From contig NZ_NADJ01000013.1 in the NCBI RefSeq assembly GCF_002196705.1, positions 85,622-149,621 on the forward strand: a stretch of 64,000 nt of DNA, read 5' to 3'. Below are positions 1-64,000 of this stretch, piece by piece; positions within the stretch are counted from its first letter, which is position 1; the number at the start of each line of letters is the position of its first letter. The position numbers and the translations under genes are program-made. The notes below the pieces were generated by a model. That model made no database searches, was not told the DNA's origin, and was given only the letters and a program-made list of their open reading frames with translations. Source of the DNA: Desulfosporosinus sp. FKB (GTDB lineage: Bacteria; Bacillota; Desulfitobacteriia; Desulfitobacteriales; Desulfitobacteriaceae).

Positions 1-1
1 T

Positions 2-280
2 AGTCAGCTTATAAATCTGTTTATGCAGTTTCGTCGCCAGGTCTTGCGCAGCCAACGGGAGTCCCCCCACGGCCCTGTTTTTAAAGAGATACTGGCTGAC
101 ATAGTGTGTGAGGGGCAGGAAAAAGGCGTATTCCGTAAGGATATCGCTGTGGGAATAATTATCGAAATGTTCATGGGCCTGATACAATCCACCATGAACA
201 GCAACCTGGAAATCCCATTTATGGATAACCTGAAACAAAAGCTATATTTATTCCTGGAAGGTCTTGGAGTAAAACAATAA
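2..280 (+). CDS. TetR-family regulator, C-terminal part (5' end outside window)
   Basis: The reading frame is open from base 2 and ends at a TAA at 278-280, so the start and the DNA-binding helix-turn-helix lie upstream of the window. The visible 90 or so residues are helical, with a stretch of the type FKEILADIVCEGQEKGVFRK followed by a hydrophobic helix and a conserved-looking GLI segment. This is the usual look of the ligand-binding/dimerisation domain of TetR repressors (family knowledge). The three copies of a 12-bp palindromic site just downstream fit an autoregulating or neighbour-regulating repressor (inference). Ligand unknown. Confidence 0.7.
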   Translation, partial: SQLINLFMQFRRQVLRSQRESPHGPVFKEILADIVCEGQEKGVFRKDIAVGIIIEMFMGLIQSTMNSNLEIPFMDNLKQKLYLFLEGLGVKQ

Positions 281-318
281 TCCTTATGCATTATTGGAAG
301 GAATAAAAGAGTTTAAAA

Positions 319-353
319 ATGAACATATTCAATTATGAATATGTTCATTTTTA
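319..353 (+). terminator. Hairpin after tetR, doubling as operator-like palindromes
   Basis: Thirteen bases at 319-331 pair perfectly with 336-348 around a 4-base loop and are followed by a short T-rich run, as in an intrinsic terminator. Each arm also contains the 12-mer TGAACATATTCA or its complement, very close to TGAACACGTTCA at 387-398, so the hairpin may also bind the TetR protein. Confidence 0.55.
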
Positions 354-398
354 TTGACTTCGAACACATTGCGGGTTAAAATAAAGTGAACACGTTCA
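354..398 (+). promoter_or_regulatory. Promoter with TetR-type operator upstream of the C_GCAxxG_C_C gene
   Basis: TTGACT at 354-359 and TAAAAT at 377-382 are separated by 17 bases, a good sigma-A type promoter. The inverted repeat TGAACACGTTCA at 387-398 lies immediately after the -10 box, where a bound repressor would block initiation. The site resembles the two palindromes of the hairpin at 319-348. Control by the TetR protein is inferred from proximity only. Confidence 0.55.
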
Positions 399-459
399 TA
401 TATGTATAAATTCATAAAAATATCTCAATAAAAAGCTAAAATTGTGGGAGGAATGCAAT

Positions 460-891
460 GTGAAGGTTTCCGATAAAGCGGTAGATATGATGAAGAACGG
501 CTTTTTATGTAGTCAGGCGGTTTTTTCCACCCTAGGGGAGCAGCTTGGAATGGACCGCAGCCAGGCCATTAAATTGGCCACCGGATTTGGGGCTGGGATT
601 TCTGGCACAGGTGAAATATGCGGCGCGGTTAGCGGAGGAATCATGGCTATGGGATTAAAGCACGGCAATGACGAAAACACCGTCTTCGATATGGGAAATA
701 GGACCTTTCCCTTAGCTCAGGAACTAATAGAAAAAATTAAGGTAAAACATGGCTGTTCCACGTGCAAGGGCCTAACTGGAATTGACTTTACTCCAGAAGG
801 ATCTAAGTTATTTAAGGAACAGAATATAGCAGAGAAAATCTGCTTTAATGTTATAAGAGATGTTATAGATACTGTGGAGGAGCTGTGGTAA
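460..891 (+). CDS. C_GCAxxG_C_C family protein
   Basis: About 143 residues. The family signature is visible: a Cys-Ser-Gln-Ala motif near residue 18, the glycine-rich TGFGAGISGTGEICGAVSGG block (the GCAxxG-type motif) and a paired HGCSTC motif near residue 105, plus a late Cys. These conserved cysteines suggest a redox-active or metal-binding role; function in the family is not established. The GTG at 460 is chosen as start because GGAGG (447-451) lies 8 bases upstream; the longer TTG reading from 442 would put the Shine-Dalgarno inside the gene. Downstream of the TetR operator, so probably repressed by it (inference). A truncated paralogue lies at 29210. Confidence 0.85.
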   Translation: MKVSDKAVDMMKNGFLCSQAVFSTLGEQLGMDRSQAIKLATGFGAGISGTGEICGAVSGGIMAMGLKHGNDENTVFDMGNRTFPLAQELIEKIKVKHGCSTCKGLTGIDFTPEGSKLFKEQNIAEKICFNVIRDVIDTVEELW

Positions 892-1043
892 GACGGTTAT
901 TACGGTACTGAAGCAGCTATTGCACCATCTTAAGGAAAGCTGAAATGTTGCTGAAGTATATCTAAAAGCTTATTGAAAACCGGCTGAGAGGACTTTAGTA
1001 TTTATAATCTCAAAACTTCAGATATGCGATTAAGGCTGTAGGT

Positions 1044-1088
1044 TATCAACCCTCATCAATTTTGTCGATGAGGGTTGATATTATTTTA
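1044..1088 (+). terminator. Intrinsic terminator
   Basis: A 14-bp stem pairs 1044-1057 with 1067-1080 around a short loop and is followed by TTATTTTAT. It closes the transcript of the C_GCAxxG_C_C gene. The 150 bases between the gene and the hairpin hold no recognisable feature. Confidence 0.7.
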
Positions 1089-1180
1089 TGTATGAAATAT
1101 TGATATTAAAACAGAGAACGGATATAATAAGAACACGAGTTCGATAAATGGCCAAATATATGTACTAAGAGGCGATAAAA

Positions 1181-1342
1181 ATGAGAGATGTCTGTACTGA
1201 GTGTAATGGGGAATCCCATTGTATAGAACTCTGCGAAGAGTGGTTAATTGCCCATGATCAATGCCCAGAGTGCCGAAACAAACTTCTACATATCGGAGGA
1301 TGCAGCGAATGTATTACGGGTGAATGGGCGAAATGCGGCTAA
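1181..1342 (+). CDS. Small cysteine-rich protein (53 aa)
   Basis: ATG at 1181 with AAGAGG (1167-1172) upstream; stop TAA at 1340-1342. The 53 residues contain nine cysteines arranged as CTEC, a CIELC pair, CPEC, CSEC and a near-terminal Cys, which looks like a zinc-ribbon or other metal-binding mini-protein. No family name can be assigned. The next gene starts two bases after this stop, so the two are probably co-translated. Missed by length-limited gene finders. Confidence 0.6.
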   Translation: MRDVCTECNGESHCIELCEEWLIAHDQCPECRNKLLHIGGCSECITGEWAKCG

Positions 1343-1343
1343 G

Positions 1344-1592
1344 ATGAAAGTCGTTATGGCTTCCATCGAAATGATTGCATGGTTTGATATCTCTGGTACA
1401 CCGCGTCCGATTCGTTTTCGACATGAGGGCGATGTCGTTAAGGTTGAGATGATTATAAGAATATCTGAAGAGAAAATTGCCGGAAACCGAATGAGGATTT
1501 ATGATTGTCAGAGTGAGATCCATGGGCTAATGAAACAATTTCAATTAAAGTATGAGCTAAATACCTGCAAGTGGTTTTTGTATAAGATTTAG
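1344..1592 (+). CDS. Conserved-looking hypothetical protein (82 aa)
   Basis: ATG at 1344, directly after the stop of the Cys-rich gene, gives an 82-residue product beginning MKVVMASIEMIAWFD and containing TPRPIRFR and ending CKWFLYKI. A longer reading from 1248 exists but overlaps the upstream gene in another frame, so the short start is preferred; its own ribosome site is weak, which fits translational coupling. The composition is that of a soluble small protein. I do not recognise a named domain. Function unknown. Confidence 0.6.
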   Translation: MKVVMASIEMIAWFDISGTPRPIRFRHEGDVVKVEMIIRISEEKIAGNRMRIYDCQSEIHGLMKQFQLKYELNTCKWFLYKI

Positions 1593-1661
1593 TGCTTGGA
1601 TTTTGGGATGCGCAAATTATATCAAAATGAACATTTGTAGGATGACTGGGAGGAACTTTTT

Positions 1662-2219
1662 ATGAGTGCATGTTTATGGCCTGGAAAAAATCAATTGATG
1701 AAAGAGTATCATGACAATGAGTGGTGTGTTCCAAGTCATGATGATTCATATATATTTGAAATGCTTATATTAGAAGGTGCTCAATCAGGATTATCATGGA
1801 ATATAGTACTTTCCAAAAGAGAAGATTATAAAAGAGCTTTCCACAATTTTGATATCACCTATTGCTCAATGCTAAGCGACGAAGAACTAGAAGGCATCAA
1901 AGGTCAATATAATGTTATTAAACATCTATCAAAACTAAAAGCTGTAAGAAGCAATGCCAAAGAAGTCATCAAAATCCAATCAGAATTTGGAAGTTTTTCG
2001 AATTTTTTGTGGCGTTACGTTGATTTTAAACCGATGATAAATAATTGGGAATCTGATGGAGATATTCCTGCTCAGACTACTCTGTCAGAACAAATCAGTA
2101 AAGATTTAAAACAACGAAATTTTAAATTTGTGGGCCCAGTAATAATATACTCATTTATGCAAGCAATAGGCATGGTTGATGATCATATAAGAACATGCCC
2201 TCACCATTTTAAGAACTGA
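1662..2219 (+). CDS. tag: DNA-3-methyladenine glycosylase I
   Basis: The 185-residue protein matches the Tag family over its whole length (usual length about 187). Visible hallmarks are the N-terminal Cys of SACLWPG, the YHDNEW motif near residue 17, LILEGAQSGLSW (the catalytic Glu and base-binding region), FKFVGPVIIYSFMQA and the C-terminal HIRTCPHH; Cys4, His17 and the C-terminal His/Cys build the structural zinc site. The enzyme excises 3-methyladenine from alkylated DNA. GGAGG precedes the ATG. A second, partial copy of the 3' half of this gene lies at 28361-28692. Confidence 0.95.
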   Translation: MSACLWPGKNQLMKEYHDNEWCVPSHDDSYIFEMLILEGAQSGLSWNIVLSKREDYKRAFHNFDITYCSMLSDEELEGIKGQYNVIKHLSKLKAVRSNAKEVIKIQSEFGSFSNFLWRYVDFKPMINNWESDGDIPAQTTLSEQISKDLKQRNFKFVGPVIIYSFMQAIGMVDDHIRTCPHHFKN

Positions 2220-2255
2220 TAAAACTTAAATAATATATAGAAGAAAAGGAATAAC

Positions 2256-2582
2256 ATGAAAGATATGAACTTAAGTGAAGTTGTTGAACGCTCTGTTCAA
2301 ATAAGAAAGCTCTATCACGATTTGGAAAAGTAGTACCATGAAAAAGAATGGTCAGTCGAAGAAGATGCACTAGCTTTTCTAACAGATGCTGGATTGGTAG
2401 GTCGTTTGACAATGTCTCAACAGGGGCGTTGGCCAACAAATGGGGAAACTGTACCTGAACTGGAATATAAGCTCGGCGAATGCATATGGTGGATAATTAT
2501 TTTGGCTGAACGCATGGATATTAAAATTTGTGAAGCAATGAAAAAATTCTTATCCAAAACAGAAAAACTTTTACAGGATTAA
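2256..2582 (+). pseudogene. MazG-like nucleotide pyrophosphohydrolase, interrupted by an amber codon
   Basis: ATG at 2256 (AAAAGGA upstream) opens a frame that stays in register to the TAA at 2580-2582 except for a single TAG at 2331-2333 after 25 codons. Read through, the product is about 108 residues: ...RKLYHDLEK-stop-YHEKEWSVEEDALAFLTDAG... then GRWPTNGETVPELEYKLGECIWWIIILAERMDI, typical of the MazG-like family. The amber codon sits in a Lys/Gln-rich stretch and would need only one base change from AAG or CAG. A downstream TTG at 2394 could restart but without ribosome site. A truncated copy of the gene's end also follows the tag duplicate at 28645-28691. Confidence 0.75.
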
Positions 2583-3146
2583 GTTAATAAGTAAGCGATA
2601 TTATTTATGAATATATGTCCATCTAGAGTGGACATAACCTTCTAATTTTCCAATTATAACGATTTATATGACATAGAGAATTGAAGTAATAACGAGTATT
2701 TGAAAGATCGCATTCATGATGAAAAACATCAAAACGCTGGAATTTCAAACACCAAAAGCAGCCTTGAAAGGCCGGTTTTGGTGTTTTTGGAGCAGTGGAT
2801 ATTCAGTTAACTTGTCATAGCACCCATTATCGGACTCATTTTATAAAGGTAAATACATGTCGAAGTACGAATACTTATTAATGAACGTTATAGGACAATT
2901 AGAAGTTGATTTCCTAATTTAATTTAATTGCATGAACATGAATAATAAAATGTTCCCTTCCGATCGAAGCTTGATAAGATTGGACACCTTATTATGAAAT
3001 ATCGTTAGGAGGCATAATTTCGAGTTCTAATTTTGGTGTTATAAACTAACTGGGTTTAATCAACATATTTACCAGTCATCTAAAAGCAGAGAATGACAGG
3101 AAATAATAATAGAATCGTGTTAATTTATGTTACAGGAGTGGATGCG
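2583..3146. other. Intergenic stretch with one terminator-like hairpin
   Basis: No gene supported in these 560 bases. At 2747-2756 AACACCAAAA pairs with TTTTGGTGTT at 2776-2785, with a small inner CCTT/AAGG stem and T-rich sequence after it, so transcription from the left probably ends here. The rest is AT-rich with stops in all frames. Confidence 0.5.
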
Positions 3147-4010
3147 ATGGAATGGCTTAATAAAATGATGGATGCTATTGATTATATGGAAGTGAATATG
3201 GTAGAGGGACTTAAAATCGAAAATATTGCACAAGTAGCATGTTCATCTCCATTTCATTTTCAACGGATGTTTCATATGCTTACAGGTTTTACGATTGCGG
3301 AATATATTCGCAACAGAAAATTGACGTTAGCTGCTCAAGAGCTGGCCATATCTTCGAATGTTAAAGTCATAGACATTGCATTTAAGTATGGCTATGATTC
3401 CCCTGAATCCTTTGCAAGAGCTTTCCGTAAAGCTCATGGAATTTCGCCATCTGAAGCGCGACAATCTGGAGTGAATCTCAAAGCATTTCCACGCATCTCT
3501 TTCCAATTATCATTGAAGGGAGACAAGGATATGGATTACAAAATAGTCCAAAAGAAAGCTTTTCAAGTAATAGGTAAGGAGCTCACTGTATCCACAAAAA
3601 ATCAAAAGCAATTACAGATGATCCCCCATTTCTGGGATGAATGTGAAGCGAATGGAGTTGTTTCTAAAATTTGTTCCCTAGATCCAAAGCAACCTTTGTT
3701 GGGCATCTGCATGGATTTTGAGCATGACAAAGAACAATTCTCCTATATGATTGCAATCGAAGATATCCAAAATTCAACGAATACTGAGTTAGAAAGGAGG
3801 GAAATCCCCGCATCTACATGGGCGGTATTTACATCGATAGGTCCGATGCCCCACGCTATTCAAACAGTATGGCATAGAATTTTCCAAGAATGGTTTCCGG
3901 CAACTGGATTTGAGCATGCTGGTACACCGGAATTTGAAGTCTATCCCCCTGGAGATGGTTCTGCTGAGGACTACCAATGCGAAGTCTGGATACCAATAAT
4001 TAAGAAATAA
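3147..4010 (+). CDS. AraC-family regulator with GyrI-like effector domain
   Basis: ATG at 3147 is chosen because CAGGAG lies 8 bases upstream; a longer ATG reading from 3093 has none. Residues 1-105 form the two-HTH AraC DNA-binding domain (VACSSPFHFQRMFH, then AFKYGYDSPESFARAFRKAHGISPSE). Residues 125-287 match the GyrI-like small-molecule binding fold (IPHFWDECE, PASTWAVFTS, WHRIFQEWFPATGFE, EVWIPI near the end). This N-AraC/C-GyrI architecture is known from regulators such as Rob-type and SbmC-related activators, where binding of small hydrophobic drugs triggers transcription. Target genes are not evident. Confidence 0.9.
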   Translation: MEWLNKMMDAIDYMEVNMVEGLKIENIAQVACSSPFHFQRMFHMLTGFTIAEYIRNRKLTLAAQELAISSNVKVIDIAFKYGYDSPESFARAFRKAHGISPSEARQSGVNLKAFPRISFQLSLKGDKDMDYKIVQKKAFQVIGKELTVSTKNQKQLQMIPHFWDECEANGVVSKICSLDPKQPLLGICMDFEHDKEQFSYMIAIEDIQNSTNTELERREIPASTWAVFTSIGPMPHAIQTVWHRIFQEWFPATGFEHAGTPEFEVYPPGDGSAEDYQCEVWIPIIKK

Positions 4011-4057
4011 CTTATGAAGACTAAACTTGCCATCTACCCCAATACAGAGTTATCATG

Positions 4058-4098
4058 TCCTACGTCCGGAATAACCCGGGCGTAGGATATTTTTTTGT
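4058..4098 (+). terminator. Intrinsic terminator
   Basis: TCCTACGTCCGG (4058-4069) pairs with CCGGGCGTAGGA (4076-4087, one mismatch) and is followed by seven Ts. It ends the AraC transcript and stands immediately before a serine-recombinase fragment; a comparable hairpin stands in the same place before the related fragment at 55722. Confidence 0.8.
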
Positions 4099-4157
4099 TA
4101 TCAATATGTTCCCACAAGCCTCACCTTTTAAATTCAACCAGGAAGGAAAGGAGACAT

Positions 4158-4565
4158 ATGAAAAAGTTACGAACCATTGAAAAAGCACCAGTCTTTAATG
4201 AAACTCTCAAGAAGCTTAGAGTTTGCGCTTACGTCAGGGTCTCAACTAACCAAGCCGAGCAGCAAGAGAGTTTTTCAGCCCACGCCCACGTCCAACATCA
4301 CACTTCCTTTATAAATAACAATCCAAATTGGATATTTGCAGGTATCTATAGTGATAATGCCCTATCCGGTAAGAACGCAGCAAAACGATCAGAGTTTATG
4401 AGAATGGTTCAGGATACAGAGAATAATAAGTTTGATTTGATTATTACGAAGTCCATAAGTCGTTTCGCTAGGAATACTCAAGATTGTTTGGAAACCGTCC
4501 GTAAGCTTAAATCACTTGGGGTAGGAGTTCAATTTGAAAAAGAACAAATTAATACTCTTAGCTGA
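4158..4565 (+). pseudogene. Large serine recombinase, N-terminal catalytic fragment
   Basis: ATG at 4158 follows AAGGAAAGGAG. The roughly 135 residues contain the resolvase catalytic domain start: CAYVRVSTNQAEQQESF (nucleophile Ser in RVST), GIYSDNALSGKNAAKRSEF, DLIITKSISRFARNT. It stops at INTLS where relatives continue into INTLTAESELML, and nothing of the recombinase/zinc-ribbon/coiled-coil half follows. There is also a local duplication (AHAHVQHH). It is closely similar to the broken copy at 55722-57032. A remnant of a site-specific integration module. Confidence 0.85.
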
Positions 4566-4643
4566 CGATATTTTCTGAAATATACTCTTCCGCCAGCCAA
4601 GACCCCACCAGGCTCAAACGGCATTTTTTTTGTATCCTCAAGG

Positions 4644-4709
4644 CACATTGGCGTAACTTCAATGACATTCAATTCATCAACACCAATGCACTTTGGGGTT
4701 ACTTCATTG
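4644..4709 (+). repeat. Two copies of a 21-bp motif CAYNTTGGNGTWACTTCAWTG
   Basis: CACATTGGCGTAACTTCAAT at 4644 and CACTTTGGGGTTACTTCATT at 4689 are variants of one motif. Two more copies occur beside the other serine-recombinase wreck, at 57496-57517 and 58199-58220. Read on the minus strand they would encode NEVTP[KMT]C. Meaning unknown. Confidence 0.45.
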
Positions 4710-4712
4710 TAA

Positions 4713-4787
4713 GTTTTTACGGAAAATATGTTTTCGTGAACGCAGCACGTCGAGACGGTGGTAGTATGTAGAAAACAGACAGTCTGA
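4713..4787 (+). pseudogene. Possible C-terminal remnant of a 23S rRNA (uracil-5)-methyltransferase
   Basis: One frame reads VFTENMFS-stop-TQHVETVVVCRKQTV-stop. The HVETVV ending preceded by MF is characteristic of the C-terminus of RlmD/TrmA-type methyltransferases. Only about 24 codons survive and an opal codon interrupts them, so this is at most a scrap left by recombination. Confidence 0.35.
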
Positions 4788-5020
4788 AAATCGCTATTCT
4801 GCGGGTTGCAGGTCTTGTCAATATTCAGAATTGCATTAAAAACACACAATGTTTTCAGCCTACGTCCACGGAAACATGTCAATAGGTAAAACGGGCAAAA
4901 AAATGCCTAATAATGTGTCACAGTGTCAGGGGACCCTTGAGACTGAGAAATCAGGTTTGTGTAATTTATACCACTGAGAATTAGACATAAAGAGCCGGTT
5001 AAATATCTTAGGATTAGCAT

Positions 5021-5058
5021 AAAAAAAGTCAGATCATTGATTGATCTGGCTTTTTTAT
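5021..5058 (-). terminator. Bidirectional terminator downstream of the LysR gene
   Basis: GTCAGATCA (5028-5036) pairs with TGATCTGGC (5042-5050). Seven As precede and six Ts follow the stem, so it can stop transcription in both directions; the nearest gene served is the minus-strand LysR regulator. Confidence 0.8.
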
Positions 5059-5166
5059 TTTCTTCTGACGAATTTCAAGATCTTATCTGAAATGAAGGAC
5101 AGTTAAGGAATGCTAGATTGAATTCAATATACCAACAACGCCGACTTATTTAATATCTGAATTTAT

Positions 5167-6057
5167 TTATAACCGTAACATTTGTCGAGTCAATTCCAGA
5201 AAGGATTTCAAAGTCGGTGATATCCACTTGTCTTTGTGATATACCAATTGAGTGATAAGTCGGAATTCAGGACCTGCCCAGGGTATTTGAACTAATTTAC
5301 CGGTTTCAACTTCCTGTTTAACGGCGGTTTCCGGTAACAATGTAATACCAATGCCACTTATAGTAAATTGTTTTATAGCCTGAATACTATTGGCTCCCAT
5401 TTTATATTTTGGTTGTACACTCGCCTCAGCTAGGATGTTTTCAAGAATAATCCTATAAGTACATTCATCCTCCGTTAAAATTAGGCTTTCTCCTTGCAAG
5501 TCTTCAGGATAAATCTCTTCCTTGGCAGCTAAATGATGATCGGGTGAGACCAGTACAGTCATTAGCTCAGGTGTTAATTCTTCAACAATGAATTCCTGAG
5601 TGTTTAGTTTCCGGTCAATAATAAATGTAGCATCAAGAGCGTTGGTTCGTAAAAGTCGAAGATTTTCACTGCAAACGCCGAAATTCATAACGATTTCTAC
5701 TTCTGGATAGCGGTTGTGGTATTCCTCAAATACTTTTGGAATGCGAGTTATAGATAGTGACTCAACCGTACCAACAGTTAATGTCCCTCTGGGGACTGAT
5801 GACGTTTCAGATATAACATTTCTGGCCTCAGATACAAGCTTTAATATTTGTTCCGCATAAGGTATCAACTTTTCAGCCTCTTGTGTTAGTGTAATTCGCC
5901 TACCTAAACGCTCAAACAACTTTACTCCCAGCGATTCCTCCAATAACTTGATTTGGGTAGTAACGGATGACTGGGCATAGCCTAGGGTTTCGGCGGCTTG
6001 AGTAAAATTTTCTAATTTAGCAATAGTCAAGAAGGTTTTTAATTGCCGTATTTCCAT
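5167..6057 (-). CDS. LysR-family transcriptional regulator
   Basis: 296 residues, normal LysR length. Residues 1-60 are the winged HTH (MEIRQLKTFLTIAKLENFTQ, then AAETLGYAQSSVTTQIKLLE); residues 90-290 are the periplasmic-binding-protein-like effector domain (GTLTVGTVESLS, GIGITLLPETAV). GGAGG stands 6 bases before the ATG. It is divergent from dapA with 195 bases between the starts, the standard arrangement for a LysR protein controlling its neighbour. It probably responds to a metabolite of the DapA/DapF-like pathway (inference). Confidence 0.92.
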   Translation of the reverse strand: MEIRQLKTFLTIAKLENFTQAAETLGYAQSSVTTQIKLLEESLGVKLFERLGRRITLTQEAEKLIPYAEQILKLVSEARNVISETSSVPRGTLTVGTVESLSITRIPKVFEEYHNRYPEVEIVMNFGVCSENLRLLRTNALDATFIIDRKLNTQEFIVEELTPELMTVLVSPDHHLAAKEEIYPEDLQGESLILTEDECTYRIILENILAEASVQPKYKMGANSIQAIKQFTISGIGITLLPETAVKQEVETGKLVQIPWAGPEFRLITQLVYHKDKWISPTLKSFLELTRQMLRL

Positions 6058-6087
6058 GGCGTTCCTCCGATAAACGATCGAGATCTT

Positions 6088-6112
6088 CGATTAAATTAAT
6101 CATATTAATCAA
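6088..6112. promoter_or_regulatory. Candidate LysR-binding site between lysR and dapA
   Basis: GATTAAATTAATC (6089-6101) is an inverted repeat, overlapped by ATTAATCATATTAAT. These fit the T-N11-A dyad pattern recognised by LysR proteins and lie in the divergent intergenic region, close to the lysR start. Confidence 0.5.
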
Positions 6113-6252
6113 TTTTACTGGTGCATCTCTTTATGATATGATCTTCTTCAAGAAAAGTCTAGTAATTAATTATAAAAATGGGAGAATAAGTGATTTTAGC
6201 GTTTCAATCTTAATCTATATTACACTAAACTTGTTAACTGGAGAGGATATTC

Positions 6253-7116
6253 ATGAAGGTTGAAGGAGTATTTGTCCCACTTGTAACACCTTTCAAAAAT
6301 GGCAAAATAGATTACAATTCGTTTAAAAGAATGATCGATTATTATATTAATAAAGGAGTAAGTGGCCTTATTCCATTAGCTACAACAGGAGAAATTCCAA
6401 CTATATCAGAGTATGAGTATGAGGAAATTATTGAAAAAACCATGGAATATAATAATAATCGTATTCCTGTTTATGTTGGATTAGGTGGAAATAATACAAG
6501 CAAAGCAATTAGCCAACTAAAATTGGTGGAAAAGAATAGGGTTAATGGAATTTTATCTGTATGTCCCTATTATAATAGGCCGAGCCAAAGAGGTATATTT
6601 GAACATTTTCGGAACATATCAGAAGCAACAAGTTTAGATATTATTATCTATAACGTACCATATAGAACTGGCAGTAATATTGCGAATGATACCGTTTATA
6701 AGTTGGCGGAGATTGAGAACATTGTAGCAATTAAGGATTCATGTGGAGATATAAGACAAACTAGTAATCTATTATTAAAGCCACCAGAAAACATTTCTAT
6801 TTTAACAGGTGAAGATGTATTCTATTATACGAGTTTAACCCTTGGGGGTAATGGTGGAATACTGGCCTCGGCACATCTGAATATTGAAGAATTTCTTGGT
6901 ATTTTTAATGCGATAAAAAACAATAACTATCAATTGGCATTAGCAAAATGGAAGAGTTTATTTAGGTTTATTCCTCTTTTATTTGAAGAACCAAACCCCA
7001 CACCGATTAAGTATTGTTTATTTAAATTAGGTATTATTGACTCTCCAGAAGTAAGATTACCGTTAACCGAAATTACATCACATTTAAAGGAATCACTCAA
7101 TAGAGTTTTGTTATGA
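6253..7116 (+). CDS. dapA: 4-hydroxy-tetrahydrodipicolinate synthase (DapA) or close relative
   Basis: 287 residues, a full (beta/alpha)8 barrel of the DapA/N-acetylneuraminate lyase family. Catalytic positions match E. coli DapA numbering exactly: Thr44-Thr45 (LATTGE), Tyr107, Tyr133 with Arg138 (YNVPYRTG) and the Schiff-base Lys161 (AIKDSCGD). It would condense pyruvate with aspartate semialdehyde in lysine/diaminopimelate synthesis; with this neighbourhood a related pyruvate aldol reaction is also possible. Start ATG with GGAGAGG upstream. Divergent from the LysR gene; followed by a strong terminator, so transcribed alone or with partial readthrough into the DapF-like gene. Confidence 0.88.
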   Translation: MKVEGVFVPLVTPFKNGKIDYNSFKRMIDYYINKGVSGLIPLATTGEIPTISEYEYEEIIEKTMEYNNNRIPVYVGLGGNNTSKAISQLKLVEKNRVNGILSVCPYYNRPSQRGIFEHFRNISEATSLDIIIYNVPYRTGSNIANDTVYKLAEIENIVAIKDSCGDIRQTSNLLLKPPENISILTGEDVFYYTSLTLGGNGGILASAHLNIEEFLGIFNAIKNNNYQLALAKWKSLFRFIPLLFEEPNPTPIKYCLFKLGIIDSPEVRLPLTEITSHLKESLNRVLL

Positions 7117-7210
7117 GTTAATGTCAGGACTAGCAGGAGGTCGCAGTAGGGTGAAACTTCCCTGTTTGTCTCGATCCAGGCAATACTATTATTATAACTT
7201 GATTGTTTAT

Positions 7211-7254
7211 ACACCCACCGAAGCGTTTTGGGCGTTTGCGGTGGGTATTTTTGT
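7211..7254 (+). terminator. Intrinsic terminator after dapA
   Basis: ACCCACCG (7213-7220) pairs with CGGTGGGT (7239-7246), extended inside by further pairs, and is followed by ATTTTTGTG. Confidence 0.8.
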
Positions 7255-7404
7255 GACACAATATGCAGGAAATAAAGGATAATGGTGGAATTTATAATAA
7301 GTCTCCGCGAACTCACTATCGCTAGCTTATTCTGTAAACTTCATCAAATGGTGAATTATCCCCTACGCATTTGTAGGAGATTGTGCTAATTGGAGGATTA
7401 TTAA

Positions 7405-7724
7405 ATGGATAAGCCTTTCTGCGAAAAACATACAGAGACGAAACTGTAACAATATTCGGTACTAAACCGAATAGAACAATTGAAGCTAAGATAAATACCA
7501 ATATTGGTGGCTTAAATATAATGCATATATTTACAAATAAAGTTCCTGCTTCTTATGATATTGCTCCATTTGTCAAGGGTCTAGCTGATGAAGGAGAGCT
7601 TGAATCAATGCATCTAGATTGGCAAATTATTAGTTCCACATCACATGTCTTTGAGGATGAGCATCCAGGTGTAGCCAAACATTTACATGCGTCGAATACA
7701 GTTGTAGCAAAGAAAAATGTTTAG
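7405..7724 (+). pseudogene. Unrecognised gene, probably frameshifted, upstream of the DapF-like gene
   Basis: ATG at 7405 has an excellent TTGGAGG 7 bases upstream but its frame stops after MDKPFCEKHTETKL. A one-base shift near codon 5 continues without stop as LRKTYRDETVTIFGTKPNRT..., then MHIFTNKVPASYDIAPFVKG through to HASNTVVAKKNV and a stop at 7724. The combined product would be about 106 residues and ends 14 bases before the DapF-like start, so the two form a transcription unit. I do not recognise the family. An alternative is that translation really starts at ATG 7521 (67 residues), but that has no ribosome site. Confidence 0.55.
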
Positions 7725-7738
7725 ACAAGGAGAAAACG

Positions 7739-8590
7739 ATGAAAGTAGATTATTACAAATACCATGCTTTGGGTAATGACTATATTGTAATTGACCCTAA
7801 TAAAACTAGGATTAATCTCACCGAAGAAAACATCAAACTAATTTGTCATCGTAATTTCGGAATAGGCTCTGACGGCATTTTATATGGACCATTCTTTGAG
7901 GGTGATAGCCTAAAACTCAGAATTCTGAATCCCGACGGTAGTGAGGCAGAGAAAAGTGGCAACGGAATCAGGATTTTCTCAAGGTATCTTTTTGATCAGG
8001 GCTATATTAAAACTAACTGTTTTTCTTTAGATACTTTAGGCGGGAAGGTTTTTGTTACCATCTTAGATGAGAAAGGAAAGTTAATCAAAGTTGATATGGG
8101 GACAGTTACCTTTCTGAGTGATACTATTCCAGTGGCAGGACAATCACGAGAAGTTATTGACGAAGTTATAGAAATAGAAAGTGTTCCGTTTAGAATCACA
8201 AGTCTTTCTATAGGAAATCCACACTGTGTGATTCCTATGGATATGATTTCGGAGGAATTAGCAAGAAAATTAGGTCCAGTTATTGAAAACCATCCAATGT
8301 TTCCAAATAGAATTAATACACAATTATTAAAGGTTATCGATCGAAAGAATATTAAAATTGAGATCTGGGAGCGAGGAGCGGGTTATACTTTGGCATCCGG
8401 GAGTAGTAGCTGTGCGGCAGCGAGTGCTGCATATAAACTAGGTTTAGTTGATAATGAGCTAAAGGTACACATGCCTGGTGGAATTATTGAAATCGAAATA
8501 AATTTGGATGGGCATGTTTATATGACTGGTTCAGTTTCGAGTGTCGCAAGTGGTACATTCTCAAATGAAATGTGGAAAAACATAGGATGA
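7739..8590 (+). CDS. DapF-like epimerase-fold protein lacking both catalytic cysteines
   Basis: 283 residues, the normal length of diaminopimelate epimerase, with both pseudo-symmetric domains: ALGNDYIVID at the start, GIGSDGIL, LNPDGSE, SLSIGNPHCVI, ERGAGYT, MPGG. The two catalytic Cys of DapF (Cys73 and Cys217 in E. coli) are serines here: Ser73 in AEKSGNGIR and Ser220 in LASGSSSC. The family's GAGET is GAGYT. Substrate-orienting Asn residues are kept. Two-base racemisation as in DapF is therefore doubtful; isomerase or dehydratase chemistry, as in other members of the superfamily with altered acid/base pairs, or altered substrate is more likely (inference). AAGGAG precedes the ATG; 14 bases after the preceding gene. 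Confidence 0.85.
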   Translation: MKVDYYKYHALGNDYIVIDPNKTRINLTEENIKLICHRNFGIGSDGILYGPFFEGDSLKLRILNPDGSEAEKSGNGIRIFSRYLFDQGYIKTNCFSLDTLGGKVFVTILDEKGKLIKVDMGTVTFLSDTIPVAGQSREVIDEVIEIESVPFRITSLSIGNPHCVIPMDMISEELARKLGPVIENHPMFPNRINTQLLKVIDRKNIKIEIWERGAGYTLASGSSSCAAASAAYKLGLVDNELKVHMPGGIIEIEINLDGHVYMTGSVSSVASGTFSNEMWKNIG

Positions 8591-8906
8591 AATTTTAATT
8601 AGTAACTCTTTTCCTTCCATGAAGACCAAAGAGTTATTTATGAAATGAAAAATTCCCCGCTTCCCAAAAGAAGGCCCCTTTCGAAGATTGAGTGGGGATG
8701 GTAGGGGCGAAAGTGTACTGGTTGACTAAGATATGAGCTGAGTGTGGCATTGATACAGTATTGAATAACCCACCGAGAGCGTTTGGGAGTCTGAGAATGT
8801 TTATGGAGTTCATAAGTCACGGTTATTTAAGTAGTGGGTGTGTTACAACGAAAATCGAAAAAACAACGCCGGAATTCCATTCACTTGTAATTATTGGAGG
8901 AAGAAA
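8591..8906. other. Intergenic region with weak hairpin and repeat-like sequence
   Basis: TAACTCTTT (8603-8611) pairs with AAAGAGTTA (8628-8636), a weak terminator after the DapF-like gene. The following stretch holds GGTAGGGGCGAAAGTGTACT near 8700, a phrase that recurs in similar form at 50388 and 32351, and an ACCCACCGAGAGCG phrase like the terminator at 7213. No gene seen. Confidence 0.4.
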
Positions 8907-8999
8907 ATGAAATCAAAGAAAATTATAATTGCCTTGTTTGTAGTAGTGCTTGTGATTGTAATTTATTCTTTACTGTTTTTACGGTGGACTGGTAAATAA
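8907..8999 (+). CDS. Single-pass membrane micropeptide (30 aa)
   Basis: ATG at 8907 with TTGGAGGAAG ideally spaced upstream. The product starts MKSKK, runs through about 20 hydrophobic residues (IIIALFVVVLVIVIYSLLFL) and ends RWTGK: positive, hydrophobic helix, positive. It would be a bitopic inner-membrane peptide. The strong ribosome site is the main reason to believe it. Function unknown. Confidence 0.5.
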   Translation: MKSKKIIIALFVVVLVIVIYSLLFLRWTGK

Positions 9000-9325
9000 G
9001 TTCACTAGGGAATAGGGAGTGGACTGGTTGACATATTTCGGCCACAATCGGATAAACCAAATCGGCAGTATGATCGAACACTTCATCGAAAATTAAACAC
9101 ACCGCCGGTTGCGCCTTGCTAAGTTCAAGAAACCGCCTCTATAAACCTAGCCAACAGTCAAGTACCGAGTCTTGCGTGGTGTTGGTAGGGCGTGGGGTGC
9201 TTATTTGATACAAATCCGGGCACATTTTTGAAGGTGTATTAACTGACTTGATTTGTAAGAAAGTGGAGTATATCATTTATCATAATGATTTAATTGAAGA
9301 TTAAAGTCCTGGAGGAGGGTTAATT
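9000..9325. other. Intergenic region carrying a diverged repeat copy
   Basis: Apart from the repeat at 9099-9202 (described separately), no coding potential seen. A TTGGAGGAGGG ribosome site for the next gene closes the stretch. Confidence 0.4.
9099..9202 (+). repeat. Cassette-type intergenic repeat, diverged copy 1
   Basis: Contains GCCTTGCTAAGTTCAAGAAA, CCGCCTC and TAAACCTAGCCAACAGTCAA, which correspond to the left half of the repeats between 10.1 and 17.1 kb, then GAGTCTTGCGTGGTG, also found at 35673. It precedes the zinc-ribbon gene at 9326. Confidence 0.5.
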
Positions 9326-9505
9326 ATGGCAAATGAACTATGTCCACGATGTGGAGTCGCAAGAAATATGGTGATATTTTCAACAGAGAATAAATCTATC
9401 GACACAGATGGAAAAACGTTTACGGTTGTAACGAAAAATTATCAATGTGAAGTATGCCATACTTTTGTAAGAAGCGAGGAAGAAAAGGTACTTGCTCCAA
9501 CTTAA
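9326..9505 (+). CDS. Small zinc-ribbon protein (59 aa)
   Basis: ATG at 9326 with GGAGGAGGG upstream. Two CxxC knuckles, CPRCG near the N-terminus and CEVC near residue 41, with an intervening beta-rich stretch, give a classic zinc ribbon. The tail is acidic. The protein is likely a small zinc-binding factor; partner and role unknown. It is followed by a terminator, so it forms its own transcription unit between two repeat copies. Confidence 0.65.
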   Translation: MANELCPRCGVARNMVIFSTENKSIDTDGKTFTVVTKNYQCEVCHTFVRSEEEKVLAPT

Positions 9506-9516
9506 TTAATTAATAG

Positions 9517-9546
9517 TAGAACGCCCTCATGGACGTTCTATTTCAT
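9517..9546 (+). terminator. Intrinsic terminator after zinc-ribbon gene
   Basis: TAGAACG (9517-9523) pairs with CGTTCTA (9534-9540), followed by TTTC. Confidence 0.6.
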
Positions 9547-9570
9547 ATCCACTGAAGAATTAGCCGCCCT

Positions 9571-9670
9571 GTATAAATCCCAGCCCCCAGTCAACCCACC
9601 GAACTTCTTCAATCCCGCAGGATGGGATGTGCTTACCTGGCGGATAAGGGTAAGTGTGGAGAGCGGAAGG
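9571..9670 (+). repeat. Cassette-type intergenic repeat, copy 2
   Basis: Left part ATAAATCCCAGCCCCCAGTC, central CCACCGAACTTCTTC and AATCCCGCAGGATGGGATG, then CTTACC paired with GGTAAG across GGCGGATAAG. The best-preserved example of the family. Directly upstream of the acetyltransferase pseudogene. Confidence 0.8.
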
Positions 9671-9698
9671 ATGTGATGTATGGGAGGAGACAAATCTC

Positions 9699-10132
9699 TT
9701 GATAGCTATACATACTGCAATCGTTGATGATTTGGAATCATTGGCTCAACTATATGAAGAGTTAAGTGGCGAAGAAACAGATATCAATAAGATGAAAGAA
9801 AATTTTAAGGTGATGGATTCAAATCCTGATTATGTAATTTTGGTTGCAAAAGATGATAATTTAGTTGTTGGCTCAGTAATGGGAATCATTTGTTTGGATT
9901 TAGTTCGTAAATGTAAACCGTTCATGGTAATCGAAATGTTATAGTAAGAAATACTTGGCGCGGTAGAGGAATTGGGAAAATACTTATGGAAGAAATAGAG
10001 AATATTGGGCGTACAAGAAACTGCTTTTACACGATGTTTCTATCCGGAGGCAAAAGAAAAGAAGCACATCATTTTTATGAGGCTATTGGTTATGATTTGG
10101 ATTTTGTTCGAGGATTTAAAAAATACCTTTAG
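9699..10132 (+). pseudogene. GNAT-family N-acetyltransferase, frameshifted
   Basis: TTG at 9699 follows GGAGGAG by 9 bases and begins LIAIHTAIVDDLESLAQLYE. The frame runs to VIEML-stop at 9944, but a one-base shift at about 9934 restores VIENVIVRNTWRGRGIGKIL, then GGKRKEAHHFYEAIGYDLDF and a stop at 10132. RGRGIGK is the acetyl-CoA pyrophosphate loop and FYEAIGY the C-terminal GNAT motif, so the intact protein would be a normal acetyltransferase of about 144 residues. The substrate is unknown. Flanked by repeat copies on both sides. Confidence 0.85.
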
Positions 10133-10157
10133 TCAATCTAAAATTACCTGTAGCATT

Positions 10158-10275
10158 CCAAGCTAACCTCGAGAAGAAATACCCGCCTCTAATAAGCCTC
10201 AGCCACTCGTCAACCTACCGGAACGCCTTCAATCCCGCAGGATGGGATGAGGTTGCTTGGTGGATAACTGAAGTT
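10158..10275 (+). repeat. Cassette-type intergenic repeat, copy 3
   Basis: AGCTAACCTCGAGAAGAAAT, CCGCCTC, then GCCACTCGTCAACC, CCGGAACGCCTTC and AATCCCGCAGGATGGGATG followed by TTGCTTGGTGGATAA. It bridges the CCGCCTC-containing left half (as in copy 1) and the central core, showing that these are one family. The remaining 200 bases to the next gene hold nothing recognised. Confidence 0.75.
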
Positions 10276-10484
10276 CTACCTCTCATTGAACATGGAAGTT
10301 AGAATATACAATCAGACATGTGGTCTGATTGGTGCTAGTTCTGGCACGGAGAGGATTTTGCACAAGATTGGAAGGAATGTTTGGAAATATGTTGAATGCA
10401 TATGAAAATAGATTAGAGATTTTTTAATCTCCAGTGCCTGTTCAAAAAAGTTTTGACCAGAAGTGAAAGGAGAAATATGTTAAA

Positions 10485-10841
10485 TTGCAAATATCGATTG
10501 GTCAAAGTATATTGATAGGTATATGTGGGGGAGCAGGTGCAGGCATAGCGGTATTTTTATTTAAGTGCCTTTTAAATTGTTTAATATATCTAGTAGAAGA
10601 AAATAGAATTTATAAGTGGTTAGAGAAAAATACCGAAAATGCGGATTGCCAATATTCTAGAAAAACACTCTCTATTGCCTGTTATAATAATTTGTCTGTA
10701 GATAGGGTTATCTTTGTCGCATCAAAAAGTAAAAGAATTTTTCACTGTTATGAAGAAAATGATATAGTATGGACTATTTACGATGATAGAAAAGCTAATA
10801 GTACTGATAAATTATCCGAGGTATTGTACAAATATTCTTAA
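10485..10841 (+). CDS. Membrane-anchored hypothetical protein (118 aa)
   Basis: TTG at 10485, with AAAGGAG about 13 bases upstream. Residues 5-38 are hydrophobic with a glycine-rich start (IGICGGAGAGIAVFLFKCLL), a membrane anchor; the rest is a small soluble domain with DIVWTIYDD. An ATG at 10477 would be better placed but its frame ends after 12 codons; one extra base would join it to this frame, so a frameshift near the start is possible. No family recognised. Lies between repeat copies 3 and 4. Confidence 0.5.
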   Translation: MQISIGQSILIGICGGAGAGIAVFLFKCLLNCLIYLVEENRIYKWLEKNTENADCQYSRKTLSIACYNNLSVDRVIFVASKSKRIFHCYEENDIVWTIYDDRKANSTDKLSEVLYKYS

Positions 10842-10995
10842 GGAACCCTATGATAAAAAATTATGCTCACATGAATACTATTTCAGAGGTTGAAGTATTC
10901 GTAGGAGAGCTTCACTTCCAGAGGATATTACTGATTAATTAGTGAGCAATTTCGTTCATCTCTTCGAATGTTAATTCAATGCACTATTACTTAGT

Positions 10996-11115
10996 CCGCT
11001 ACCCTCAACTCCCAAATGCCCCATATCCCCTAGCCCTCAGTCAACCCCACCGAACTCCTTCAATCCCGTAGGATGGGATGTGGTTGCCTGGTGGATAGGG
11101 GGAGGTGTGGGATGG
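10996..11115 (+). repeat. Cassette-type intergenic repeat, copy 4
   Basis: CCGCTACCCTCAACTCCCAA, then CTAGCCCTCAGTCAACCCCA, CCGAACTCCTTC, AATCCCGTAGGATGGGATG, GCCTGGTGGATAGG and GGAGGTGTGGG. The outer CCCCACC can pair with GGTGTGGG. A short open frame at 10850-10942 before it has no support. Confidence 0.8.
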
Positions 11116-11214
11116 AGGAATACGGTATATTTGGAATTGATATTTTACTGTTTGACATAAAGTCGGGGTTATAAAAAGCTGCATCTTATATCGTTTCATT
11201 GGAGGCATATTTTG

Positions 11215-11481
11215 ATGGAACCAGCAAAATTTATCCGTAAGTGGGAAAGAAAACGTGCAAAAGGACCATTTAAACATATACTTCTATATTGTGTTGCAAT
11301 TCCGGTTGGAGGGCTATTTGGTGGATTAATAGGAACAGCACTTGGTCATGGAGATGTTCATAAGTTTCTTTCGAACTCATTATTTGGTGTTGCTATTCTT
11401 TTTATATGGGGATTAGGACTAGGTGTGTTTGATTGGAAGAGAAATGAAAAGAAGTATAAAATCTTGATTCGGCTTCCCTAA
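11215..11481 (+). CDS. Two-helix membrane protein (88 aa)
   Basis: ATG at 11215 with TTGGAGG upstream. The N-terminus is basic (KFIRKWERKRAKGPFKH), then two hydrophobic helices at about residues 25-45 (with GGLFGGLIG) and 57-75 (NSLFGVAILFIWGLGLGVFD), and a basic tail. A small integral membrane protein of unknown function. Single-gene unit between a repeat copy and a terminator hairpin. Confidence 0.6.
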   Translation: MEPAKFIRKWERKRAKGPFKHILLYCVAIPVGGLFGGLIGTALGHGDVHKFLSNSLFGVAILFIWGLGLGVFDWKRNEKKYKILIRLP

Positions 11482-11566
11482 AAAGTAGGCAAAAATCCCC
11501 ACCCACGAAAAACCAAATAATCTAAACGGCTTTGCGAATCCAGGGCGTGTTGCTCTGGATTTTTAC
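11482..11566 (+). repeat. Dispersed element with terminator (shared with 32455)
   Basis: AAAAATCCCCACC followed by AACCAAATAATCTAAACGGC and TTTGCG recurs nearly identically at 32461-32522. At 11537 AATCCAG pairs with CTGGATT in a hairpin followed by TTTT, so this copy ends in a terminator. The following 190 bases up to the next gene contain no recognised feature. Confidence 0.6.
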
Positions 11567-11759
11567 AATTTGTCGAGATAGAGTGGTATAATTAGGAAAA
11601 GAGAGCGGTTAGAATCGGCCCGGACGCCAATTCCGTTAGTTGGCAGACAGCTTAACGCGGTAATATTTTGTCCTGGAAAGCAGGGATAGTTATTTGGTCG
11701 GAAAGCTGGATGGGATACGTTGGATGGGTATAGGGGCTCAATATGAGGGAGGGAGAATA

Positions 11760-12095
11760 ATGGCTAAGTATGAAAAAACGATTACTGGTCAATTTGAGGA
11801 AGTGGTTAACCAGTTGCAGGAAGATATTGACAATAGTGGATTAACTATGAATTTAGTCGATGAGAGCAATTACATTTCTGGAAATACAAATATAGCCGTT
11901 CGGGTTTACGATAAATATTTTATGAGAAATGGAAACAGAGCGAGTTTAAGCCTCACCGTAGTGGGACATGGCGATAATATTTTTATTTCTGCGATTGGTG
12001 CTGGTGGAGGGAAAGGTGTTCTTTTTAACTTCAGTCTAGGTGCTGAAGAAGATATGGTGGGCATAGTGCAAGAGAGCATTAAACGTATGGAATAA
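11760..12095 (+). CDS. DUF6054-like hypothetical protein (111 aa)
   Basis: ATG at 11760 with GGGAGGGAG upstream; a longer reading from 11694 lacks this. The sequence MAKYEKTITGQFEEVV..., VRVYDKYFMRNGNRASLSLT, GHGDNIFISAIGAGGGKG resembles the small DUF6054 family of clostridia, a soluble alpha/beta protein of unknown role (recognition from memory, moderate confidence). No catalytic motif seen. Lies in the repeat-separated array. Confidence 0.65.
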   Translation: MAKYEKTITGQFEEVVNQLQEDIDNSGLTMNLVDESNYISGNTNIAVRVYDKYFMRNGNRASLSLTVVGHGDNIFISAIGAGGGKGVLFNFSLGAEEDMVGIVQESIKRME

Positions 12096-12153
12096 TTTCT
12101 TCTATATTTATAGAAGGCCCTTCTCAATTTAGTATCCTAGCCATTTACCCGTA

Positions 12154-12275
12154 CCAGCTAACCTCAACCCCAAATCCCCATAAACCCAGCCCGCAGTCAA
12201 CCCCACCGAACTCCTTCAATCCCGTAGGATGGGATGAGATTACTTGGCGGATGCCGGGGGAAGTGTGGGTTGGAT
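12154..12275 (+). repeat. Cassette-type intergenic repeat, copy 5
   Basis: CAGCTAACCTCAACCCCAAA, TAAACCCAGCCCGCAGTCAA, CCCACCGAACTCCTTC, AATCCCGTAGGATGGGATG, TTACTTGGCGGATG and GTGTGGGTTGG. CAACCCCAC at the left can pair with GTGTGGGTTG at the right end, giving a long-range stem. Confidence 0.8.
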
Positions 12276-12349
12276 AGCGGCGCTGAGTCCGAGAATGGGT
12301 CCCTTATATAGAGAGAGCGGTTGAGTTGAGACGGAGGAATTAAGTAAAA

Positions 12350-12931
12350 ATGAAGAAAGCTTATGCCAAAATTGTTATAGTCATTGTTATTTTGATAGTC
12401 GCAGTTTGGTATTGCTATTTTGGCGGTTATAGATTTACTCCTTTGGAGGCAGCACATTTTGATATTGGAGAGAACTCAGTACCTTTTGGAAATGTTGATT
12501 TCGGCTGGGGGAAAGTAATCCTATTTAATACGCCAAATGGTCCCCGGACTGTATTGGCAATTAGAAGCGGTTTCTTATGGAGAGCGCCAGATGTTTGCAC
12601 ACTTGATAAATTATCTTCAGATAAGATTAACACAGTTGGTTGGATGAGTTATAAAAGCGGCAAAAATCAGGCTACAGTATTAGCGGTGCAAACATCTGAT
12701 CCTAATGTTGCATCCATTGAAATGGGTTCAGCTAGTGAACAAGAGAAAAAAGTGGTAAAAACGGGAACGCCAGTAATCTTTTCTTGGAATAAGTTAATCC
12801 AGTCCTATGATTTAAAACCCACAGCGCTTTCAAAAGATGGCGCTCCTCTGTATGAATATAGATATCCGAAGAACACAAGTGTATTAAGCAGTAATGATCT
12901 GAAGTGGTATCCGGTAAATGGGGACAAATAA
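12350..12931 (+). CDS. Membrane-anchored extracytoplasmic hypothetical protein (193 aa)
   Basis: ATG at 12350 after GGAGGAATTAAG. An uncleaved-looking signal anchor at residues 5-26 (YAKIVIVIVILIVAVWYCYF) is followed by a beta-rich outside domain with FGNVDFGWGKVILF, GFLWRAPDVCTLD and a late segment of alternating polar/hydrophobic residues. No known domain recognised. Typical of small stress or cell-envelope accessory proteins; occupies one unit of the array. Confidence 0.65.
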   Translation: MKKAYAKIVIVIVILIVAVWYCYFGGYRFTPLEAAHFDIGENSVPFGNVDFGWGKVILFNTPNGPRTVLAIRSGFLWRAPDVCTLDKLSSDKINTVGWMSYKSGKNQATVLAVQTSDPNVASIEMGSASEQEKKVVKTGTPVIFSWNKLIQSYDLKPTALSKDGAPLYEYRYPKNTSVLSSNDLKWYPVNGDK

Positions 12932-12983
12932 GGATTTTAGATAAGATTGAATTCTTTGTTTCGATAAAAGTCCTAATCATCTT

Positions 12984-13120
12984 TGTTAACCTTACAACCC
13001 CAAATTCCTATAAAACCTAGCCCCCCGTCAACCTTACGAATTCCGTCAATCCCGCAGGATGTGATGTCCTTACCTATCCAAAGACGCTCACCGAACTGGG
13101 AAGGTGGAGGTGTGCGGCAT
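12984..13120 (+). repeat. Cassette-type intergenic repeat, copy 6 (long form)
   Basis: GTTAACCTTACAACCCCAAA, TAGCCCCCCGTCAACCTTAC, CGTCAATCCCGCAGGATG, then CCTTACCTATCCAAAGACGC and TCACCGAACTGGGAAGGTGG. It joins the core seen in copies 2-5 to the right-hand module of copies 7, 8, 10, 13 and 14. Confidence 0.75.
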
Positions 13121-13145
13121 ACCAGTATGAAGAGAGGAGTCTCAT

Positions 13146-13541
13146 ATGACTAAGCTGTCTTATTGTGGAAATGATTGTTCGGTATGCCCGAGGTACACAG
13201 CTACTGAAAAAGGTGATATTCTTCAACTTAAGGAGGTAGCAGATTTATGGTTTCGAGCTGGATGGCGTGATACAGTTGTATTTCCTGAAGCAATTAAATG
13301 TTATGGGTGCCTAACTTCAAATTTTTGCAGGTATGGAATACAACAGTGTGCGAGTTCAAAAGAAATTGATAACTGCGGAATGTGTCCAAGCTATCCTTGT
13401 GAAATAAGTTCCAAAACATTTATACAAACTCAAAAATACGCAGATAGCATTAAAGATAAATGTTCTAATGAGGAATATCTTACGTTGCAGTTGTCATTTT
13501 TTCAAAAGAAAGTGAACTTGGACCGACTTCATTCGAAATAA
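13146..13541 (+). CDS. DUF3795 family cysteine-rich protein
   Basis: 131 residues with the DUF3795 cysteine pattern: YCGNDCSVCPRY at the N-terminus, CYGCLTSNFCRYGIQQC in the middle, and NCGMCPSYPCE. These likely bind metal; the biochemical role of the family is unknown. ATG after GAGAGGAG. A second DUF3795 protein is at 31096, also directly after a copy of the repeat, so this gene family seems to travel with the repeat (inference). Confidence 0.85.
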   Translation: MTKLSYCGNDCSVCPRYTATEKGDILQLKEVADLWFRAGWRDTVVFPEAIKCYGCLTSNFCRYGIQQCASSKEIDNCGMCPSYPCEISSKTFIQTQKYADSIKDKCSNEEYLTLQLSFFQKKVNLDRLHSK

Positions 13542-13560
13542 AGATGGCTCATCTAATCAA

Positions 13561-13668
13561 CAACACCTAACCCCTCGTCCCGCGCTAACCCTTAACAACT
13601 AATGCTGCGGGATGCCCTTACCAATCTAAAGGCGCTCACCGAACCGGGAAGTTGGAGGGGATGTGCTA
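13561..13668 (+). repeat. Cassette-type intergenic repeat, copy 7
   Basis: AACACCTAACCCCTCGTCCC, ACTAATGCTGCGGGATGCCC, TTACCAATCTAAAGGCGCTC and ACCGAACCGGGAAGTTGGAG. Right-hand module type, preceded by a variant left part. Confidence 0.75.
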
Positions 13669-13726
13669 CAAGGCGTGAATGCATTTTGGTTATGCGCCCA
13701 GAGTATTATGGAACGGATGTGATTCA

Positions 13727-14200
13727 ATGAGTAGGTTTATGTTTATTGCAGCTGACGTTGAATTGCCAGAAATAGATTTCTCTGGCGTCTTAAGGCTGAC
13801 GGTTAAGGACTTAAAGACCATGAGTCCTAGACCAATATCATTTTGGGATCGGGATAAACTTTCTGATGATTGTAAAGCATTAGTAATTCCGAAAGACGCC
13901 GACACTACAGGGCTACAAATATCGAAATGTACAAATCCTCCTCATGAAACAGGAGAATATATTAAAAGGAAATACATTTATTGGCTAGGTGGAAGATTTA
14001 ACTCTAAGTGGAAAAAGCAGTTTCAAGAATATGTACAGGATAACTTTGGAGAAGGTACTTATTTCGAACTTTGGTCACTATGGTTCGGAAACCACAAAAT
14101 GGATGAGATATTACAAGAGGAATGTGACTTTGTGGATATCGCTAATTTTGATTTTGATGATTTATTGAATACAGATAGTTGCATAACTGTAATTATGTAG
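13727..14200 (+). CDS. Hypothetical protein (157 aa)
   Basis: ATG at 13727 (MSRFMFIAADVELPEIDFSG); a longer frame from 13679 has no better ribosome site, and the site here is weak too. Features: a short conserved-looking N-terminal strand MFIAADVELP, an aromatic-rich middle (YIYWLGGRFNSKWKKQFQEY) and an acidic tail. No known domain; soluble. One unit of the repeat-separated array. Confidence 0.55.
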   Translation: MSRFMFIAADVELPEIDFSGVLRLTVKDLKTMSPRPISFWDRDKLSDDCKALVIPKDADTTGLQISKCTNPPHETGEYIKRKYIYWLGGRFNSKWKKQFQEYVQDNFGEGTYFELWSLWFGNHKMDEILQEECDFVDIANFDFDDLLNTDSCITVIM

Positions 14201-14224
14201 ACACCACACCACCACCACAGTGAC

Positions 14225-14348
14225 CCCCGCTACCCCAAATCCCCCAAATCCCAGCCACCCGTCAAGCCACTGAACTACTTCAAATCCCGCAGGATGGATG
14301 TCCTTACCTATCCAAAGGCGCTCAGCGAACAGGGTAGGTGGGGGATAG
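14225..14348 (+). repeat. Cassette-type intergenic repeat, copy 8 (long form)
   Basis: CCGCTACCCCAAATCCCCCA, CCAGCCACCCGTCAAGCCAC, AAATCCCGCAGGATGGATGT, CCTTACCTATCCAAAGGCGC and GCGAACAGGGTAGGTGGGGG: left part, core and right-hand module in one copy. Confidence 0.8.
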
Positions 14349-14469
14349 GTTTATGGAGTGTTATGGTGGAGAGGAGTTTTTTAAAGGTAGACGAGATTCG
14401 AAGATCGGATTGGGGAAAAAGGCAAAACGTAGAAGCTAAGTTAATTGACTGAGTAGCAAGGTGAAATAT

Positions 14470-15084
14470 ATGGAAAAGAAAACAGTATTTGTCCTTGGCG
14501 ATAGCATCTCGATACACTACAGCCCATTTTTGGGAAAAATGATAAGCAGTAAGTTTAAGTATCAACAAAAGGGCCAGGTTATTGATGCTCTCAAGGATTT
14601 GGATAAGCCGAATGGGGCTAATGCGGGTGACAGTAATATGGTCCTGGAGTATTTAAGAGATGAAGAGAAAAAAGGTGTATATTACGACATATTGCTCGTG
14701 AATTGTGGTTTGCATGATATAAGGGTAGATCGTAATGATAAGCAAATTCAAACTGAGAAAGAGCGCTATGAGGAGAATTTAAAACAAATTTGTGAAGTTA
14801 CCTTGAAAATGTCACAAAGAATGTTTTGGATCACGACTACCCCAGTTATTGATATAATCCATAATCGTAGATCTGAAGGATTTCTAAGGTATGGCAAAGA
14901 TGTTGAACTCTATAACAATTTGGCACAAAAAATAATGGACAATCGTCAAATACCAATAATTGATTTATTTTCATTTACTAGCAGTCTAGGAAACAATATT
15001 CATTATGATCATGTACACTTTACTGAAGAAGTAAGGGCATTACAAGCAGCTTTTATTTCTGGATTTTTATTTAGTATTGGATAA
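14470..15084 (+). CDS. SGNH/GDSL-family hydrolase
   Basis: ATG at 14470 with AAGGTG 7 bases upstream. The SGNH blocks are visible: VFVLGDSIS (block I, nucleophile Ser), VNCGLHDIR (block III, the Asn/Gly-x-x-x region with oxyanion residues) and NIHYDHVHF near the C-terminus (catalytic Asp and His, DxxH). A cytoplasmic or surface esterase/acetylhydrolase of about 204 residues; substrate unknown. No signal peptide. One unit of the array. Confidence 0.8.
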   Translation: MEKKTVFVLGDSISIHYSPFLGKMISSKFKYQQKGQVIDALKDLDKPNGANAGDSNMVLEYLRDEEKKGVYYDILLVNCGLHDIRVDRNDKQIQTEKERYEENLKQICEVTLKMSQRMFWITTTPVIDIIHNRRSEGFLRYGKDVELYNNLAQKIMDNRQIPIIDLFSFTSSLGNNIHYDHVHFTEEVRALQAAFISGFLFSIG

Positions 15085-15120
15085 AAAAGCTGATTACTTC
15101 CAACCAACCCAACACTCCCT

Positions 15121-15218
15121 CCGTACCCTCAACTTCAAATCCCCATAAATCCCAGCTACCAGTCAAGCTACCGAACCCCTTCAATCCCGCAGGATGGGAA
15201 GGTGGAGGGGATGGGGCA
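15121..15218 (+). repeat. Cassette-type intergenic repeat, copy 9 (internally deleted)
   Basis: CCGTACCCTCAACTTCAAAT, AAATCCCAGCTACCAGTCAA, CCGAACCCCTTC, AATCCCGCAGGATGGG, then immediately AAGGTGGAGGGGATGG: the CTTACCTATCCAAAGG part is missing, so left core and right end are directly joined. Confidence 0.75.
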
Positions 15219-15287
15219 TATTTGGAATTGATATTATTTAGAAGTCTGACTATAGCCAAATAGTTTGCTTTAATAAAGGAGCAAGTT

Positions 15288-15803
15288 ATGACTGAGAGTT
15301 CTTCGAAGGAAAAACGTCCGCGAATACAAATGCATCGTTCCTTACTGGAAAACATATTTGATATTGGAGCTATAATTGGAGTAGTAGCTTCATTAATTTA
15401 TCCTGTAATTATATGGTCCTCATTACCGAGTAAAATTCCGGCTCATTACAATATTCAGGGTCAAGTTGATCGATGGGGGTCGAAAGGGGAAATATTCCTA
15501 TTAGTTCCAGTGATCATTCTAATGTACATATTCCTATCAATTATTAATCGTTATCCACATAAGTTTAATTATCCATTTGCTATTACCGAGCAAAACGCAG
15601 AAATACAATATCAGATAGCCAGGTTAATGGTCCAATCTCTGAAGGCGGAAGTTATTTGGATTTTCGCTTATATTCAATGGAGAACTATTGAGGGTGCAAT
15701 TGGTAAGGAGCTAGGTCTTGGAATAGGTTTCATCTTAATATCTATATTGCTACCGTTAGTTACTCTGATTTTCTACATTTGGCAGGCATTTAAGGCTAAA
15801 TAG
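15288..15803 (+). CDS. DUF1648-domain membrane protein
   Basis: 171 residues. After a charged N-terminus, a helix at about 28-48 leads into the DUF1648 signature LPSKIPAHYNIQGQVDRWGSK, followed by three more hydrophobic helices (VPVIILMYIFLSI, EVIWIFAYIQW, GFILISILLPLVTLIFYIW). DUF1648 is found at the N-terminus of SdpI-like immunity/membrane proteins; this one has no separate SdpI tail. ATG after AAGGAG. Possibly a self-protection or envelope protein, but that is inference only. Confidence 0.75.
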   Translation: MTESSSKEKRPRIQMHRSLLENIFDIGAIIGVVASLIYPVIIWSSLPSKIPAHYNIQGQVDRWGSKGEIFLLVPVIILMYIFLSIINRYPHKFNYPFAITEQNAEIQYQIARLMVQSLKAEVIWIFAYIQWRTIEGAIGKELGLGIGFILISILLPLVTLIFYIWQAFKAK

Positions 15804-15818
15804 TGTGAGAACCCTAAC

Positions 15819-15872
15819 AAGATGCCCTTACCTTTCCAAAGACGCTTGCTGAACCGGGAAGGTGGGAGGGTG
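15819..15872 (+). repeat. Cassette-type intergenic repeat, copy 10 (right half only)
   Basis: AAGATGCCCTTACCTTTCCA, AAGACGCTTGCTGAACCGGG and AAGGTGGGAGGG. The left half and core are absent. Confidence 0.7.
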
Positions 15873-15921
15873 TTGTTAAAAAAGTATGGACTATGCTTCT
15901 ATATTATTGAAGGAGAAACTA

Positions 15922-16110
15922 ATGATTAAATCAAAAGGTAAAGTTGTATCGATTGCGATGATGGTCATAGCAACGGCAGTTATGATTTTGGCTATTTGGA
16001 CAGAAAACATGAGCAGATCTACACGACCTTATATTGTTTTGAGTTACTTGATCCCAATGACGGTTGCAATGCTTATTTCTAGAAAGAGCGTTAACTTTAA
16101 GAAGAGATAA
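15922..16110 (+). CDS. Small two-helix membrane protein (62 aa)
   Basis: ATG at 15922 after AAGGAG (the longer frame from 15886 is not needed). Two transmembrane helices: residues 8-27 (VVSIAMMVIATAVMILAIW) and 36-51 (YIVLSYLIPMTVAMLI), basic ends. Unknown function; one unit of the array. Confidence 0.6.
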   Translation: MIKSKGKVVSIAMMVIATAVMILAIWTENMSRSTRPYIVLSYLIPMTVAMLISRKSVNFKKR

Positions 16111-16214
16111 CCGCCTACCTATTAAACCCCAGCCCCCGATCAAACAACCGAACTCCTTTAATCCCGCAGGATGGGATGAACTTACCTAGTGAATACTGGA
16201 GGATGGATGGGATG
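16111..16214 (+). repeat. Cassette-type intergenic repeat, copy 11
   Basis: ACCGCCTACCTATTAAACCC, AGCCCCCGATCAAACAACCG, AACTCCTTTAATCCCGCAGG, ATGGGATGAACTTACC and GGAGGATGGATGGGATG. Confidence 0.75.
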
Positions 16215-16257
16215 CGTCACACCGGTCATAGCACCACGCGGAAGAAAGGTTCTGAAC

Positions 16258-16896
16258 ATGAGAAAGAGAAATATTAAAAAAATTGCGAAAATTTTTATTG
16301 TCCTGACAGTGTTCAGCATTATTTTACTTGTGTCAGGATGTTCAAACAATAAGGCTTCAACCAAAGCCGAAAATGGAAAGATTATACCGGTAGAACTGTC
16401 AAAAGACGAAAAACAATTACTCAATGCGGTTGGAGTGCAGAAATACTTTGTTTTTCAGGTAAGTTTGCCAAAAGGGGAAAATGGTCAAGCCCATTGTTGG
16501 ATAGATTATTATCATAAAGGTGTAATTAAAAGAATAATGGATGGAAATAGCATATTTAATACCAATGGAGATAATACCGAAAAGATAGTTTTGGCAACAT
16601 TAGAGGCTGATCAAGGTGCAAATGAGCAAAAATGGATTATTTCTTACATCGGTAATAGTGGCTCCAGCAGATTAATATCAAGTATACCAATAGATAAGGA
16701 TGGTGCAACAACATCAGCGAGTACAAACGGCTCAGACATAATTAAAGGTAAACCTGTAATTTTAGCGGTGATGACGTACAATCAATCAGTTTGCCCGATT
16801 ATACCGCAGACCGTATTTACAGGAGAAGTAACTGCATTTAAAGATTTGATTAGCGATAACGACTCAGTGTATGTATTCAGATTTGAATTAGAATAA
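16258..16896 (+). CDS. Lipoprotein of unknown function
   Basis: ATG at 16258 with GAAAGG upstream; a longer reading from 16189 overlaps the repeat. A lipoprotein signal is clear: basic MRKRNIKKIAK, a hydrophobic core and the lipobox LLVSGC with Cys28. The mature part (about 185 residues) is beta-rich and has an ILAVMTYNQSVCP segment reminiscent of the membrane-anchored protein at 12350 (both carry a late VLAV.T/VMTYN stretch), but I cannot name a family. Exported and membrane-tethered. Last intact unit of the array before IS66. Confidence 0.7.
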   Translation: MRKRNIKKIAKIFIVLTVFSIILLVSGCSNNKASTKAENGKIIPVELSKDEKQLLNAVGVQKYFVFQVSLPKGENGQAHCWIDYYHKGVIKRIMDGNSIFNTNGDNTEKIVLATLEADQGANEQKWIISYIGNSGSSRLISSIPIDKDGATTSASTNGSDIIKGKPVILAVMTYNQSVCPIIPQTVFTGEVTAFKDLISDNDSVYVFRFELE

Positions 16897-16989
16897 TAAT
16901 ATTTTTTACATATAATCCCTGGTTAAATACGGGGATCTATATTAGGGATGCGTTTCTCATATTATTCCCAAAATCTCTAACAACACTGT

Positions 16990-17075
16990 TTTGCCACAAG
17001 TCAAACCACCGAACTCCTTCAATCCCGCAGGATGGGATGTGTTGTCTGGTGGATATGGGGAAGGTGGTGGAGAGC
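16990..17075 (+). repeat. Cassette-type intergenic repeat, copy 12
   Basis: TTGCCACAAGTCAAACCACC, GAACTCCTTC, AATCCCGCAGGATGGGATG, TGTCTGGTGGATATGG and GGAAGGTGGTGGAG. It precedes the truncated isochorismatase-like gene at 17111, so the array continued beyond the IS66 insertion. Confidence 0.8.
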
Positions 17076-17110
17076 GTGACATGAGTGATTTTTTAGAATG
17101 GAGCAAAAAA

Positions 17111-17146
17111 ATGAGTAACATAGTTTTGTTGGTAGTAGATGTTCAG
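17111..17146 (+). pseudogene. 5' end of an isochorismatase-family hydrolase gene, cut by IS66
   Basis: ATG at 17111 with TGGAGC upstream encodes MSNIVLLVVDVQ, the typical first strand of isochorismatase-like cysteine hydrolases with the catalytic Asp in VDVQ. The IS66 left end begins at 17146 and supplies the stop codon. The rest of the gene is not found on the other side of the element. Confidence 0.65.
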
Positions 17147-17274
17147 TAAGCGTCAAATCTAACGACACATAGCTCACACGCTTTTTCTGTGAGAAACTAT
17201 GGTAGAGAGAGCATCCTGAGATATCGCGAAAACTCTCAGTAGCTCTTAATACTACTCGCAGGAGAGGGTGAAAA

Positions 17275-17496
17275 ATGGAACTGCAAAAGGTAAAACATGA
17301 GCTAAAAGTGGAGAAATGGCGCAAGCTTATCTATGAGTGTCGGAACAGCGGTCAAACGATTCGCACTTGGTGCAACGAGCACAATATCAGTCCTCAGACC
17401 TTTTATCGGTGGCAGCGTGTTGTTTGGGACGCAGGGACACAAAACCTTCTTGAAGGGTCAAAGCGGCAGCCGGTTATGATACAGGATGAGACAGCG
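17275..17496 (+). pseudogene. IS66 TnpA fragment
   Basis: ATG at 17275 after GCAGGAGAGG. About 74 residues: an HTH of the IS66 accessory protein type (KWRKLIYECRNSGQTIRTWC, NEHNISPQTFYRWQR). It breaks off at MIQDETA, where the sequence passes into the recombinase pair read backwards. Normal TnpA is about 110 residues. Confidence 0.8.
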
Positions 17497-18425
17497 GTGT
17501 CGACGAAATATTGTTTTGTCAGTCGGAGGTACTTTTCTGTTGATTCAATACCCTTGTGTCCTAGATAGGTACTAAGTATGGGAAGTGAGCAGTAAGGATC
17601 TATTCCTTTGCGAATCATCTGCTCCAAAGCATGGACACTGAAAGTGTGTCTTAGGTCATGTACGCGTGGGTACTTTCCATTACTTAACTGGGATATGCCG
17701 ACTTTCTTTTCTAGATTTCTAAACTGATTCCGGATGGTTGTTGGAGAGTATCTTTCATTGTGAAGCGCAGGGAAAAAATATGGATTTCCCGCTCTTATAA
17801 CCTTTGAATCATACCAGGATAAATACTGTCGTAATGATTCGGATACTGGAATCAAGCGGGATACATTATTTTTACCGTTCATAATGATAAGAACTCCATT
17901 ATCTAAATCGACGTGTTCACGCTTAAGGGCAAGGGCTTCGCTTACTCGTAATCCACATCCATAAAGCATACGGATTACCGCAGGATATATATAAGGGGTA
18001 TTTACAAACTTATTCTTGTTTGGCCCGATTGTATCAGCTTCCTGAAGAATTCTGCTGATTTCCTCATAGGTAAAAATATACGGAACAAAGTCTTCGGTAG
18101 TTTTAACCAGTTCCTTTGGGTAAACATAAGCTGGAATGCCTCTAAGGTTTAAGAAAAGGGCAAACTGTCTTATATGAGATTGTCTTGCATGAAGGCTCCG
18201 GACACTTTCAGAGCCCCTTTTCGATGCATAAGTATTAACCAGTTCTGGCGGTAAAGCCAGTATAGGATCGGATTTTGAATTAGCGTATATAAAATTAAGC
18301 ATGCTGTTTACCTTGGTCTGTTCGATATACGAATACTTAAATCCGAGGGAATGTTTATACTCTATGTAATCCATGGCAACGTCACGGTAAGTCTCGGGGA
18401 AATCGAAGGTTTCATACTGTTTCAT
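17403..18425 (-). CDS. Tyrosine recombinase (second of a pair), C-terminus altered
   Basis: 340 residues. N-terminal SAM-like core-binding domain (RDVAMDYIEYKHSLGFKYSY) and C-terminal catalytic domain with GCGLRVSEALAL (Arg I), HDLRHTFSVHAL (His-x-x-Arg) and STYLGHKGIESTEKYLRL (His and nucleophilic Tyr). The last 28 residues or so are read from the antisense of the IS66 tnpA fragment, so the natural C-terminus was cut when the junction formed; the catalytic Tyr is just retained. ATG overlaps the end of the upstream recombinase by 14 bases. Resembles the middle member (RitB-like) of recombinase-in-trio elements; no third member follows. Confidence 0.85.
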   Translation of the reverse strand: MKQYETFDFPETYRDVAMDYIEYKHSLGFKYSYIEQTKVNSMLNFIYANSKSDPILALPPELVNTYASKRGSESVRSLHARQSHIRQFALFLNLRGIPAYVYPKELVKTTEDFVPYIFTYEEISRILQEADTIGPNKNKFVNTPYIYPAVIRMLYGCGLRVSEALALKREHVDLDNGVLIIMNGKNNVSRLIPVSESLRQYLSWYDSKVIRAGNPYFFPALHNERYSPTTIRNQFRNLEKKVGISQLSNGKYPRVHDLRHTFSVHALEQMIRKGIDPYCSLPILSTYLGHKGIESTEKYLRLTKQYFVDTAVSSCIITGCRFDPSRRFCVPASQTTRCHR

Positions 18426-19347
18426 ATGGCACCTCCAAAGCTAATTCTCTAAGGGCCTCAACATCAATATTAAGATAAATTCTAGTCGTATTGATGCTTG
18501 AATGTCCCAATACCTCCTTAATTACATGCATAGGGGTATTGTTATGGAGCATGTTGCTTGCTAGAGAATGCCGCATGGCATGTGGCCCATGTTTACGTTC
18601 CGATGTGTCAATGTTTGCCTTTCGGAAATATTTAGAAACTATATGGTGTATACAGGTATTAGTCAACGGCTTTTTGCCATTTTTTATACCGATAAAAATG
18701 TACTCTGAGTCACTTTTCGGACGCCCATTTTTTAGATAATCGATCAATGAATACTTGATATTTTCCAGTAAAGGAAGCTGATTAAAGATTTTAGTCTTAT
18801 ACTGAACAAACTCAATCGTATCATGTACCCAATGGATATCCGACATTTTCAGCCGGATGATGTCTCCGGAGCGCATACCAAGTTCTGCAGCTAGCAGTAG
18901 TACGACAAAGTCCCTTTTTCCATAAGGCGTACCCCGGTCTATGGCAGAGATGATTCGCCTGACTTCCTCAATAGAATAAAAGGAAAGTATACGTTCCCGT
19001 TTGTTTGTAAATATAACCGGGAAAATCTCATATCCCGAAAACGGGATGAGGTTTCCGAGGTTCAGGTAATTAAAAAAGTGGCGCAAGATAAATGTGCGTC
19101 CACTGATGGTAGAAGAGGATAAATTAGCAACTGAAGATAAATAGCCAGTCACATTTTTCTGTAGGCAATGATGAAAATCCTTTACGTTGTTGTCACCAAG
19201 ATAATTCAAAAAAGAAGTAATCGTTAATCTTTTTGATGAAATTGTCAGTGGTGACAGGTTGCTGAATTCTTCTAGGTTCAAGTATTCTTCCAAGATATCT
19301 AAATAAACGTCATACCTAAGAAGAATCTTCCCAGTTTTGTTATGCAT
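18412..19347 (-). CDS. Tyrosine recombinase (first of a pair)
   Basis: 311 residues, intact. Catalytic residues: AELGMRSGDIIRLK (Arg I), KHGPHAMRHSLASNML (His-x-x-Arg), EVLGHSSINTTRIYLNI (His, Tyr). Similar in layout to the first recombinase of the RIT-like element at 19875. GGAGGTGCATCAAG precedes the ATG. Upstream there is an inverted repeat ATAACAT/ATGTTAT (19372-19390) and an outer pair TATGTTGAG (19389) / CTCAACATA (19481), probably the element's end. Expected to perform site-specific insertion or excision of its element. Confidence 0.88.
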   Translation of the reverse strand: MHNKTGKILLRYDVYLDILEEYLNLEEFSNLSPLTISSKRLTITSFLNYLGDNNVKDFHHCLQKNVTGYLSSVANLSSSTISGRTFILRHFFNYLNLGNLIPFSGYEIFPVIFTNKRERILSFYSIEEVRRIISAIDRGTPYGKRDFVVLLLAAELGMRSGDIIRLKMSDIHWVHDTIEFVQYKTKIFNQLPLLENIKYSLIDYLKNGRPKSDSEYIFIGIKNGKKPLTNTCIHHIVSKYFRKANIDTSERKHGPHAMRHSLASNMLHNNTPMHVIKEVLGHSSINTTRIYLNIDVEALRELALEVPYETV

Positions 19348-19505
19348 CTTGATGCACCTCCTTTTTTATGAGGATAACATCAAAATGTTATGTTGAGTCA
19401 TATTTCCATAAAGATGGGCTAATCAGCTGGAATACAATAACTTTCTAACTTTATCTGGAATCGCTCTACATAATATATCGCTCAACATAAGATGAAACCA
19501 CTCTG

Positions 19506-19736
19506 CAAGTGCTGCGGGAACCGGGGAAATCCGCTCAGTCCAAGAGCTACATATGGCTATACCGAACAAGCGGCGATACCGGACAGCCGATTATCTTGTA
19601 TGAATACCAACCGGATCGAAAAGCCCGCCGCCCAGCCGAATTTCTGAAGGATTTTTCCGGATATTTGCATGCAGACGGTTACAGCGGCTACCATAGTCTA
19701 CCGGCTCCAATCACAGTAGTTGGCTGCTGGTCGCAT
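19506..19736 (+). pseudogene. IS66 TnpC, middle fragment
   Basis: Reads QVLREPGKSAQSKSYIWLYR ... GYLHADGYSGYHSLP ... VVGCWSH, the RNase-H-like catalytic core region of the IS66 DDE transposase. It begins abruptly next to the recombinase pair and ends at the RIT-like insertion; the protein resumes at 22443 with ARRKFDEALKALP. The N-terminal 230 residues or so are missing. Confidence 0.85.
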
Positions 19737-19874
19737 TATCCCAGATGTATGATTATCCGAGGAGATTCGGCGCAGGCTGCATAACTGCTGTATTTTCGTC
19801 TTTTTTCTCAAATAATCCTACTCCTATTACAATAGAAATGTACCTTAATATTTCTATTGTGAAAGGAGACAGTT

Positions 19875-21119
19875 ATGAGTACAAGACAATACGGATGCCA
19901 GTCGTTTGATTCATTGAAGAAGGGTCTACTGAAACTACTTCAGGACAAGGCCTACAGAAAGGATACCATCAATAATTATCACCGGAAGCTGAATCAGCTT
20001 GAGCGACATATGGTTGCGAATGACATCGTCACTTATGACCCGTCTGTCGGCCAGAGATTTATTGATGATTATCTTTCAACGCATGTACTCAGTAAAGGTA
20101 ACCGGCAATACATTAATACAGTCATTCATCGCTTAGATGATTATTGTGTTGGTAAGTATCGGATCCAGCGCAAAACGGAACTCATCCCATTGCCCGAAAG
20201 CTATACCGCATTGATGGGTGGATATCTGCAGAAATGCAGGGATGATGGAAACAGGGAATCAACAATCATTGGAAAGAGATATTTTCTTCGGGAATTCTAT
20301 TGCCATCTTGAATCTCTTGGATGTCATGACCTTAGGGATGCGGACGCTGCCATCATCGGCAAGGCATGCCTCATGCAGAACAACAAAGACGGATGGGCTG
20401 TCATCAGGATGTTTCTGCGGTATCTGAATTGTGCCGGTCTGATAAATCATGATTTCTCAACTATCATCCCTCATTTTAAGAGAGCGTTCCGCCTTCCGAG
20501 TACCTATACAGAGGATGAAATCAATCGTTTTGAGGAAACGATTGATACTAATTCTAAAGTCGGAAAACGCGATTATGCGATGCTGCTTCTCGCAACTCGG
20601 CTTGGTATGAGATCCGGCGATATAGCAAATCTCACTTTTTCGTCGCTTGACTTCGGTAACGACACTATCAGTTTTACACAGGAAAAGACAGGTGAGCCTC
20701 TTGTCCTTCCTATGATCTTGGCAGTAAAAACTGCATTAGCCGATTATCTTAAGAACGGAAGGCCGGAATCGAGTCAGCCCTATGTATTCCTGAGGTCAAA
20801 TGCCCCATTTGAGAAGATAACTGCTTCTGTAATTCGCTTCGAGACTAACAAATATTTTTGTAAAGCTGGCATCAATATCACTGATAAGAAGCATTGACCC
20901 CATGTGTTCCGTTCTTCTCTGGCCAGCTCAATGATAAACCATCTGGTGCCATACGATGTAGTACGGAAAATCCTTGGACATACAGACCCTGATGCCGTCA
21001 AGCACTATGCAAGAGTTGATATCGAGAGGCTTCGCGAGTATGCTATTGAACCTCCTGCACCTTCCGGTTGTTTCAAAGAGTTTCTGGAAGGGAGTGGCAG
21101 TTATGAGGACATTCAATAG
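19875..21119 (+). pseudogene. First tyrosine recombinase of the trio, with internal TGA
   Basis: ATG at 19875 after GAAAGGAG. About 414 codons with a single TGA at 20895-20897. Before it: core-binding domain, then TRLGMRSGDIANLTF (Arg I) and NITDKKH; after it, in the same frame, PHVFRSSLASSMINH (His-x-x-Arg) and KILGHTDPDAVKHYARV (His, Tyr). Related recombinases, including the one at 18412, have KHGPH here, so a GGA glycine codon became TGA. Without readthrough the product lacks the catalytic HxxR and Tyr. Confidence 0.85.
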
Positions 21120-21393
21120 TCCCTTCCGGAAAGAACTTGAAGATTTTCTTTCCTTGCGACAAGCATCACTCAGTAAGAGCGCATATGCCCATGACTGTCA
21201 TTATCTTGCAGATTTTGATACGTTTTCAGCTAGATATACAAATGAAAATTCCGTATCAGAAACCCTGATTAATAACTGGATTCATACCCTAAACGGAAAG
21301 AGCAGTTCCATAGCAAATGAGGTCATAGTCATACGTATTTTTATGAAGTACCTTAACAGTATCGGGATTATCGCTTACGATAAAATCGTATAA
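21103..21393 (+). pseudogene. Second tyrosine recombinase of the trio, N-terminal fragment
   Basis: ATG at 21103 (GGAGTGGCAG upstream) overlaps the end of the first recombinase by 17 bases, the tight spacing usual for RIT genes. It encodes only a core-binding domain (ELEDFLSLRQASLSKSAYAH ... IRIFMKYLNSIG) and stops at 21393. The whole catalytic domain is lacking: sequence passes out of frame into the third recombinase, so a deletion joined the two genes. Confidence 0.75.
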
Positions 21394-21421
21394 AGCAGCT
21401 TTCAGACTGCTCCTGAAATAT

Positions 21422-22315
21422 ATGTATCAGGAGAAAGGTATCTCAGCTGATCAGATAGCTTTTGAGGGTTTCGATTACCAGACAATTATTGACTTCCTGT
21501 CGTGGCTTGAAAAGTCACGAGGATGTAGTGCAACTACCAAGAACCAGCGCCTGTCAGCACTTTCGTCATTCTCCTCTTATGCACAAAACAGGGATTTCGC
21601 AGCTGCATCGACATTCAGAAGCAGTGTCACAAGGATTCCGATGAAGAAGGTCGCACATAAGAATCGGGCGATCTTCACAAGGGAAGAGGTCATAATTCTA
21701 CTGAAGCTTCCGGACGATCACTATGAGATCGGTCTACGGGACAAAGTGCTTCTTAGTCTCATGTATGCCAGTGGTGCAAGGGCTCAGGAAATATGTGACC
21801 TTACCGTGAAGGACATTCAATTCTCGAAAAAAGGTGCTTCTCTTAACATCACTGGAAAGGGACGCAAAAGGAGAAGAATTGGAATTTCTTATGAATGCGC
21901 ATCTCTCTTGAAGGGCTACATTGATCATAGGAAGATAGCATCACTTCCGGAAAGGCATATATTCTCCAGCCAGACACACGAAAAGGTGACCGTATCCTGC
22001 ATCGAAGAAATCTTTAAAAAATATGTCTGGATAGCAAAGCAAAAGAATTCTGGCTTATTTATTGATGACAGCTATACGCCCCATTCAATGAGACACTCGA
22101 CAGCAAGCCATATGTTAGAAGCAGGTGTCCCTCTTGTTGTGATTAAGAACTTTCTTGGACACTCGTCATTGCAGTCAACTCAGATTTATGCTGAGATATC
22201 CCAGAATACTGTGGATATGCATCTGAGGGAATGGAATGAGCGATGGTTCTCAATACCAGCCAACGTTGACCATAACACTGTCCATGATAATGAAATGCCT
22301 GATTTTCTACGCTGA
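21422..22315 (+). pseudogene. Third tyrosine recombinase of the trio, 5' truncated
   Basis: The open frame is unbroken from about 21371 (reading IKSYKAAFRLLLKYMYQEKG) but has no proper start; ATG 21422 lies inside the core-binding domain. The catalytic domain is complete: SGARAQEICDLTV (Arg I), GKGRKRRRIGI, PHSMRHSTASHML (His-x-x-Arg), NFLGHSSLQSTQIYAEI (His, Tyr). If translated from 21422 the 297-residue protein might still cut DNA but lacks the first 40 residues or so of the clamp. Confidence 0.75.
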
Positions 22316-22442
22316 TTGTTTCATTATGATTATCCGAGAAGGTTTTAAGGCTTTACCTATCTCTTCAGCTTCGAGCATACTTTCTCGGATAATCATACAT
22401 CTGGGATAATGCGACTTATTCCAGTTCTCGAATAAGTCGCAT

Positions 22443-23045
22443 GCCCGACGAAAATTTGATGAAGCTCTGAAAGCTCTCCCGCCCAAAGACCGGGAGGGGT
22501 CTTTGGCCCTGCACGGAAAACGCTATTGCGATACGTTGTTTAACATCGAAGAGCAACTGACAGCATACCCCGAGGAAAAACGTTATGAGAAACGTCAGGG
22601 ACTAGCAAAGCCGGTGCTTGATGCCTTTTCAGCATGGCTGAGTGCCCAGAAAACCGCGCCGAAATCTGCGATCGGCAAAGCAATCTATTACATACAAGAA
22701 CAGTGGCCTTGGCTAATAAACTATCTCTTGGACGGACGGCTGGAGATTAGCAACAACCGGGCGGAGCGCAGCATTAAACCCTTCGTCATTGACCGGAAGA
22801 ATTTTTTATTTGCCAACACGCCGAAAGGGGCTAAGGGCAGCGCCATCATGTTTAGTCTCATTGAGACAGCAAAGGAAAACGGACTAGATCCCTATCGGTA
22901 TCTGAGTTACGTCTTTGATGCAGCGCCTAACATGGAACTCGGTAATCCGGAACAATTAGAACAGCTACTGCCCTGGAACGCGCCGGAGATGTGTAAAGTC
23001 CCGCCAAACTTAAGTGAGAGGAGCCAATATGAAAAAGCGAAGTAA
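22443..23045 (+). pseudogene. IS66 TnpC, C-terminal fragment
   Basis: Continues TnpC from ARRKFDEALKALPPKDREGS through EISNNRAERSIKPFVI (with the catalytic Glu in this region), RKNFLFANTPKGAKGS and SLIETAKENGLDPY to a stop at 23045. Together with 19506-19736 it is the second half of one transposase. Confidence 0.85.
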
Positions 23046-23310
23046 CATTGACACAGTTCTCGATATGGTCGAAGCGTTCCTCAAAGGCAATATGAGTCGT
23101 ATCGATTTCAAACTCGATTTCCCCTATGAAGTACAGAAGCGCTACCAAAAGATGGCCCGCGAAGACGTGGAATTTGCAAGATTGATTGACGATCGTCTGG
23201 TGGAAGACGGTGTTTATAAAGGCGATCGCCTCAGTGATGAGGAATTCCGGGAGCTCATACGGAAACAGTTTCTGGATGTCGTAGACATCAGTGACGAAGG
23301 GTTCCTATAA
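23029..23310 (+). CDS. IS66-associated small passenger protein (93 aa)
   Basis: ATG at 23029 with GAGAGGAG upstream, overlapping the end of tnpC. The 93 residues (MKKRSNIDTVLDMVEAFLKG ... DFPYEVQKRYQKM ... DEEFRELIRKQFLDVVD) are helical and charged. Small open frames of this kind directly after tnpC are common in clostridial IS66 elements; role unknown. The right terminal repeat follows 40 bases later. Confidence 0.7.
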   Translation: MKKRSNIDTVLDMVEAFLKGNMSRIDFKLDFPYEVQKRYQKMAREDVEFARLIDDRLVEDGVYKGDRLSDEEFRELIRKQFLDVVDISDEGFL

Positions 23311-23365
23311 TCGCTTGATACGAGTAGATATTTGTCAAGGCGTCAACACGTTTGACGCTTACAGT

Positions 23366-23460
23366 CATTTGGTCAGCGAAAACTTCAAATGGCGGATACG
23401 AAGGCAATTTGAAGCAGGGGAGATTGTTAATTTGCGCTTTATGTTCGGGTACGTATCGTG
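23366..23460 (+). pseudogene. Possible serine-recombinase scrap at the right flank of IS66
   Basis: The frame from 23366 reads HLVSENFKWRIRRQFEAGEI then VNLRFMFGYVS and a stop. Large serine recombinases have a very similar stretch (ISENxKWGIRRxFEAGK...GY) just after the catalytic domain; the copy at 56200 has ISQNMHWSNQRRFKKGKF. If right, IS66 now sits next to a third recombinase remnant. Confidence 0.45.
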
Positions 23461-23507
23461 AAGGGTAAAATAGAAATCGATCTCAATAATTTCTAGCATC
23501 ATTAAAC

Positions 23508-23538
23508 GAGCAACAGCATTCGGCTGTTGCTCTTATCA
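23508..23538 (+). terminator. Hairpin terminator
   Basis: GAGCAACAGC (23508-23517) pairs perfectly with GCTGTTGCTC (23523-23532), followed by TTATC. Confidence 0.65.
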
Positions 23539-23586
23539 TCCAATATCATTTAACCATATTGAGAATAAACAGATCGAAGAGGGTGA

Positions 23587-24261
23587 CTAAAATACCCGTC
23601 TAGCGGTTAATTCAACGGATGTCCAATAGGGTCCAATCGGATAAATTGTAACTCCCTCAGAACTGGAAGCATTGATGAACTGGTCGTTTCCGATGTAAAT
23701 ACCCACATGGTCTACTTTTCCGTCATTATTCATGGAGAAGAAGATCAAATCACCTGGTTCCAGCGCATTAAAGTTTACCGGTGTCCCTACAGTCGCTTGA
23801 TCGCTTGAAACTCTGGGTAAGCTAATCCCGTTTTGGGCGAAGACGTATTGAACGAATCCCGAACAATCAAAACCGGTGGGAGATTCGCCGCCCCATAGAT
23901 ACGGAGCCCCAATGTATTTTTCGGCAGTGGCAATGATGGCGTTGGCTTTATCAGCATGTAATTTCTTGGCATAAGCATTGATCAGGGCTTCACTTGTGTT
24001 CGTTCCAACGATGCCATCGGCACTTAAAGAGTTTGCTCTTTGAAAATCAACAACTCCCGCTTTGGTTTTTGCACCGAAGATACCGTCAGGACTACCAACA
24101 TTATCACCCAGGTAGTTCAGTTCGGTTTGCACCTGCGTGACCCCTTGGCCAGTTGAGCCGACTTTTAGTAAGGTATTTCCGGTGGATGCTTGTGCAGTTT
24201 GAGCGAAGCCGAAAACGAAAAAGGTTACAAGAATTAATAGGGTCGACAAACTCTTTTTCAT
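23587..24261 (-). CDS. Secreted NlpC/P60 peptidoglycan hydrolase with PG-binding domain
   Basis: 224 residues. Signal peptide MKKSLSTLLILVTFFVFGFA with cleavage near AQA; residues 30-92 form a PG_binding_1 repeat (VGSTGQGVTQVQTELNYLG, FGAKTKAGVVDFQ); residues 105-224 the NlpC/P60 domain with catalytic Cys in GFDCSGFVQYVF, His in KVDHVGIYIG and the third polar residue near INASSSEGV. It would cut stem peptides (gamma-D-Glu-diaminopimelate bond) in the wall during growth or sporulation. AAGGAG before the ATG. Confidence 0.93.
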   Translation of the reverse strand: MKKSLSTLLILVTFFVFGFAQTAQASTGNTLLKVGSTGQGVTQVQTELNYLGDNVGSPDGIFGAKTKAGVVDFQRANSLSADGIVGTNTSEALINAYAKKLHADKANAIIATAEKYIGAPYLWGGESPTGFDCSGFVQYVFAQNGISLPRVSSDQATVGTPVNFNALEPGDLIFFSMNNDGKVDHVGIYIGNDQFINASSSEGVTIYPIGPYWTSVELTARRVF

Positions 24262-24672
24262 AAAGCAACTCCTTCATTTTTTAGTTCGAAACTTGTATGT
24301 GATTAGGTTCATTATATATAAGAAGAATGGACAAACTATAAAGGAAATGTATCCTTAACATTAATATTTTTATAAGAAATTGTTAAAGAAGTATAGGATT
24401 TGATCATTAAGAAAAATGAACAAAATATGCATTAAAACTAAATTTTGCTCAAAAACATAATGAAGGCAAATTAATTTTAGGTTTAATAAAGTTAAACTAC
24501 AAGCATATAATTGTAAATAGAAACTGGTGGCAGTTTTCCCAGCAAATCATATAATGTAAGGTTATTTAATTCATAATTTCTTCACACATTCCTATTTTGG
24601 TTGTGTTAATATTGCACTTGTCGTTGAAAATACTTCGAAAAAATCTCAGTAAAAAACAGGAGTGTGCAAGTT
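24262..24672. other. AT-rich divergent intergenic region
   Basis: About 410 bases separating the divergent NlpC/P60 and efflux operons; very AT-rich, no gene and no clear operator seen. It must carry both promoters. Confidence 0.4.
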
Positions 24673-25905
24673 ATGAAAAGAAGACGAATTGATTGGGTTA
24701 TCTCAGGTGTCCTAATTGTAGCTGTAGCACTAGTTGGTGGAAATATACTCTATAACACCCAAAATGCTAAAGCAGATACACCAAGTTATATTACAGGAAC
24801 AGTAAGAATGGGTACTGTCGAGAAATCAGTCAGTGCATCAGGAACGATTCAACCGCTCAATCAATATGATTTATCTTCAGGCAGCGGAGGGAAAATTACC
24901 GAGATTGATGTTAAAGTCGGCGATTCGGTGAAGGCCGGTCAACAATTAGCGAAGCTTGATCCAAGTCAGGCACAAGAACAGATCGACACAGCGCAAGCAA
25001 ACCTAATCCAAGCCCAAGCAAAAGTGGATCAAGCCGGATCCAACAGCGCTAATCTAGAAGCTGCTCAGCTTCAACTTTCTTCAGCCCAAATCGCTTATGA
25101 TTCCGCAGAGACTGCTCTTGCAGATACTATTATCAAGGCACCTGCCGCTGGCATAATTACCGCTGTCAATGGTCAGGTTGGCTCAGGTTCATCAAGTGGA
25201 ACTTCATCAAGTAGTCAATCCTCTTCAAATAGTACAGGAAGCCAAGGAAACAGTGCTTTGATCTCGATGATAGGTACTTCCGACACGATGCAAGTGGTCG
25301 TTCCTGTCAACCAAGTGGACATTGGCAAAGTCAGTGTTGGGCAAGCAGCCAATATCACCCTGGATGCCTATCAAGGCCAAACTTTTTCCGGAAAAGTGAC
25401 TCAAGTGAGTCCAACGGGCACTTCACAAAGCGGCGTAACCACCTTCAACGTAACTATTAATGTTACCAATAAAGATAATGAAATGAAATCTGGAATGAGT
25501 GCTAACGTGACGATCATTATTGCTCAAAAACAAAACGTTCTTACGATACCAAGTTCGGCAGTTCATACCAAGGGTTCTAATGAAACCGTTTCCTTGCTGA
25601 AAACTGGTTCCACGGTACCGGTTACTCAAACCATCCAAACTGGGCTTGACGATGGCAAGAATGTCGAAGTTGTTCAAGGACTCCAAGCGGGCGATAAAAT
25701 CGTGCTTGGAATCCGAAGCACGAGCTCGCCAACGAAATCTCAAACCTCACAATCGGGGAATTCCCTTAATAAAGCCTTAGGTGGAAGCACCGGCAACTTC
25801 GGTGGCTATGGCGGAGGCATGGGAGGCTATGGTGGCAGTGCCGGAGGGGGCCGAGGAGGATATTCAGGCGGCAATGGCGGTTCATCGAGCAGAGCTCAAG
25901 GTTAG
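24673..25905 (+). CDS. MacA-type periplasmic adaptor (membrane fusion) protein
   Basis: ATG at 24673 after ACAGGAG. 410 residues: signal anchor (WVISGVLIVAVALVGGNILY), first lipoyl half (EKSVSASGTIQPLNQYDLSS), coiled-coil hairpin with repeated AQAN/QAQAKVDQA, second lipoyl half ending KAPAAGIITAVNGQVGSGSS, a Ser-rich linker, beta-barrel (GQAANITLDAYQGQTFSGKV) and membrane-proximal domain. The C-terminus is an odd low-complexity tail of Gly/Tyr/Ser (GGYGGGMGGYGG). It links an ABC pump to the envelope. First gene of a three-gene operon. Confidence 0.92.
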   Translation: MKRRRIDWVISGVLIVAVALVGGNILYNTQNAKADTPSYITGTVRMGTVEKSVSASGTIQPLNQYDLSSGSGGKITEIDVKVGDSVKAGQQLAKLDPSQAQEQIDTAQANLIQAQAKVDQAGSNSANLEAAQLQLSSAQIAYDSAETALADTIIKAPAAGIITAVNGQVGSGSSSGTSSSSQSSSNSTGSQGNSALISMIGTSDTMQVVVPVNQVDIGKVSVGQAANITLDAYQGQTFSGKVTQVSPTGTSQSGVTTFNVTINVTNKDNEMKSGMSANVTIIIAQKQNVLTIPSSAVHTKGSNETVSLLKTGSTVPVTQTIQTGLDDGKNVEVVQGLQAGDKIVLGIRSTSSPTKSQTSQSGNSLNKALGGSTGNFGGYGGGMGGYGGSAGGGRGGYSGGNGGSSSRAQG

Positions 25906-25922
25906 GAAGCAGGTGATATGGA

Positions 25923-26666
25923 ATGATTAATCTTAAAGATATCGTCAAAATTTATAAAACAGGAGATGTCGAGCTAAGAGCACTGTCGGGAATTAATTTA
26001 AAGATAGAGGACGGAGAATTTGTGGCCATCATGGGGCCCTCCGGTTCCGGAAAATCGACGATGATGAACATTCTCGGTTGTTTAGATACCGCGACCTCGG
26101 GAGAGTTTTTGTTAGATGATTTAAATATCAACCGCGCCCGGGAAGATGAGTTAGCGGAAATTCGGAATCGCAAGATAGGCTTTGTCTTCCAAAGCTTTAA
26201 CCTTTTATCCCGAACGACTGCGTTAGAAAATGTTGAATTGCCCATGCTTTATAATGGAATCGGTGCTCGGGAAAGGCGGATTAGAGCCACCAATGCTCTG
26301 ACGGCAGTTGGACTATCTTCACGGCTTCACCATAAGCCCAATGAATTGTCCGGAGGACAACAGCAAAGGGTTGCTATTGCCCGCTCCCTTGTTAATAATC
26401 CTGTCATTTTGATGGCGGATGAACCGACAGGAAACCTTGACAGCAAATCAGGCATAGAGGTTATGAATATTTTTCAACAGTTAAATGCCATGGGGATTAC
26501 GATTGTCCTTGTTACTCATGAACCGGATATAGCTCAATACAGCAAACGTATTATTCATTTCAAAGACGGTTCTATTGATCGAGATGAGATCGTTAAAAAT
26601 AGAAGCATCGCTGAAGGTGAGCCTCTGAATCTAGACTTCAATTGGCGAAGGGAGGTAGCCAGTTAA
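25923..26666 (+). CDS. ABC transporter ATP-binding protein (MacB/LolD type)
   Basis: 247 residues. Walker A GPSGSGKST, Q-loop FVFQSFNLL, signature LSGGQQQRVAIARSL, Walker B VILMADEPTGNLDS and H-loop VTHEPD are all present. It powers the MacB-type permease encoded next. ATG 18 bases after the adaptor stop; its TAA overlaps the permease ATG. Confidence 0.95.
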   Translation: MINLKDIVKIYKTGDVELRALSGINLKIEDGEFVAIMGPSGSGKSTMMNILGCLDTATSGEFLLDDLNINRAREDELAEIRNRKIGFVFQSFNLLSRTTALENVELPMLYNGIGARERRIRATNALTAVGLSSRLHHKPNELSGGQQQRVAIARSLVNNPVILMADEPTGNLDSKSGIEVMNIFQQLNAMGITIVLVTHEPDIAQYSKRIIHFKDGSIDRDEIVKNRSIAEGEPLNLDFNWRREVAS

Positions 26667-27886
26667 TGAATCTTCTGGAAAATATTCGAGTTGCTCTGCG
26701 TGGCCTAAAATCGAATAAACTTCGTTCCATTCTCACCATGTTGGGAATCATCATCGGAGTGGGTGCCGTGATTATTATGGTCTCCATCGGTCAAGGCGCT
26801 AAGGCATCGGTTGCCGATCAAATCCAGGGATTAGGGTCGTATTTACTCATTGTAACACCGGGTCAGTCCAACACCGGAGGCGTCAAAGGCGGCATGGGAA
26901 GTTTAAATAATATGACCATGGATGACGTCAATGCCATTAAAAGCAATGCTGATGCCGTTGCGAGTGTTGCCCCCACGACCAGTAAACAGGCACAGGTCGT
27001 TTACGGGAGCGAGAACACGAGCACATCGGTCGTGGGAACAACCCCTTCCTATGCAGATGTCCGTAATCAGCAAGCAAGTATCGGACGATTTTTTACCGAT
27101 CAAGAAAACCTAGATAATGCTCAGGTAGCAGTGATTGGTACGACGGTAGTACAAGATTTAACGGGTAATCCCAATACCAACATGGTTGGACAAACCATTA
27201 ATATAAATCAAGTACCTTTCCAAGTCATTGGAATCTTACAAAGCAAGGGGTCGAGCGGAGCGAGCAACAACGATGACCAAATTGTGGTTCCGATCTCCTC
27301 GGCTGAGACCCGGCTCATCGGCTCAGATAGTATTCGCACAATTTATGTAGAAGCAAAAAGTTCTGACTTAATGGATACGGCCAGTGCCGAGATCACCCAA
27401 ATTTTACGCCAGCAGCATGGTCTGAGTTTCAACGCAACCAATGACTTTACGGTAACGAGTCAAACGGATATCTTGTCAACCGCCGAAGGTGTATCCCAAT
27501 CCTTGACTCTCTTACTCAGTGGAGTTGCGGCAATTTCCCTCTTAGTCGGGGGAATTGGAATCATGAACATCATGTTGGTTTCCGTGACAGAGCGAACACG
27601 CGAAATAGGAATTCGCAAAGCCATCGGTGCCAAACGAAAAACGATTATGCTTCAGTTTTTGATAGAAGCGGTAATTATAAGTATGCTCGGCGGTGTTCTG
27701 GGTATTCTGTTTGGGTCTGGAGGTTCATCCTTGCTCAATAAATTTGCGGGAATGACAACTCAAATCTCAACATCTCCGATCATTATGGCCTTTGCTTTCT
27801 CGTTTGCTATCGGGATAATTTTCGGAGTATTTCCTGCTCGAAAGGCTGCAAAATTACACCCAATTGATGCTCTGCGTTATGAATAG
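26666..27886 (+). CDS. MacB-type ABC permease (FtsX family)
   Basis: ATG at 26666 overlaps the ATPase stop (TAATG), with GGGAGG upstream. 406 residues: first helix after NLLENIRVALRGLKSNKLRS (TMLGIIIGVGAVIIM), a large extracytoplasmic MacB_PCD domain, then three C-terminal helices in the FtsX domain containing ERTREIGIRKAIGAKRKTI. With the adaptor and ATPase it forms a mechanotransmission-type exporter of peptides, antibiotics or lipoproteins; substrate unknown. Confidence 0.95.
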   Translation: MNLLENIRVALRGLKSNKLRSILTMLGIIIGVGAVIIMVSIGQGAKASVADQIQGLGSYLLIVTPGQSNTGGVKGGMGSLNNMTMDDVNAIKSNADAVASVAPTTSKQAQVVYGSENTSTSVVGTTPSYADVRNQQASIGRFFTDQENLDNAQVAVIGTTVVQDLTGNPNTNMVGQTININQVPFQVIGILQSKGSSGASNNDDQIVVPISSAETRLIGSDSIRTIYVEAKSSDLMDTASAEITQILRQQHGLSFNATNDFTVTSQTDILSTAEGVSQSLTLLLSGVAAISLLVGGIGIMNIMLVSVTERTREIGIRKAIGAKRKTIMLQFLIEAVIISMLGGVLGILFGSGGSSLLNKFAGMTTQISTSPIIMAFAFSFAIGIIFGVFPARKAAKLHPIDALRYE

Positions 27887-27939
27887 TTAAGAAGCGAAAG
27901 TGGAAACGATTGATAATATAACATGGACTAAGAATTAAG

Positions 27940-27995
27940 AATCCCCCTGTACGTGGATGAACGAAAAAGTACATCTAACGTGCAGGGGGATTGGT
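27940..27995 (+). terminator. Terminator of the MacAB-type operon
   Basis: AATCCCCCTGTACGT (27940-27954) pairs with ACGTGCAGGGGGATT (27978-27992), one mismatch, followed by GGTTATT. The rest of the 370 bases up to 28259 shows nothing recognisable. Confidence 0.7.
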
Positions 27996-28258
27996 TATTG
28001 GCTGGAAAAATTCTTTGCAGTCAAGTATCTCTTGTTTAAGAATACCTGTATAAGTATAGCCTGTCGCGAGATCATTGGTAATATGTGGTTTGATTACAAA
28101 ACATGGTTTAACACCGAAATATAATAATTTATACTAAAAATACGTCTGTTCCTACTCTATAATCTATCGTTCTATCGTAAAAGATAAGAACGTTTCTTTT
28201 ATTAAGAACTGATCCCTTTGCCGAATTTTCTGAAAGAAGCAGAGGGAGTGAAATAGAG

Positions 28259-28432
28259 ATGAAGAAGGATCTGTTGTATAAGCTGTTATTTCTATCATGT
28301 TTAATCGTTGGATATTCAATGGTTTATAAAACTGAGGCAACTACAGTAAGAACAAACCCGTCATCAAAATCCAATCAGAATTCGGAAGTTTTTCGAATTT
28401 TTTGTGGCGTTACGTTGATTTTAAACCGGTGA
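28259..28432 (+). pseudogene. Truncated secreted-protein gene fused out of frame to the tag duplicate
   Basis: ATG at 28259 with AGAGGGAGTG upstream encodes a signal-peptide-like start (MKKDLLYKLLFLSCLIVGYS, then MVYKTEATTVRTN). From base 28361 the DNA is the copied 3' half of tag, read in the wrong frame, and the frame stops at 28432. The original gene cannot be identified. Confidence 0.5.
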
Positions 28433-28692
28433 TAAATAATTGGGAATCTGATGGGGATATTCCTGCTCAGACTACACTGTCAGAACAAATCAGTAAAGAT
28501 TTAAAACAACGAAATTTTAAATTTGTGGGTCCAGTAATAATATGCTCATTTATGCAAGCAATAGGCATGGTTGATGATCATATAAGACCATGCCCTCACC
28601 ATTTTATGAACCGATATACCTTAAATAATATATAGAAGAAAAATGAAGCAATGGAAAAATTCTTATCCAAAACGGAAAAACTTTTACAGACT
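28361..28692 (+). pseudogene. Partial second copy of tag and the MazG-like gene end
   Basis: From 28361 the sequence is nearly identical to 1966-2247: it encodes the Tag C-terminus (WRYVDFKPVINNWESDGDIP ... FKFVGPVIICSFMQAIG ... HIRPCPHHF). At about 28643 it jumps to the equivalent of 2531-2578, the last codons of the MazG-like gene (KKFLSKTEKLLQ). So a copy of the tag-mazG region arrived here and lost the 285 bases in between. No start codon with ribosome site; not functional. Protein frame 28402-28635. Confidence 0.85.
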
Positions 28693-29209
28693 GTAAAAAT
28701 CTCGGCATTGATACAATTGTCCGAGCAAAAAACAATAACAATATAAGTTTGCGGTCAGCAAGAAAGAAGATAAATAAGTCGAAGGCAGTTGATACTTGGG
28801 AAGATGAAAAGGGATTCGAGAAAGTAGAAATTTAATGCCGAAACAGTTTTTAGTAGTTCATAAAGAAATAATAGTTAAATAAGAAAGCTAATTTTGGGGA
28901 AGGGGAAGGGGAAGGTGTAGCCTTCTTGCAGTTAAATTAAGTAAATAATGTTGATATATACATAACAAGCCGATTCTTTAGCAATGATCGGTAGAAATCA
29001 AATGGAAGCTAAATTGCTCGTTAGGAACAGCACGTTTATTCCGTGTCGCCCCTTGAAATTCGATTCAATATTAACGCCTAAACAGGCGTCTTTTTTTATA
29101 ATAAGAAGGAAGTCTACAAACATATGAAGAACTGTTTCTGAGAGACAGAAAATGAAATATATAGTAAAATATTGGATATTTATACTCAAAAGTTGAAAGG
29201 AGTCATTTA
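28693..29209. other. Gene-poor stretch with a terminator
   Basis: No gene supported. Contains a GGGGAAGGGGAAGGGGAAGG purine tract near 28893 and a terminator ACGCCT/AGGCGT (29074-29089) followed by CTTTTTTT. Confidence 0.45.
29074..29098 (+). terminator. Intrinsic terminator
   Basis: ACGCCT (29074-29079), loop AAAC, AGGCGT (29084-29089), then a seven-T run. Confidence 0.75.
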
Positions 29210-29416
29210 ATGAGATCAGATATTGCAGTCGATTGTTTTTTATCGGGATTTAATTGCGCTCAAGCTGTATTTTCCACATACTCTAATGACTTAGGATTAA
29301 CAATGGAAATGGCAAAAAAGATTGCTTGCGGTTTTGGTGCTGGTATGGGATATATCGGAGAAACATGTGGTGCTGTAACCGGAGCACTTATGCTGATTGG
29401 GTTGAAATATGGAAAA
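29210..29416 (+). pseudogene. C_GCAxxG_C_C family protein, N-terminal fragment
   Basis: ATG at 29210 after GAAAGGAG. Residues MRSDIAVDCFLSGFNCAQAV and IACGFGAGMGYIGETCGAVT are the first half of the family seen intact at 460. Homology ends at IGLKYGK near 29413, where the DNA switches to the middle of a beta-CASP gene; the frame then runs a few codons to a stop at 29455. The C-terminal cysteines are lost. Confidence 0.8.
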
Positions 29417-30698
29417 GTCTATTTACACAGCGGAAGAGGCGGCGAATTGTCTTAAATATTTTAAAGGGGTAGAGTACAAACAAAAAATCGAACTCTTGCC
29501 AGGGCTAGCTGTTCGATTCCAGGATGCCGGTCATATCTTAGGTTCGGCCATGATCGAAGTTTGGGTTACTGAAAGAAACCAGACGTTGAAACTGGTCTTT
29601 TCCGGAGATATAGGCAATGCGCCAGAACCGTACTTAGAAGCGCCGAGCTGTATACCAGAGAGTGACTATCTAATAATGGAGTCAACTTATGGAAACCGTT
29701 TGCATGGGGATTCCAGCGAAAGGCTCAGTAAGTTTAAAGAAGTTATCAATGAGACATTTGCCAAGGGTGGAAACCTTGTTATCCCGTCCTTTGCTATTGA
29801 GCGAACTCAGGATCTTCTCTATTACTTGGGAATTTTGCACGATAACAAAGAAATTCCCCCAGTTGATGTTTACATCGATAGCCCTTTAGCCGTAGCAGCA
29901 ACGAAAATCTTTCGGCATAGCTTTAAGTATTTTAACCAAGAAACCCAGCTTCTCATTGAACAGGGCGAAGATCCTTTAAACTTGCCCAGACTGCATTTTA
30001 GTATTACAAGTCAGGACTCCATTGCTTTGAATGAGATTAAAGGGAAAGCGATTATTATTGCGGCAAGTGGTATGGCAGATGCAGGAAGGATTAAACACCA
30101 TCTTAAACATAATCTTTGGCGGCCTGAGTCTACTGTATTGTTTGTCGGTTATCAGGCTGAAGGTACATTAGGCCGACGGTTGGTGAACGGGGAGAAAAAC
30201 GTTACAATTCATGGAGAACAGATTACTGTGAAGGCCAAGATAGAAAATATCGACGGGTTCTCGGCCCATGCTGACCAAAAGGGCCTTCTGAATTGGATTC
30301 GTTGTGGCGGAATCCCGGCTAAAGGGATCATATTGGTTCACGGTGAAGAGGAAGCCCAGGCAGGCCTGGCAGCTAAGATTAAAGAAATAACGGGATTAGA
30401 CCCGTTGATTCCCGGATTGGGAGAGACTTTTAACTGGACAGAGGTCGGTATGGCTCGAAGTGCAAAACAGCTCCCAGTTGGAATACCATCACCCGCCGAC
30501 AAAGATGAGAAGATCACAAAGATTAACCAATACAAAATAACGAATAAGCAACTTCACGAAGCAATAGTACTCTTGAAAAATAAGATCAATAATTTCTCAG
30601 ACAGAGAGACCCGGAGAAAGGATTTGTCGATTGCGCTTCAAGAAGTGTTAGATTTGACACAACTCGTGGATAATAAACTCCATGTCAATAAACAATAA
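29409..30698 (+). pseudogene. Beta-CASP metallo-beta-lactamase-fold RNase, N-terminally truncated
   Basis: 430 codons from ATG 29409, which has no ribosome site. Present: the third MBL motif DAGHILGSAMIEVW, FSGDIGN, the beta-CASP block starting ESTYGNRLHG, and the RNA-specificity motifs ASGMADAGRIKHHL and DGFSAHAD. Missing: the first 130 residues or so with the metal-binding HxHxDH motif. The intact relatives are about 530-residue proteins of the CPSF/YSH1 type that act on RNA. The junction with the C_GCAxxG_C_C fragment is a deletion fusion in different frames, so neither half is likely functional. Confidence 0.85.
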
Positions 30699-30760
30699 TA
30701 ACTGACACTTGTAGCTAAGAGTTTTTTATGGACGGAGAAAGCGTCCTGGGAGATGATGTT

Positions 30761-30868
30761 ATGGCTAAAGACTCAATGGTCGAAAAACTAAATGAGCAAT
30801 TACAAAAAGAATTCTACTCAGCCTATCTATACTTATCGATGAAAGCTTATGTTGCCGGAGAGCGTTAG
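30761..30868 (+). pseudogene. Ferritin, N-terminal stub
   Basis: ATG at 30761 with GGGAGATG upstream encodes MAKDSMVEKLNEQLQKEFYS then AYLYLSMKAYVAGER and a stop. This is the first ferroxidase-centre helix of a bacterial ferritin (Glu in NEQLQKEFYSAYLYL). The remaining three helices are absent; a repeat copy begins a few bases later. Confidence 0.8.
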
Positions 30869-30875
30869 ACAAAGG

Positions 30876-30960
30876 AACTTTCTAACAGGTAATGCTGCGG
30901 TATGTCCTTACCTATCCAAAGGTGCTCACCGAACCGGAAGGTGAAGGGAGCGGCATGTGG
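30876..30960 (+). repeat. Cassette-type intergenic repeat, copy 13
   Basis: CTAACAGGTAATGCTGCGGT, ATGTCCTTACCTATCCAAAG and GTGCTCACCGAACCGGAAGG. Same right-hand module as copies 6-8. It separates the ferritin stub from a DUF3795 gene. Confidence 0.75.
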
Positions 30961-31095
30961 AAGTAATGGGCGGTACTGGAATATTAGATCAGCGGTTTCC
31001 TAGGAGTTGAACACTTGATGGTGGATTATCTACCAGTATAGTGGTTGTTGGTAGATAATGCGTAACAGTGTTTTGTAATTGCAGGAAGGAGTTCT

Positions 31096-31527
31096 ATGCC
31101 AGATGAATTAATTGCTTATTGTGGCCTTTATTGCGGTGCATGCAGCTTTAAAGTAGGCTTTGAAGAAAGAAACAAGGAACATATTATGCGTATGCCCTCC
31201 ATTTATGATGATTTTAAGAGCCGACCACTTGAATTTTGCCCTGGTTGTCGATTAGAAAACCTATGTGGAGACTGTGGCATAAGAGAATGTGCACAAGTTA
31301 AGAAAATAGAATATTGCAGCTTATGCAACGAATTTCCTTGTGAGAAATTATTAGAATTTAGCAATGATGGAAAACCACATCATGCAGAATCAATAGATAA
31401 CCTGATTTTGATTAAAGACATGGGTAAAGAAAAATGGCTAGAAACGCAAAAGCAGCAATGGTCTTGTGAAAAATGTAATTCCAAATTTTCTTGGTATATG
31501 AAAGAGTGTGAAGGATGTAATGGATAA
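31096..31527 (+). CDS. DUF3795 family cysteine-rich protein
   Basis: 143 residues, ATG after GGAAGGAG. Cysteine motifs YCGLYCGACSF, CPGCRLENLCGDCGIRECAQ, YCSLCNEFPCE and a C-terminal CEKCNSKFSWYMKECEGC that adds a zinc ribbon not present in the relative at 13146. Metal binding is likely; role unknown. Located directly after a repeat copy, like its relative. Confidence 0.85.
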   Translation: MPDELIAYCGLYCGACSFKVGFEERNKEHIMRMPSIYDDFKSRPLEFCPGCRLENLCGDCGIRECAQVKKIEYCSLCNEFPCEKLLEFSNDGKPHHAESIDNLILIKDMGKEKWLETQKQQWSCEKCNSKFSWYMKECEGCNG

Positions 31528-31655
31528 TGCCCTAAGAACTGTACTTTTAAAGAAGAGGGGATACCAATATAAAATTACAGGAAGCGAACGAAGTAAATAT
31601 CTGTAATATTTAAAAATATTCATTTAAAATTTTACCTTGAATTGGAATATAGAGG

Positions 31656-31700
31656 GGAGGTAATGATTAGAACAATTCCATTACCTCCATCAGTTTATTT
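31656..31700 (+). terminator. Hairpin, possible terminator
   Basis: GGAGGTAATG (31656-31665) pairs perfectly with CATTACCTCC (31679-31688); followed by ATCAGTTTATTT, only weakly T-rich. Confidence 0.5.
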
Positions 31701-31773
31701 AAATTAGTCGTTATTCTTTGCTTGCAATGCTAACCGTGAAGGGGGTAGTCATGGAGAGGTTACGATTTTTAAT

Positions 31774-32331
31774 GTGCCTGAACGTAATGTAAGATATTAC
31801 GATAGTGATACAGTAAGCGTATTAACCAATACTGTGAAATGCTCTTTTAATTTTAATACAAATGGTTTTGAAATATTTAGTGGTACAGACTGGTTAAGGC
31901 TAAGAGGATATCAGGCTGTTGATAGAGATCATAAAATTAGACAATTTATCAGTAAAAGAATTTAGCAATTCAACTCAAACAAAGAGATTTCTGAATTAGT
32001 CCATTTCATACGAGAGGACAAACCATACTTTTTACCCAAGATAGACCCCCGTGATTTCGATAATCTATCCATTGTCGTAAAACCCAAAATGTCTATCGAC
32101 AGGATCATTAATCAAAGCGGAGCTTTTGTTCTTTTCGGGATTAAGCAAGCTAAAAGTATTTGCGCAGATTTCAATATAAATGCGGATGGATATAAGCAAA
32201 AGGTATTGATTATTCCATCCCTAATTAAAAATGAAATTCTTGATGAACTTAAATTATTTAATATCAATGAATCAACAGTTTTTTGCGATATGGATAATAC
32301 AGCGAAGTATTTTAAAAATAAGTACACTTGA
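31774..32331 (+). pseudogene. FRG-domain protein, 5' truncated and with in-frame amber
   Basis: One frame runs from 31774 to the TGA at 32331 with a TAG at 31963-31965. It reads ERNVRYYDSDTVSVLTNTVK ... KRI-stop-QFNSNKEISELVHFIREDKP ... PKIDPRDFDN ... VVKPKMSIDRIINQSGAFVL ... YFKNKY. The KPYF-PKIDP and RIxxQxGAFxLFG blocks are typical of the second half of FRG-domain proteins, a group often found in phage-defence and toxin contexts. The FRG motif itself and the start lie in the missing 5' part. Confidence 0.65.
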
Positions 32332-32768
32332 TATGTGTTATATGAAGCAGGTAGGGGCGAAGATATGATTTGGCTTTGATCCTATTGTAAATTTCGGGAA
32401 TTTAATAAACCTACTGATTAGGCCATGCCTCCATTTTAGAGGAAGACCAAAAAGTATGGTGAAAATCCCCACCTGCGAGAGCGGGGTTAAAAACCAAATA
32501 ATCTAAACGGCTTTGCGGGAATAAACATAATGAAACAGATACTTAATCAGGAGCGATAACATAGGTAAAAACGGGAGAGGTTGGTGACTTTTCAACAACA
32601 AATTGTCCAGACACAGTAATATACGGTTATTTATGATGCACCGACACTATTTAGCCTAAACTATAGAGTAAAAGCATTTCGGTAGCTAAGACGGGTAGGA
32701 AGACCCTTTTTCCTCAAATGGATGGGTTTATAATTCTAAATAAGGAACAAAAAATCCAGTTGTATTTC
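32332..32768. other. Intergenic region with dispersed repeat
   Basis: No gene seen. 32461-32522 repeats the element at 11482 (AACCAAATAATCTAAACGGC plus flanks), here with an added CTGCGAGAGCGGGG insert. Confidence 0.5.
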
Positions 32769-32958
32769 TTGACTTCTCCCTGTTTTCAGCTATAATAAAG
32801 GTATAATCACCTAATCAAAAAGATTCAGTTTCTAAATGAGCTTATTGGTCGCATGCTAGGTAAAGTTTCGATTCATCGAAAGTTTAGGCATTGCAATTAG
32901 TTAAGGTCAATGCTGAATTTCGGGAATTGAAGCCACCTAGAAGGGTGGTTTTTGTGTT
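32769..32958 (+). ncRNA. Candidate free-standing small RNA
   Basis: A near-ideal promoter (TTGACT 32769-32774, 16-base spacer, TATAAT 32791-32796) is followed about 140 bases later by an intrinsic terminator (CCACC 32933-32937 / GGTGG 32944-32948, then TTTTT). Between them there is no open frame with a ribosome site, but there are small stems such as TTTCGA/TCGAAA at 32868-32883. A transcript of about 150 nt would start near 32803. No known RNA family recognised. Confidence 0.55.
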
Positions 32959-33447
32959 TAAGAAGAAAGTTTTCCCGCAAAGTTCCTACAATTTAGAAGT
33001 ATGTATTTGGTGGTTGAAGTAAGCTGTTAGTTAATTAAAGTAAGTGATTAGTGGTTGATTTTGTGTACCTGTAATCCTTTAGTCGACACGTATTAAAGCT
33101 GAATTTGCCTTTCGTAGGGAGATGATTTAGAACCTGAATTTTGACCTTAGTAATTGCGTTCATGATCTCAGATAGTTCTTCAATAACCAAAGAAATAGTG
33201 GAGGATTTGTCCAGATTAGTTTCATTTACCATAATCTAGTTTTTGGCCGGTATAAGTTTTGTTAGGTCAAGCGCGATTCCCTTACTAGACTAAATACCCA
33301 TTTGCTGTTTATGTTTTATAGTTATAAGGTGCGCGATCCCAAACCTGTAATTCTCTGGTTGAACAACTTAGTAACGTAACTTTAATGAATATTAATCTTG
33401 AGCCGTGTATCCATTAGTTCACGAGGAACTTTGCGGGATTATAGTAA
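32959..33447. other. Intergenic region
   Basis: A 65-codon minus-strand frame (33232-33035, MVNETNLDKSSTISLVIEEL...) is protein-like but has no ribosome site, so it is not called. Otherwise nothing recognised. Confidence 0.35.
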
Positions 33448-33482
33448 AGGCCACTCATTATGAGTGGCCTGTTTCTATTTTT
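33448..33482 (+). terminator. Hairpin terminator
   Basis: AGGCCACTC (33448-33456) pairs with GAGTGGCCT (33462-33470), followed by GTTTCTATTTTT. Confidence 0.7.
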
Positions 33483-33551
33483 ATAGATACAAAATGATTT
33501 TACCTCAATTTTCGTCTAGAGGAGGGTTAAACCCTTGGTAAAGCAGCTTGT

Positions 33552-35068
33552 TTAGGGTAAGAAACATGGACAGGGTACGCTAAATAATATAAACAAATTA
33601 GCTGTCTCAGTGGTTACATGGTACTTGTTGTTGCTAACCGGAATAGCATTTAGGACGATGACTTGTTTTGGTTTGGCACTGTGCTCTAAAAAATCCTTTA
33701 CATAGGTTATTCCGAAGAGTTTGCTCACCTTACAATATTTGATGGCGTTGAGTACGTCATCAATTCCATATTTATCGCATAATGTTTGCAGCAACCGGAA
33801 CTGGTCACGGGCATAGCGTGCCTTTTCTGTTCGAATTGTCTGCAGAAAATCGGTTGCCTTGAATAATAACAGCTCATCAACAGTAGTTTGAGCTTTATCC
33901 ATCGAGTCTGTAATATCTCTGGAATGACTGGTGCTCTTAATTAATTGACCTCTGCCGGTTGAGATTGGATGTTCACAGATAAATTCGCTGAATACGGTCA
34001 TAATCGTCAATTTTTCATTCTTCGCTTCAATGCTGACCTCTTTTTGGCAGTTGTATGTACCAAGAGGTAAAGAGTACCGATTGCTGTCGTAGACGATCGT
34101 GTTATCTTTCCGAACGTTTCTGTAGATGGATACATCACCGTTTGATCGGATGTCCAGCATGGGTCTAAGGTGTTCACGTTCATCTTCAAACACCTTGGAT
34201 GGTATCTTTTTAGTTGTGCCGTGAACTTTCGCATTACCGGTTCTATCCAACCATTTTAGGAACGAACTGTTGAGAACTTCCTCATCAGCAAAAAGTCTGT
34301 TTTCGAGGAAATTATACTTGATGAATTTAACCACATTCTCGATCTTACCTTTGCTTTCCGGATCAGCTGCGCGGAAGAGGTATACTTTTAAATTGCATTC
34401 TTGCCGGAACTTCTCAAACTCAAAGGTATGAATAATATCTCCATAGTTTTCTGAAACGCTGACGATACTATCCTGATCAAATACCATTTCATGCGGCATC
34501 CCACCTATATATCTAAAGCACTCATGACAGCTTGAAACCAAATCGCTTGTTGTGAATGGCCGAGTTTAAAAGAATGCCCATTTGTAACGTGCATGAGCGA
34601 GTACAAAGGCTGCAAAGCGAATCTTTACACGCTGTCCATCAATGGATTGTATCCACTTTTCACCAAAGTCCACCTGTAACTGCTGCCCCATGGGGAGCTC
34701 TTCTACAGCCTCATAATCCCTGGGATGATTGGATTTTTTAAGATTATATTCCTCTCGTAACCCTTTGACATAACGACTGACAGTTCGTTCCTTGATATCC
34801 TCTTTGTAATGCTCCTTGAGCCAATCGCATACTTGGGCGGCTGTCATTGTTGGATATTGTTTCAACCAACTAATGATAATTTCCTCATATTTTGAAAGTA
34901 GCAATTCTCGTTAATGCTATGCAGTTGTTTGGCAAATTCATCCGCTGTCATGTTCCAATATCGTGTTACGGTTTCCCGATTTATGTTCAGCTGCTTGGCA
35001 GCCCGAGACCGAGTGAATCCAATCTCTTTAAGTTGCTGTATCTGTTTATACATCTTAAATCCTTTCAT
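33552..35068 (-). pseudogene. IS21-family transposase IstA, degenerate
   Basis: Three consecutive minus-strand pieces make one IstA. 35068-34862: HTH (MYKQIQQLKEIGFTRSRAAK, LNINRETVTRYW). A frameshift near 34905 leads to 34904-34566: KYEEIIISWLKQYPTMTAAQ ... QLQVDFGEKW (first catalytic Asp). An in-frame TAA at 34568-34566 (after YKWAFF) precedes 34541-33552: HECFRYIGG ... MVFDQDSI (second Asp), DPESKGKIENVVKFIKYNFL (catalytic Glu), then the C-terminal domain. The helper ATPase IstB, normally directly downstream, is missing. Confidence 0.9.
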
Positions 35069-35137
35069 TCTAACAGCTCCTGACCTCTTTGCTAGCCCCT
35101 ATTCTAACAAAGTCCGATCACTGTAATTGATTTTAAG

Positions 35138-35222
35138 TTGTATGGTTATTGGCAAAAAGTTGTATGGTTTGTGACAGAAAGTTGTATGCTTTCATTGGCG
35201 TAAATGTGTATGGTTTAGTTTA
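35138..35222 (-). repeat. IS21 end with repeated AGTTGTATGGTT sites
   Basis: AGTTGTATGGTT, AGTTGTATGGTT, AGTTGTATGCTT and AATGTGTATGGTT are spaced at about 20-25 bases upstream of istA. Multiple short transposase-binding repeats at the ends are typical of IS21 elements; this is the istA-proximal terminus. Confidence 0.7.
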
Positions 35223-35370
35223 CCACTCACAGTAGCGTTGCTGAACGATTTGACGTATTAAATCCCTTTCGCAGGGAATTTCAGCAAGTATTATGTATAT
35301 CTATCCGGTTTATAATATAGACAGCTGGATTGATATTAATGGATGAAATTTCATAGCATTTTCCTCTAAC

Positions 35371-35393
35371 CCCTCTCTGAGGGTTTTTTTTAT
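35371..35393 (+). terminator. Intrinsic terminator
   Basis: CCCTC, loop TCT, GAGGG, then eight Ts with one A. Confidence 0.7.
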
Positions 35394-35400
35394 TTTAAAA

Positions 35401-35520
35401 GTAATTTAAAGGCCGACCTTGCAAAGCCAGCTCAAAGCGGGATCCCGCGACCTCCCCGGCAGCTTCCGGTTCGTCGTTTTCGGCCTGGTCCCTTAGGCCA
35501 TAGTCGGGCGGGGTTATTTT
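35401..35520. other. GC-rich island of unknown origin
   Basis: About 110 bases markedly richer in GC than their surroundings, with GCGGGATCCCGC at about 35437 (self-complementary), GGCCT/AGGCC (about 35484-35503) and GTCGGGCGGGG, then a T run. It has stop codons in all frames. It looks like a structured RNA fragment or a scrap of foreign DNA; not identified. Rest of 35069-35865 holds the IS21 end, a terminator and a repeat copy. Confidence 0.4.
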
Positions 35521-35574
35521 TTACCTTGAACCTTAAAAAAAAGCCTATCCTTCTGCATTATCTGAAAAGAAACC

Positions 35575-35690
35575 AAACAGGTAATGCCGAGGGATGCCCT
35601 TACCTATCGGATAACCAAAGGCGCTACCCCTAACCGAACGAGAAAGCTGGAGGCTGAGGGATGCGTCACATCGAGTCTTGCGTGGTGCAT
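35575..35690 (+). repeat. Cassette-type intergenic repeat, copy 14
   Basis: AAACAGGTAATGCCGAGGGA, TGCCCTTACCTATCGG, CCAAAGGCGCTACC, ACCGAACGAGAAAGCTGGAG, and then GAGTCTTGCGTGGTG as in copy 1. Upstream of the alpha/beta hydrolase gene. Confidence 0.7.
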
Positions 35691-35865
35691 GGTAACGTGT
35701 AATGCGAAGCGTAGACAGGAAGATATAGTAGGCCGGAATAAAGTGAATTGGATAATTACTACTCCCGAGAACGTTTGGGACGTGGGAATTTAGGATAAAC
35801 TTTATTCTCGTTGGATAATGTAGGATAGAATGCTAATGGGTTTCAAATAGTTAGGGGACTACAAA

Positions 35866-36567
35866 ATGCCAACAATACAAGTTAATGATATAAATATGTA
35901 TTATGAGTTCCACGGTGAGGGCGAACAACTCGTACTCATAGCCGGTTTAGGAACTGATCTTACTGTATATGAACCAACTATTAATCGACTTTCGGAAAGA
36001 TTAAAAGTTTTAGCATTCGATAACCGTGGTGTCGGAAGAACTGATAAACCGGATATACCATATAAAATTGAGATAATGGCAGACGATACGGCGGAACTTA
36101 TGAATGGGGTTGGCATAAATAAAGCGCATATTTTTGGCATTTCCATGGGTGGACGCATAGCCATGGCACTGGCATTACAGCATCTCGATAAAGTAAATAG
36201 CCTTATACTGGCTTCAACATCAGCAACAGTAAAGATTGGATCATCACTCCGTCCTGGATGGTTGAAACTTGCGTCCAGGTTCGGTTCAATAATCAAGAAA
36301 AACCCGCAACCCAAGTATGCTTTTGAGAGACAGCTAGAGGCATCACGCGGTTATGACTGTAGTGACCAACTAAATCAGATAAAAGTACCAACATTGATCT
36401 TGCATGGGGAGAAAGATAAAATTGCTCCTTTTGCCCTTGCAGAAGAAATGCATTCAGAAATAAAAGGCTCGAAAATAACTAAATTTAAGGGTGGTCACTA
36501 CTTTTTCATGCTTGAAAATAAAAAATTCACAGATAGCGTAATAGAGTTTTTGGATAGCATTGATTGA
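35866..36567 (+). CDS. Alpha/beta-fold hydrolase
   Basis: 233 residues, compact alpha/beta hydrolase. Oxyanion region IAGLGTDLTVYE, DNRGVGRTDKP, nucleophile elbow GISMGG (Ser), acid in LILHGEKDKIAP (Asp) and base in KGGHYFF (His). Cap domain is short. Likely a carboxylesterase or similar; substrate unknown. ATG with AGGGGACT upstream. Single-gene unit directly after a repeat copy. Confidence 0.88.
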   Translation: MPTIQVNDINMYYEFHGEGEQLVLIAGLGTDLTVYEPTINRLSERLKVLAFDNRGVGRTDKPDIPYKIEIMADDTAELMNGVGINKAHIFGISMGGRIAMALALQHLDKVNSLILASTSATVKIGSSLRPGWLKLASRFGSIIKKNPQPKYAFERQLEASRGYDCSDQLNQIKVPTLILHGEKDKIAPFALAEEMHSEIKGSKITKFKGGHYFFMLENKKFTDSVIEFLDSID

Positions 36568-36728
36568 TAAATGTCCCCATTCGAACATAGGTCTGAACAT
36601 TCTTCTGCTTTAGTGGCTAATTCCAGGACACCAAGCATGGATGGTTCAAACAACTACCGTAGGGTTGATGGACGATGGGATGTGATGGCAACCCATAAGC
36701 ATAAAGACAGTAAAAATGAGGGAATACC

Positions 36729-36938
36729 ATGGCAAAAAGAAAATGGTCATTTGAAGAAGTAAATGAGTATCGAAGAGAGCATAACCAATATTTCCTCTAT
36801 TATAACGACGATGATGCTAACTTTCTTGTTCCAAAAGCGAATGGACTGGGACGGACAAACAACTGGGCACACCCAGCCTCATGGATAATAATTTTGGCAG
36901 TTATAATGTTAATGGTTTATCATGCATTCTTTAAATAA
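36729..36938 (+). CDS. Small membrane protein with DUF5808-like motif (69 aa)
   Basis: ATG at 36729 with GAGGGAAT upstream. The segment YYNDDDANFLVPKANGLGRT then NNWAHPASW resembles DUF5808 (NxxDxxxFVPKxxGxGxTxN), followed by one transmembrane helix (WIIILAVIMLMVYHAFF). DUF5808 occurs in membrane proteins of Firmicutes with unknown role. Confidence 0.6.
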   Translation: MAKRKWSFEEVNEYRREHNQYFLYYNDDDANFLVPKANGLGRTNNWAHPASWIIILAVIMLMVYHAFFK

Positions 36939-36989
36939 GTATAATGACTCCAGTCAACTATCTAGGTAAGCAAGCGTAATACTTATCGA

Positions 36990-37110
36990 ATCACCCCCAC
37001 ACCACTGTTGCCACCCTTGCCAAGTCCAAGAAGCCGCCTCGTGTGAAGGTTGGCTGGTCATCGAGGTATCGAGTCTCCAAATGAGGCTTTGGATTGAGGG
37101 GTTAATGGGT
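36990..37110 (+). repeat. Cassette-type intergenic repeat, diverged copy 15
   Basis: CACCACTGTTGCCACCCTTG, CCAAGTCCAAGAAGCCGCCT, GGTTGGCTGGTCATCGAGGT and ATCGAGTC. It matches copy 1 (CCTTGCTAAGTTCAAGAAAC) and copy 16 in the left half. Confidence 0.55.
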
Positions 37111-37155
37111 ATGTTGAAAATGCTAGATTGTGGAGATTGTTTCTGATTTTGTGGA

Positions 37156-37593
37156 TCATTCAGCTTTCCTTAGCCATACATTGGGTTTGACGCTAGAACC
37201 GACAAAGAAGTGATGATTCCTTATCACAAGTTTAAGTGCTTGGCGGGTTACTTTCTCATTTTGTTGAATAATTTCTATGGAGTTTCCCGTTACTTTTGTT
37301 ACAATCGCTACATGCCCGTAAAGGCCGTTAGTAAAAACTAATATGTCGTCCGGTTTTGGCCCCATATTTCCACCGTTTCTATATTGGATTAAGCCTCTTT
37401 GTTCATTTAGGCAACCTTGAGACACAGAAGGGTTATAAAAATCTTTAGCGTTACCAAAACCATCTGGCATTTTAACGTGTTTTACGTCATAGTAAAATCG
37501 CTTCACAAATTCAACACATTGCCATTTAAGACCGTAATAATAACCATCAGGGCTAAAATTCTCACCGTGACTTACGGTGTAGGCAATGAACAT
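37156..37593 (-). pseudogene. CHAP-domain amidase, 5' truncated
   Basis: 145 codons ending with the complete CHAP catalytic core: YYGLKWQCVEFVKRFYY (nucleophile Cys), KPDDILVFTNGLYGHVAIVT (His) and IIQQNE. Relatives carry an N-terminal stretch before SPDGYYYGL that is absent here; the DNA switches at about 37585 to a methyltransferase gene on the other strand. The ATG at 37593 lies in foreign sequence and has no ribosome site. The enzyme would cleave peptidoglycan or glutathionylspermidine-type amides. Confidence 0.75.
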
Positions 37594-38049
37594 ATTTTAG
37601 ATGTAGGGTGTGGTAGGGGTCTGTACCTGATTGGAGCTGCTAAACGGTTAGTTACAGGGAAAATCATAGGCATTGATATATGGCAAGGCGAAGACCTTTC
37701 TGGCAATCATATGGAAAATACAATTAATAATGCCATCGTTGAAGGTGTTAGGGATAAAATAGAAATCGAAACAGCGGATATGAGAAAGATGCCTTTTACT
37801 AGCGAAAACTTTGATATGGTGTTATCTAGCTTTGCTATACATAATATTTATGAAACATTGGAGCGAAAAAAGGCTTTACTGGAAATTGCCAGAGTTTTAA
37901 AAGTGGGCGGTAAACTGTGCATAATCGATATGCGGTACTCTGATGAATATACACGGGTTTTTGAAGAAAACGGCATTTGCGAAATCAAAAGGTTTAGAAC
38001 AAGTTTAATTTTCCCAATTGCAACGGTGATTATTGGTACAAAATGCTGA
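37586..38049 (+). pseudogene. Class I SAM-dependent methyltransferase, 5' truncated
   Basis: The frame enters the protein at NEHILDVGCGRGLYLIGAAK (motif I, SAM binding) and continues through GKIIGIDIWQGED, ETADMRKMPFTSENFDMVLS (motif IV), ARVLKVGGKLCIIDM to the stop at 38049. The preceding 55 codons of the open frame are antisense CHAP sequence, so the natural N-terminus is lost. Substrate unknown. Confidence 0.75.
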
Positions 38050-38168
38050 AGTGCTACGAGTTAATTCTTAAAGCCGTAATCTAAGTCCTCTATGCTGTGA
38101 ACGTTTGATTGAGGTAAAAGAACCCTATAGATAATGCTACATGATTGGTTATCGTGAAAGGAGTATCT

Positions 38169-38557
38169 TTGAAGAGTACGTTACGGGTTAAAGAAGCCTG
38201 TGTTATGTAGTAGACCAACTCGGAAAGTTGGGTTTTGTAACGGTCAAAAAGATGTTTGGAGGAGCGAGTATTTACTATGAGGGTTTGATTTTTGGAATCC
38301 TAGCCGATGACATTCTTTATTTTAAAGTCGATGACTTTAATAAGTCAGATTATATAATGGCAGGAATGAAACCATTCAAACCATTTGATGACAAGCCCAT
38401 GTTAATGCCATATTATGAGGTTCCTGTTGATATTTTGGAAAACAGAGAACAGTTAGCGGAATGGGCTATGAAATCTCTAATGGTGTCTAGAAATAATCCC
38501 CCAAATTTCAAAAAGAGAAAAGTTGCAAAAGAGAAGGAATGGTGCAGCCTTGATTGA
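38169..38557 (+). pseudogene. TfoX N-terminal-domain protein, frameshifted near the start
   Basis: TTG 38169 after AAAGGAG opens a frame (LKSTLRVKEACVM-stop) that ends after a few codons, while a different frame from about 38200 reads YVVDQLGKLGFVTVKKMFGG, ASIYYEGLIFGILADDILYF ... FKPFDDKPMLMPYYEVP to 38557. The second part is the TfoX/Sxy N-terminal domain, complete from its second helix on. One base change near 38198 would restore the gene. Such stand-alone domains are of unknown function; the TTG at 38228 is an unlikely start. Confidence 0.65.
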
Positions 38558-39356
38558 TGCCCAAAATATGTTGACCTAATCTATCGGGCAAAAACTGAGA
38601 TGCTTTGATAGGTCAATTATTAATTATTTTACGGCAGGTTTTATTACGTATCACTCCTATATAGACACTGAAACTGCGTCTTTCAACAATCGGAAATAAT
38701 TTGCAGCTTTTTATTTAATCGAGGTGGGGGGTTATGGGATACAATGTTGCGGATATAATTGAGCTTTGAGTTATGAAGAATGGTTGATTAGGACCAAGCA
38801 TCTCTAAATCCTTCAGAAGTGGGTTAATGGATGGAAACTCCATTTTGATGATATGGAGCTTTATATAAAGTCTTTAAATTCAGACGCTCTAGTTCGGCAA
38901 TCTTTTCAAAAATACTATGCCATAATTTCATTGTAACTTTCCATATTGGCATAGATTTTGAGCTTATTTTGCTAACTCTCATCAATAAAGGTGGGAGCTT
39001 TTTTTATAAAAAAGCCTTTAGCATAAACTTAGAAAGAGATTATTTGATAGATCAATTATCAAATATAATTAAATCCTTAATCTTAGTCATAACTATAGGT
39101 TCCTCTATTTGTTCCGCTTACATCGGTAAATGAGGCGATATTTTAAGTAGTATATGGTTAAAAATGGTATTTGGTTTATAATTGAATTGTGTATACCGAT
39201 AGCCCTTGCTGGGAAATATTTGCACAGCTTTAAGTGAAATTATAGTATAGATTTTGAAAAAGATAAGTTTCCGTATGTATAAGGCCCTCATCATTTCATT
39301 AGATGAGGGCCTTACCTTTGTGCTATGAACCCTATATTTTTTTCAGCGATTCCTAT
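38558..39356. other. 800-bp gene-free stretch
   Basis: AT-rich, stops in all frames. GCTAACTCTC...GGGAGC before a seven-T run near 38968-39007 could be a weak terminator; a perfect 12-bp stem AAGGCCCTCATC / GATGAGGGCCTT at 39281-39313 is a strong hairpin serving the minus-strand gene at 39539 or readthrough from the left. Confidence 0.45.
39281..39315. terminator. Strong hairpin (bidirectional terminator-like)
   Basis: AAGGCCCTCATC (39281-39292) and GATGAGGGCCTT (39302-39313) pair perfectly around ATTTCATTA. No long T run on either side. Confidence 0.55.
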
Positions 39357-39539
39357 CTATAGAGCCTTGACATCTAGATAATAACAATTCTTTTTACAAG
39401 CTGGGCACATGAAGCTTTCTGTTTTTTTAGGCATGTATCCAAATCTGAAACTTTCAAAAGCCGTTGTCATTGTCAAAGCTAGCGTAGCCCACTGATCTGT
39501 TTTACTTACTTCCCTGCAATAGGGGCATTTGATATACAT
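39357..39539 (-). CDS. Small zinc-ribbon protein (60 aa)
   Basis: ATG at 39539, or TTG at 39563 with the GGAGG falling inside it; the ATG with GGAGG 14 bases away is preferred. CPYC near residue 5 and CPAC near residue 45 form the two knuckles of a zinc ribbon, with a hydrophobic ALTMTTAFESFRFGYM between them. Function unknown. Confidence 0.55.
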   Translation of the reverse strand: MYIKCPYCREVSKTDQWATLALTMTTAFESFRFGYMPKKTESFMCPACKKNCYYLDVKAL

Positions 39540-40088
39540 AATATCTAATTCATCCTCCAACAAATATTACCTTCTTTCAACAGTCTTGTGGCGATTAAAA
39601 TGATTTGCACATTTCTTAAAGTATTCTAAAAGGCGGCTTTGTATTACATTATCAAATTAAGAAATAAAGGAACAAAAAGAAGGGTTAAATTGAACCTTTA
39701 GAGCTTCATTAGGGTTTAGGCGCAGTGAGTGCATACCAATAACATTATTATCTTCTTCGATCAGGTATTATAATTCTTTTAGTCCAAGCGAAAGAGAGGT
39801 ATCTGAATAAAGTCATTTAAATTATTTGTTGAAAAGATTTGAATATAAGATTATATCTATCTTTCGTAATTCGAATAATTAATTATTAAAATGTTACAAA
39901 TATGCATATATTTCTTTGGCATTTGATTTTAAATAATTTCAAAACTAATTTTATTGAAGAAGTGATTAAATTAAAAATATCAAATTTAAGATATAACTCC
40001 GTCGACTTTGAATGGTTTAGTTTTGCCAATCTTGTCCGGAAATTATTAGCATAGTTTCAGTAAATAAGAGAGGAGCGCCTATCAAATT
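39540..40088. other. Upstream region of glgC
   Basis: About 550 AT-rich bases with no supported gene. The promoter of the glgCD operon should lie here; no confident -35/-10 pair or riboswitch was identified. The ribosome site GAGAGGAG stands at 40070. Confidence 0.4.
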
Positions 40089-41279
40089 ATGTTTGAGCAA
40101 GAATGTATTGCCATGCTTTTAGCAGGAGGACAAGGTAGTCGATTAGGGCCGCTTACAAATAACATTGCCAAACCAGCGATTTCTTTTTGCGGTAATTATC
40201 GGATCATTGATTTTTGTTTAAGTAATTGCGCAAACTCAAAAATTAATATCGTGGGGGTACTTACGCAATATAAGCCGTTTCTACTTAGTTCGTATATCGG
40301 TATTGGTTCAGCATGGGATTTTGACTATGTCGGAGGTGTGCACATATTACCTCCTCATCTTGGATCGACTGAAGGAAGTTGGTATAGAGGGACTGCAGAT
40401 GCTGTATACCAAAATATTGATTTCATTGACTTTTTCAAACCAAGCTTTGTATTAATTATTTCGGGTGACCATATTTATCAAGCAGATTATAATAAAATGA
40501 TTGACTTTCATAGAAGAAACAAAGCTCAGCTCACCATATCAGTGACTGAGGTTCCATGGCAGGAAGCTTCTCGTTTTGGAGTCGTGACTTTGGATGTAGA
40601 TCAGAGAATTAGAGATTTCGCAGAGAAACCTGCCTATCCTAACAGTAATTTAGCCTCGATGGGAGTTTATATCTTTGATTGGCCATTGCTTAAACAGGCA
40701 TTAATGGAAGATGAGGAGGATCTGCAATCTAATCATGATTTTGGTAAAGACATAATTCCCAAGCTATTGCAACAAAAGAATCGTGTATATGCTTATAAAT
40801 TTCGCGGTTATTGGAGAGATGTAGGGATTATCGAAAGCTATTACCATGCGAATTTTGATTATTTTAGTAGTTTAAATTACTCTCGGATGACCAACCAAGA
40901 TAGGCGAATATTTTCTAACTTAGAGGATTTGCCATCTCAGTATGTAGGATCATCGGCTTTAATTGAGAATAGCCTCATCTGTAACGGTTGTACTGTACTT
41001 GGGTCAGTGTACCATTCCATTTTAGGCCTAGGTGTATATATTGGAAAAGGAGTAGAAGTTCGAGATTCCATAATATTGCCTCACTCGAAAATAAATGATC
41101 ATTCGGTAATTCGCAAAGTAGTTACTGGTGAAAATGTTGAAATCGAGAGTCACAGTGTTATTGGTGCGACAAAAAACGAACCTTTAAAACAAGAAGGAAT
41201 TACTGTAATAGAGGATCAAACTGTACTCAAGGAAGGTTCCAAAATTGAAGCAGGCGAGAATGTTTATAGAGTTCGTTAA
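40089..41279 (+). CDS. glgC: Glucose-1-phosphate adenylyltransferase catalytic subunit
   Basis: 396 residues. Nucleotidyltransferase motifs: [61 protein letters not shown], then a C-terminal left-handed beta-helix. It makes ADP-glucose from glucose-1-phosphate and ATP, the first step of glycogen synthesis; clostridia and bacilli use a GlgC-GlgD heterotetramer. Followed by glgD after 26 bases. No glycogen synthase or branching enzyme gene nearby. Confidence 0.95.
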
Positions 41280-41305
41280 GTGGCTTACCTAAAGGAGGAA
41301 GACAC

Positions 41306-42415
41306 ATGTGCGAGGCGATTGGAATTTTATTTGGCAACAGCCGCATTGATGGTTTACAAGGGTTAGCTGAGAAGAGACCTATCGAAGCATTGCCTTTTGG
41401 AAGGTACAGACTGCTTGATTTTGCCTTATCAAGTATGGTCAACTCTGGGATACGAACCATAGGTTTAATTACTCCCTATCACAATAGGACAATGCTTTCC
41501 CATATAGGTGCCGGCAAAGCTTGGTTCTTGGAAAGGAAAGCCGGTGGACTGTTTATTTTACCAGAGACAATATACGGTCTAGTAGGGCGCAAAGAGCAGT
41601 TTTTCCTTAAGGACCTTGCTTTAAATATAGAATATTTACAAAGAGATCAAGCAGAAAATGTGGTAATTAGTAGTTGTAATCAAGTATTTAATATTAATTA
41701 CCATGAGGTTTTAGATTATCACGAAGATAAGAACGCTGATATAACGCTAGTTTATAAGAAATTTGACACCCCTAACAGAAAAAATTCACAGACTCACCTT
41801 ATTATGGACGAAAAGCAACGAGTCATAAATTTTAACGATTATGATGAACTGGAAAATTCACCGTTGAATTTTATCAATATGTTAATTATCAGACGTCAGA
41901 TATTGCTAGATATAATTAATGAATATCAAGAGCAGGAAGGATTTGATTTGCTTGATGCAATTACAATTAAACTAAAATCATTAAAAATTTATGGGTACTC
42001 ATTCCAGGGCTATATTGGTATAATTCAATCCGTTCAAGATTATTATCAATGTAGCATGGATATACTCGATACTAAAATACGAGAAAAATTGTTTTTGGGA
42101 TTGGATCGAATTCATACAAAGCTCTTAGACAATCCTCCTACCTGCCATGGAGAGCATGCAAAAGTTAGGAATTCCTTGATTGCAAGTGGTTGTATGATAG
42201 AAGGTAAGGTGGAGAATTCCGTCATATCACGGGGTGTTATTATTGAACCGGAAGCTCAGGTTATAAATTGCATCATAATGTCAAAGTGTTGGATAAGGGC
42301 TCAAACCATTCTTAATCACGTTATTTTAGATAAATTAGTCGAGGTTGGTGAAGGAAGAGTTTTACAAGGAAATAGCGAAAACCCTATGGTAGTGTTAAAA
42401 AGGGCTAAGATTTAA
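41306..42415 (+). CDS. glgD: Glucose-1-phosphate adenylyltransferase, GlgD subunit
   Basis: 369 residues, ATG after AAAGGAGG. Homologous to GlgC but with the degenerate nucleotide loop typical of GlgD (LFGNSRIDGLQGLAEKRPIE) and the conserved ALPFGRYRLLDFALSSMVNS; ends in a beta-helix domain. GlgD is the non-catalytic, activity-raising subunit. In operon with glgC. Confidence 0.95.
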   Translation: MCEAIGILFGNSRIDGLQGLAEKRPIEALPFGRYRLLDFALSSMVNSGIRTIGLITPYHNRTMLSHIGAGKAWFLERKAGGLFILPETIYGLVGRKEQFFLKDLALNIEYLQRDQAENVVISSCNQVFNINYHEVLDYHEDKNADITLVYKKFDTPNRKNSQTHLIMDEKQRVINFNDYDELENSPLNFINMLIIRRQILLDIINEYQEQEGFDLLDAITIKLKSLKIYGYSFQGYIGIIQSVQDYYQCSMDILDTKIREKLFLGLDRIHTKLLDNPPTCHGEHAKVRNSLIASGCMIEGKVENSVISRGVIIEPEAQVINCIIMSKCWIRAQTILNHVILDKLVEVGEGRVLQGNSENPMVVLKRAKI

Positions 42416-42482
42416 ACAAGTATATATAAATGAAAATTATTTTGCGTTATAGGCAATTACATAAAAAGGGTTACTAAATCAC

Positions 42483-42530
42483 AAAGGGATGTATCTGAAA
42501 ATCACTTCATTCAGAACATCCCTTTAAAAA
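42483..42530. terminator. Bidirectional terminator
   Basis: AAAGGGATGT (42483-42492) pairs with ACATCCCTTT (42516-42525), with an inner CTGAA/TTCAG stem. Serves glgD on one strand and the secreted-protein gene on the other. Confidence 0.75.
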
Positions 42531-43229
42531 CTATTTCTCTGAGGCGGGAGTTTTATTAATCAATGTATCAATCCTTTGAGGCAAGTTAGCTTTAATTTTC
42601 GCTGCTTTCTCTGAGGTTAGTTTATTATACTTAACCGCTAGGTCAATATTCGATGCCATTGCTGAAACTAACTTAGCAGTTAAATCAGATTTACTGATTC
42701 CGCGATCGGCCGCAATCTGGGCAAGAGTTTTTCCGTTTTTAAGTTGTTCTTTTAATTGATCGCTAGTCATACCAAAAATGGTTTGTATCGATTGTCCGAT
42801 GCCTTTATGAAAATCGCATTTATCTTTTTTATCTGTCCAAGGTTTATTAATCTTTGCGGCAATTTCACTATCTTCTTTAGACTTTATTTGGGAAGCCTTT
42901 TCTGTAGTCATCTTACCACTTGCAACGGCTTTGTCCAAACGGTCATTAAGCGCTGATTGCAGTTTCTGTGTTAAGGTTTCAGTACTAATTCCCTTTTCGG
43001 AAGCAATTTGGGCCAATGTCTTGCCCGACTTCAATTTTTGCATCAGTGTCGTCTGATCGATACCCAAAAATTGAGCAAGAGCAGATTCATGATTGGCATG
43101 GTGGGGCACACTGGTAGTTTGAGGGATACTTTGAGAGGCGGTTGATGTTGCAGCATACGCTGCGCCCGAAGTCAGAGCCAGCGAAAGCATACTTGTTATC
43201 CCCAACACAGAGATTTTCTTGAAGTTCAT
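42531..43229 (-). CDS. Secreted protein with duplicated helical module
   Basis: 232 residues, ATG after AAGGAGG. Signal peptide ending GAAYAA. Residues 50-125 and 140-220 are two copies of one module: FLGIDQTTLMQKLKSGKTLA-QIASEKGIS... and IFGMTSDQLKEQLKNGKTLA-QIAADRGIS..., each followed by a Lys-rich helix ending TTEKASQIK / TSEKAAKIK. The GKTLAQIA...GIS part looks LysM- or HTH-like in shape but no named domain is claimed. Exported; may bind the wall or a polymer (inference). Confidence 0.75.
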   Translation of the reverse strand: MNFKKISVLGITSMLSLALTSGAAYAATSTASQSIPQTTSVPHHANHESALAQFLGIDQTTLMQKLKSGKTLAQIASEKGISTETLTQKLQSALNDRLDKAVASGKMTTEKASQIKSKEDSEIAAKINKPWTDKKDKCDFHKGIGQSIQTIFGMTSDQLKEQLKNGKTLAQIAADRGISKSDLTAKLVSAMASNIDLAVKYNKLTSEKAAKIKANLPQRIDTLINKTPASEK

Positions 43230-43676
43230 ACAGGTTACCTCCTTGAATTAAGTAGTTAATTTCATGACTGTATTGTTAGCATTTTCTGAGGTAATATTTG
43301 AACAGATTGTGATAGAAATCTTAAGATTTTATTAAGGTTTTACAATTTGAGCTCCAGATTTGTAAATTATCAACCCTTTAATGTCTTGTAGTTTGTTGGT
43401 TAAAGGATAAAAGTATTCAAAGCTCCAGGCAGTCTTAAAGCTGATTCGAATGAATATGAGCGTTATGTATGCGATGCACCCTAACCGTATGAGATTCTCT
43501 AAGGCAGCGTCCTCTATATGTTATTGAAGGAATGAAAAGTGAAAATCAAACACATTGTAATAGTCAAATATAATCACGAACATATTGATTACCTATAGAC
43601 ATTGTTTCGTCTATAGTGTTACCATTTAGCTAAGTTATAAGAAATAATTTCACAAGCAGAGAGGAGTGGTTATAAA
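43230..43676. other. Intergenic region upstream of the sulP leader
   Basis: No gene. Holds the inverted repeat CTATAGAC/GTCTATAG (43593-43616) and AT-rich sequence. Confidence 0.4.
43593..43616 (+). promoter_or_regulatory. Operator-like inverted repeat upstream of sulP
   Basis: CTATAGAC and GTCTATAG are perfect inverted copies separated by 8 bases, with TTGATT just before them. The arrangement suggests a dimeric regulator site at the promoter of the leader peptide and sulP. Confidence 0.45.
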
Positions 43677-43757
43677 ATGAGAGATCTTAAACTATTAACA
43701 TTATCATTAAAAGCATTCTGCAAATAAAAAAAGCAGCCGCGAAGACTGCTAAAAAAT
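43677..43757 (+). promoter_or_regulatory. Possible leader peptide and hairpin before sulP
   Basis: ATG at 43677 has a textbook GAGAGGAG ribosome site and encodes only MRDLKLLTLSLKAFCK, stop at 43727. AGCAG/CTGCT (about 43732-43751) then forms a hairpin followed by AAAAAA. A short translated leader before a hairpin and 180 bases ahead of sulP resembles an attenuator, with leucine (5 of 16) and one Cys codon as possible sensors. Speculative. Confidence 0.4.
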
Positions 43758-43931
43758 GTGACTAACAAAATATAACATGGAAAAGCCCAGGGATGCAGCA
43801 ACTTAAAATCTTTAAGACCTTATGTTTTATACTCCATTATTGTGGCAATAAGTGAAAGTACGCACTTTCCTTAATATCTCTCAATGTTATTTGTGAGTTC
43901 AAATTAAGAATTAAAGAGAGGTGGAAAGTCC

Positions 43932-45644
43932 ATGTCGACTTCAGCAGTGAATAAATTGTTTCCTTTTATCGAAATGATTAGAGGCTATAAAAAAGAAGAT
44001 CTCAAGCACGACATTATAGGGGCCTTAACGGTTGTGGTTGTTGGTCTTCCACAGTATATGGCGTATGCTATGATTGCAGGAGTTAATCCAATTTATGGTT
44101 TGTATACAGGGATTATTGCTGCAATTATTGGTTCAGCCTTTGGCTGTTCGAATCAACTAATCACTGGGCCGACAAATGCTATCTGTTTGCTTACCGCTAG
44201 TGCCATGATTCGCTATATGCATCTTCCCAATGCTTATCAGATGCTTTTCCTCATGACGTTTATGGTTGGTGTCTTACAAATCCTTTATGGTGTAATTCGA
44301 CTTGGCAAAGTGATTGATTTTGTGCCTCACACTGTCTTGGTAGGATTTACAGCCGGTGCAGGAACGATCATTGCTCTGGGACAACTAAATACATTTCTGG
44401 GGATATCGATTAAGAACTCCTCAGCAATGTCGACTCTAGATAAAGTGTTTTATATTTTCACCCATCTTAATAAAACCAACCCGTATGTTTTAGGCATCGG
44501 CCTATTGACTATCATAATTATGCTGGTTTGCAAAAAAATCAGCAAAAATCTGCCCAGCGCTTTAATCGGGATTATTGTTCCAATCGTTTTCATCATTATG
44601 TTTGATCTCCAAAAGAAGGGAGTTCAGCTTACCGGTCATATTCCTTCCGGTTTTCCTCCTTTTAAGATGGTGGATTTTAGCCTTTCTTCAATTAAAGATA
44701 TGCTGAGTGGAGCGTTTGCCATTTCAATCATTGGTTTAGTAGAAGCAATATCAATTTCCAAATCAATCGCCACGAAAACACGCCAAAAAATTGATTCCAA
44801 TCAGGAATTTATAGGCCAGGGTTTATCGAATATCGTAGGTGCATTCTTCCAGTGTCTTCCTGCCTCGGGTTCCTTCTCCCGATCCGCCATCAACTTTGTC
44901 AACGGAGGGGTCAGTCGCTTGGCGGGAATACTCTCTGGTGTTTTTGTAGCTATAGTCCTCATGTTATTTGCACCTTATGCGAAATATATACCAAGTGCCG
45001 GTCTAGCGGGCGTCTTAATTTATACTGGGTACGGATTGATAGACAAAGAAGAAATCAAGAAAGTTGTCAAAGCTGGTCTATTTTCCTCAGATTCAATTGC
45101 CATGTGGGTAACCTGTATTCTAGTCATTGTGCTGCCTAACTTAGATTATGCAATTTATACAGGCATCGCATTATCTATCGCGTTATATCTGAAGGATACG
45201 AATAAGGCACCGCTTAAACTTCTCATCCCTACGCAGGGTGAGGGATCTCAGGTTATTCTAGAAGAAGTTGAAGTGGTTGAAGAAAAGGTTGATGTATTGG
45301 TAATCTAACTTGAAGGAAATCTTTATTTTGGTGGAGCAACTGATCTTGGAGAACGGCTTGACAGCTTGCTCGATAAAGCCAAAGTGTTTATTCTAAAAAT
45401 GAATCATGTTACGACCGTTGATTTAACCTCATTGGCCGCTTTGAAAGTGTTTGTGAGGAATGTACGAGAAGCCAACGGGACCTTGATCATTAGCGGTGTT
45501 AGACCAGAACTAAACACTAAGCTTAAAACGTTGGATTTCGATACTGACATCGGTGATGAGAATATTTTCAAGCCGGAAAATGAAGTATTTACCACTACTT
45601 CCTCAAATGCACTAATACGAGCAAGAGCTGCTCTTAACTTCTAA
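43932..45644 (+). pseudogene. SulP-family anion permease, STAS domain separated by an in-frame TAA
   Basis: Residues 1-458 (to 45308) hold the full SulP membrane domain: start FPFIEMIRGYKKEDLKHDII, GALTVVVVGLPQYMAYAMIA, ANPIYGLY-type NPIYGLYTG, and QCLPASGSFSRSAINFVNGG. At 45306-45308 a TAA follows VDVLVI; the same frame continues LEGNLYFGGATDLGERLDSL ... VTTVDLTSLAALKVFV ... to 45644, a normal STAS domain. Relatives read VI(Q/R)LEGNLYFG here, so CAA probably became TAA. Without STAS the transporter may be unstable or unregulated. Substrate: sulfate, bicarbonate or another anion. Confidence 0.85.
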
Positions 45645-45710
45645 ATGAGCTAATCATTAAAAAAGGCATAACTTTATACTTTTAAATTAGTCGCTCGTTC
45701 TATACTAATT

Positions 45711-45742
45711 GGTCCTCATCAGAAATGATGAGGGCCTCTTCA
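45711..45742 (+). terminator. Hairpin after sulP
   Basis: CCTCATCA and TGATGAGG pair around GAAA (45713-45732), extended by GG/CC. Weak T run. Confidence 0.6.
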
Positions 45743-46078
45743 AATTTAGTCAACCTAAAGTTCATTAAAGCAGGGGTGGCAAAACTCCTGATTTTTTCAT
45801 CGGTTACTTCGATAGTTGGTTGGTATGGACTAAAATATTACTTTAGAGATATTAATAGGATTTCTACACAAGTGCGTGATAAGGTTATCGTCCAATTACA
45901 GACCCGGCATAGTCTATTCTTATCATACGATGACATACCGACAATTTACCGAGAAGCTGTCATAGCTACAGAGGACCGTAGTTTTGTGAGTAACAAAGGA
46001 ATTGATCTAAATGAACCTGCTGCTATTATAATTTTTGTATTTGAAATAGAGCTTAAAAAACTAGATATATTAATATGA
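45725..46078 (+). pseudogene. Penicillin-binding transglycosylase (GT51), N-terminal stub
   Basis: The frame contains a membrane anchor (AKLLIFSSVTSIVGWYGLKY) and the start of a GT51 domain, YDDIPTIYREAVIATEDRSF then VSNKGIDL, with the catalytic Glu of ATEDRSF. It breaks off after GIDL into unrelated sequence (NEPAAIIIFVFEIELKK-stop). The expected downstream transpeptidase part is absent. The ATG at 45725 lies in the hairpin loop and has no clear ribosome site, so the true start is uncertain. Confidence 0.7.
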
Positions 46079-46251
46079 AACACATAATAATAATTAGACA
46101 TTCTTTCTAAAGCTCTAACTATTGGGACATATGTGCAAATGTATGCATTTTAGCTACAATCAAATGCTGTATTTTATTACATTTTTCACTTATCAGGAAA
46201 GTTCAAACGTAGTAAAAAAACCACCAGCGTCGCTGAAGGCTCTCAGGAAAA

Positions 46252-46479
46252 TTAAGCTTTTTTTGTTACGTGTTTACTTGCTTGTTTACTAATGGCTTTT
46301 AGTTTAACGGTTTTATGGACTGTTTTAGCTTGTTTAGCCTTATGATGTGTACTCTTTGCTGTTTGCGAAACTTTGAGTTGATGCGCCGGGGAAACCGTTT
46401 TAGCATTTGCGATGCTGGTTGTTCCCAGTAGTAACCCGAACATTGAAATAAGTGCGATACCGATCTTGATTCGTTTCAT
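46252..46479 (-). CDS. Small secreted basic protein (75 aa)
   Basis: ATG after AAGGAGATG. Signal peptide MKRIKIGIALISMFGLLLGT with cleavage after ANA; the mature 47 residues are Lys/His/Thr-rich with repeated KxxHK and TKSTHHKAKQAKTVHKTVKL patterns and no Cys. Very basic, probably wall- or nucleic-acid-binding. No family recognised. Confidence 0.65.
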   Translation of the reverse strand: MKRIKIGIALISMFGLLLGTTSIANAKTVSPAHQLKVSQTAKSTHHKAKQAKTVHKTVKLKAISKQASKHVTKKA

Positions 46480-46554
46480 TGAAGATCATCTCCTTAAAGT
46501 TGCTAAAACATAGTATGTGATTCATTTCAAGATCTTAATCGCAAAAAACGACTG

Positions 46555-47232
46555 TTAATAGGATTCTTTTCTAATAGGATACCGACTCAAAATATAACTG
46601 AAAATCCATAATATCAGCATACCTGAACAACCGATCAAAAGCCAAATTTTAGCTCTATTAGAGATACCCATAAAGACTAGGGCCGTTGCAATATATGAAG
46701 GTATTATAGTAAGAGCTGCTGTCCAGAAATAACTCCAGAAGTCAATTATCGGAATTATTGCCGCGATGTAATTGACAATAAAAGCAGGGAGAGGCAATAA
46801 TCTTGCCATCATTAATCCACTAGTTCCACTGCGTTTGACCCACTCGTTCACCTTTTTATAACATTTGTGGGAGATTAGGACCTGTAATAACGGTTCTCTA
46901 ATACTTTGAACCAAACAATAAATTGCTATTGAGCTAAGCGTAGAGCCGACCCAAGAGAAAAAAGTTCCCCAACCAACGCCGTAAGACTTTAAACATATTA
47001 TCGTTATGCTCTCAGTGGGGATCGGTGTCATGCTTAGCAATGTGATGAGAATGATAGCGGTTAGAATCCCGAACCATCCAGCCGAACGTATTATATGAGA
47101 AACCTCTTGTCTACGGTCTAGGTACAGAAATGCAAGAAGGATTAATATTCCTATAGTGAAGAATGCAGTTGACCAATGATTTTCTAAAGTATTCAATATG
47201 CTTAACGTTTTCTTAGTTACTTTAAAGTTCAT
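46555..47232 (-). CDS. TVP38/TMEM64 (VTT, DedA-like) membrane protein
   Basis: 225 residues with six or so transmembrane helices. The VTT signature is visible: ILITLLSMTPIPTESITIIC, then YGVGWGTFFSWVGSTLSSIA and the conserved arginine-containing GLMMARLLPLPAFIVNYIAA. Members are phospholipid scramblase-like membrane proteins. ATG after AGGGGATC. Confidence 0.85.
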   Translation of the reverse strand: MNFKVTKKTLSILNTLENHWSTAFFTIGILILLAFLYLDRRQEVSHIIRSAGWFGILTAIILITLLSMTPIPTESITIICLKSYGVGWGTFFSWVGSTLSSIAIYCLVQSIREPLLQVLISHKCYKKVNEWVKRSGTSGLMMARLLPLPAFIVNYIAAIIPIIDFWSYFWTAALTIIPSYIATALVFMGISNRAKIWLLIGCSGMLILWIFSYILSRYPIRKESY

Positions 47233-47450
47233 AGTATGATCCCCTAGGATTCAAATAATAGTCTTTAAAAGTCTTGCCATCCATAGATATTCGCAAACTA
47301 TAATAAATGCCGCGAACAAGAATATGCTATTGTAAATTTCTTGGGAATAAAACAGTGAGTGGACTAGTTTGTTAATGTATAAAGGTTAAAATATCAGATA
47401 AACTATGCTTGAATTTCTTATTACGATTAATCAAGGGCGGGATAACAATC

Positions 47451-48077
47451 TTGGAAAAGCAATTTTCGAAGTATGGTCGTTTATCATTGTTAATTTTGCC
47501 GATGTTTGATTCTATTTATTTTCGGTTAGATCATCCCAGAGAACGGGTTTATAATCTGGTGACTTCCTTTGATCAAAGAATTCCTTTTATAAAGTTTTTT
47601 GCTCTTCCTTACATAGTTTGGTATCCCTTTGTAATTTTAACGCTTGCATGGCTGATGAAACGGGAACCTCGACTCTATGTATCGACACTGATTGCATGCC
47701 TTATGGGACTAGCATTGAGTTATAGCTTTTATATATTGGCCCAAACCACCACTCCCAGGCCACAAATTATCGGTAACGACTGGTTAACCAGGATTGTATT
47801 GTTTATTTACCATATGGATGAACCTTATAATTCGTTTCCCAGTATTCACGTATTAATCAGTTTCATTCTTTTCCAAGCTGGCTCAAAGCTAAAGATTCCA
47901 TCGCCTTTTTTTACTGGTTTGGTCCGAGTAGTGGCCGGAATAATTATCCTATCAACATTGTTCATTAAACAACATACGCTGTTAGATGTCGCCGGTGGAA
48001 TTGGCATTGGAAGTTTCCTATTCTGGCTGGTTGAAATAGTGAGCCAAAAGATAGAACAGGCTATCTTTTTGTCATAG
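47451..48077 (+). CDS. PAP2-family phosphatase
   Basis: TTG at 47451 (AAGGGCGGG upstream) or TTG at 47409. About 208 residues, five to six helices. PAP2 motifs: TTTPRP (second half of KxxxxxxRP), FPSIHVLIS (PSxH) and STLFIKQHTLLDVAGG (SxxxxxHxxxD). Catalyses lipid phosphate or inositol-phosphate transfer at the outer membrane face. Divergent from the TVP38 gene. Confidence 0.82.
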   Translation: MEKQFSKYGRLSLLILPMFDSIYFRLDHPRERVYNLVTSFDQRIPFIKFFALPYIVWYPFVILTLAWLMKREPRLYVSTLIACLMGLALSYSFYILAQTTTPRPQIIGNDWLTRIVLFIYHMDEPYNSFPSIHVLISFILFQAGSKLKIPSPFFTGLVRVVAGIIILSTLFIKQHTLLDVAGGIGIGSFLFWLVEIVSQKIEQAIFLS

Positions 48078-48225
48078 ATGGAAAAGAGGACAACAGGTTT
48101 TTCTGTATATTAAGTTATAATAATGAAAATGGTTGTTTAGCCTCTATCAGATGTGAAGGTGAGTTTCCTTTTTGACTAGGTGTAATTACTAGAGACATGG
48201 GAAAAGATAATACTTATAACATTAC

Positions 48226-48252
48226 AGCCCTCAAAATTTTGAGGGCTCTTCT
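48226..48252 (+). terminator. Intrinsic terminator
   Basis: A perfect 22-base palindrome from 48226 (AGCCCTCAAAA...) to 48247, followed by CTTCTT. Confidence 0.7.
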
Positions 48253-48315
48253 TATGATTCAGTAAATACAAAAGCCACCAGATTTTGAAGGGAACTTTCG
48301 TTTTACTTTGCTATA

Positions 48316-48807
48316 TTAATTTTCAGTATTGCCCAATTTCTGGGATTGTAACAATAATTTCAGTTGAGCCATCTCATTTTCGATCCTATGAAGATGAGAT
48401 TGAATATCATCTACCTCTAACTCTGCCTTATAATTAATTGCAAAATCAATAATCGACTCACGCTTATCACGAGCAGCCTGCCGGTTTTGGCTCATCATAA
48501 TAATTGGTGCTTGGAATGCTGCGATAAATGACAAGATCAAATTAAGTAATATAAATGGCGAGGGATCAAAGTGACCAATAAAATTTAAAGTATTGGTCAG
48601 TATCCAGGCTGTTAAGAAAACAGCAAAAATGATAATGAAGCTCCAGCTACCACCAAATGCTGCAATTCGATCTGCTAGTTTATCTGGCCATTCTGTTTGT
48701 TTAAGATAATCTTCGTTTAGATGATCCTCGATCGTATGCTCATAATCTTCTACAACCCTTTGTAATCGTTGAGTATAATCGTTAACGTTTTTATGATTAT
48801 CAGACAT
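48316..48807 (-). CDS. DUF1003 membrane protein
   Basis: 163 residues from ATG 48807 (AAAGG 9 bases upstream). The DUF1003 pattern is complete: KLADRIAAFGGSWSFIIIFA, the first helix, DPSPFILLNLILSFIAAFQA, the second helix with APIIMMSQNRQAARDKR, then a coiled-coil tail (IQSHLHRIENEMAQLKLLLQ). Role unknown; widely conserved small membrane protein. Confidence 0.9.
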   Translation of the reverse strand: MSDNHKNVNDYTQRLQRVVEDYEHTIEDHLNEDYLKQTEWPDKLADRIAAFGGSWSFIIIFAVFLTAWILTNTLNFIGHFDPSPFILLNLILSFIAAFQAPIIMMSQNRQAARDKRESIIDFAINYKAELEVDDIQSHLHRIENEMAQLKLLLQSQKLGNTEN

Positions 48808-49184
48808 ACCTCTCAACCTTTCACATTTATATGTTAATATCAGAAGTGTAAAAAATAGTTAAGGAATTTCTGCGAGAATATTTCAGATTTAAGCCTTTTC
48901 GGATAGTATTACCAAATCTTTGAGAGGACATATCTTCTGAAAGCAAATGGACATACGCTAAACCAGAGGGATGAGTTGATTAAAATTGCCCTCCTATGCC
49001 TGCATGAAGCAATAGGAGAGCGTTCTTAATATGTGAGACTTCTTGTCGCTTTAATAACACATTATGATAGACATAAGAGTTATTTTAAAGAGTCTAAAAC
49101 TCGTTGATATATGGCTTGTGGATTTGGTGTACTTCCAGTTTGTTTGTTGCCGAAGCCCCGGTTCATCACCGAGGCTGGTCCATT
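48808..49184. other. Intergenic region with terminator-like hairpin
   Basis: No gene seen. AGCCCCGG...CCGAGGCT at 49154-49176 forms a hairpin downstream of the minus-strand gene at 49451 and probably terminates it; a similar CCCGG...CCGGG lies at 49616-49632 on its other side. Confidence 0.45.
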
Positions 49185-49451
49185 TTAATAACTTACATAG
49201 GATATTTGTCTGACAGGGATTCTCACTACCGACAGAAGTCCATCAACAGGGTTACCAATATTGGAAAATAACCGAGCGTTAGTCACAAAAACAACGCCAT
49301 CAATAACTCCACCGAAATTTCCGACCCAAGTGCTTGCATCAGTACCAATTATAATGCGGGCTCCGATCGGTAGAGTGTCAAATAGAATAGCATTAAATCG
49401 GGGGGCCCCAAATGGGGGTACGCCAAAAGGAGGGAATCCCAAACCAGCCAT
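49185..49451 (-). CDS. Pro/Gly-rich small protein (88 aa)
   Basis: ATG after GAGAGGAG. The N-terminus is MAGLGFPPFGVPPFGAPRFN, followed by a beta-rich part with IGARIIIGTDASTWVGNFGG and VVFVTNARLFSN. No signal peptide and no Cys. Might be a spore- or surface-layer small protein, by composition only. Not recognised. Confidence 0.6.
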   Translation of the reverse strand: MAGLGFPPFGVPPFGAPRFNAILFDTLPIGARIIIGTDASTWVGNFGGVIDGVVFVTNARLFSNIGNPVDGLLSVVRIPVRQISYVSY

Positions 49452-49676
49452 ATTATTTTCTCCTCTCGATTTTCATTTTGGCTAACGAGCCAATATAAGA
49501 TGAGAAAGGAGATGCTTTATGGTTGGTTTCTAATACATAATATGAAACTTGTACTGGAAATGTCACTATAAAGTAGTAAGCTGGAGAAGGCTTTATTGAA
49601 TTGTAACTAATAATGTCCCGGCTCGTCACCGGGTTCATGGATTATCCGGCAATCGAGATCTCGCCGAAATTTACCT

Positions 49677-49793
49677 TTGATAACTACAATATTATTTGGG
49701 ATAACTGCTATTTTGGGTATATTTCAAATTGCATTTTCGGTAGTTTTGACCGTTCTAGGACGAGAACCTCAAAAATTTGTAAGTGGTGAATGA
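49677..49793 (+). CDS. Possible single-pass membrane peptide (38 aa)
   Basis: TTG at 49677 begins LITTILFGITAILGIFQIAF and ends VLTVLGREPQKFVSGE, a hydrophobic helix with a charged tail. The stop lies inside the arm of a terminator hairpin (49785-49818), as for the last gene of a transcript. No clear ribosome site, so this is tentative. Confidence 0.3.
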   Translation: MITTILFGITAILGIFQIAFSVVLTVLGREPQKFVSGE

Positions 49794-49818
49794 TGGAGGC
49801 TTGCTTCACCGTTTTTTG
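49785..49818 (+). terminator. Intrinsic terminator
   Basis: GGTGAA (49785-49790) pairs with TTCACC (49805-49810), followed by GTTTTTT. Confidence 0.65.
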
Positions 49819-50244
49819 TATAAGATGGTGTTATAGTTGGCTTACTCTCTAACTTATTTTTCTTGAGAATCTTAGGATACACTGTGGTACGCATCCTTAC
49901 CCGTAAACAATGGCTAGTTTTATATTTTGAAACAGGCTACTGGCAGAATGTGTAGCATATTTTTGGTAAACGCAGGGTGCAGGTGATTTCGTTGCGAATG
50001 CTAGATTAGCTAGTGGGTTACTAATGAGCGCAGCGTTTCATGGTAACAGTCGAATTTGCATAATGGGGATTAATTGAATAACCATGGGCATTTTTTGGGA
50101 TCCTAAGAGATCTTCATGGAGTAGATTTAATCTTTGGGACTATTTGCATTTTTCATTATGTATAAAGATGGGCTTGGGACTCGCATAGACTAAACATTAA
50201 TTTGGCGTATTGTGCATCCGGTCACTTCGCCGATCGCTAATCCC

Positions 50245-50340
50245 ACCATACCACTAGCGCCCAGGTAAACTCAAGAATAAATAGCCGCCGTGATTAAGGC
50301 TAGCTGGTGGTCGAGTGCTGAGACTTGCAATCCCCGGATT
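50245..50340 (+). repeat. Cassette-type intergenic repeat, diverged copy 16
   Basis: CCATACCACTAGCGCCCAGG, TAAACTCAAGAATAAATAGC, CGCCGTGATTAAGGCTAGCT, GGTGGTCGAGTGCTGAGACT. Related to copies 1 and 15. It precedes the TIGR04076 gene. Confidence 0.5.
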
Positions 50341-50424
50341 TCTAAATGAAGGCACATATTCGAAGGTTGGTAGAGATGCTTGGGGTAAAAGTGTACTGGT
50401 TGGAGACATGAAGGAGGTTTGAAA

Positions 50425-50748
50425 ATGGGAGTAACTAAATATTATGATGTAAAAATTTCAGTTCTTAAGAAACTCGATGTTCTCGATATCCATGAAAAGT
50501 ACGCATCAGAAGGAGTTCCAACTAAGTGTTCGAAATATAAAGAAGGACAAGAGTTTATATCAAAGAATTGTAATAAGCCTGAAGGATTTTGTAGTTGGGC
50601 TTGGGCAGGAATTCAAGATAAGGTTGTGTTTTTAGCATTAGGGCATGATTATCCTTGGGTTAGGCAGAAAGGAACAGAAATTTTTTGTTGTGCTGATGGG
50701 CTTCATCCAGTTATTTATGAATTAGAAAGAATAGAAACCACGTCATAA
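50425..50748 (+). CDS. TIGR04076 family protein
   Basis: ATG at 50425 with AAGGAGG. 107 residues: YYDVKISVLKKLDVLDIHEK, CSKYKEGQEFI, NKPEGFCSWAWAGIQDKVVF and a late FCCADGLHPVIYELER. This matches the TIGR04076 family of small Cys-containing proteins common in anaerobes; function unknown. It directly follows a repeat copy. Confidence 0.75.
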   Translation: MGVTKYYDVKISVLKKLDVLDIHEKYASEGVPTKCSKYKEGQEFISKNCNKPEGFCSWAWAGIQDKVVFLALGHDYPWVRQKGTEIFCCADGLHPVIYELERIETTS

Positions 50749-51111
50749 CTTTCTTGAAGGGGAACCACTTCCTAAACCGGAAGGTCTACATGTGTACTGA
50801 ACCTTAGATAATGAAAGCTTATCGACGAGTTTCTTCTTTTTTACGCGGACAATCATCTTGAAGCCCTGGAATGTTCCGGACTTAAGGCACCAGGGACATT
50901 GATTAATGTAAATCAATTAGGCGGGATGAATATCGGGAATCGTATGGAATGTAATTGTTGAATTCTAGAACTAGTAAGGTAGGTATAAGGTTGTTGAAGT
51001 TCAATAGAATATGGTAAACCTGAAGAAATCATTAAAATTTAGTAACTCAAACCATGTCAAAAGCCGCCCCACGGCATTTCGGTATTCTAATAAAGTTCGC
51101 CATCCACTCAT
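50749..51111. other. Intergenic stretch
   Basis: No gene recognised. TGATT/AATCA near 50899 is a minor hairpin; AAGCCGCCCCACGGC near 51061 may belong to the terminator of the minus-strand pair that follows. Confidence 0.35.
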
Positions 51112-51543
51112 TTAAGGGAATGGGTGGCCGTCATGGGGGAAGTAAGGGTACATTGAGTCAATCATACCTAAGAAAAATATAACCAGTGTAATTATCAATA
51201 TGATTGCAGTAATTAGTCGTAATCGCTTAAGCCTCAAGCCTCTTTGACGAAATATTTTGAGAATTAAATAGCCAATAAAGACTTCTACCGCCTCAAAAAC
51301 ATTCTTCGGATTAGCAACAAGACCCAAGATGCCCTCTTTTTCCACCCACATGATCGCGATATCCTCTGGGAGCTTGCTATCACGGCTTACATCCATAAAG
51401 AATTTACCCATAAGCCAAAGCATGATTAAAGCACCCAAAATGACGCCATCACTAAAATCAAAGGAATCTTTTATTTTAAACGCAGTATCATATCCAAAAG
51501 TGTGTTCCAAAAACTGCATAATACTTGATAGTAAAAGTTCCAT
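51112..51543 (-). CDS. Membrane protein of an XRE-linked pair (143 aa)
   Basis: Three hydrophobic segments: SDGVILGALIMLWLMGKFFM, VFEAVEVFIGYLILKIF and ITAIILIITLVIFFLGMID, with charged loops. The ATG at 51541-51543 abuts the stop region of the XRE gene (overlap of one base), so the two are co-translated. No family recognised. The pairing with a regulator may mean a self-controlled small module. Confidence 0.6.
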   Translation of the reverse strand: MELLLSSIMQFLEHTFGYDTAFKIKDSFDFSDGVILGALIMLWLMGKFFMDVSRDSKLPEDIAIMWVEKEGILGLVANPKNVFEAVEVFIGYLILKIFRQRGLRLKRLRLITAIILIITLVIFFLGMIDSMYPYFPHDGHPFP

Positions 51544-51845
51544 TATGGTTCTCTCCCTTCGTTTTCTTGCTCAAGTTTTTGTGCAAACCTTACATAGGTT
51601 TTATATATTTCATCGTACAATTCTTCTTTTTTTGCATCGGTCAACTTCGCGTTTCTACTGATCTCCCTTAAAGTCTTTTGAAGCGTGGGGTTGTTATTGA
51701 TCTCATCTTTGGCGAGCATTGGGGTTTTACCCCATAGCTTAAACAACTCGTCTTCATTAAGCTCATAAAAGTTAGCCAAAACACCTATAAATCGATCTGA
51801 AGGCATTTTTCCACGCTCAATATCCGACAGATAAGCGGTGGACAC
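51543..51845 (-). CDS. XRE-family HTH regulator, apparently 5' truncated
   Basis: GTG at 51845 gives 100 residues starting STAYLSDIERGKMPSDRFIG, i.e. from the recognition helix of a Cro/C1-type HTH. The upstream codons continue the domain in frame (KRNLITCKELGV) back to a TAG, so helix 1 and the start codon appear lost, or the gene starts at an unusual codon. The rest is a helical dimerisation tail. DNA binding is doubtful in this form. Confidence 0.65.
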   Translation of the reverse strand: MSTAYLSDIERGKMPSDRFIGVLANFYELNEDELFKLWGKTPMLAKDEINNNPTLQKTLREISRNAKLTDAKKEELYDEIYKTYVRFAQKLEQENEGREP

Positions 51846-52284
51846 GCCAAGCTCTTTACAAGTAATTAAGTTTCGCTTATAAAGAAATTGCTATGAAACA
51901 ATTATTTACATTTAGGTATGTAATGAGAAAAATGGTATTCGTTATACTCCCAAGTATTTAGATTAAATTTCAGGACTCACAACTCTAAAATAGCTACGGA
52001 TATCAAACAAGCCGTGGCTATTTTTCTCTTAAAACCTATATATAACACTCTAGTTTAGTCCAAGTATTGATTACACGGGGCTATTGCCCCAGTATTTCAT
52101 CCAAATTTTAACATTTTCATACTTTAAATGCACCGTAATTAACGGGTTAAGAATATTGTTCAAACATCAATGTTCTTTAAAGGTCTTAATGTGTTAATTC
52201 CTGACGGTTAAATAATCAATCCAATATCCGTATATTCCCATTCTTAAACTCTTCACAGTAAGATGCCGCCCCTCCGCTGATTCA
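51846..52284. other. Intergenic stretch
   Basis: AT-rich, no gene. Ends with a repeat unit (52233-52292) that is also present at 53214-53282. Confidence 0.4.
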
Positions 52285-52292
52285 GGATGGGC
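52233..52292 (+). repeat. Dispersed repeat, copy A (truncated hairpin)
   Basis: TTCCCATTCTTAAACTCTTC, then AGATGCCGCCCCTCCGCTGA and GGATGGGC. It matches 53218-53282 but loses the right hairpin arm, where glycosidase sequence begins. Confidence 0.55.
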
Positions 52293-52434
52293 TCACTATG
52301 AACTTTTTGGGCTTAGGGATGCAGATAGTTCAAAAGACGACCTCTTCCATCAATATGGGATTATGCGGGATGACTATTCGCCGAAACCCGCTTACTACAC
52401 ATTTAAAAAATTAATTCAGGAACTCGGCATTTAA
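52288..52434 (+). pseudogene. Glycoside-hydrolase C-terminal fragment
   Basis: The frame reads WAHYELFGLRDADSSKDDLF, HQYGIMRDDYSPKPAYYTFK, KLIQELGI-stop. YEL..L.D and the ending D.(S)PKPAY..FK.LI are typical of the C-terminus of (beta/alpha)8 glycosidases such as GH5/GH39 relatives. Only 48 codons remain, starting abruptly at a repeat junction. Confidence 0.55.
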
Positions 52435-52500
52435 ACAGCATTATATATATTATGGTTTACAAATATTTTATTTTAAGTAGAGTTTCCCATTGGTACTCAT

Positions 52501-52690
52501 AAAATCAGGGTATTCTTACAATCCACCAAATAATGGGCATACGGGTATGGTATTCAAGGCAGGACACTCGGAAGTTATTTCAAGTCCAATGGTACGGGTG
52601 GTTGGAATAATATTAAGGATATACCTAAACCTAAATGGGGGCATTTAGGAAGGCATCAATACGGGGTATTGCAAGAAAACATGAACACAG
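52501..52690 (+). pseudogene. Unidentified coding remnant
   Basis: One frame reads SGYSYNPPNNGHTGMVFKAG and another, after a shift near 52580, KSNGTGGWNNIKDIPKPKWG then HLGRHQYGVLQEN. The composition is protein-like and the two join plausibly, but there is no start and no family could be named. Confidence 0.35.
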
Positions 52691-52702
52691 GAGATGTGGG
52701 AT

Positions 52703-53141
52703 ATGAAGATAAATAGGATAGATCATGTGAGTGTAAACGTAAATGATCTTTCAGCAGCTAAAGCGGTTTTTCTCGATTTGGGACTTGAAGTGCAAGGGGA
52801 ATGGGAAATGGAAGGAGAGTGGTTGGGTCAGGTAGTTGGACTTAATGATGTTAAAACAGCATGTGTAGGATTGCAAATGCCAGACGGTCAGGCATGGATA
52901 GAGCTAGTCAAATTTTATACGCCGTCAGATGAACAAGATATTCAGAAACCCTTTAACAAATACGCTAGGTATCCGACATATTGCATTTGCTGTTGAAGAT
53001 ATTGAAGCTGTTGTTGCTAAATTGAAAAAGAAGGGCACGGAAATCTTTAGTGATATAAAGCAATATGAAGAAAGTTATAAGTTATGCTACGTTCGTGGGC
53101 CAGAGGGAATTATTTTTGAGTTGGCTGAGGAAATCAAGTAA
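52703..53141 (+). pseudogene. VOC-family (glyoxalase-fold) protein, frameshifted
   Basis: ATG at 52703 after CAGGAG. First half MKINRIDHVSVNVNDLSAAK ... YTPSDEQDIQKPF; a one-base shift at about 52955 leads to LTNTLGIRHIAFAVEDIEAV ... CYVRGPEGIIFELAEE to 53141. HVSVNV (metal His), RHIAFAV (second His) and the C-terminal FELAEE (Glu) are the metal ligands of VOC proteins such as glyoxalase I or bleomycin-resistance relatives. Both betaalphabetabetabeta modules are present, so the damage is recent. Confidence 0.85.
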
Positions 53142-53217
53142 ATATTAAGGGTGACTTTGTTTACAATAACACCGATCTAAGGATATAGGCGACTGGTATA
53201 CACAGTAAATGCCTTAA

Positions 53218-53284
53218 TTTCCCATTATTCTTAAACTCTTCAGTGAAGATGCCGCCCCTCTGCTTAATAGATGGGCGGCATCAG
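53218..53284 (+). repeat. Dispersed repeat, copy B (complete hairpin)
   Basis: TTCCCATTATTCTTAAACTC then GATGCCGCCC (53248-53257) pairing with GGGCGGCATC (53273-53282). May terminate the VOC transcript. Copy A lies at 52233. Confidence 0.6.
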
Positions 53285-53390
53285 TAGGATAATGGGGAAG
53301 TCTTGGACTATATTGGACTATAATAAATAATATGTTGATGAGTAACTTAAAAAGGTATTCAACGAGGTAATAAAAAGGAGAAGAGCATAC

Positions 53391-54353
53391 TTGAGTATCG
53401 ATAACTTTAAGGAGCAATTGTACAAACGTTCAAGTGAAGAAAGTATTCATGAACATCTTGAAAATATATATGGTACTCACATTGAACGAATAGTGAAATT
53501 AGACCTAGGTGTATTTAAAGTTGACCGTTATGATGGCTTGAGCTGGGTAGTTCGGCAATTTCCAAAAGCCATGTTAATTGAAGATGTTAAAGGTGATGCT
53601 GAAATATTGAAGTTTTTGGAACAGAGTGACTATCCTGCGGAACGATGTGCAGTTCCTAATGCGGTTTCCACACTTGATGGCCAGGGTGTTTTGATAACTA
53701 ATTTTGTGGAAGGAGACAAAATAAAAGGTAGTGACCGAGCATACTACTTTTTAGGAGTACTACTCGGTCGTTTACATTCATTACAATTAGACTCATGTAG
53801 CATAACACGCAAAGGAGGAGCGTGGCACCATCTATCAGTTAAAGGAGGACCGCATGAAGAGATAGATGCAGCATCTTCATTACTTCAAAGTTATGAGGAA
53901 ATCGTACCAGAGAATCAAAAGAATATGTATGAAATGCTTTTAAGTGAACTTATGAAAGCAGATGATTTTCATGATATGCCACAAGCTCTAGTACATCCAG
54001 ACTTTGTTCCAACCAACATGATAAGGTTAGATGCTGGTAAATGGGTAGTTGTGGATTGGGCTGGAGCTGGACTCGGACCACGAATATCATCCTTAGGATT
54101 TCTCCTATGGGCCGCTGGTCACAGATTAGAATGCATTGATGCCGTAGTTGCTGGCTACCGCAAGTTTATAAATCTTGATGCAGAAGAGCTTATGAGACTG
54201 GCTGGAGCTATAGGGAATCGCCCGCTTATTTTTAGTTGTTGGATGTTATGTATGGGGCGAAAGGAACTGGTAGATGTATTTAAGGAATTACCAAAGATAT
54301 ATAAAGCTACAAGAGTAATAGCAGAACGTGCCGTTCAAGCTTTTAGCAGTTAG
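53391..54353 (+). CDS. Aminoglycoside-phosphotransferase-like kinase
   Basis: TTG at 53391 with AAAAGGAGAAG upstream. 320 residues of the APH/choline-kinase fold: GVFKVDRYDGLSWVVRQFPK (N-lobe), LVHPDFVPTNMIRLD (catalytic loop HxDxxxxN) and WVVVDWAGAGLGPR (metal-binding Asp, the DFG equivalent). It would phosphorylate a small molecule, possibly an antibiotic or a sugar/amino alcohol; there is no way to tell which. No obvious partner gene. Confidence 0.85.
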   Translation: MSIDNFKEQLYKRSSEESIHEHLENIYGTHIERIVKLDLGVFKVDRYDGLSWVVRQFPKAMLIEDVKGDAEILKFLEQSDYPAERCAVPNAVSTLDGQGVLITNFVEGDKIKGSDRAYYFLGVLLGRLHSLQLDSCSITRKGGAWHHLSVKGGPHEEIDAASSLLQSYEEIVPENQKNMYEMLLSELMKADDFHDMPQALVHPDFVPTNMIRLDAGKWVVVDWAGAGLGPRISSLGFLLWAAGHRLECIDAVVAGYRKFINLDAEELMRLAGAIGNRPLIFSCWMLCMGRKELVDVFKELPKIYKATRVIAERAVQAFSS

Positions 54354-54510
54354 TAATCATTTCTAATCTAATCATGTGGGAAGATGTATCTATAAATAAA
54401 GATTAGTTCATCTTCTTAAATAGAGTCACAGGGAGGTTCTGCAAATTCTTATAACCCATCACTATAAATATCGACTTAATCGGTGCTGAACGGCATTCGG
54501 AGGGGAACAA

Positions 54511-54888
54511 ATGGTTAAGTTTGGAGATTCGAGGCTTGAGAAAAAGTCGGAGGAAACAAGTCCTGAAGATAAAAAAAGAGGAGCGGGGAAAAAGCCAGTA
54601 TGGTACAAGGCCTGGTGGGGTATTCTAATCGCAATTTTCTTGCTTTTACTCTTGATTTGTGGAGTAGTAAAGCCTAAATGGGTCAAAATCGAAGTTTCAA
54701 ATTGTTACGTAGCACTTGTCTCTATGGGAGTTGCGTACCTCTTTTTACTTGTCTTACGTTTGAGACAAAGAGTCTTAAAAATTATCTTTGGCTTAATATG
54801 GTTATTATTTTTGCCAAATACAGCTTACTTATTTACCGATTTGGCACACATTATTTATCAATGGGATACCATTCGACATATTATTTGA
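54511..54888 (+). pseudogene. DUF1361 membrane protein, truncated
   Basis: 125 codons: charged N-terminus, then helices WWGILIAIFLLLLLICGVV and VALVSMGVAYLFLLVLRL, and FGLIWLLFLPNTAYLFTDLA-HI, the DUF1361 hallmark (LPNxxY.xTDLxHL). The frame stops at YQWDTIRHII where relatives continue for another 100 residues. GGAGGGGAAC precedes the ATG. Confidence 0.7.
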
Positions 54889-55046
54889 TATTCCTTTAGA
54901 AAGAATTATAAATTAATATGTGCCTAAAAATTTCGTTCCGAAAAACAGGACTTAAGTCCTACTTTATTCTCAGGGAACTCTCAGTTTTGATTGTTAGACT
55001 ATGTTTGAAGATAAAGTTAGTCGATAATCAGAAAGGAAGATGTTAA

Positions 55047-55562
55047 ATGAGTAATTTAAAAGTTTTACTGACCTCAGGATTGGTGATAGGTTCTTGTCTA
55101 TTTTCTGCCTTGCCAGCTATGGCTAATACAACGACACCAGTCGCGCCTACTGTTAATCCCAACACCACATATTGGACACAGATCAAGGCACTACGCCAAA
55201 CGGACAAAGGATTAGGTGATACATTACAAGGGTTAAGACAAAATATTCAAGCCCAACGTAAGACGGATTGGACTCAAAAGAATTATACTGTTCTATTAAA
55301 TGCAAAAAATGACCAGATTTCAATGGTGAATGATTACACTACAACACTTACTGACAGGTTAACCCTAAGAAAAGATGAGCTCCAGTTGGATATTGATCGT
55401 CAGGCCAAAAATGAAACGAATATAACCACGGACTTACAAAACATCATTACCGATTTAAATAATCAAATCAGCGCCAGAAATCAGCTAATAACGGATGCTC
55501 AAAAAATCCTAGTGGATTTGGGCGGAAGTACTGCCAGTACCTCAACAACTACAGTCCAATAG
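55047..55562 (+). CDS. Secreted coiled-coil protein (171 aa)
   Basis: ATG after GAAAGGAAG. Signal peptide MSNLKVLLTSGLVIGSCLFS with cleavage at AMA; mature protein is Thr-rich at both ends and helical between (KGLGDTLQGLRQNIQAQRKT ... LTDRLTLRKDELQLDIDRQA), likely a coiled coil. No Cys in the mature part. No family recognised; general type resembles clostridial exported stress or wall proteins. Confidence 0.7.
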   Translation: MSNLKVLLTSGLVIGSCLFSALPAMANTTTPVAPTVNPNTTYWTQIKALRQTDKGLGDTLQGLRQNIQAQRKTDWTQKNYTVLLNAKNDQISMVNDYTTTLTDRLTLRKDELQLDIDRQAKNETNITTDLQNIITDLNNQISARNQLITDAQKILVDLGGSTASTSTTTVQ

Positions 55563-55648
55563 AGAAAAAAAATTTAGTTGATAGCGTCCATTACTGGCAC
55601 TCAGTTAGGAAGAACAATTGACTTGCAATCTAGCCAATACAGAGCTAA

Positions 55649-55692
55649 CATCACTACACCCGGACAATCTGGCGGGTGTAGTGATGTTTTTT
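55649..55692 (+). terminator. Intrinsic terminator before the recombinase pseudogene
   Basis: CATCACTACACCCG (55649-55662) pairs perfectly with CGGGTGTAGTGATG (55673-55686), followed by six Ts. Same position relative to the recombinase as the terminator at 4058. Confidence 0.85.
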
Positions 55693-55721
55693 GAAAGGAA
55701 TATGTTCCCGCAAGCCTTGCT

Positions 55722-57032
55722 AGTGAAGGAGTTGAGCATCATAAAAAAGATACGCACCAATGAAAGAGTCCCTGTCTTCAATGAGCCTCTCAAAAAACTC
55801 AGAGTCTGCGCCTACGTTTGCGTTTCAACTAACCAAGCCGAGCAGCAAGAAAGCTTTGCAGCCCAAGTCCAGCATTATACTTCCTATATAAATGGCAATC
55901 CAGAATGGACATTTGTGGGAGTCTACAGTGACCAGGGTATATCCGGCAAGAACGCAGCAAAACGACCAGAGTTCATGAGGATGATTCAGGATGCAGAGAA
56001 TAAAAAATTCGATCTTATTATTACGAAATCAATATCACGCTTCGCTAGGAATACCGCCGATTGCCTTGAAACCGTCCGTAAACTTAAACTACTTGGGATA
56101 GCTGTCCGGTTCGAAAAAGAGGGCATTAATACTTTAACTGCCGAAAGCGAACTCATGCTTAGCATTCTAAGTTCCGTTGCCGAGGAAGAACTGGCCTCCA
56201 TCTCTCAAAACATGCATTGGAGCAATCAAAGACGTTTTAAGAAAGGCAAGTTCTCAGTTAACACATAACGCTTCCTTGGTTATGATAAAGACCGCGAGGG
56301 CAATCTAATAATAAACGAAGAACAAGCCGCCACTGTGAGACGAATCTTCAAAGACTATCTTTCCGGACTGGGTGCTTCCCGAATAGCCAAAGGTTTAGAA
56401 GCTGATGAAATTAAAAATATCTCTAGAAAAGTTAAATGGGCCGAATCAAGTATCCGAGATATTCTTAAGAACGAAAAGTATGGCGGTTATGCTCGCCTGC
56501 AAAAACAATTACAACAGCCCTATATAGTAGGAAGCGAAATTCTGGCGAAGCTCCAATGTACTATGTGAAGGACAGTCATCCCGCTATTATTAGCCGAGAA
56601 GATTTTGAAAAAGCCCAGGAATTAATGGCGGAGAGGGCCAAATCGAAAGGAAATATTGAGGGTAACCGAGATAAATACACAAACCGATATGCTTTAACAG
56701 GAACCATTGTTTGCGGCAACTGCGGGAATACATTCAAACGGCATATAGACAATTGTGGCACTGTCTCCGAATCTGTTTGTTGGATTTGCAGCACCTATAT
56801 AATAGGAAGGAAAAAATCGTGCGGTATGGGGAGGGTTAAAGAAGAGACGATTAAGGGATTGTTTGTTAAGATTTTTAACCAGCTTTATAACGATCGAGCC
56901 AAGCTGCTGGGAGATTATAAGGCAAAGCTGGAACGAGAAAAGTTAACTGAGTTAGATAATGAGCGCATCGGAAAGTTGGATGAGGAAATTGAGAGACTCA
57001 TCAAACAGGAACGGGCGCTCTTCGACCAGTAA
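55722..57032 (+). pseudogene. Large serine recombinase, multiply broken
   Basis: GTG 55722/TTG 55731 opens KELSIIKKIRTNERVPVFNE... then CAYVCVSTNQAEQQESFAAQ (the catalytic Ser kept, the preceding Arg changed to Cys), GVYSDQGISGKNAAKRPEFM, ITKSISRFARNTADC. An in-frame TAA at 56266-56268 replaces a Lys codon before RFLGYDKDREGNLIINEEQA; the recombinase domain continues to about 56560, where a shift leads to YYVKDSHPAIISREDFEKAQ, a zinc ribbon (CGNCGNTF...CWIC) and the C-terminal coiled coil. Full length would be about 435-440 residues, shorter than intact relatives. Near-identical N-terminus to the fragment at 4158; both are preceded by AATATGTTCCCGCAAGCC-like sequence and a terminator. Confidence 0.88.
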
Positions 57033-57049
57033 TAATAATAATGTTATTA

Positions 57050-57202
57050 ATTCCTTACAGCTTCTTCAACAATGAACTGAATAGTTGGTTTATCGACTAT
57101 AGGCAGCATTTCTTTAGGTTGAGATTTAGTAAAAGGTAGAAAACGAGTACCAAAACCTGCTGCTGGGATGACGGCTTTTCGTATTTTTAAGTTTTTTTCC
57201 AT
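57050..57202 (-). pseudogene. galU: UTP-glucose-1-phosphate uridylyltransferase, N-terminal stub
   Basis: ATG at 57202 gives [20 protein letters not shown] then [20 protein letters not shown] and [11 protein letters not shown], the nucleotide-binding start of GalU/GtaB. It ends abruptly at 57050, next to the 3' end of the serine recombinase pseudogene; the remaining 240 residues are missing. Probably cut by recombination. Confidence 0.8.
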
Positions 57203-57319
57203 ATTAACTCCGTTATTCTTTTTTCTATAGAATATGCTTTGTGTTAAAATATTGAAACTGCCCAAACCTCGACGGGAATAATGATCCATTTCTCTTAATA
57301 AACACGGATCAGAATTCAC

Positions 57320-57632
57320 TACGGATTATTAGCCTAAAGATAATTAATTTCCCCAAGTCAAATCTGACAAGGAAAAGCACATTCTCCTAATATTGATGTT
57401 CGAGCTGTATGGGTGAGTATCAATATTGTTGGATCTATAGAAGACAGTCTAATACGCATATGTGTTTTCAAACCCGACAAATCAAGCACCCGAGGCACGT
57501 TGGTGTTACTTCATTGATTAGAAATCATAACCTCTTGGGTGGATTAAATTGACAAGCATTTGAATAAACGCAAAAACTGCCTCTTATCCAATCTGGATAA
57601 GGGCTTTTTTGCGCAACGATTCTTTAGAGAGG
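57320..57632 (+). repeat. Region with the CACGTTGGTGTTACTTCATT motif and a terminator
   Basis: The 22-bp motif at 57496-57517 is followed by TTATCC/GGATAA (57584-57600) in a hairpin with a six-T run. No gene in these 310 bases. A parallel arrangement (motif at 58199, then GC-rich hairpin-like end) occurs at 58199-58300. Confidence 0.45.
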
Positions 57633-58058
57633 TCAAGAATATATGCGGCCAAAAAAGCTTTTGATCAGCACCGAAACCTGAAAGCTTTGCTCCTCCAGCA
57701 CAAAATGTCCTCCACAAAGAAAACGCGTTTCGACATGGATTAATTCTCTACTAAAAGCATGTGCTCCTTCTAAGGTAAATATGAAATCATTTTTACCCCA
57801 GGCAACCAGTGTGGGTGGCTGATAGGTCCGCAAGTAATGCTGCCAAGCGGGATATTGTTCTACATTTTTTCGATAATCGTAACCTAGAGCCAGCTGGAGT
57901 TCGCCATTTCCAGGGCGGTCTAGAAAGAACTGGTCCATGGAATAGCCATCAGGGCTAATTAGATATGGCTTACAAACGCCTGTTAAATATTGCTTTTTAG
58001 TAAAATCAAAGGTTGAAAGCTCAGCAAATGCTGCTTTGGTTGTCGGGTTTGGGTCCGC
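57633..58058 (-). pseudogene. Alpha/beta hydrolase, C-terminal fragment
   Basis: In frame from 58058 (after a stop) the sequence reads ADPNPTTKAAFAELSTFDFT, LISPDGYSMDQFFLDRPGNG, PPTLVAWGKNDFIFTLEGAH (acid residue) and RFLCGGHFVLEE (base His). This is the second half of an epoxide-hydrolase/dehalogenase-like enzyme of about 280 residues; the first half with the nucleophile is missing. Confidence 0.75.
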
Positions 58059-58371
58059 TTATATAAAATCATCATATCAACTCCCGTGAACAAACTCATA
58101 TCCCGCTCTAACAAGATTATGTAAAAAGGACGCCTATAAGTACTTTCTTATTTCTGTCTGTCAAATGTTTTCTATAGAGCCAATGCAGGCCATCGACATA
58201 CGTTGGTGTTTCTTCATTGAATGCAAGGGCGTTAAGTATTTAATAAATTCAGAGCCAAAGCGAATTAAGTGGCATATTCAGGATATGGAGGCGCTTTTCT
58301 TTTGTATTTTGCACTATAATAATAGGAAATAATTTATAGGGCCTTTCCTAAAGCTGCGAGATGGAGGTTAT
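58059..58371. other. Intergenic stretch with the fourth 22-bp motif copy
   Basis: TACGTTGGTGTTTCTTCATT at 58199-58218 is the fourth copy of the motif seen at 4644, 4689 and 57496. No gene otherwise. Confidence 0.4.
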
Positions 58372-59520
58372 ATGAAAGGTTCAGCGCAAGAAGTCTTTGA
58401 CTGGATATATAAAAACAAGGACCCATACCACACCAGCGAGTCTGCGGGTAAATGGTTTGCAGAAGTGAATACCTCATATAGAGGCGGCGATTTTGCTTGG
58501 GGCTGGGGTGCAATCGGGGTAGCCTTATACTATATGTTTAAAGCAACGGGTAACTTAAAATACCTTGATTGGATGGTCCCCCAAATAGATTGGGTTATCA
58601 GCCATCGTGACACCGACCTGGATGTGGAAAGTTATTTGGGTACTAGACTGAAATTACCAGTATGGAATGATGGAGGACAGTACGGCAGCATACATGCCTA
58701 TCCCGTTCATACTGCTGTAATATGTATTCCGATACTTCTTTTTATTAGTGTTGTAAGAACATTAGGCATTCGACGTTACTTTAACCGACTAGACCACTAC
58801 CTGCTGGTTTGTAAGGATGCGCTGGAGGCACACGATACACCCGGTAATTGGATGGATTTCTCCCTAATGACAGGTTATCCTGTTGAACCGAACTTTGGTA
58901 ATTTCAAGGAAGCTGGTAAGGTTACTATGCCTAACAGAGGGAATGCTTATCTAGCTGCCTGTGCACTTCTTGATAAATTATGTGCTACATCAAAACATCT
59001 AGCGAAAGCCATTAAAGGATTTAACTATTTCTATACGTGTTTTCGCTTGGATGAAACATCAAATAGCTATTATTGGAGTTACTGGCCATATTATTATGGT
59101 GAAAGCGGCTGGGAAGATATTTCGCATGCCAGCTTAACAATGATGGGTTTTTGGCTTGCTCATCTTGAAGCGTGTCTTTCTGTCTATTCGACGATTGACT
59201 TTCAAAGAGTAGCCAATACAGCCAAAAGAATTGTACACGTAGACCGCGGTCAAATAATGGTAAATGACAACATTTCTCCGTCCTCAACCCGGAAAGAGTT
59301 CTCATCAAGCGGTTATCGTACGTCTATAGGAACTTGGAGTTTGTTGGCATTTTATGATCCTTTGGTGCTAACCAAGATTAATCCTTGTGTTAGTGAATTG
59401 ATTAATATGATCGTTAACAATAGGCAAAGGGTGATTGGGGACGCTTTAAAGTCAATAGGTATTTGCATTTATGTAAATAAATCACTCGGCCAAGGTTTGG
59501 ATCAATACTTGTCACTCTGA
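58372..59520 (+). CDS. Alpha/alpha-toroid (six-hairpin-like) protein, possibly polysaccharide-modifying
   Basis: 382 residues, ATG after GATGGAGG. No signal peptide. Trp/Tyr-rich helices such as GGDFAWGWGAIGVALYYMFK, NWMDFSLMTGYPVEPNFGNF, NSYYWSYWPYYYGESGWEDI and SHASLTMMGFWLAHLEACLS are typical of (alpha/alpha)6 barrels of glycosidases, lyases and glucuronyl C5-epimerases. HVDRGQIMVNDNI and the SGYRTSIGTWSLLAFYDP segment are distinctive, but I cannot assign a family. Stand-alone gene. Confidence 0.6.
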   Translation: MKGSAQEVFDWIYKNKDPYHTSESAGKWFAEVNTSYRGGDFAWGWGAIGVALYYMFKATGNLKYLDWMVPQIDWVISHRDTDLDVESYLGTRLKLPVWNDGGQYGSIHAYPVHTAVICIPILLFISVVRTLGIRRYFNRLDHYLLVCKDALEAHDTPGNWMDFSLMTGYPVEPNFGNFKEAGKVTMPNRGNAYLAACALLDKLCATSKHLAKAIKGFNYFYTCFRLDETSNSYYWSYWPYYYGESGWEDISHASLTMMGFWLAHLEACLSVYSTIDFQRVANTAKRIVHVDRGQIMVNDNISPSSTRKEFSSSGYRTSIGTWSLLAFYDPLVLTKINPCVSELINMIVNNRQRVIGDALKSIGICIYVNKSLGQGLDQYLSL

Positions 59521-59647
59521 GTATGAAAAGTCATTGGCAAAGCGCAAAAACAAGGCTTTGTACTTCGCTGAATTTGCATGCCTGAAAATAAAAACGTGCG
59601 AAGGTTTGAATGATAACTAGAGTTTGTTAAACTTATAAAGGAAAGAA

Positions 59648-59842
59648 TTAGTTAACTATCTCACGCCACCGCTTAATTATTTTAGTATCTTTATATTTTG
59701 TAATAGTACCCTCGATCTCTACTTCAAATAATGCGCATTGACATGTAATGCAATACATTGTCGCTATCCCTTCATTCTCATTTACATTCAGAGTTATGTT
59801 ATGCCCAGAATGGTTTACTATTTCAGAATATACGAGGGGCAC
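59648..59842 (-). CDS. Hypothetical protein (64 aa)
   Basis: GTG at 59842 without a good ribosome site. One CITCQC cluster and a beta-rich C-terminus (CALFEVEIEGTITKYKDTKI). Small metal-binding possibility. Tentative. Confidence 0.4.
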   Translation of the reverse strand: MPLVYSEIVNHSGHNITLNVNENEGIATMYCITCQCALFEVEIEGTITKYKDTKIIKRWREIVN

Positions 59843-59942
59843 GAATTGTAAGTCATGCCTAAGATCATTTAAATTAAGCGTGCTTTAACTCTGGTTATTT
59901 AATTTTAATTCTTCAATAACTTGATGATTGGCAGGGTTCTTG

Positions 59943-62081
59943 ATGGAATACATAAGTGGAGTTGTCGAGAGAATTACCTTTGAAAATGAAGAGAATGGCT
60001 TTAGTGTCATTAAAATAAAATCCAAGGGATTTAATGACCTTGTCACTGTTGTGGGAAACCTAGCCGCAGTGAATGTCGGCTCCATCATCCGACTTAAAGG
60101 CGAATGGAAGATGGACAGTAAGTACGGGAAACAGTTCGTTGCACAGGATTATCGTGAAACCCTTCCGGCAACGGTAACAGGCATTCAAAAATACTTGGGA
60201 AGTGGGCTCATAAAAGGGATTGGACCAGTATTCGCCAAGAGAATTGTTCAGCAATTTCAAGAAGATACTCTAAGGGTGTTGGAGGAAGAAGCTAATTATT
60301 TAATTAAAGTTCCTGGTATCGGACAAAAGCGAATTGAGATCATCAAAAAAGCATGGCAAGATCAAAAGGAAATTAAAAATGTCATGCTTTTCTTACAAAA
60401 TAATGGGGTATCGACGGCCTTTGCCGTAAAAATCTTCAAAACTTACGGAAATGACAGCATAGAAATCGTGAAGACTAATCCATATAAACTCGCGGATGAC
60501 ATCTGGGGCATTGGTTTTAAAACAGCGGATAAAATTGCCTTGAAGATGGGCTTCGATATAAACTCCTTCGAACGCTGTCGCGCTGGGATTGTCTATGTAC
60601 TTAATGAACTTTCCAACGATGGACATTGCTATGCTACAAAGGAACAGCTTCTTACCGAGGCAGAAAACATCTTAGAACTTGAACAATCACTCGTTAATTC
60701 AACTCTTGATAAAATGATTGCAGAGAAAACGGTCCTGCTTGATGGAGAGGATGCTATCTTTTTACCTCCATTTTATTATAGCGAAGTAGGATTAGCGAAA
60801 AGAATTAAGGCTATTCTTTCCGTGTACAGTCCATACATCGCAGCGAACGTGGACGATATCTTAGGAACTATACAAGAAGAGTACAACATTAGCTATGATG
60901 AAGTGCAAAAGGCTGCGGTAAAAACAGCAGCCTCTTCAAAGTTTATGGTACTTACGGGTGGCCCGGGAACAGGTAAAACCACAACGACTCTTGCCATTAT
61001 CAAGGTGTTTCAATTGCTCGGGGCGCGAGTTTTACTTGCCGCTCCAACAGGTAGAGCTGCCAAAAGGATGTCGGAGACGACGGGGATGGAGGCAAAAACA
61101 ATCCATCGTTTGCTTGAGTATAAGCCACCCGAGGGTTATAAAAAGAATGAGGAATTTCCCTTGGAATGCGATGTGCTGATTATCGATGAGACTTCCATGG
61201 TAGACACTATCCTGATGTACAATCTTTTGAAAGCCGTATCCAACGAAACTGTTGTCATACTTGTTGGCGATGTTGATCAACTGCCATCTGTTGGGGCCGG
61301 AAATGTGCTTAACGATATAATTGACTCGGGTATCGTTAATGTTGTTAAGCTAACAAGAATATTTAGGCAAGCTCAGGGAAGTGCCATAATCACTAATGCT
61401 CACAAAATCAATCAGGGAGATTTCCCGGAGTTGAAGGGCAACAGTGATTTCTTTTTCATTGAAGAGGATGAACCGTCAAAAGTGGTTCAAACGATAAAGG
61501 AACTTTGCATAAAAAGGCTTCCTTCTTTCTATAAAGTTGATCCAATTAACGACATTCAGGTGTTATGCCCGATGCAGCGGGGAGAAACAGGAGCAGCAAA
61601 CCTCAATGGTGTTTTACAAGACGCCTTAAACTCCTCAAACACTTCTATTAAATATGGCGGCACCGTTTACAAATTAGGTGACAAGATTATGCAGATCAAG
61701 AATAACTATGATAAAAACGTTTTTAATGGAGATATTGGAGGCATTACTAAAATTGATACTGAGGATCGAACCCTCGTATTAGACTTTGATGGTCATGAGG
61801 TGGAGTATGATGCTACTGAGCTTGATGAAGTCGTTTTAGCGTATGCCACGACAATTCACAAAAGCCAAGGTAGCGAGTATAAGATTGTTGTTGCCCCTTT
61901 AACCATGCAACATTACGTGATGTTACAGAGAAACCTTCTTTACACCTGTGTAACCAGAGCTAAGAAGATTTTTGTTCTGGTAGGCGCAAAGAAGGCAATT
62001 AGTATGGCTGTTCGCAATAATATGACCTCGAAGAGGAATACTCTATTAGCGGAGAGACTAAGGGTAAAGGATAATACTTAA
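59943..62081 (+). CDS. recD2: ATP-dependent RecD-like DNA helicase
   Basis: ATG at 59943 (two TTG codons upstream are alternatives), 712 residues, normal for RecD2. Order: N-terminal OB-like part (MEYISGVVERITFENEENGF), helix-hairpin-helix repeats (IKGIGPVFAKRIV, IKVPGIGQKRI, IWGIGFKTADKIA), Walker A LTGGPGTGKTTTTLAI at about residue 340, DVLIIDETSMVD (Walker B), VGDVDQLPSVG (motif III), and C-terminal YATTIHKSQGSEY and YTCVTRAKK (motifs V-VI). A 5'-3' SF1B helicase for DNA repair independent of RecBC. Confidence 0.95.
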   Translation: MEYISGVVERITFENEENGFSVIKIKSKGFNDLVTVVGNLAAVNVGSIIRLKGEWKMDSKYGKQFVAQDYRETLPATVTGIQKYLGSGLIKGIGPVFAKRIVQQFQEDTLRVLEEEANYLIKVPGIGQKRIEIIKKAWQDQKEIKNVMLFLQNNGVSTAFAVKIFKTYGNDSIEIVKTNPYKLADDIWGIGFKTADKIALKMGFDINSFERCRAGIVYVLNELSNDGHCYATKEQLLTEAENILELEQSLVNSTLDKMIAEKTVLLDGEDAIFLPPFYYSEVGLAKRIKAILSVYSPYIAANVDDILGTIQEEYNISYDEVQKAAVKTAASSKFMVLTGGPGTGKTTTTLAIIKVFQLLGARVLLAAPTGRAAKRMSETTGMEAKTIHRLLEYKPPEGYKKNEEFPLECDVLIIDETSMVDTILMYNLLKAVSNETVVILVGDVDQLPSVGAGNVLNDIIDSGIVNVVKLTRIFRQAQGSAIITNAHKINQGDFPELKGNSDFFFIEEDEPSKVVQTIKELCIKRLPSFYKVDPINDIQVLCPMQRGETGAANLNGVLQDALNSSNTSIKYGGTVYKLGDKIMQIKNNYDKNVFNGDIGGITKIDTEDRTLVLDFDGHEVEYDATELDEVVLAYATTIHKSQGSEYKIVVAPLTMQHYVMLQRNLLYTCVTRAKKIFVLVGAKKAISMAVRNNMTSKRNTLLAERLRVKDNT

Positions 62082-62084
62082 GAA

Positions 62085-62564
62085 ATGAAGGAAAGTGTGA
62101 AAAATACAATGACAAAATCGATTTGTTACCCTGATCTATCATCACGACCATTTGCGCTTACAGTAGAACGGACAATGCTGATCTTACCTCAACTCTTATA
62201 TAGAGCTTGGACGGAACATTTTGATCTTTGGTTCGCCTCACCGGGGTCTGTTATGATGAAAGGTGAAGTAAACACGGCATTTTATTTCGAAACCGCTTTT
62301 AATGGAAAACGACACCCACATTATGGTCGTTTTTTGAGACTTGAGCCCAATCGCCTCGTTGAATTGACATGGCTAACAGGGGAAGGGGGAACCAAGGGAG
62401 CGGAGACCGTAGTAACAGTAGAATTAAAGCAAATCGAAGATGGGACATTGCTTCGTCTTACACATGCTGGATTTCCTGATGAGGAGTCTAAGAATAACCA
62501 TGAGCAAGCATGGCCCATGGTTCTGGCTCAACTGGAGGAGCAATTGACGAAATTAGGTAACTAA
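62085..62564 (+). CDS. SRPBCC (AHSA1-type) protein
   Basis: Starts at ATG 62085 or 62109 (AAGGAAAG upstream of the latter); 152-160 residues. The AHSA1/CalC-like START fold is recognisable from [40 protein letters not shown] and [22 protein letters not shown]. These proteins bind small hydrophobic ligands or act as Hsp90-cofactor-like domains; specific role unknown. Four bases after recD2, so possibly co-transcribed. Confidence 0.85.
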
Positions 62565-62602
62565 ACCTCGGAATATCTTTAAAAACAAAAATAAATATAG
62601 CA

Positions 62603-63565
62603 TTAGTGAGGCAGTACCCAAGTCGCTCCAACTTCCTGAATAGCTACTTTCTCCATTTGACCGGCTGCAGCTTGGCGGAAGCGGACGATTGGTTCACCAA
62701 TAGGTTCGTTGGATAATTTGAAAGTTCCCCAGTGCATTGGAATGACCCATTTGGCAGATATATCGTCAGCCATCTTCCATGCCTGTTCGGGAGTGGCGTG
62801 CATCCTTTCGAAGGATTTAGGTGAATAGGCCCCAATGCCCATGATTGCCAAGTCTATGGGTATCCCGTTTAGCTGTTGCTTAATGAGGTCTGTATACGCC
62901 GTATCTCCACCGAAAAAAATATTAACTCCGTTTTTCGATAAAAGTAAGCTATTGGCTTTCATACTTTTGTCCCAAGGTAGACGGGCTCCCCAATGTTTTC
63001 CCTCAATCGCTGTCACATTGACCCCAGCTAACAACCTGCTATCACCCCAGTGCATTTCTTCGATAGATTGGAATTTCATGCCCTGCCATAAAGGTGATGT
63101 ATTTTCGGCTGTAACAGCTATTGTCTTTGGTGACTGTAACTGACGTAAAGTCGGATAGTCGAAATGATCAGTATGGGCATGAGAGACAAGTAATAGATCG
63201 ACAGGCCCAACTTGGTTGCTGTTCAAGGCAGTAGTTATATACCTTCTTGGCCCTATCGTTTGATCCCCAACGGGAGTAACACCAATACGAGAACCTAAAG
63301 CCGGATCCGTGATGATTCTTGTACCGAAAAAATTAATTAAAAAGCTAGCGTGCCCAAGCCAGGCGATGGTAACTTCGTTGTCTGACCATTTTTCGGGAGT
63401 AGGGTGAAGTCTGGCTGGGGTAGTTTCATGTTCTACTTCTTCCGATATGCGCTCGGTCAGGAGTTTACCTACAGGTGAAAATCCACCTGCCAAGAAAAGC
63501 GTTCCTAAGAGTCCTAACCCCAAAATTCTGCGTCGTGTGTACTTCTTATTTAATATCAAGTTCAA
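62603..63565 (-). CDS. Membrane-anchored metallo-beta-lactamase-fold hydrolase (NAPE-PLD/UlaG-like)
   Basis: 320 residues. N-terminus KKYTRRRILGLGLLGTLFLA is a Tat-like twin-arginine or signal anchor. Then ITIAWLGHASFLI-type IAWLGHASFLINFFGTRIIT, the metal motif LVSHAHTDHFDY (HxHxDH), GGDTAYTD and PMHWGTFKL (further ligands). The pattern (WLGHAS, MHWGTF, YSPKSFERMHATPEQA) is that of the lipoprotein-type NAPE-PLD relatives. Probably acts outside the membrane on a phosphodiester or lactone; substrate unknown. Confidence 0.9.
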   Translation of the reverse strand: MNLILNKKYTRRRILGLGLLGTLFLAGGFSPVGKLLTERISEEVEHETTPARLHPTPEKWSDNEVTIAWLGHASFLINFFGTRIITDPALGSRIGVTPVGDQTIGPRRYITTALNSNQVGPVDLLLVSHAHTDHFDYPTLRQLQSPKTIAVTAENTSPLWQGMKFQSIEEMHWGDSRLLAGVNVTAIEGKHWGARLPWDKSMKANSLLLSKNGVNIFFGGDTAYTDLIKQQLNGIPIDLAIMGIGAYSPKSFERMHATPEQAWKMADDISAKWVIPMHWGTFKLSNEPIGEPIVRFRQAAAGQMEKVAIQEVGATWVLPH

Positions 63566-63657
63566 AAGAAATCACTCTCCACAGGGTTATTCGTCATGAG
63601 ACGGTTTATTCCTTCAATACTAAATGAAGGGTGGAGAGCAGATAGGAGTGAAAAATA

Positions 63658-64000
63658 TTGGATTTAAATTTAGAGTCTAAAGTTGTGCTTGTTACGGGCG
63701 GAAGTAAGGGTATTGGTCTAGCATGTGCGAGAGCATTTCTAGCTGAAGGAGCAAGAGTCGCTATTGCCTCCCGTTCAAGTGAAAATTTAGATGCAGCCCA
63801 AGTGGTGGTTTTTCCGTTTATACTTGCCAAGTCAATTTGTCAGAAGCAAGTGAAGCAGAATTTATGGCGGATTCGGTAGAAAAACATTTAGGTCCAATAG
63901 ATATCCTAATAAATAGTGCAGGAGCTGCTAAGCGTTATCCGATACAAGAATTAAATTCTCAGGCTTGGCGGGATGCCATGGATGCTAAATTTTTCACTTA
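63658..64000 (+). pseudogene. Short-chain dehydrogenase/reductase, frameshifted, 3' end outside window
   Basis: TTG at 63658 after ATAGGAG gives LDLNLESKVVLVTGGSKGIG (the NAD(P)-binding TGGxxGIG), LACARAFLAEGARVAIASRS. After DAAQVVVF a one-base loss in a T run (near 63812) shifts the frame; the gene resumes as SVYTCQVNLSEASEAEFMAD, GPIDILINSAGA (NAG motif), SQAWRDAMDAKFF and runs off the window. The catalytic YxxxK is not visible. Could be a sequencing error in the homopolymer. Confidence 0.75.

Follow-up and report, generated by a model that had tools for sequence, protein, structure and literature searches.

The gene at 7739-8590 of the window encodes a DapF-family protein in which both catalytic cysteines are replaced by serine. 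The window is the whole stretch of DNA that was analyzed, 64,000 nucleotides from Desulfosporosinus sp. FKB. The protein belongs to a real and conserved Ser/Ser DapF subfamily that has apparently been overlooked so far. Judged from the sequences compared, this subfamily is one well-supported, old, and widespread branch of DapF. Its members are probably working LL-/meso-DAP epimerases that would use a Ser(Lys)/Ser pair for catalysis.

The Ser/Ser gene in the window and in Desulfosporosinus

The gene and its surroundings consist of the following features, given with the basis of each assignment.

5167..6057, minus strand: divergent LysR-type regulator (open reading frame, profile matches)
6253..7116, plus strand: dapA, 287 aa, canonical-looking, with motifs TTGE, PYYN, YNVP, and IKDS (TIGR00674)
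7213..7246, plus strand: terminator-like hairpin, then AUUUUUGU, between dapA and the dapF-like gene (folding)
7413..7724, plus strand: orphan open frame that stops 14 bases upstream of the dapF-like start
7739..8590, plus strand: Ser/Ser DapF-family gene, 283 aa (open reading frame, DapF profiles, alignment, predicted fold)
7952..7957, plus strand: Lys72-Ser73, with Ser at the first catalytic Cys position (alignment)
8396..8398, plus strand: Ser220, at the second catalytic Cys position (alignment)

In Cys/Cys DapF, one cysteine acts as a thiolate base and the other as a thiol acid. The window protein has Ser/Ser where the definition of DapF calls for two catalytic cysteines. Ser73 (codon AGT, 7955-7957) lies in the motif NPDGSEAEKSGNG, and Ser220 (codon TCC, 8396-8398) lies within ERGAGYTLASG, where Tyr216 also sits; GNPHC is present too. 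The first-pass annotation had described a DapF homologue with Ser73, Ser220, and GAGYT, and the complete 283-aa reading frame agrees with it. The protein scored 239.7 bits against the DapF profile TIGR00652 (cut-off 114.65) and 192.1 bits against PF01678 (cut-off 34.7), and all six other Ser/Ser members scanned also exceeded the TIGR00652 cut-off. It stayed below the cut-off for the proline racemase superfamily (PF05544; 17.9 bits, cut-off 27) and far below that for the bifunctional DapF/glutamate racemase (NF038284; 53.8 bits, cut-off 350). An AlphaFold2 model made from 41 aligned members (mean pLDDT 94.2) predicts the two-domain DapF fold. The nearest PDB chain to the model was Anabaena DapF (9mro_A, 38% identity, TM 0.88), and H. 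influenzae DapF came next, its C73S mutant among the matches. The profile scores and the predicted fold place the window protein in the DapF family, minus the two-cysteine feature.

The canonical DapA and the divergent LysR gene noted in the first pass are both present. DapA scored 261.8 bits against TIGR00674 (cut-off 206.15), and its four motifs are those we take to hold the catalytic residues. A gap of 622 bp separates dapA from the Ser/Ser dapF, and the terminator-like hairpin lies inside it. The hairpin was missed by a simple terminator scan and picked up by folding (-23.1 kcal/mol for 7200-7262, z -3.47). Co-transcription of the two genes is doubtful because of this gap and hairpin. The orphan frame had been read as a frameshifted 106-residue protein. 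The open frame itself is there, but its earliest ATG, GTG, or TTG is at position 7521, it has no Pfam match, and no relative of it was found in the compared loci. It is probably a gene remnant.

Other parts of the window were also noted. An intergenic repeat starting CCCACCGAACT(T/C)CTTCAATCCCG occurs in at least three copies, at 9595, 11046, and 12202. Going by its translation, a short frame at 4095-4565 resembles a serine recombinase N-terminal region. The frames at 17403-18425 and 18412-19347, judged in the same way, resemble tyrosine recombinases. These recombinase-like frames suggest a mobile or decayed region.

The Ser/Ser gene is patchily distributed in the genus. Among 29 Desulfosporosinus genomes (the source genome and 28 others, some of them incomplete assemblies), a Ser/Ser-type copy was intact in 7, cut by a contig edge in 1, and broken or fragmentary in 3 (G007, G016, and G025), and 18 gave no match. 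The Ser residues were read in seven loci of the genus besides the window; the contig-edge copy shows the second Ser only. The genus copies sit in differing surroundings, and a dapA match was absent from all ten other loci of the genus that were examined for a Ser/Ser copy or remnant. A comparison of the window gene with the copy at L011 gave dN 0.109 and dS 1.447, and L011 compared with L013 gave dN 0.050 and dS 0.371; a dS of ~1.4 is near saturation, and window-L014 and all pairs with L015 or L016 are without a dN/dS value. The low dN/dS together with the patchy occurrence indicates that the gene is selected where it is intact, yet dispensable in the genus. The same phylum was sampled evenly with 149 genomes, of which 118 gave a DapF match. 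Identity exceeded 43% in just two cases, the gene itself (100%) and a fragment at a contig end in G286 (69%). Residue reading covered that fragment, which shows the first Ser motif, and a minority of the other matches. A plasmid search returned 113 records, every one below 60% identity.

The first-pass annotation had called for a search for a second, Cys/Cys DapF in the genome, and an ordinary one was found on contig C35. The genome also has other DHDPS-family genes. The Ser/Ser DapF is therefore an accessory copy in this Desulfosporosinus, given the Cys/Cys DapF elsewhere, its patchy and sometimes broken state in the genus, and the hairpin between dapA and the gene.

A separate branch of the DapF family

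Relatives were sought in genome contigs with patterns that left out the Ser positions, and the best 80 of 536 were taken. Ser/Ser was read in all 80 of them. It was also read in 59 of 59 loci from the genome comparisons described below, a set that overlaps the best 80, so the double serine is no chance event. A set of 175 different DapF-family sequences, including that of the window, was obtained from 209 loci with a match by removing sequences shorter than 220 residues and identical ones. Its active-site pair was Ser/Ser in 117 sequences, Cys/Cys in 58, and mixed in none. Among the matches read, those with at least 48% identity to the window protein were Ser/Ser and those with 43% or less were Cys/Cys. 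The first pass had held the double change to be coordinated and unlikely to be decay, which the lack of mixed pairs and the purifying selection bear out. It had also proposed that an absence of Ser/Ser homologues elsewhere would point to a dead gene; 117 such sequences were found.

The two serines come with other changes. The Lys before the first Ser (Lys72) was present in 117 of 117 Ser/Ser sequences and in 0 of 58 Cys/Cys sequences. Q195, I209, G50, and P51 also separated the two groups fully, and Y216 (116), S223 (116), and I79 (115) did so nearly fully. E208 is a further coordinated change in the Ser/Ser set, alongside Q195, Y216, S223, and G50-P51. Other positions were kept: N13, N64, N160, E211, R212, G74, and G221 in all 117 Ser/Ser sequences, N193 in 116, and N75 in 115. 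We take these to be the DAP-binding residues, identified after H. influenzae DapF.

The codons point to selection on the serines. Ser73 is encoded by AGC (65), AGT (28), TCC (19), TCG (4), and TCA (1), and Ser220 by TCC (45), TCG (26), TCA (19), TCT (15), and AGC (12). In other words, 112 of the 117 codons at Ser73 and 72 of the 117 at Ser220 are a single base from Cys. Cys was seen in none, and its absence although one base away suggests selection. Five diagnostic columns were masked for a quick tree, whose 110 rows comprised 52 Ser/Ser and 58 Cys/Cys sequences. A single long branch with SH-aLRT 100 split off every Ser/Ser sequence from the rest, with one change. No description of a natural Ser/Ser DapF was found among the open-licence papers listed for DapF and its active-site residues.

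The branch extends far beyond Desulfosporosinus. Labels among the best 80 of 536 relatives, many of which are metagenome bins, include Bacillota, Verrucomicrobia, Cyanobacteria, Spirochaetes, Planctomycetes (Sedimentisphaerales), Nitrospira, Chloroflexi (Ktedonobacter), Chlamydiae, Deltaproteobacteria, Poribacteria, WOR-3, and KSB1. Fifty of these 80 loci were used to compare 50 genomes, 23 of which had another DapF relative and 27 Ser/Ser only. The two-copy genomes include Bacillota and Cyanobacteria. Second copies were read for 19 of these 23 genomes, and all were Cys/Cys. The 27 Ser/Ser-only genomes, many of them metagenome bins, were 19 Verrucomicrobia and 8 others. Two single cases were observed in addition. 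The WOR-3 genome G068 has two Ser/Ser dapF genes (L065 8001-8840 and L075 8001-8804) and no other DapF match. In a Verrucomicrobia assembly, a Ser/Ser dapF that was the sole DapF found there contains an in-frame TAG (L127 8001-8843).

Which genes accompany the Ser/Ser dapF? Neighbors were searched by tblastn, using a single reference for each gene and flanks that were often short, and by profile scans for ten proteins. DAP/lysine genes adjoined the Ser/Ser dapF in 8 of the best 80 of 536 relatives. In the other 72 loci, many with short flanks, tblastn found no adjoining DAP/lysine gene: a lysA-like gene lay 6 kb away in L083, an opposite-strand dapA lay at a distance of 1.6 kb in L073, and the remaining 70 had none. 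L072 and L077 have lysA, Ser/Ser dapF, and LL-DAP aminotransferase in a row. Their lysA products scored 383 and 364.3 bits (cut-off 297.9), and their LL-DAP aminotransferases scored 663.5 and 620.3 bits (NF004937, cut-off 585). L076 has lysA (463.8 bits), Ser/Ser dapF, and a LysR gene. The order is Ser/Ser dapF, dapA, dapB in L094, L120, L121, and L130, and dapB, dapA, Ser/Ser dapF in L093. The genome of L072 holds two further Cys/Cys DapF genes and that of L077 one more match to DapF, which contains an in-frame stop, so the Ser/Ser gene is not the sole candidate epimerase in either.

The dapA next to the Ser/Ser dapF in the window fits this theme of DAP/lysine neighbors. The first pass had proposed a pathway devoted to making or using an unusual amino acid. 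That proposal is not favored because the telling neighbors, where present, are ordinary DAP/lysine genes, because the link to dapA in the window is weakened by the gap, the hairpin, and the lack of a dapA match at the ten other loci of the genus, and because the Ser/Ser protein is the only DapF over cut-off in nearly all Verrucomicrobiota carriers (58 of 59). The most likely setting is ordinary DAP/lysine synthesis with an unusual active site.

The L083 locus, from a Desulfosporosinus sp. BRH_c37 bin, has a Ser/Ser dapF 57% identical to that of the window (4244-5077) and its lysA-like gene at 11065-12348, ~6 kb off. Apparent transporter and peptidase genes, read from translations, lie between the two, and the region may be a separate gene cluster.

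DapF and the DAP pathway in Verrucomicrobiota

The phylum of Verrucomicrobia bacterium Opi.OSU.00C (G097, locus L111) was sampled as 144 genomes. A DapF match was found in 135, and in 41 it had at least 48% identity to the window protein. Fourteen of the other 94 matches were read and all were Cys/Cys. The 41 genomes and 18 further Verrucomicrobia made a set of 59, chosen for carrying the Ser/Ser gene; the two serines were read in every one. In 58 of the 59, the Ser/Ser protein was the only DapF over the PF01678 cut-off. The exception, G176, has a second member of the distant Cys/Cys type on a long branch (L196, G176:C156:15500-18300). Sub-cut-off PF01678 matches read as proline-racemase-like in G210 and G102, and as nothing clear in G167. 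A hidden second DapF in these genomes was rejected, since PF01678 gave only the one extra match over cut-off.

The profile cut-off for DapL (TIGR03542) was exceeded in 32 of the 59 genomes, that for LysA (TIGR01048) in 36, and that for Ddh (TIGR01921) in 3, with sub-cut-off Ddh scores of 20-24 bits in six others. A Ddh bypass was rejected on this low count. For comparison, 14 named control genomes gave matches over cut-off for DapF in 9, DapL in 2, Ddh in 2, and LysA in 11. Thirty of the 59 genomes combine DapL, no Ddh over cut-off, and Ser/Ser as the only DapF over cut-off, and LysA is over cut-off in 22 of these 30. The dapF of G106, a genome among these 22, contains an in-frame stop. In G196, G223, and G229, the dapF, DapL, and LysA matches all lie on one several-megabase contig, which makes a fragmented assembly an unlikely excuse there. 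The 27 genomes without DapL (TIGR03542) over cut-off had no DapD over cut-off either (two scored 176-178 bits), and an acyl pathway via DapD was rejected.

Published observations on the family Opitutaceae touch on the same pathway. DAP is reported from Opitutus terrae and Lacunisphaera, and the Lacunisphaera strain with a sequenced genome is listed as having both DapL and DapF (PMC5303756). The same source reports that no DL-DAP was seen by thin-layer chromatography, which its authors blamed on low amounts. The DapF of these organisms would be of the Ser/Ser type, going by the Opitutaceae sequences that were read. It is about an even call that the whole subfamily epimerizes DAP without a cofactor or any active-site cysteine, by a Lys-assisted Ser/Ser pair, and is the housekeeping DapF for a considerable share of Verrucomicrobiota, with carriers making up 41 of the 144 sampled genomes.

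Candidate reactions and their meaning

How could serines replace the two cysteines? The epimerase reading, which we consider the probable one, draws on strict Ser/Ser, the invariant Lys, the kept DAP-binding residues, the predicted fold, purifying selection, and the DAP/lysine neighbors. In this reading, the Ser73/Ser220 pair, assisted by Lys, would do the acid-base chemistry of an LL-/meso-DAP epimerase. Lys72 could lower the pKa of Ser73 or itself be the base. Its role is conjectural because, in Cys/Cys DapF, the loop leading to the first Cys wraps around the substrate and its residues are said to make no direct hydrogen bond with the ligand (PMC12039745). In this Desulfosporosinus, the protein would be an accessory epimerase acquired sideways on top of the Cys/Cys DapF, and it perhaps works with the neighboring DapA under LysR control.

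Comparisons with known systems bear on this reading. Ser/Ser proteins are like Cys/Cys DapF in family scores, predicted fold, DAP-binding residues, and the pathway neighbors of some relatives, but unlike it in the Lys before the first Ser, Q195, Y216, S223, I79, the G50-P51 insertion, and their separate branch. The H. influenzae DapF mutants C73S and C217S (PDB 2Q9H and 2Q9J) have equal substitutions at the same positions, but singly, and they are man-made mutants of a Cys/Cys enzyme that lacks Lys72 and the other changes. A natural catalytic Ser is described in the wider fold for a Ser/Cys 4-hydroxyproline epimerase (PMC4113996). That enzyme shares the broad two-domain fold, but it keeps one Cys, acts on proline compounds, and belongs to another sequence family. 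The chlamydial DapF/glutamate racemase is also a DapF homologue from the wider PVC group; unlike the window protein, it is described as keeping both Cys (PMC5885031), and the window protein is under the cut-off of its model, NF038284.

One alternative is that the Ser/Ser protein is an isomerase or lyase that performs a different reaction on DAP or a close analogue. A precedent is the Ser/Thr trans-3-hydroxyproline dehydratase of the proline racemase superfamily, described as dehydrating its substrate with no epimerization (PMC4113996). The further coordinated changes (Q195, Y216, S223, E208, and G50-P51) and the Cys/Cys DapF in the window genome are also consistent with it. However, some relatives are flanked by lysA and LL-DAP aminotransferase or lie beside dapA-dapB, the DAP-binding residues are kept, and the Ser/Ser protein stands alone over the DapF cut-off in almost all Verrucomicrobiota carriers. 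We regard a different reaction as unlikely.

Somewhat less likely again is a non-catalytic, DAP-binding or regulatory protein, with meso-DAP made by another racemase, which could do the epimerase job. Cys-to-Ser mutants of the related PddB racemase are reported to retain <0.1% activity, and the same source attributes similar residual activity to such changes in M. tuberculosis DapF (PMC8225329); Cys-to-Ser mutations are likewise said to hinder catalysis in this enzyme class (PMC11602996). The mutant data also speak against the epimerase reading. Furthermore, E. coli DapF is reported to have a second, regulatory role on RppH (PMC4227774). Yet a protein that only binds DAP would fit the exact conservation of Ser/Ser and Lys72 less well than a catalyst would, and in genomes with DapL and LysA the protein is the only DapF over cut-off. 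A dead or dying window gene is very improbable and was rejected: the broken or fragmentary copies in three genomes of the genus and the apparent remnant ahead of the gene would agree with it, but the reading frame is intact, dN/dS is low against same-genus copies, Ser/Ser is strictly conserved, and the residues are identical to those of distant, sole-copy members.

DapF is described as requiring a thiolate-thiol pair and has been called a drug target (PMC5885031, PMC12039745). Annotation models label the Ser/Ser branch as DapF and miss the loss of the cysteines. Should the Ser/Ser proteins be inactive, an unrecognized route to meso-DAP must operate in bacteria that have DapL and LysA but lack any other DapF over cut-off, unless they need no meso-DAP. 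If they are working epimerases, as we favor, two cysteines may not be a universal requirement for making this component of the cell wall. A much weaker acid would then suffice for proton transfer on DAP, and thiol-directed inhibitors might fail against Ser/Ser bacteria. How the weaker acid works might then be learned from residues such as Lys72.
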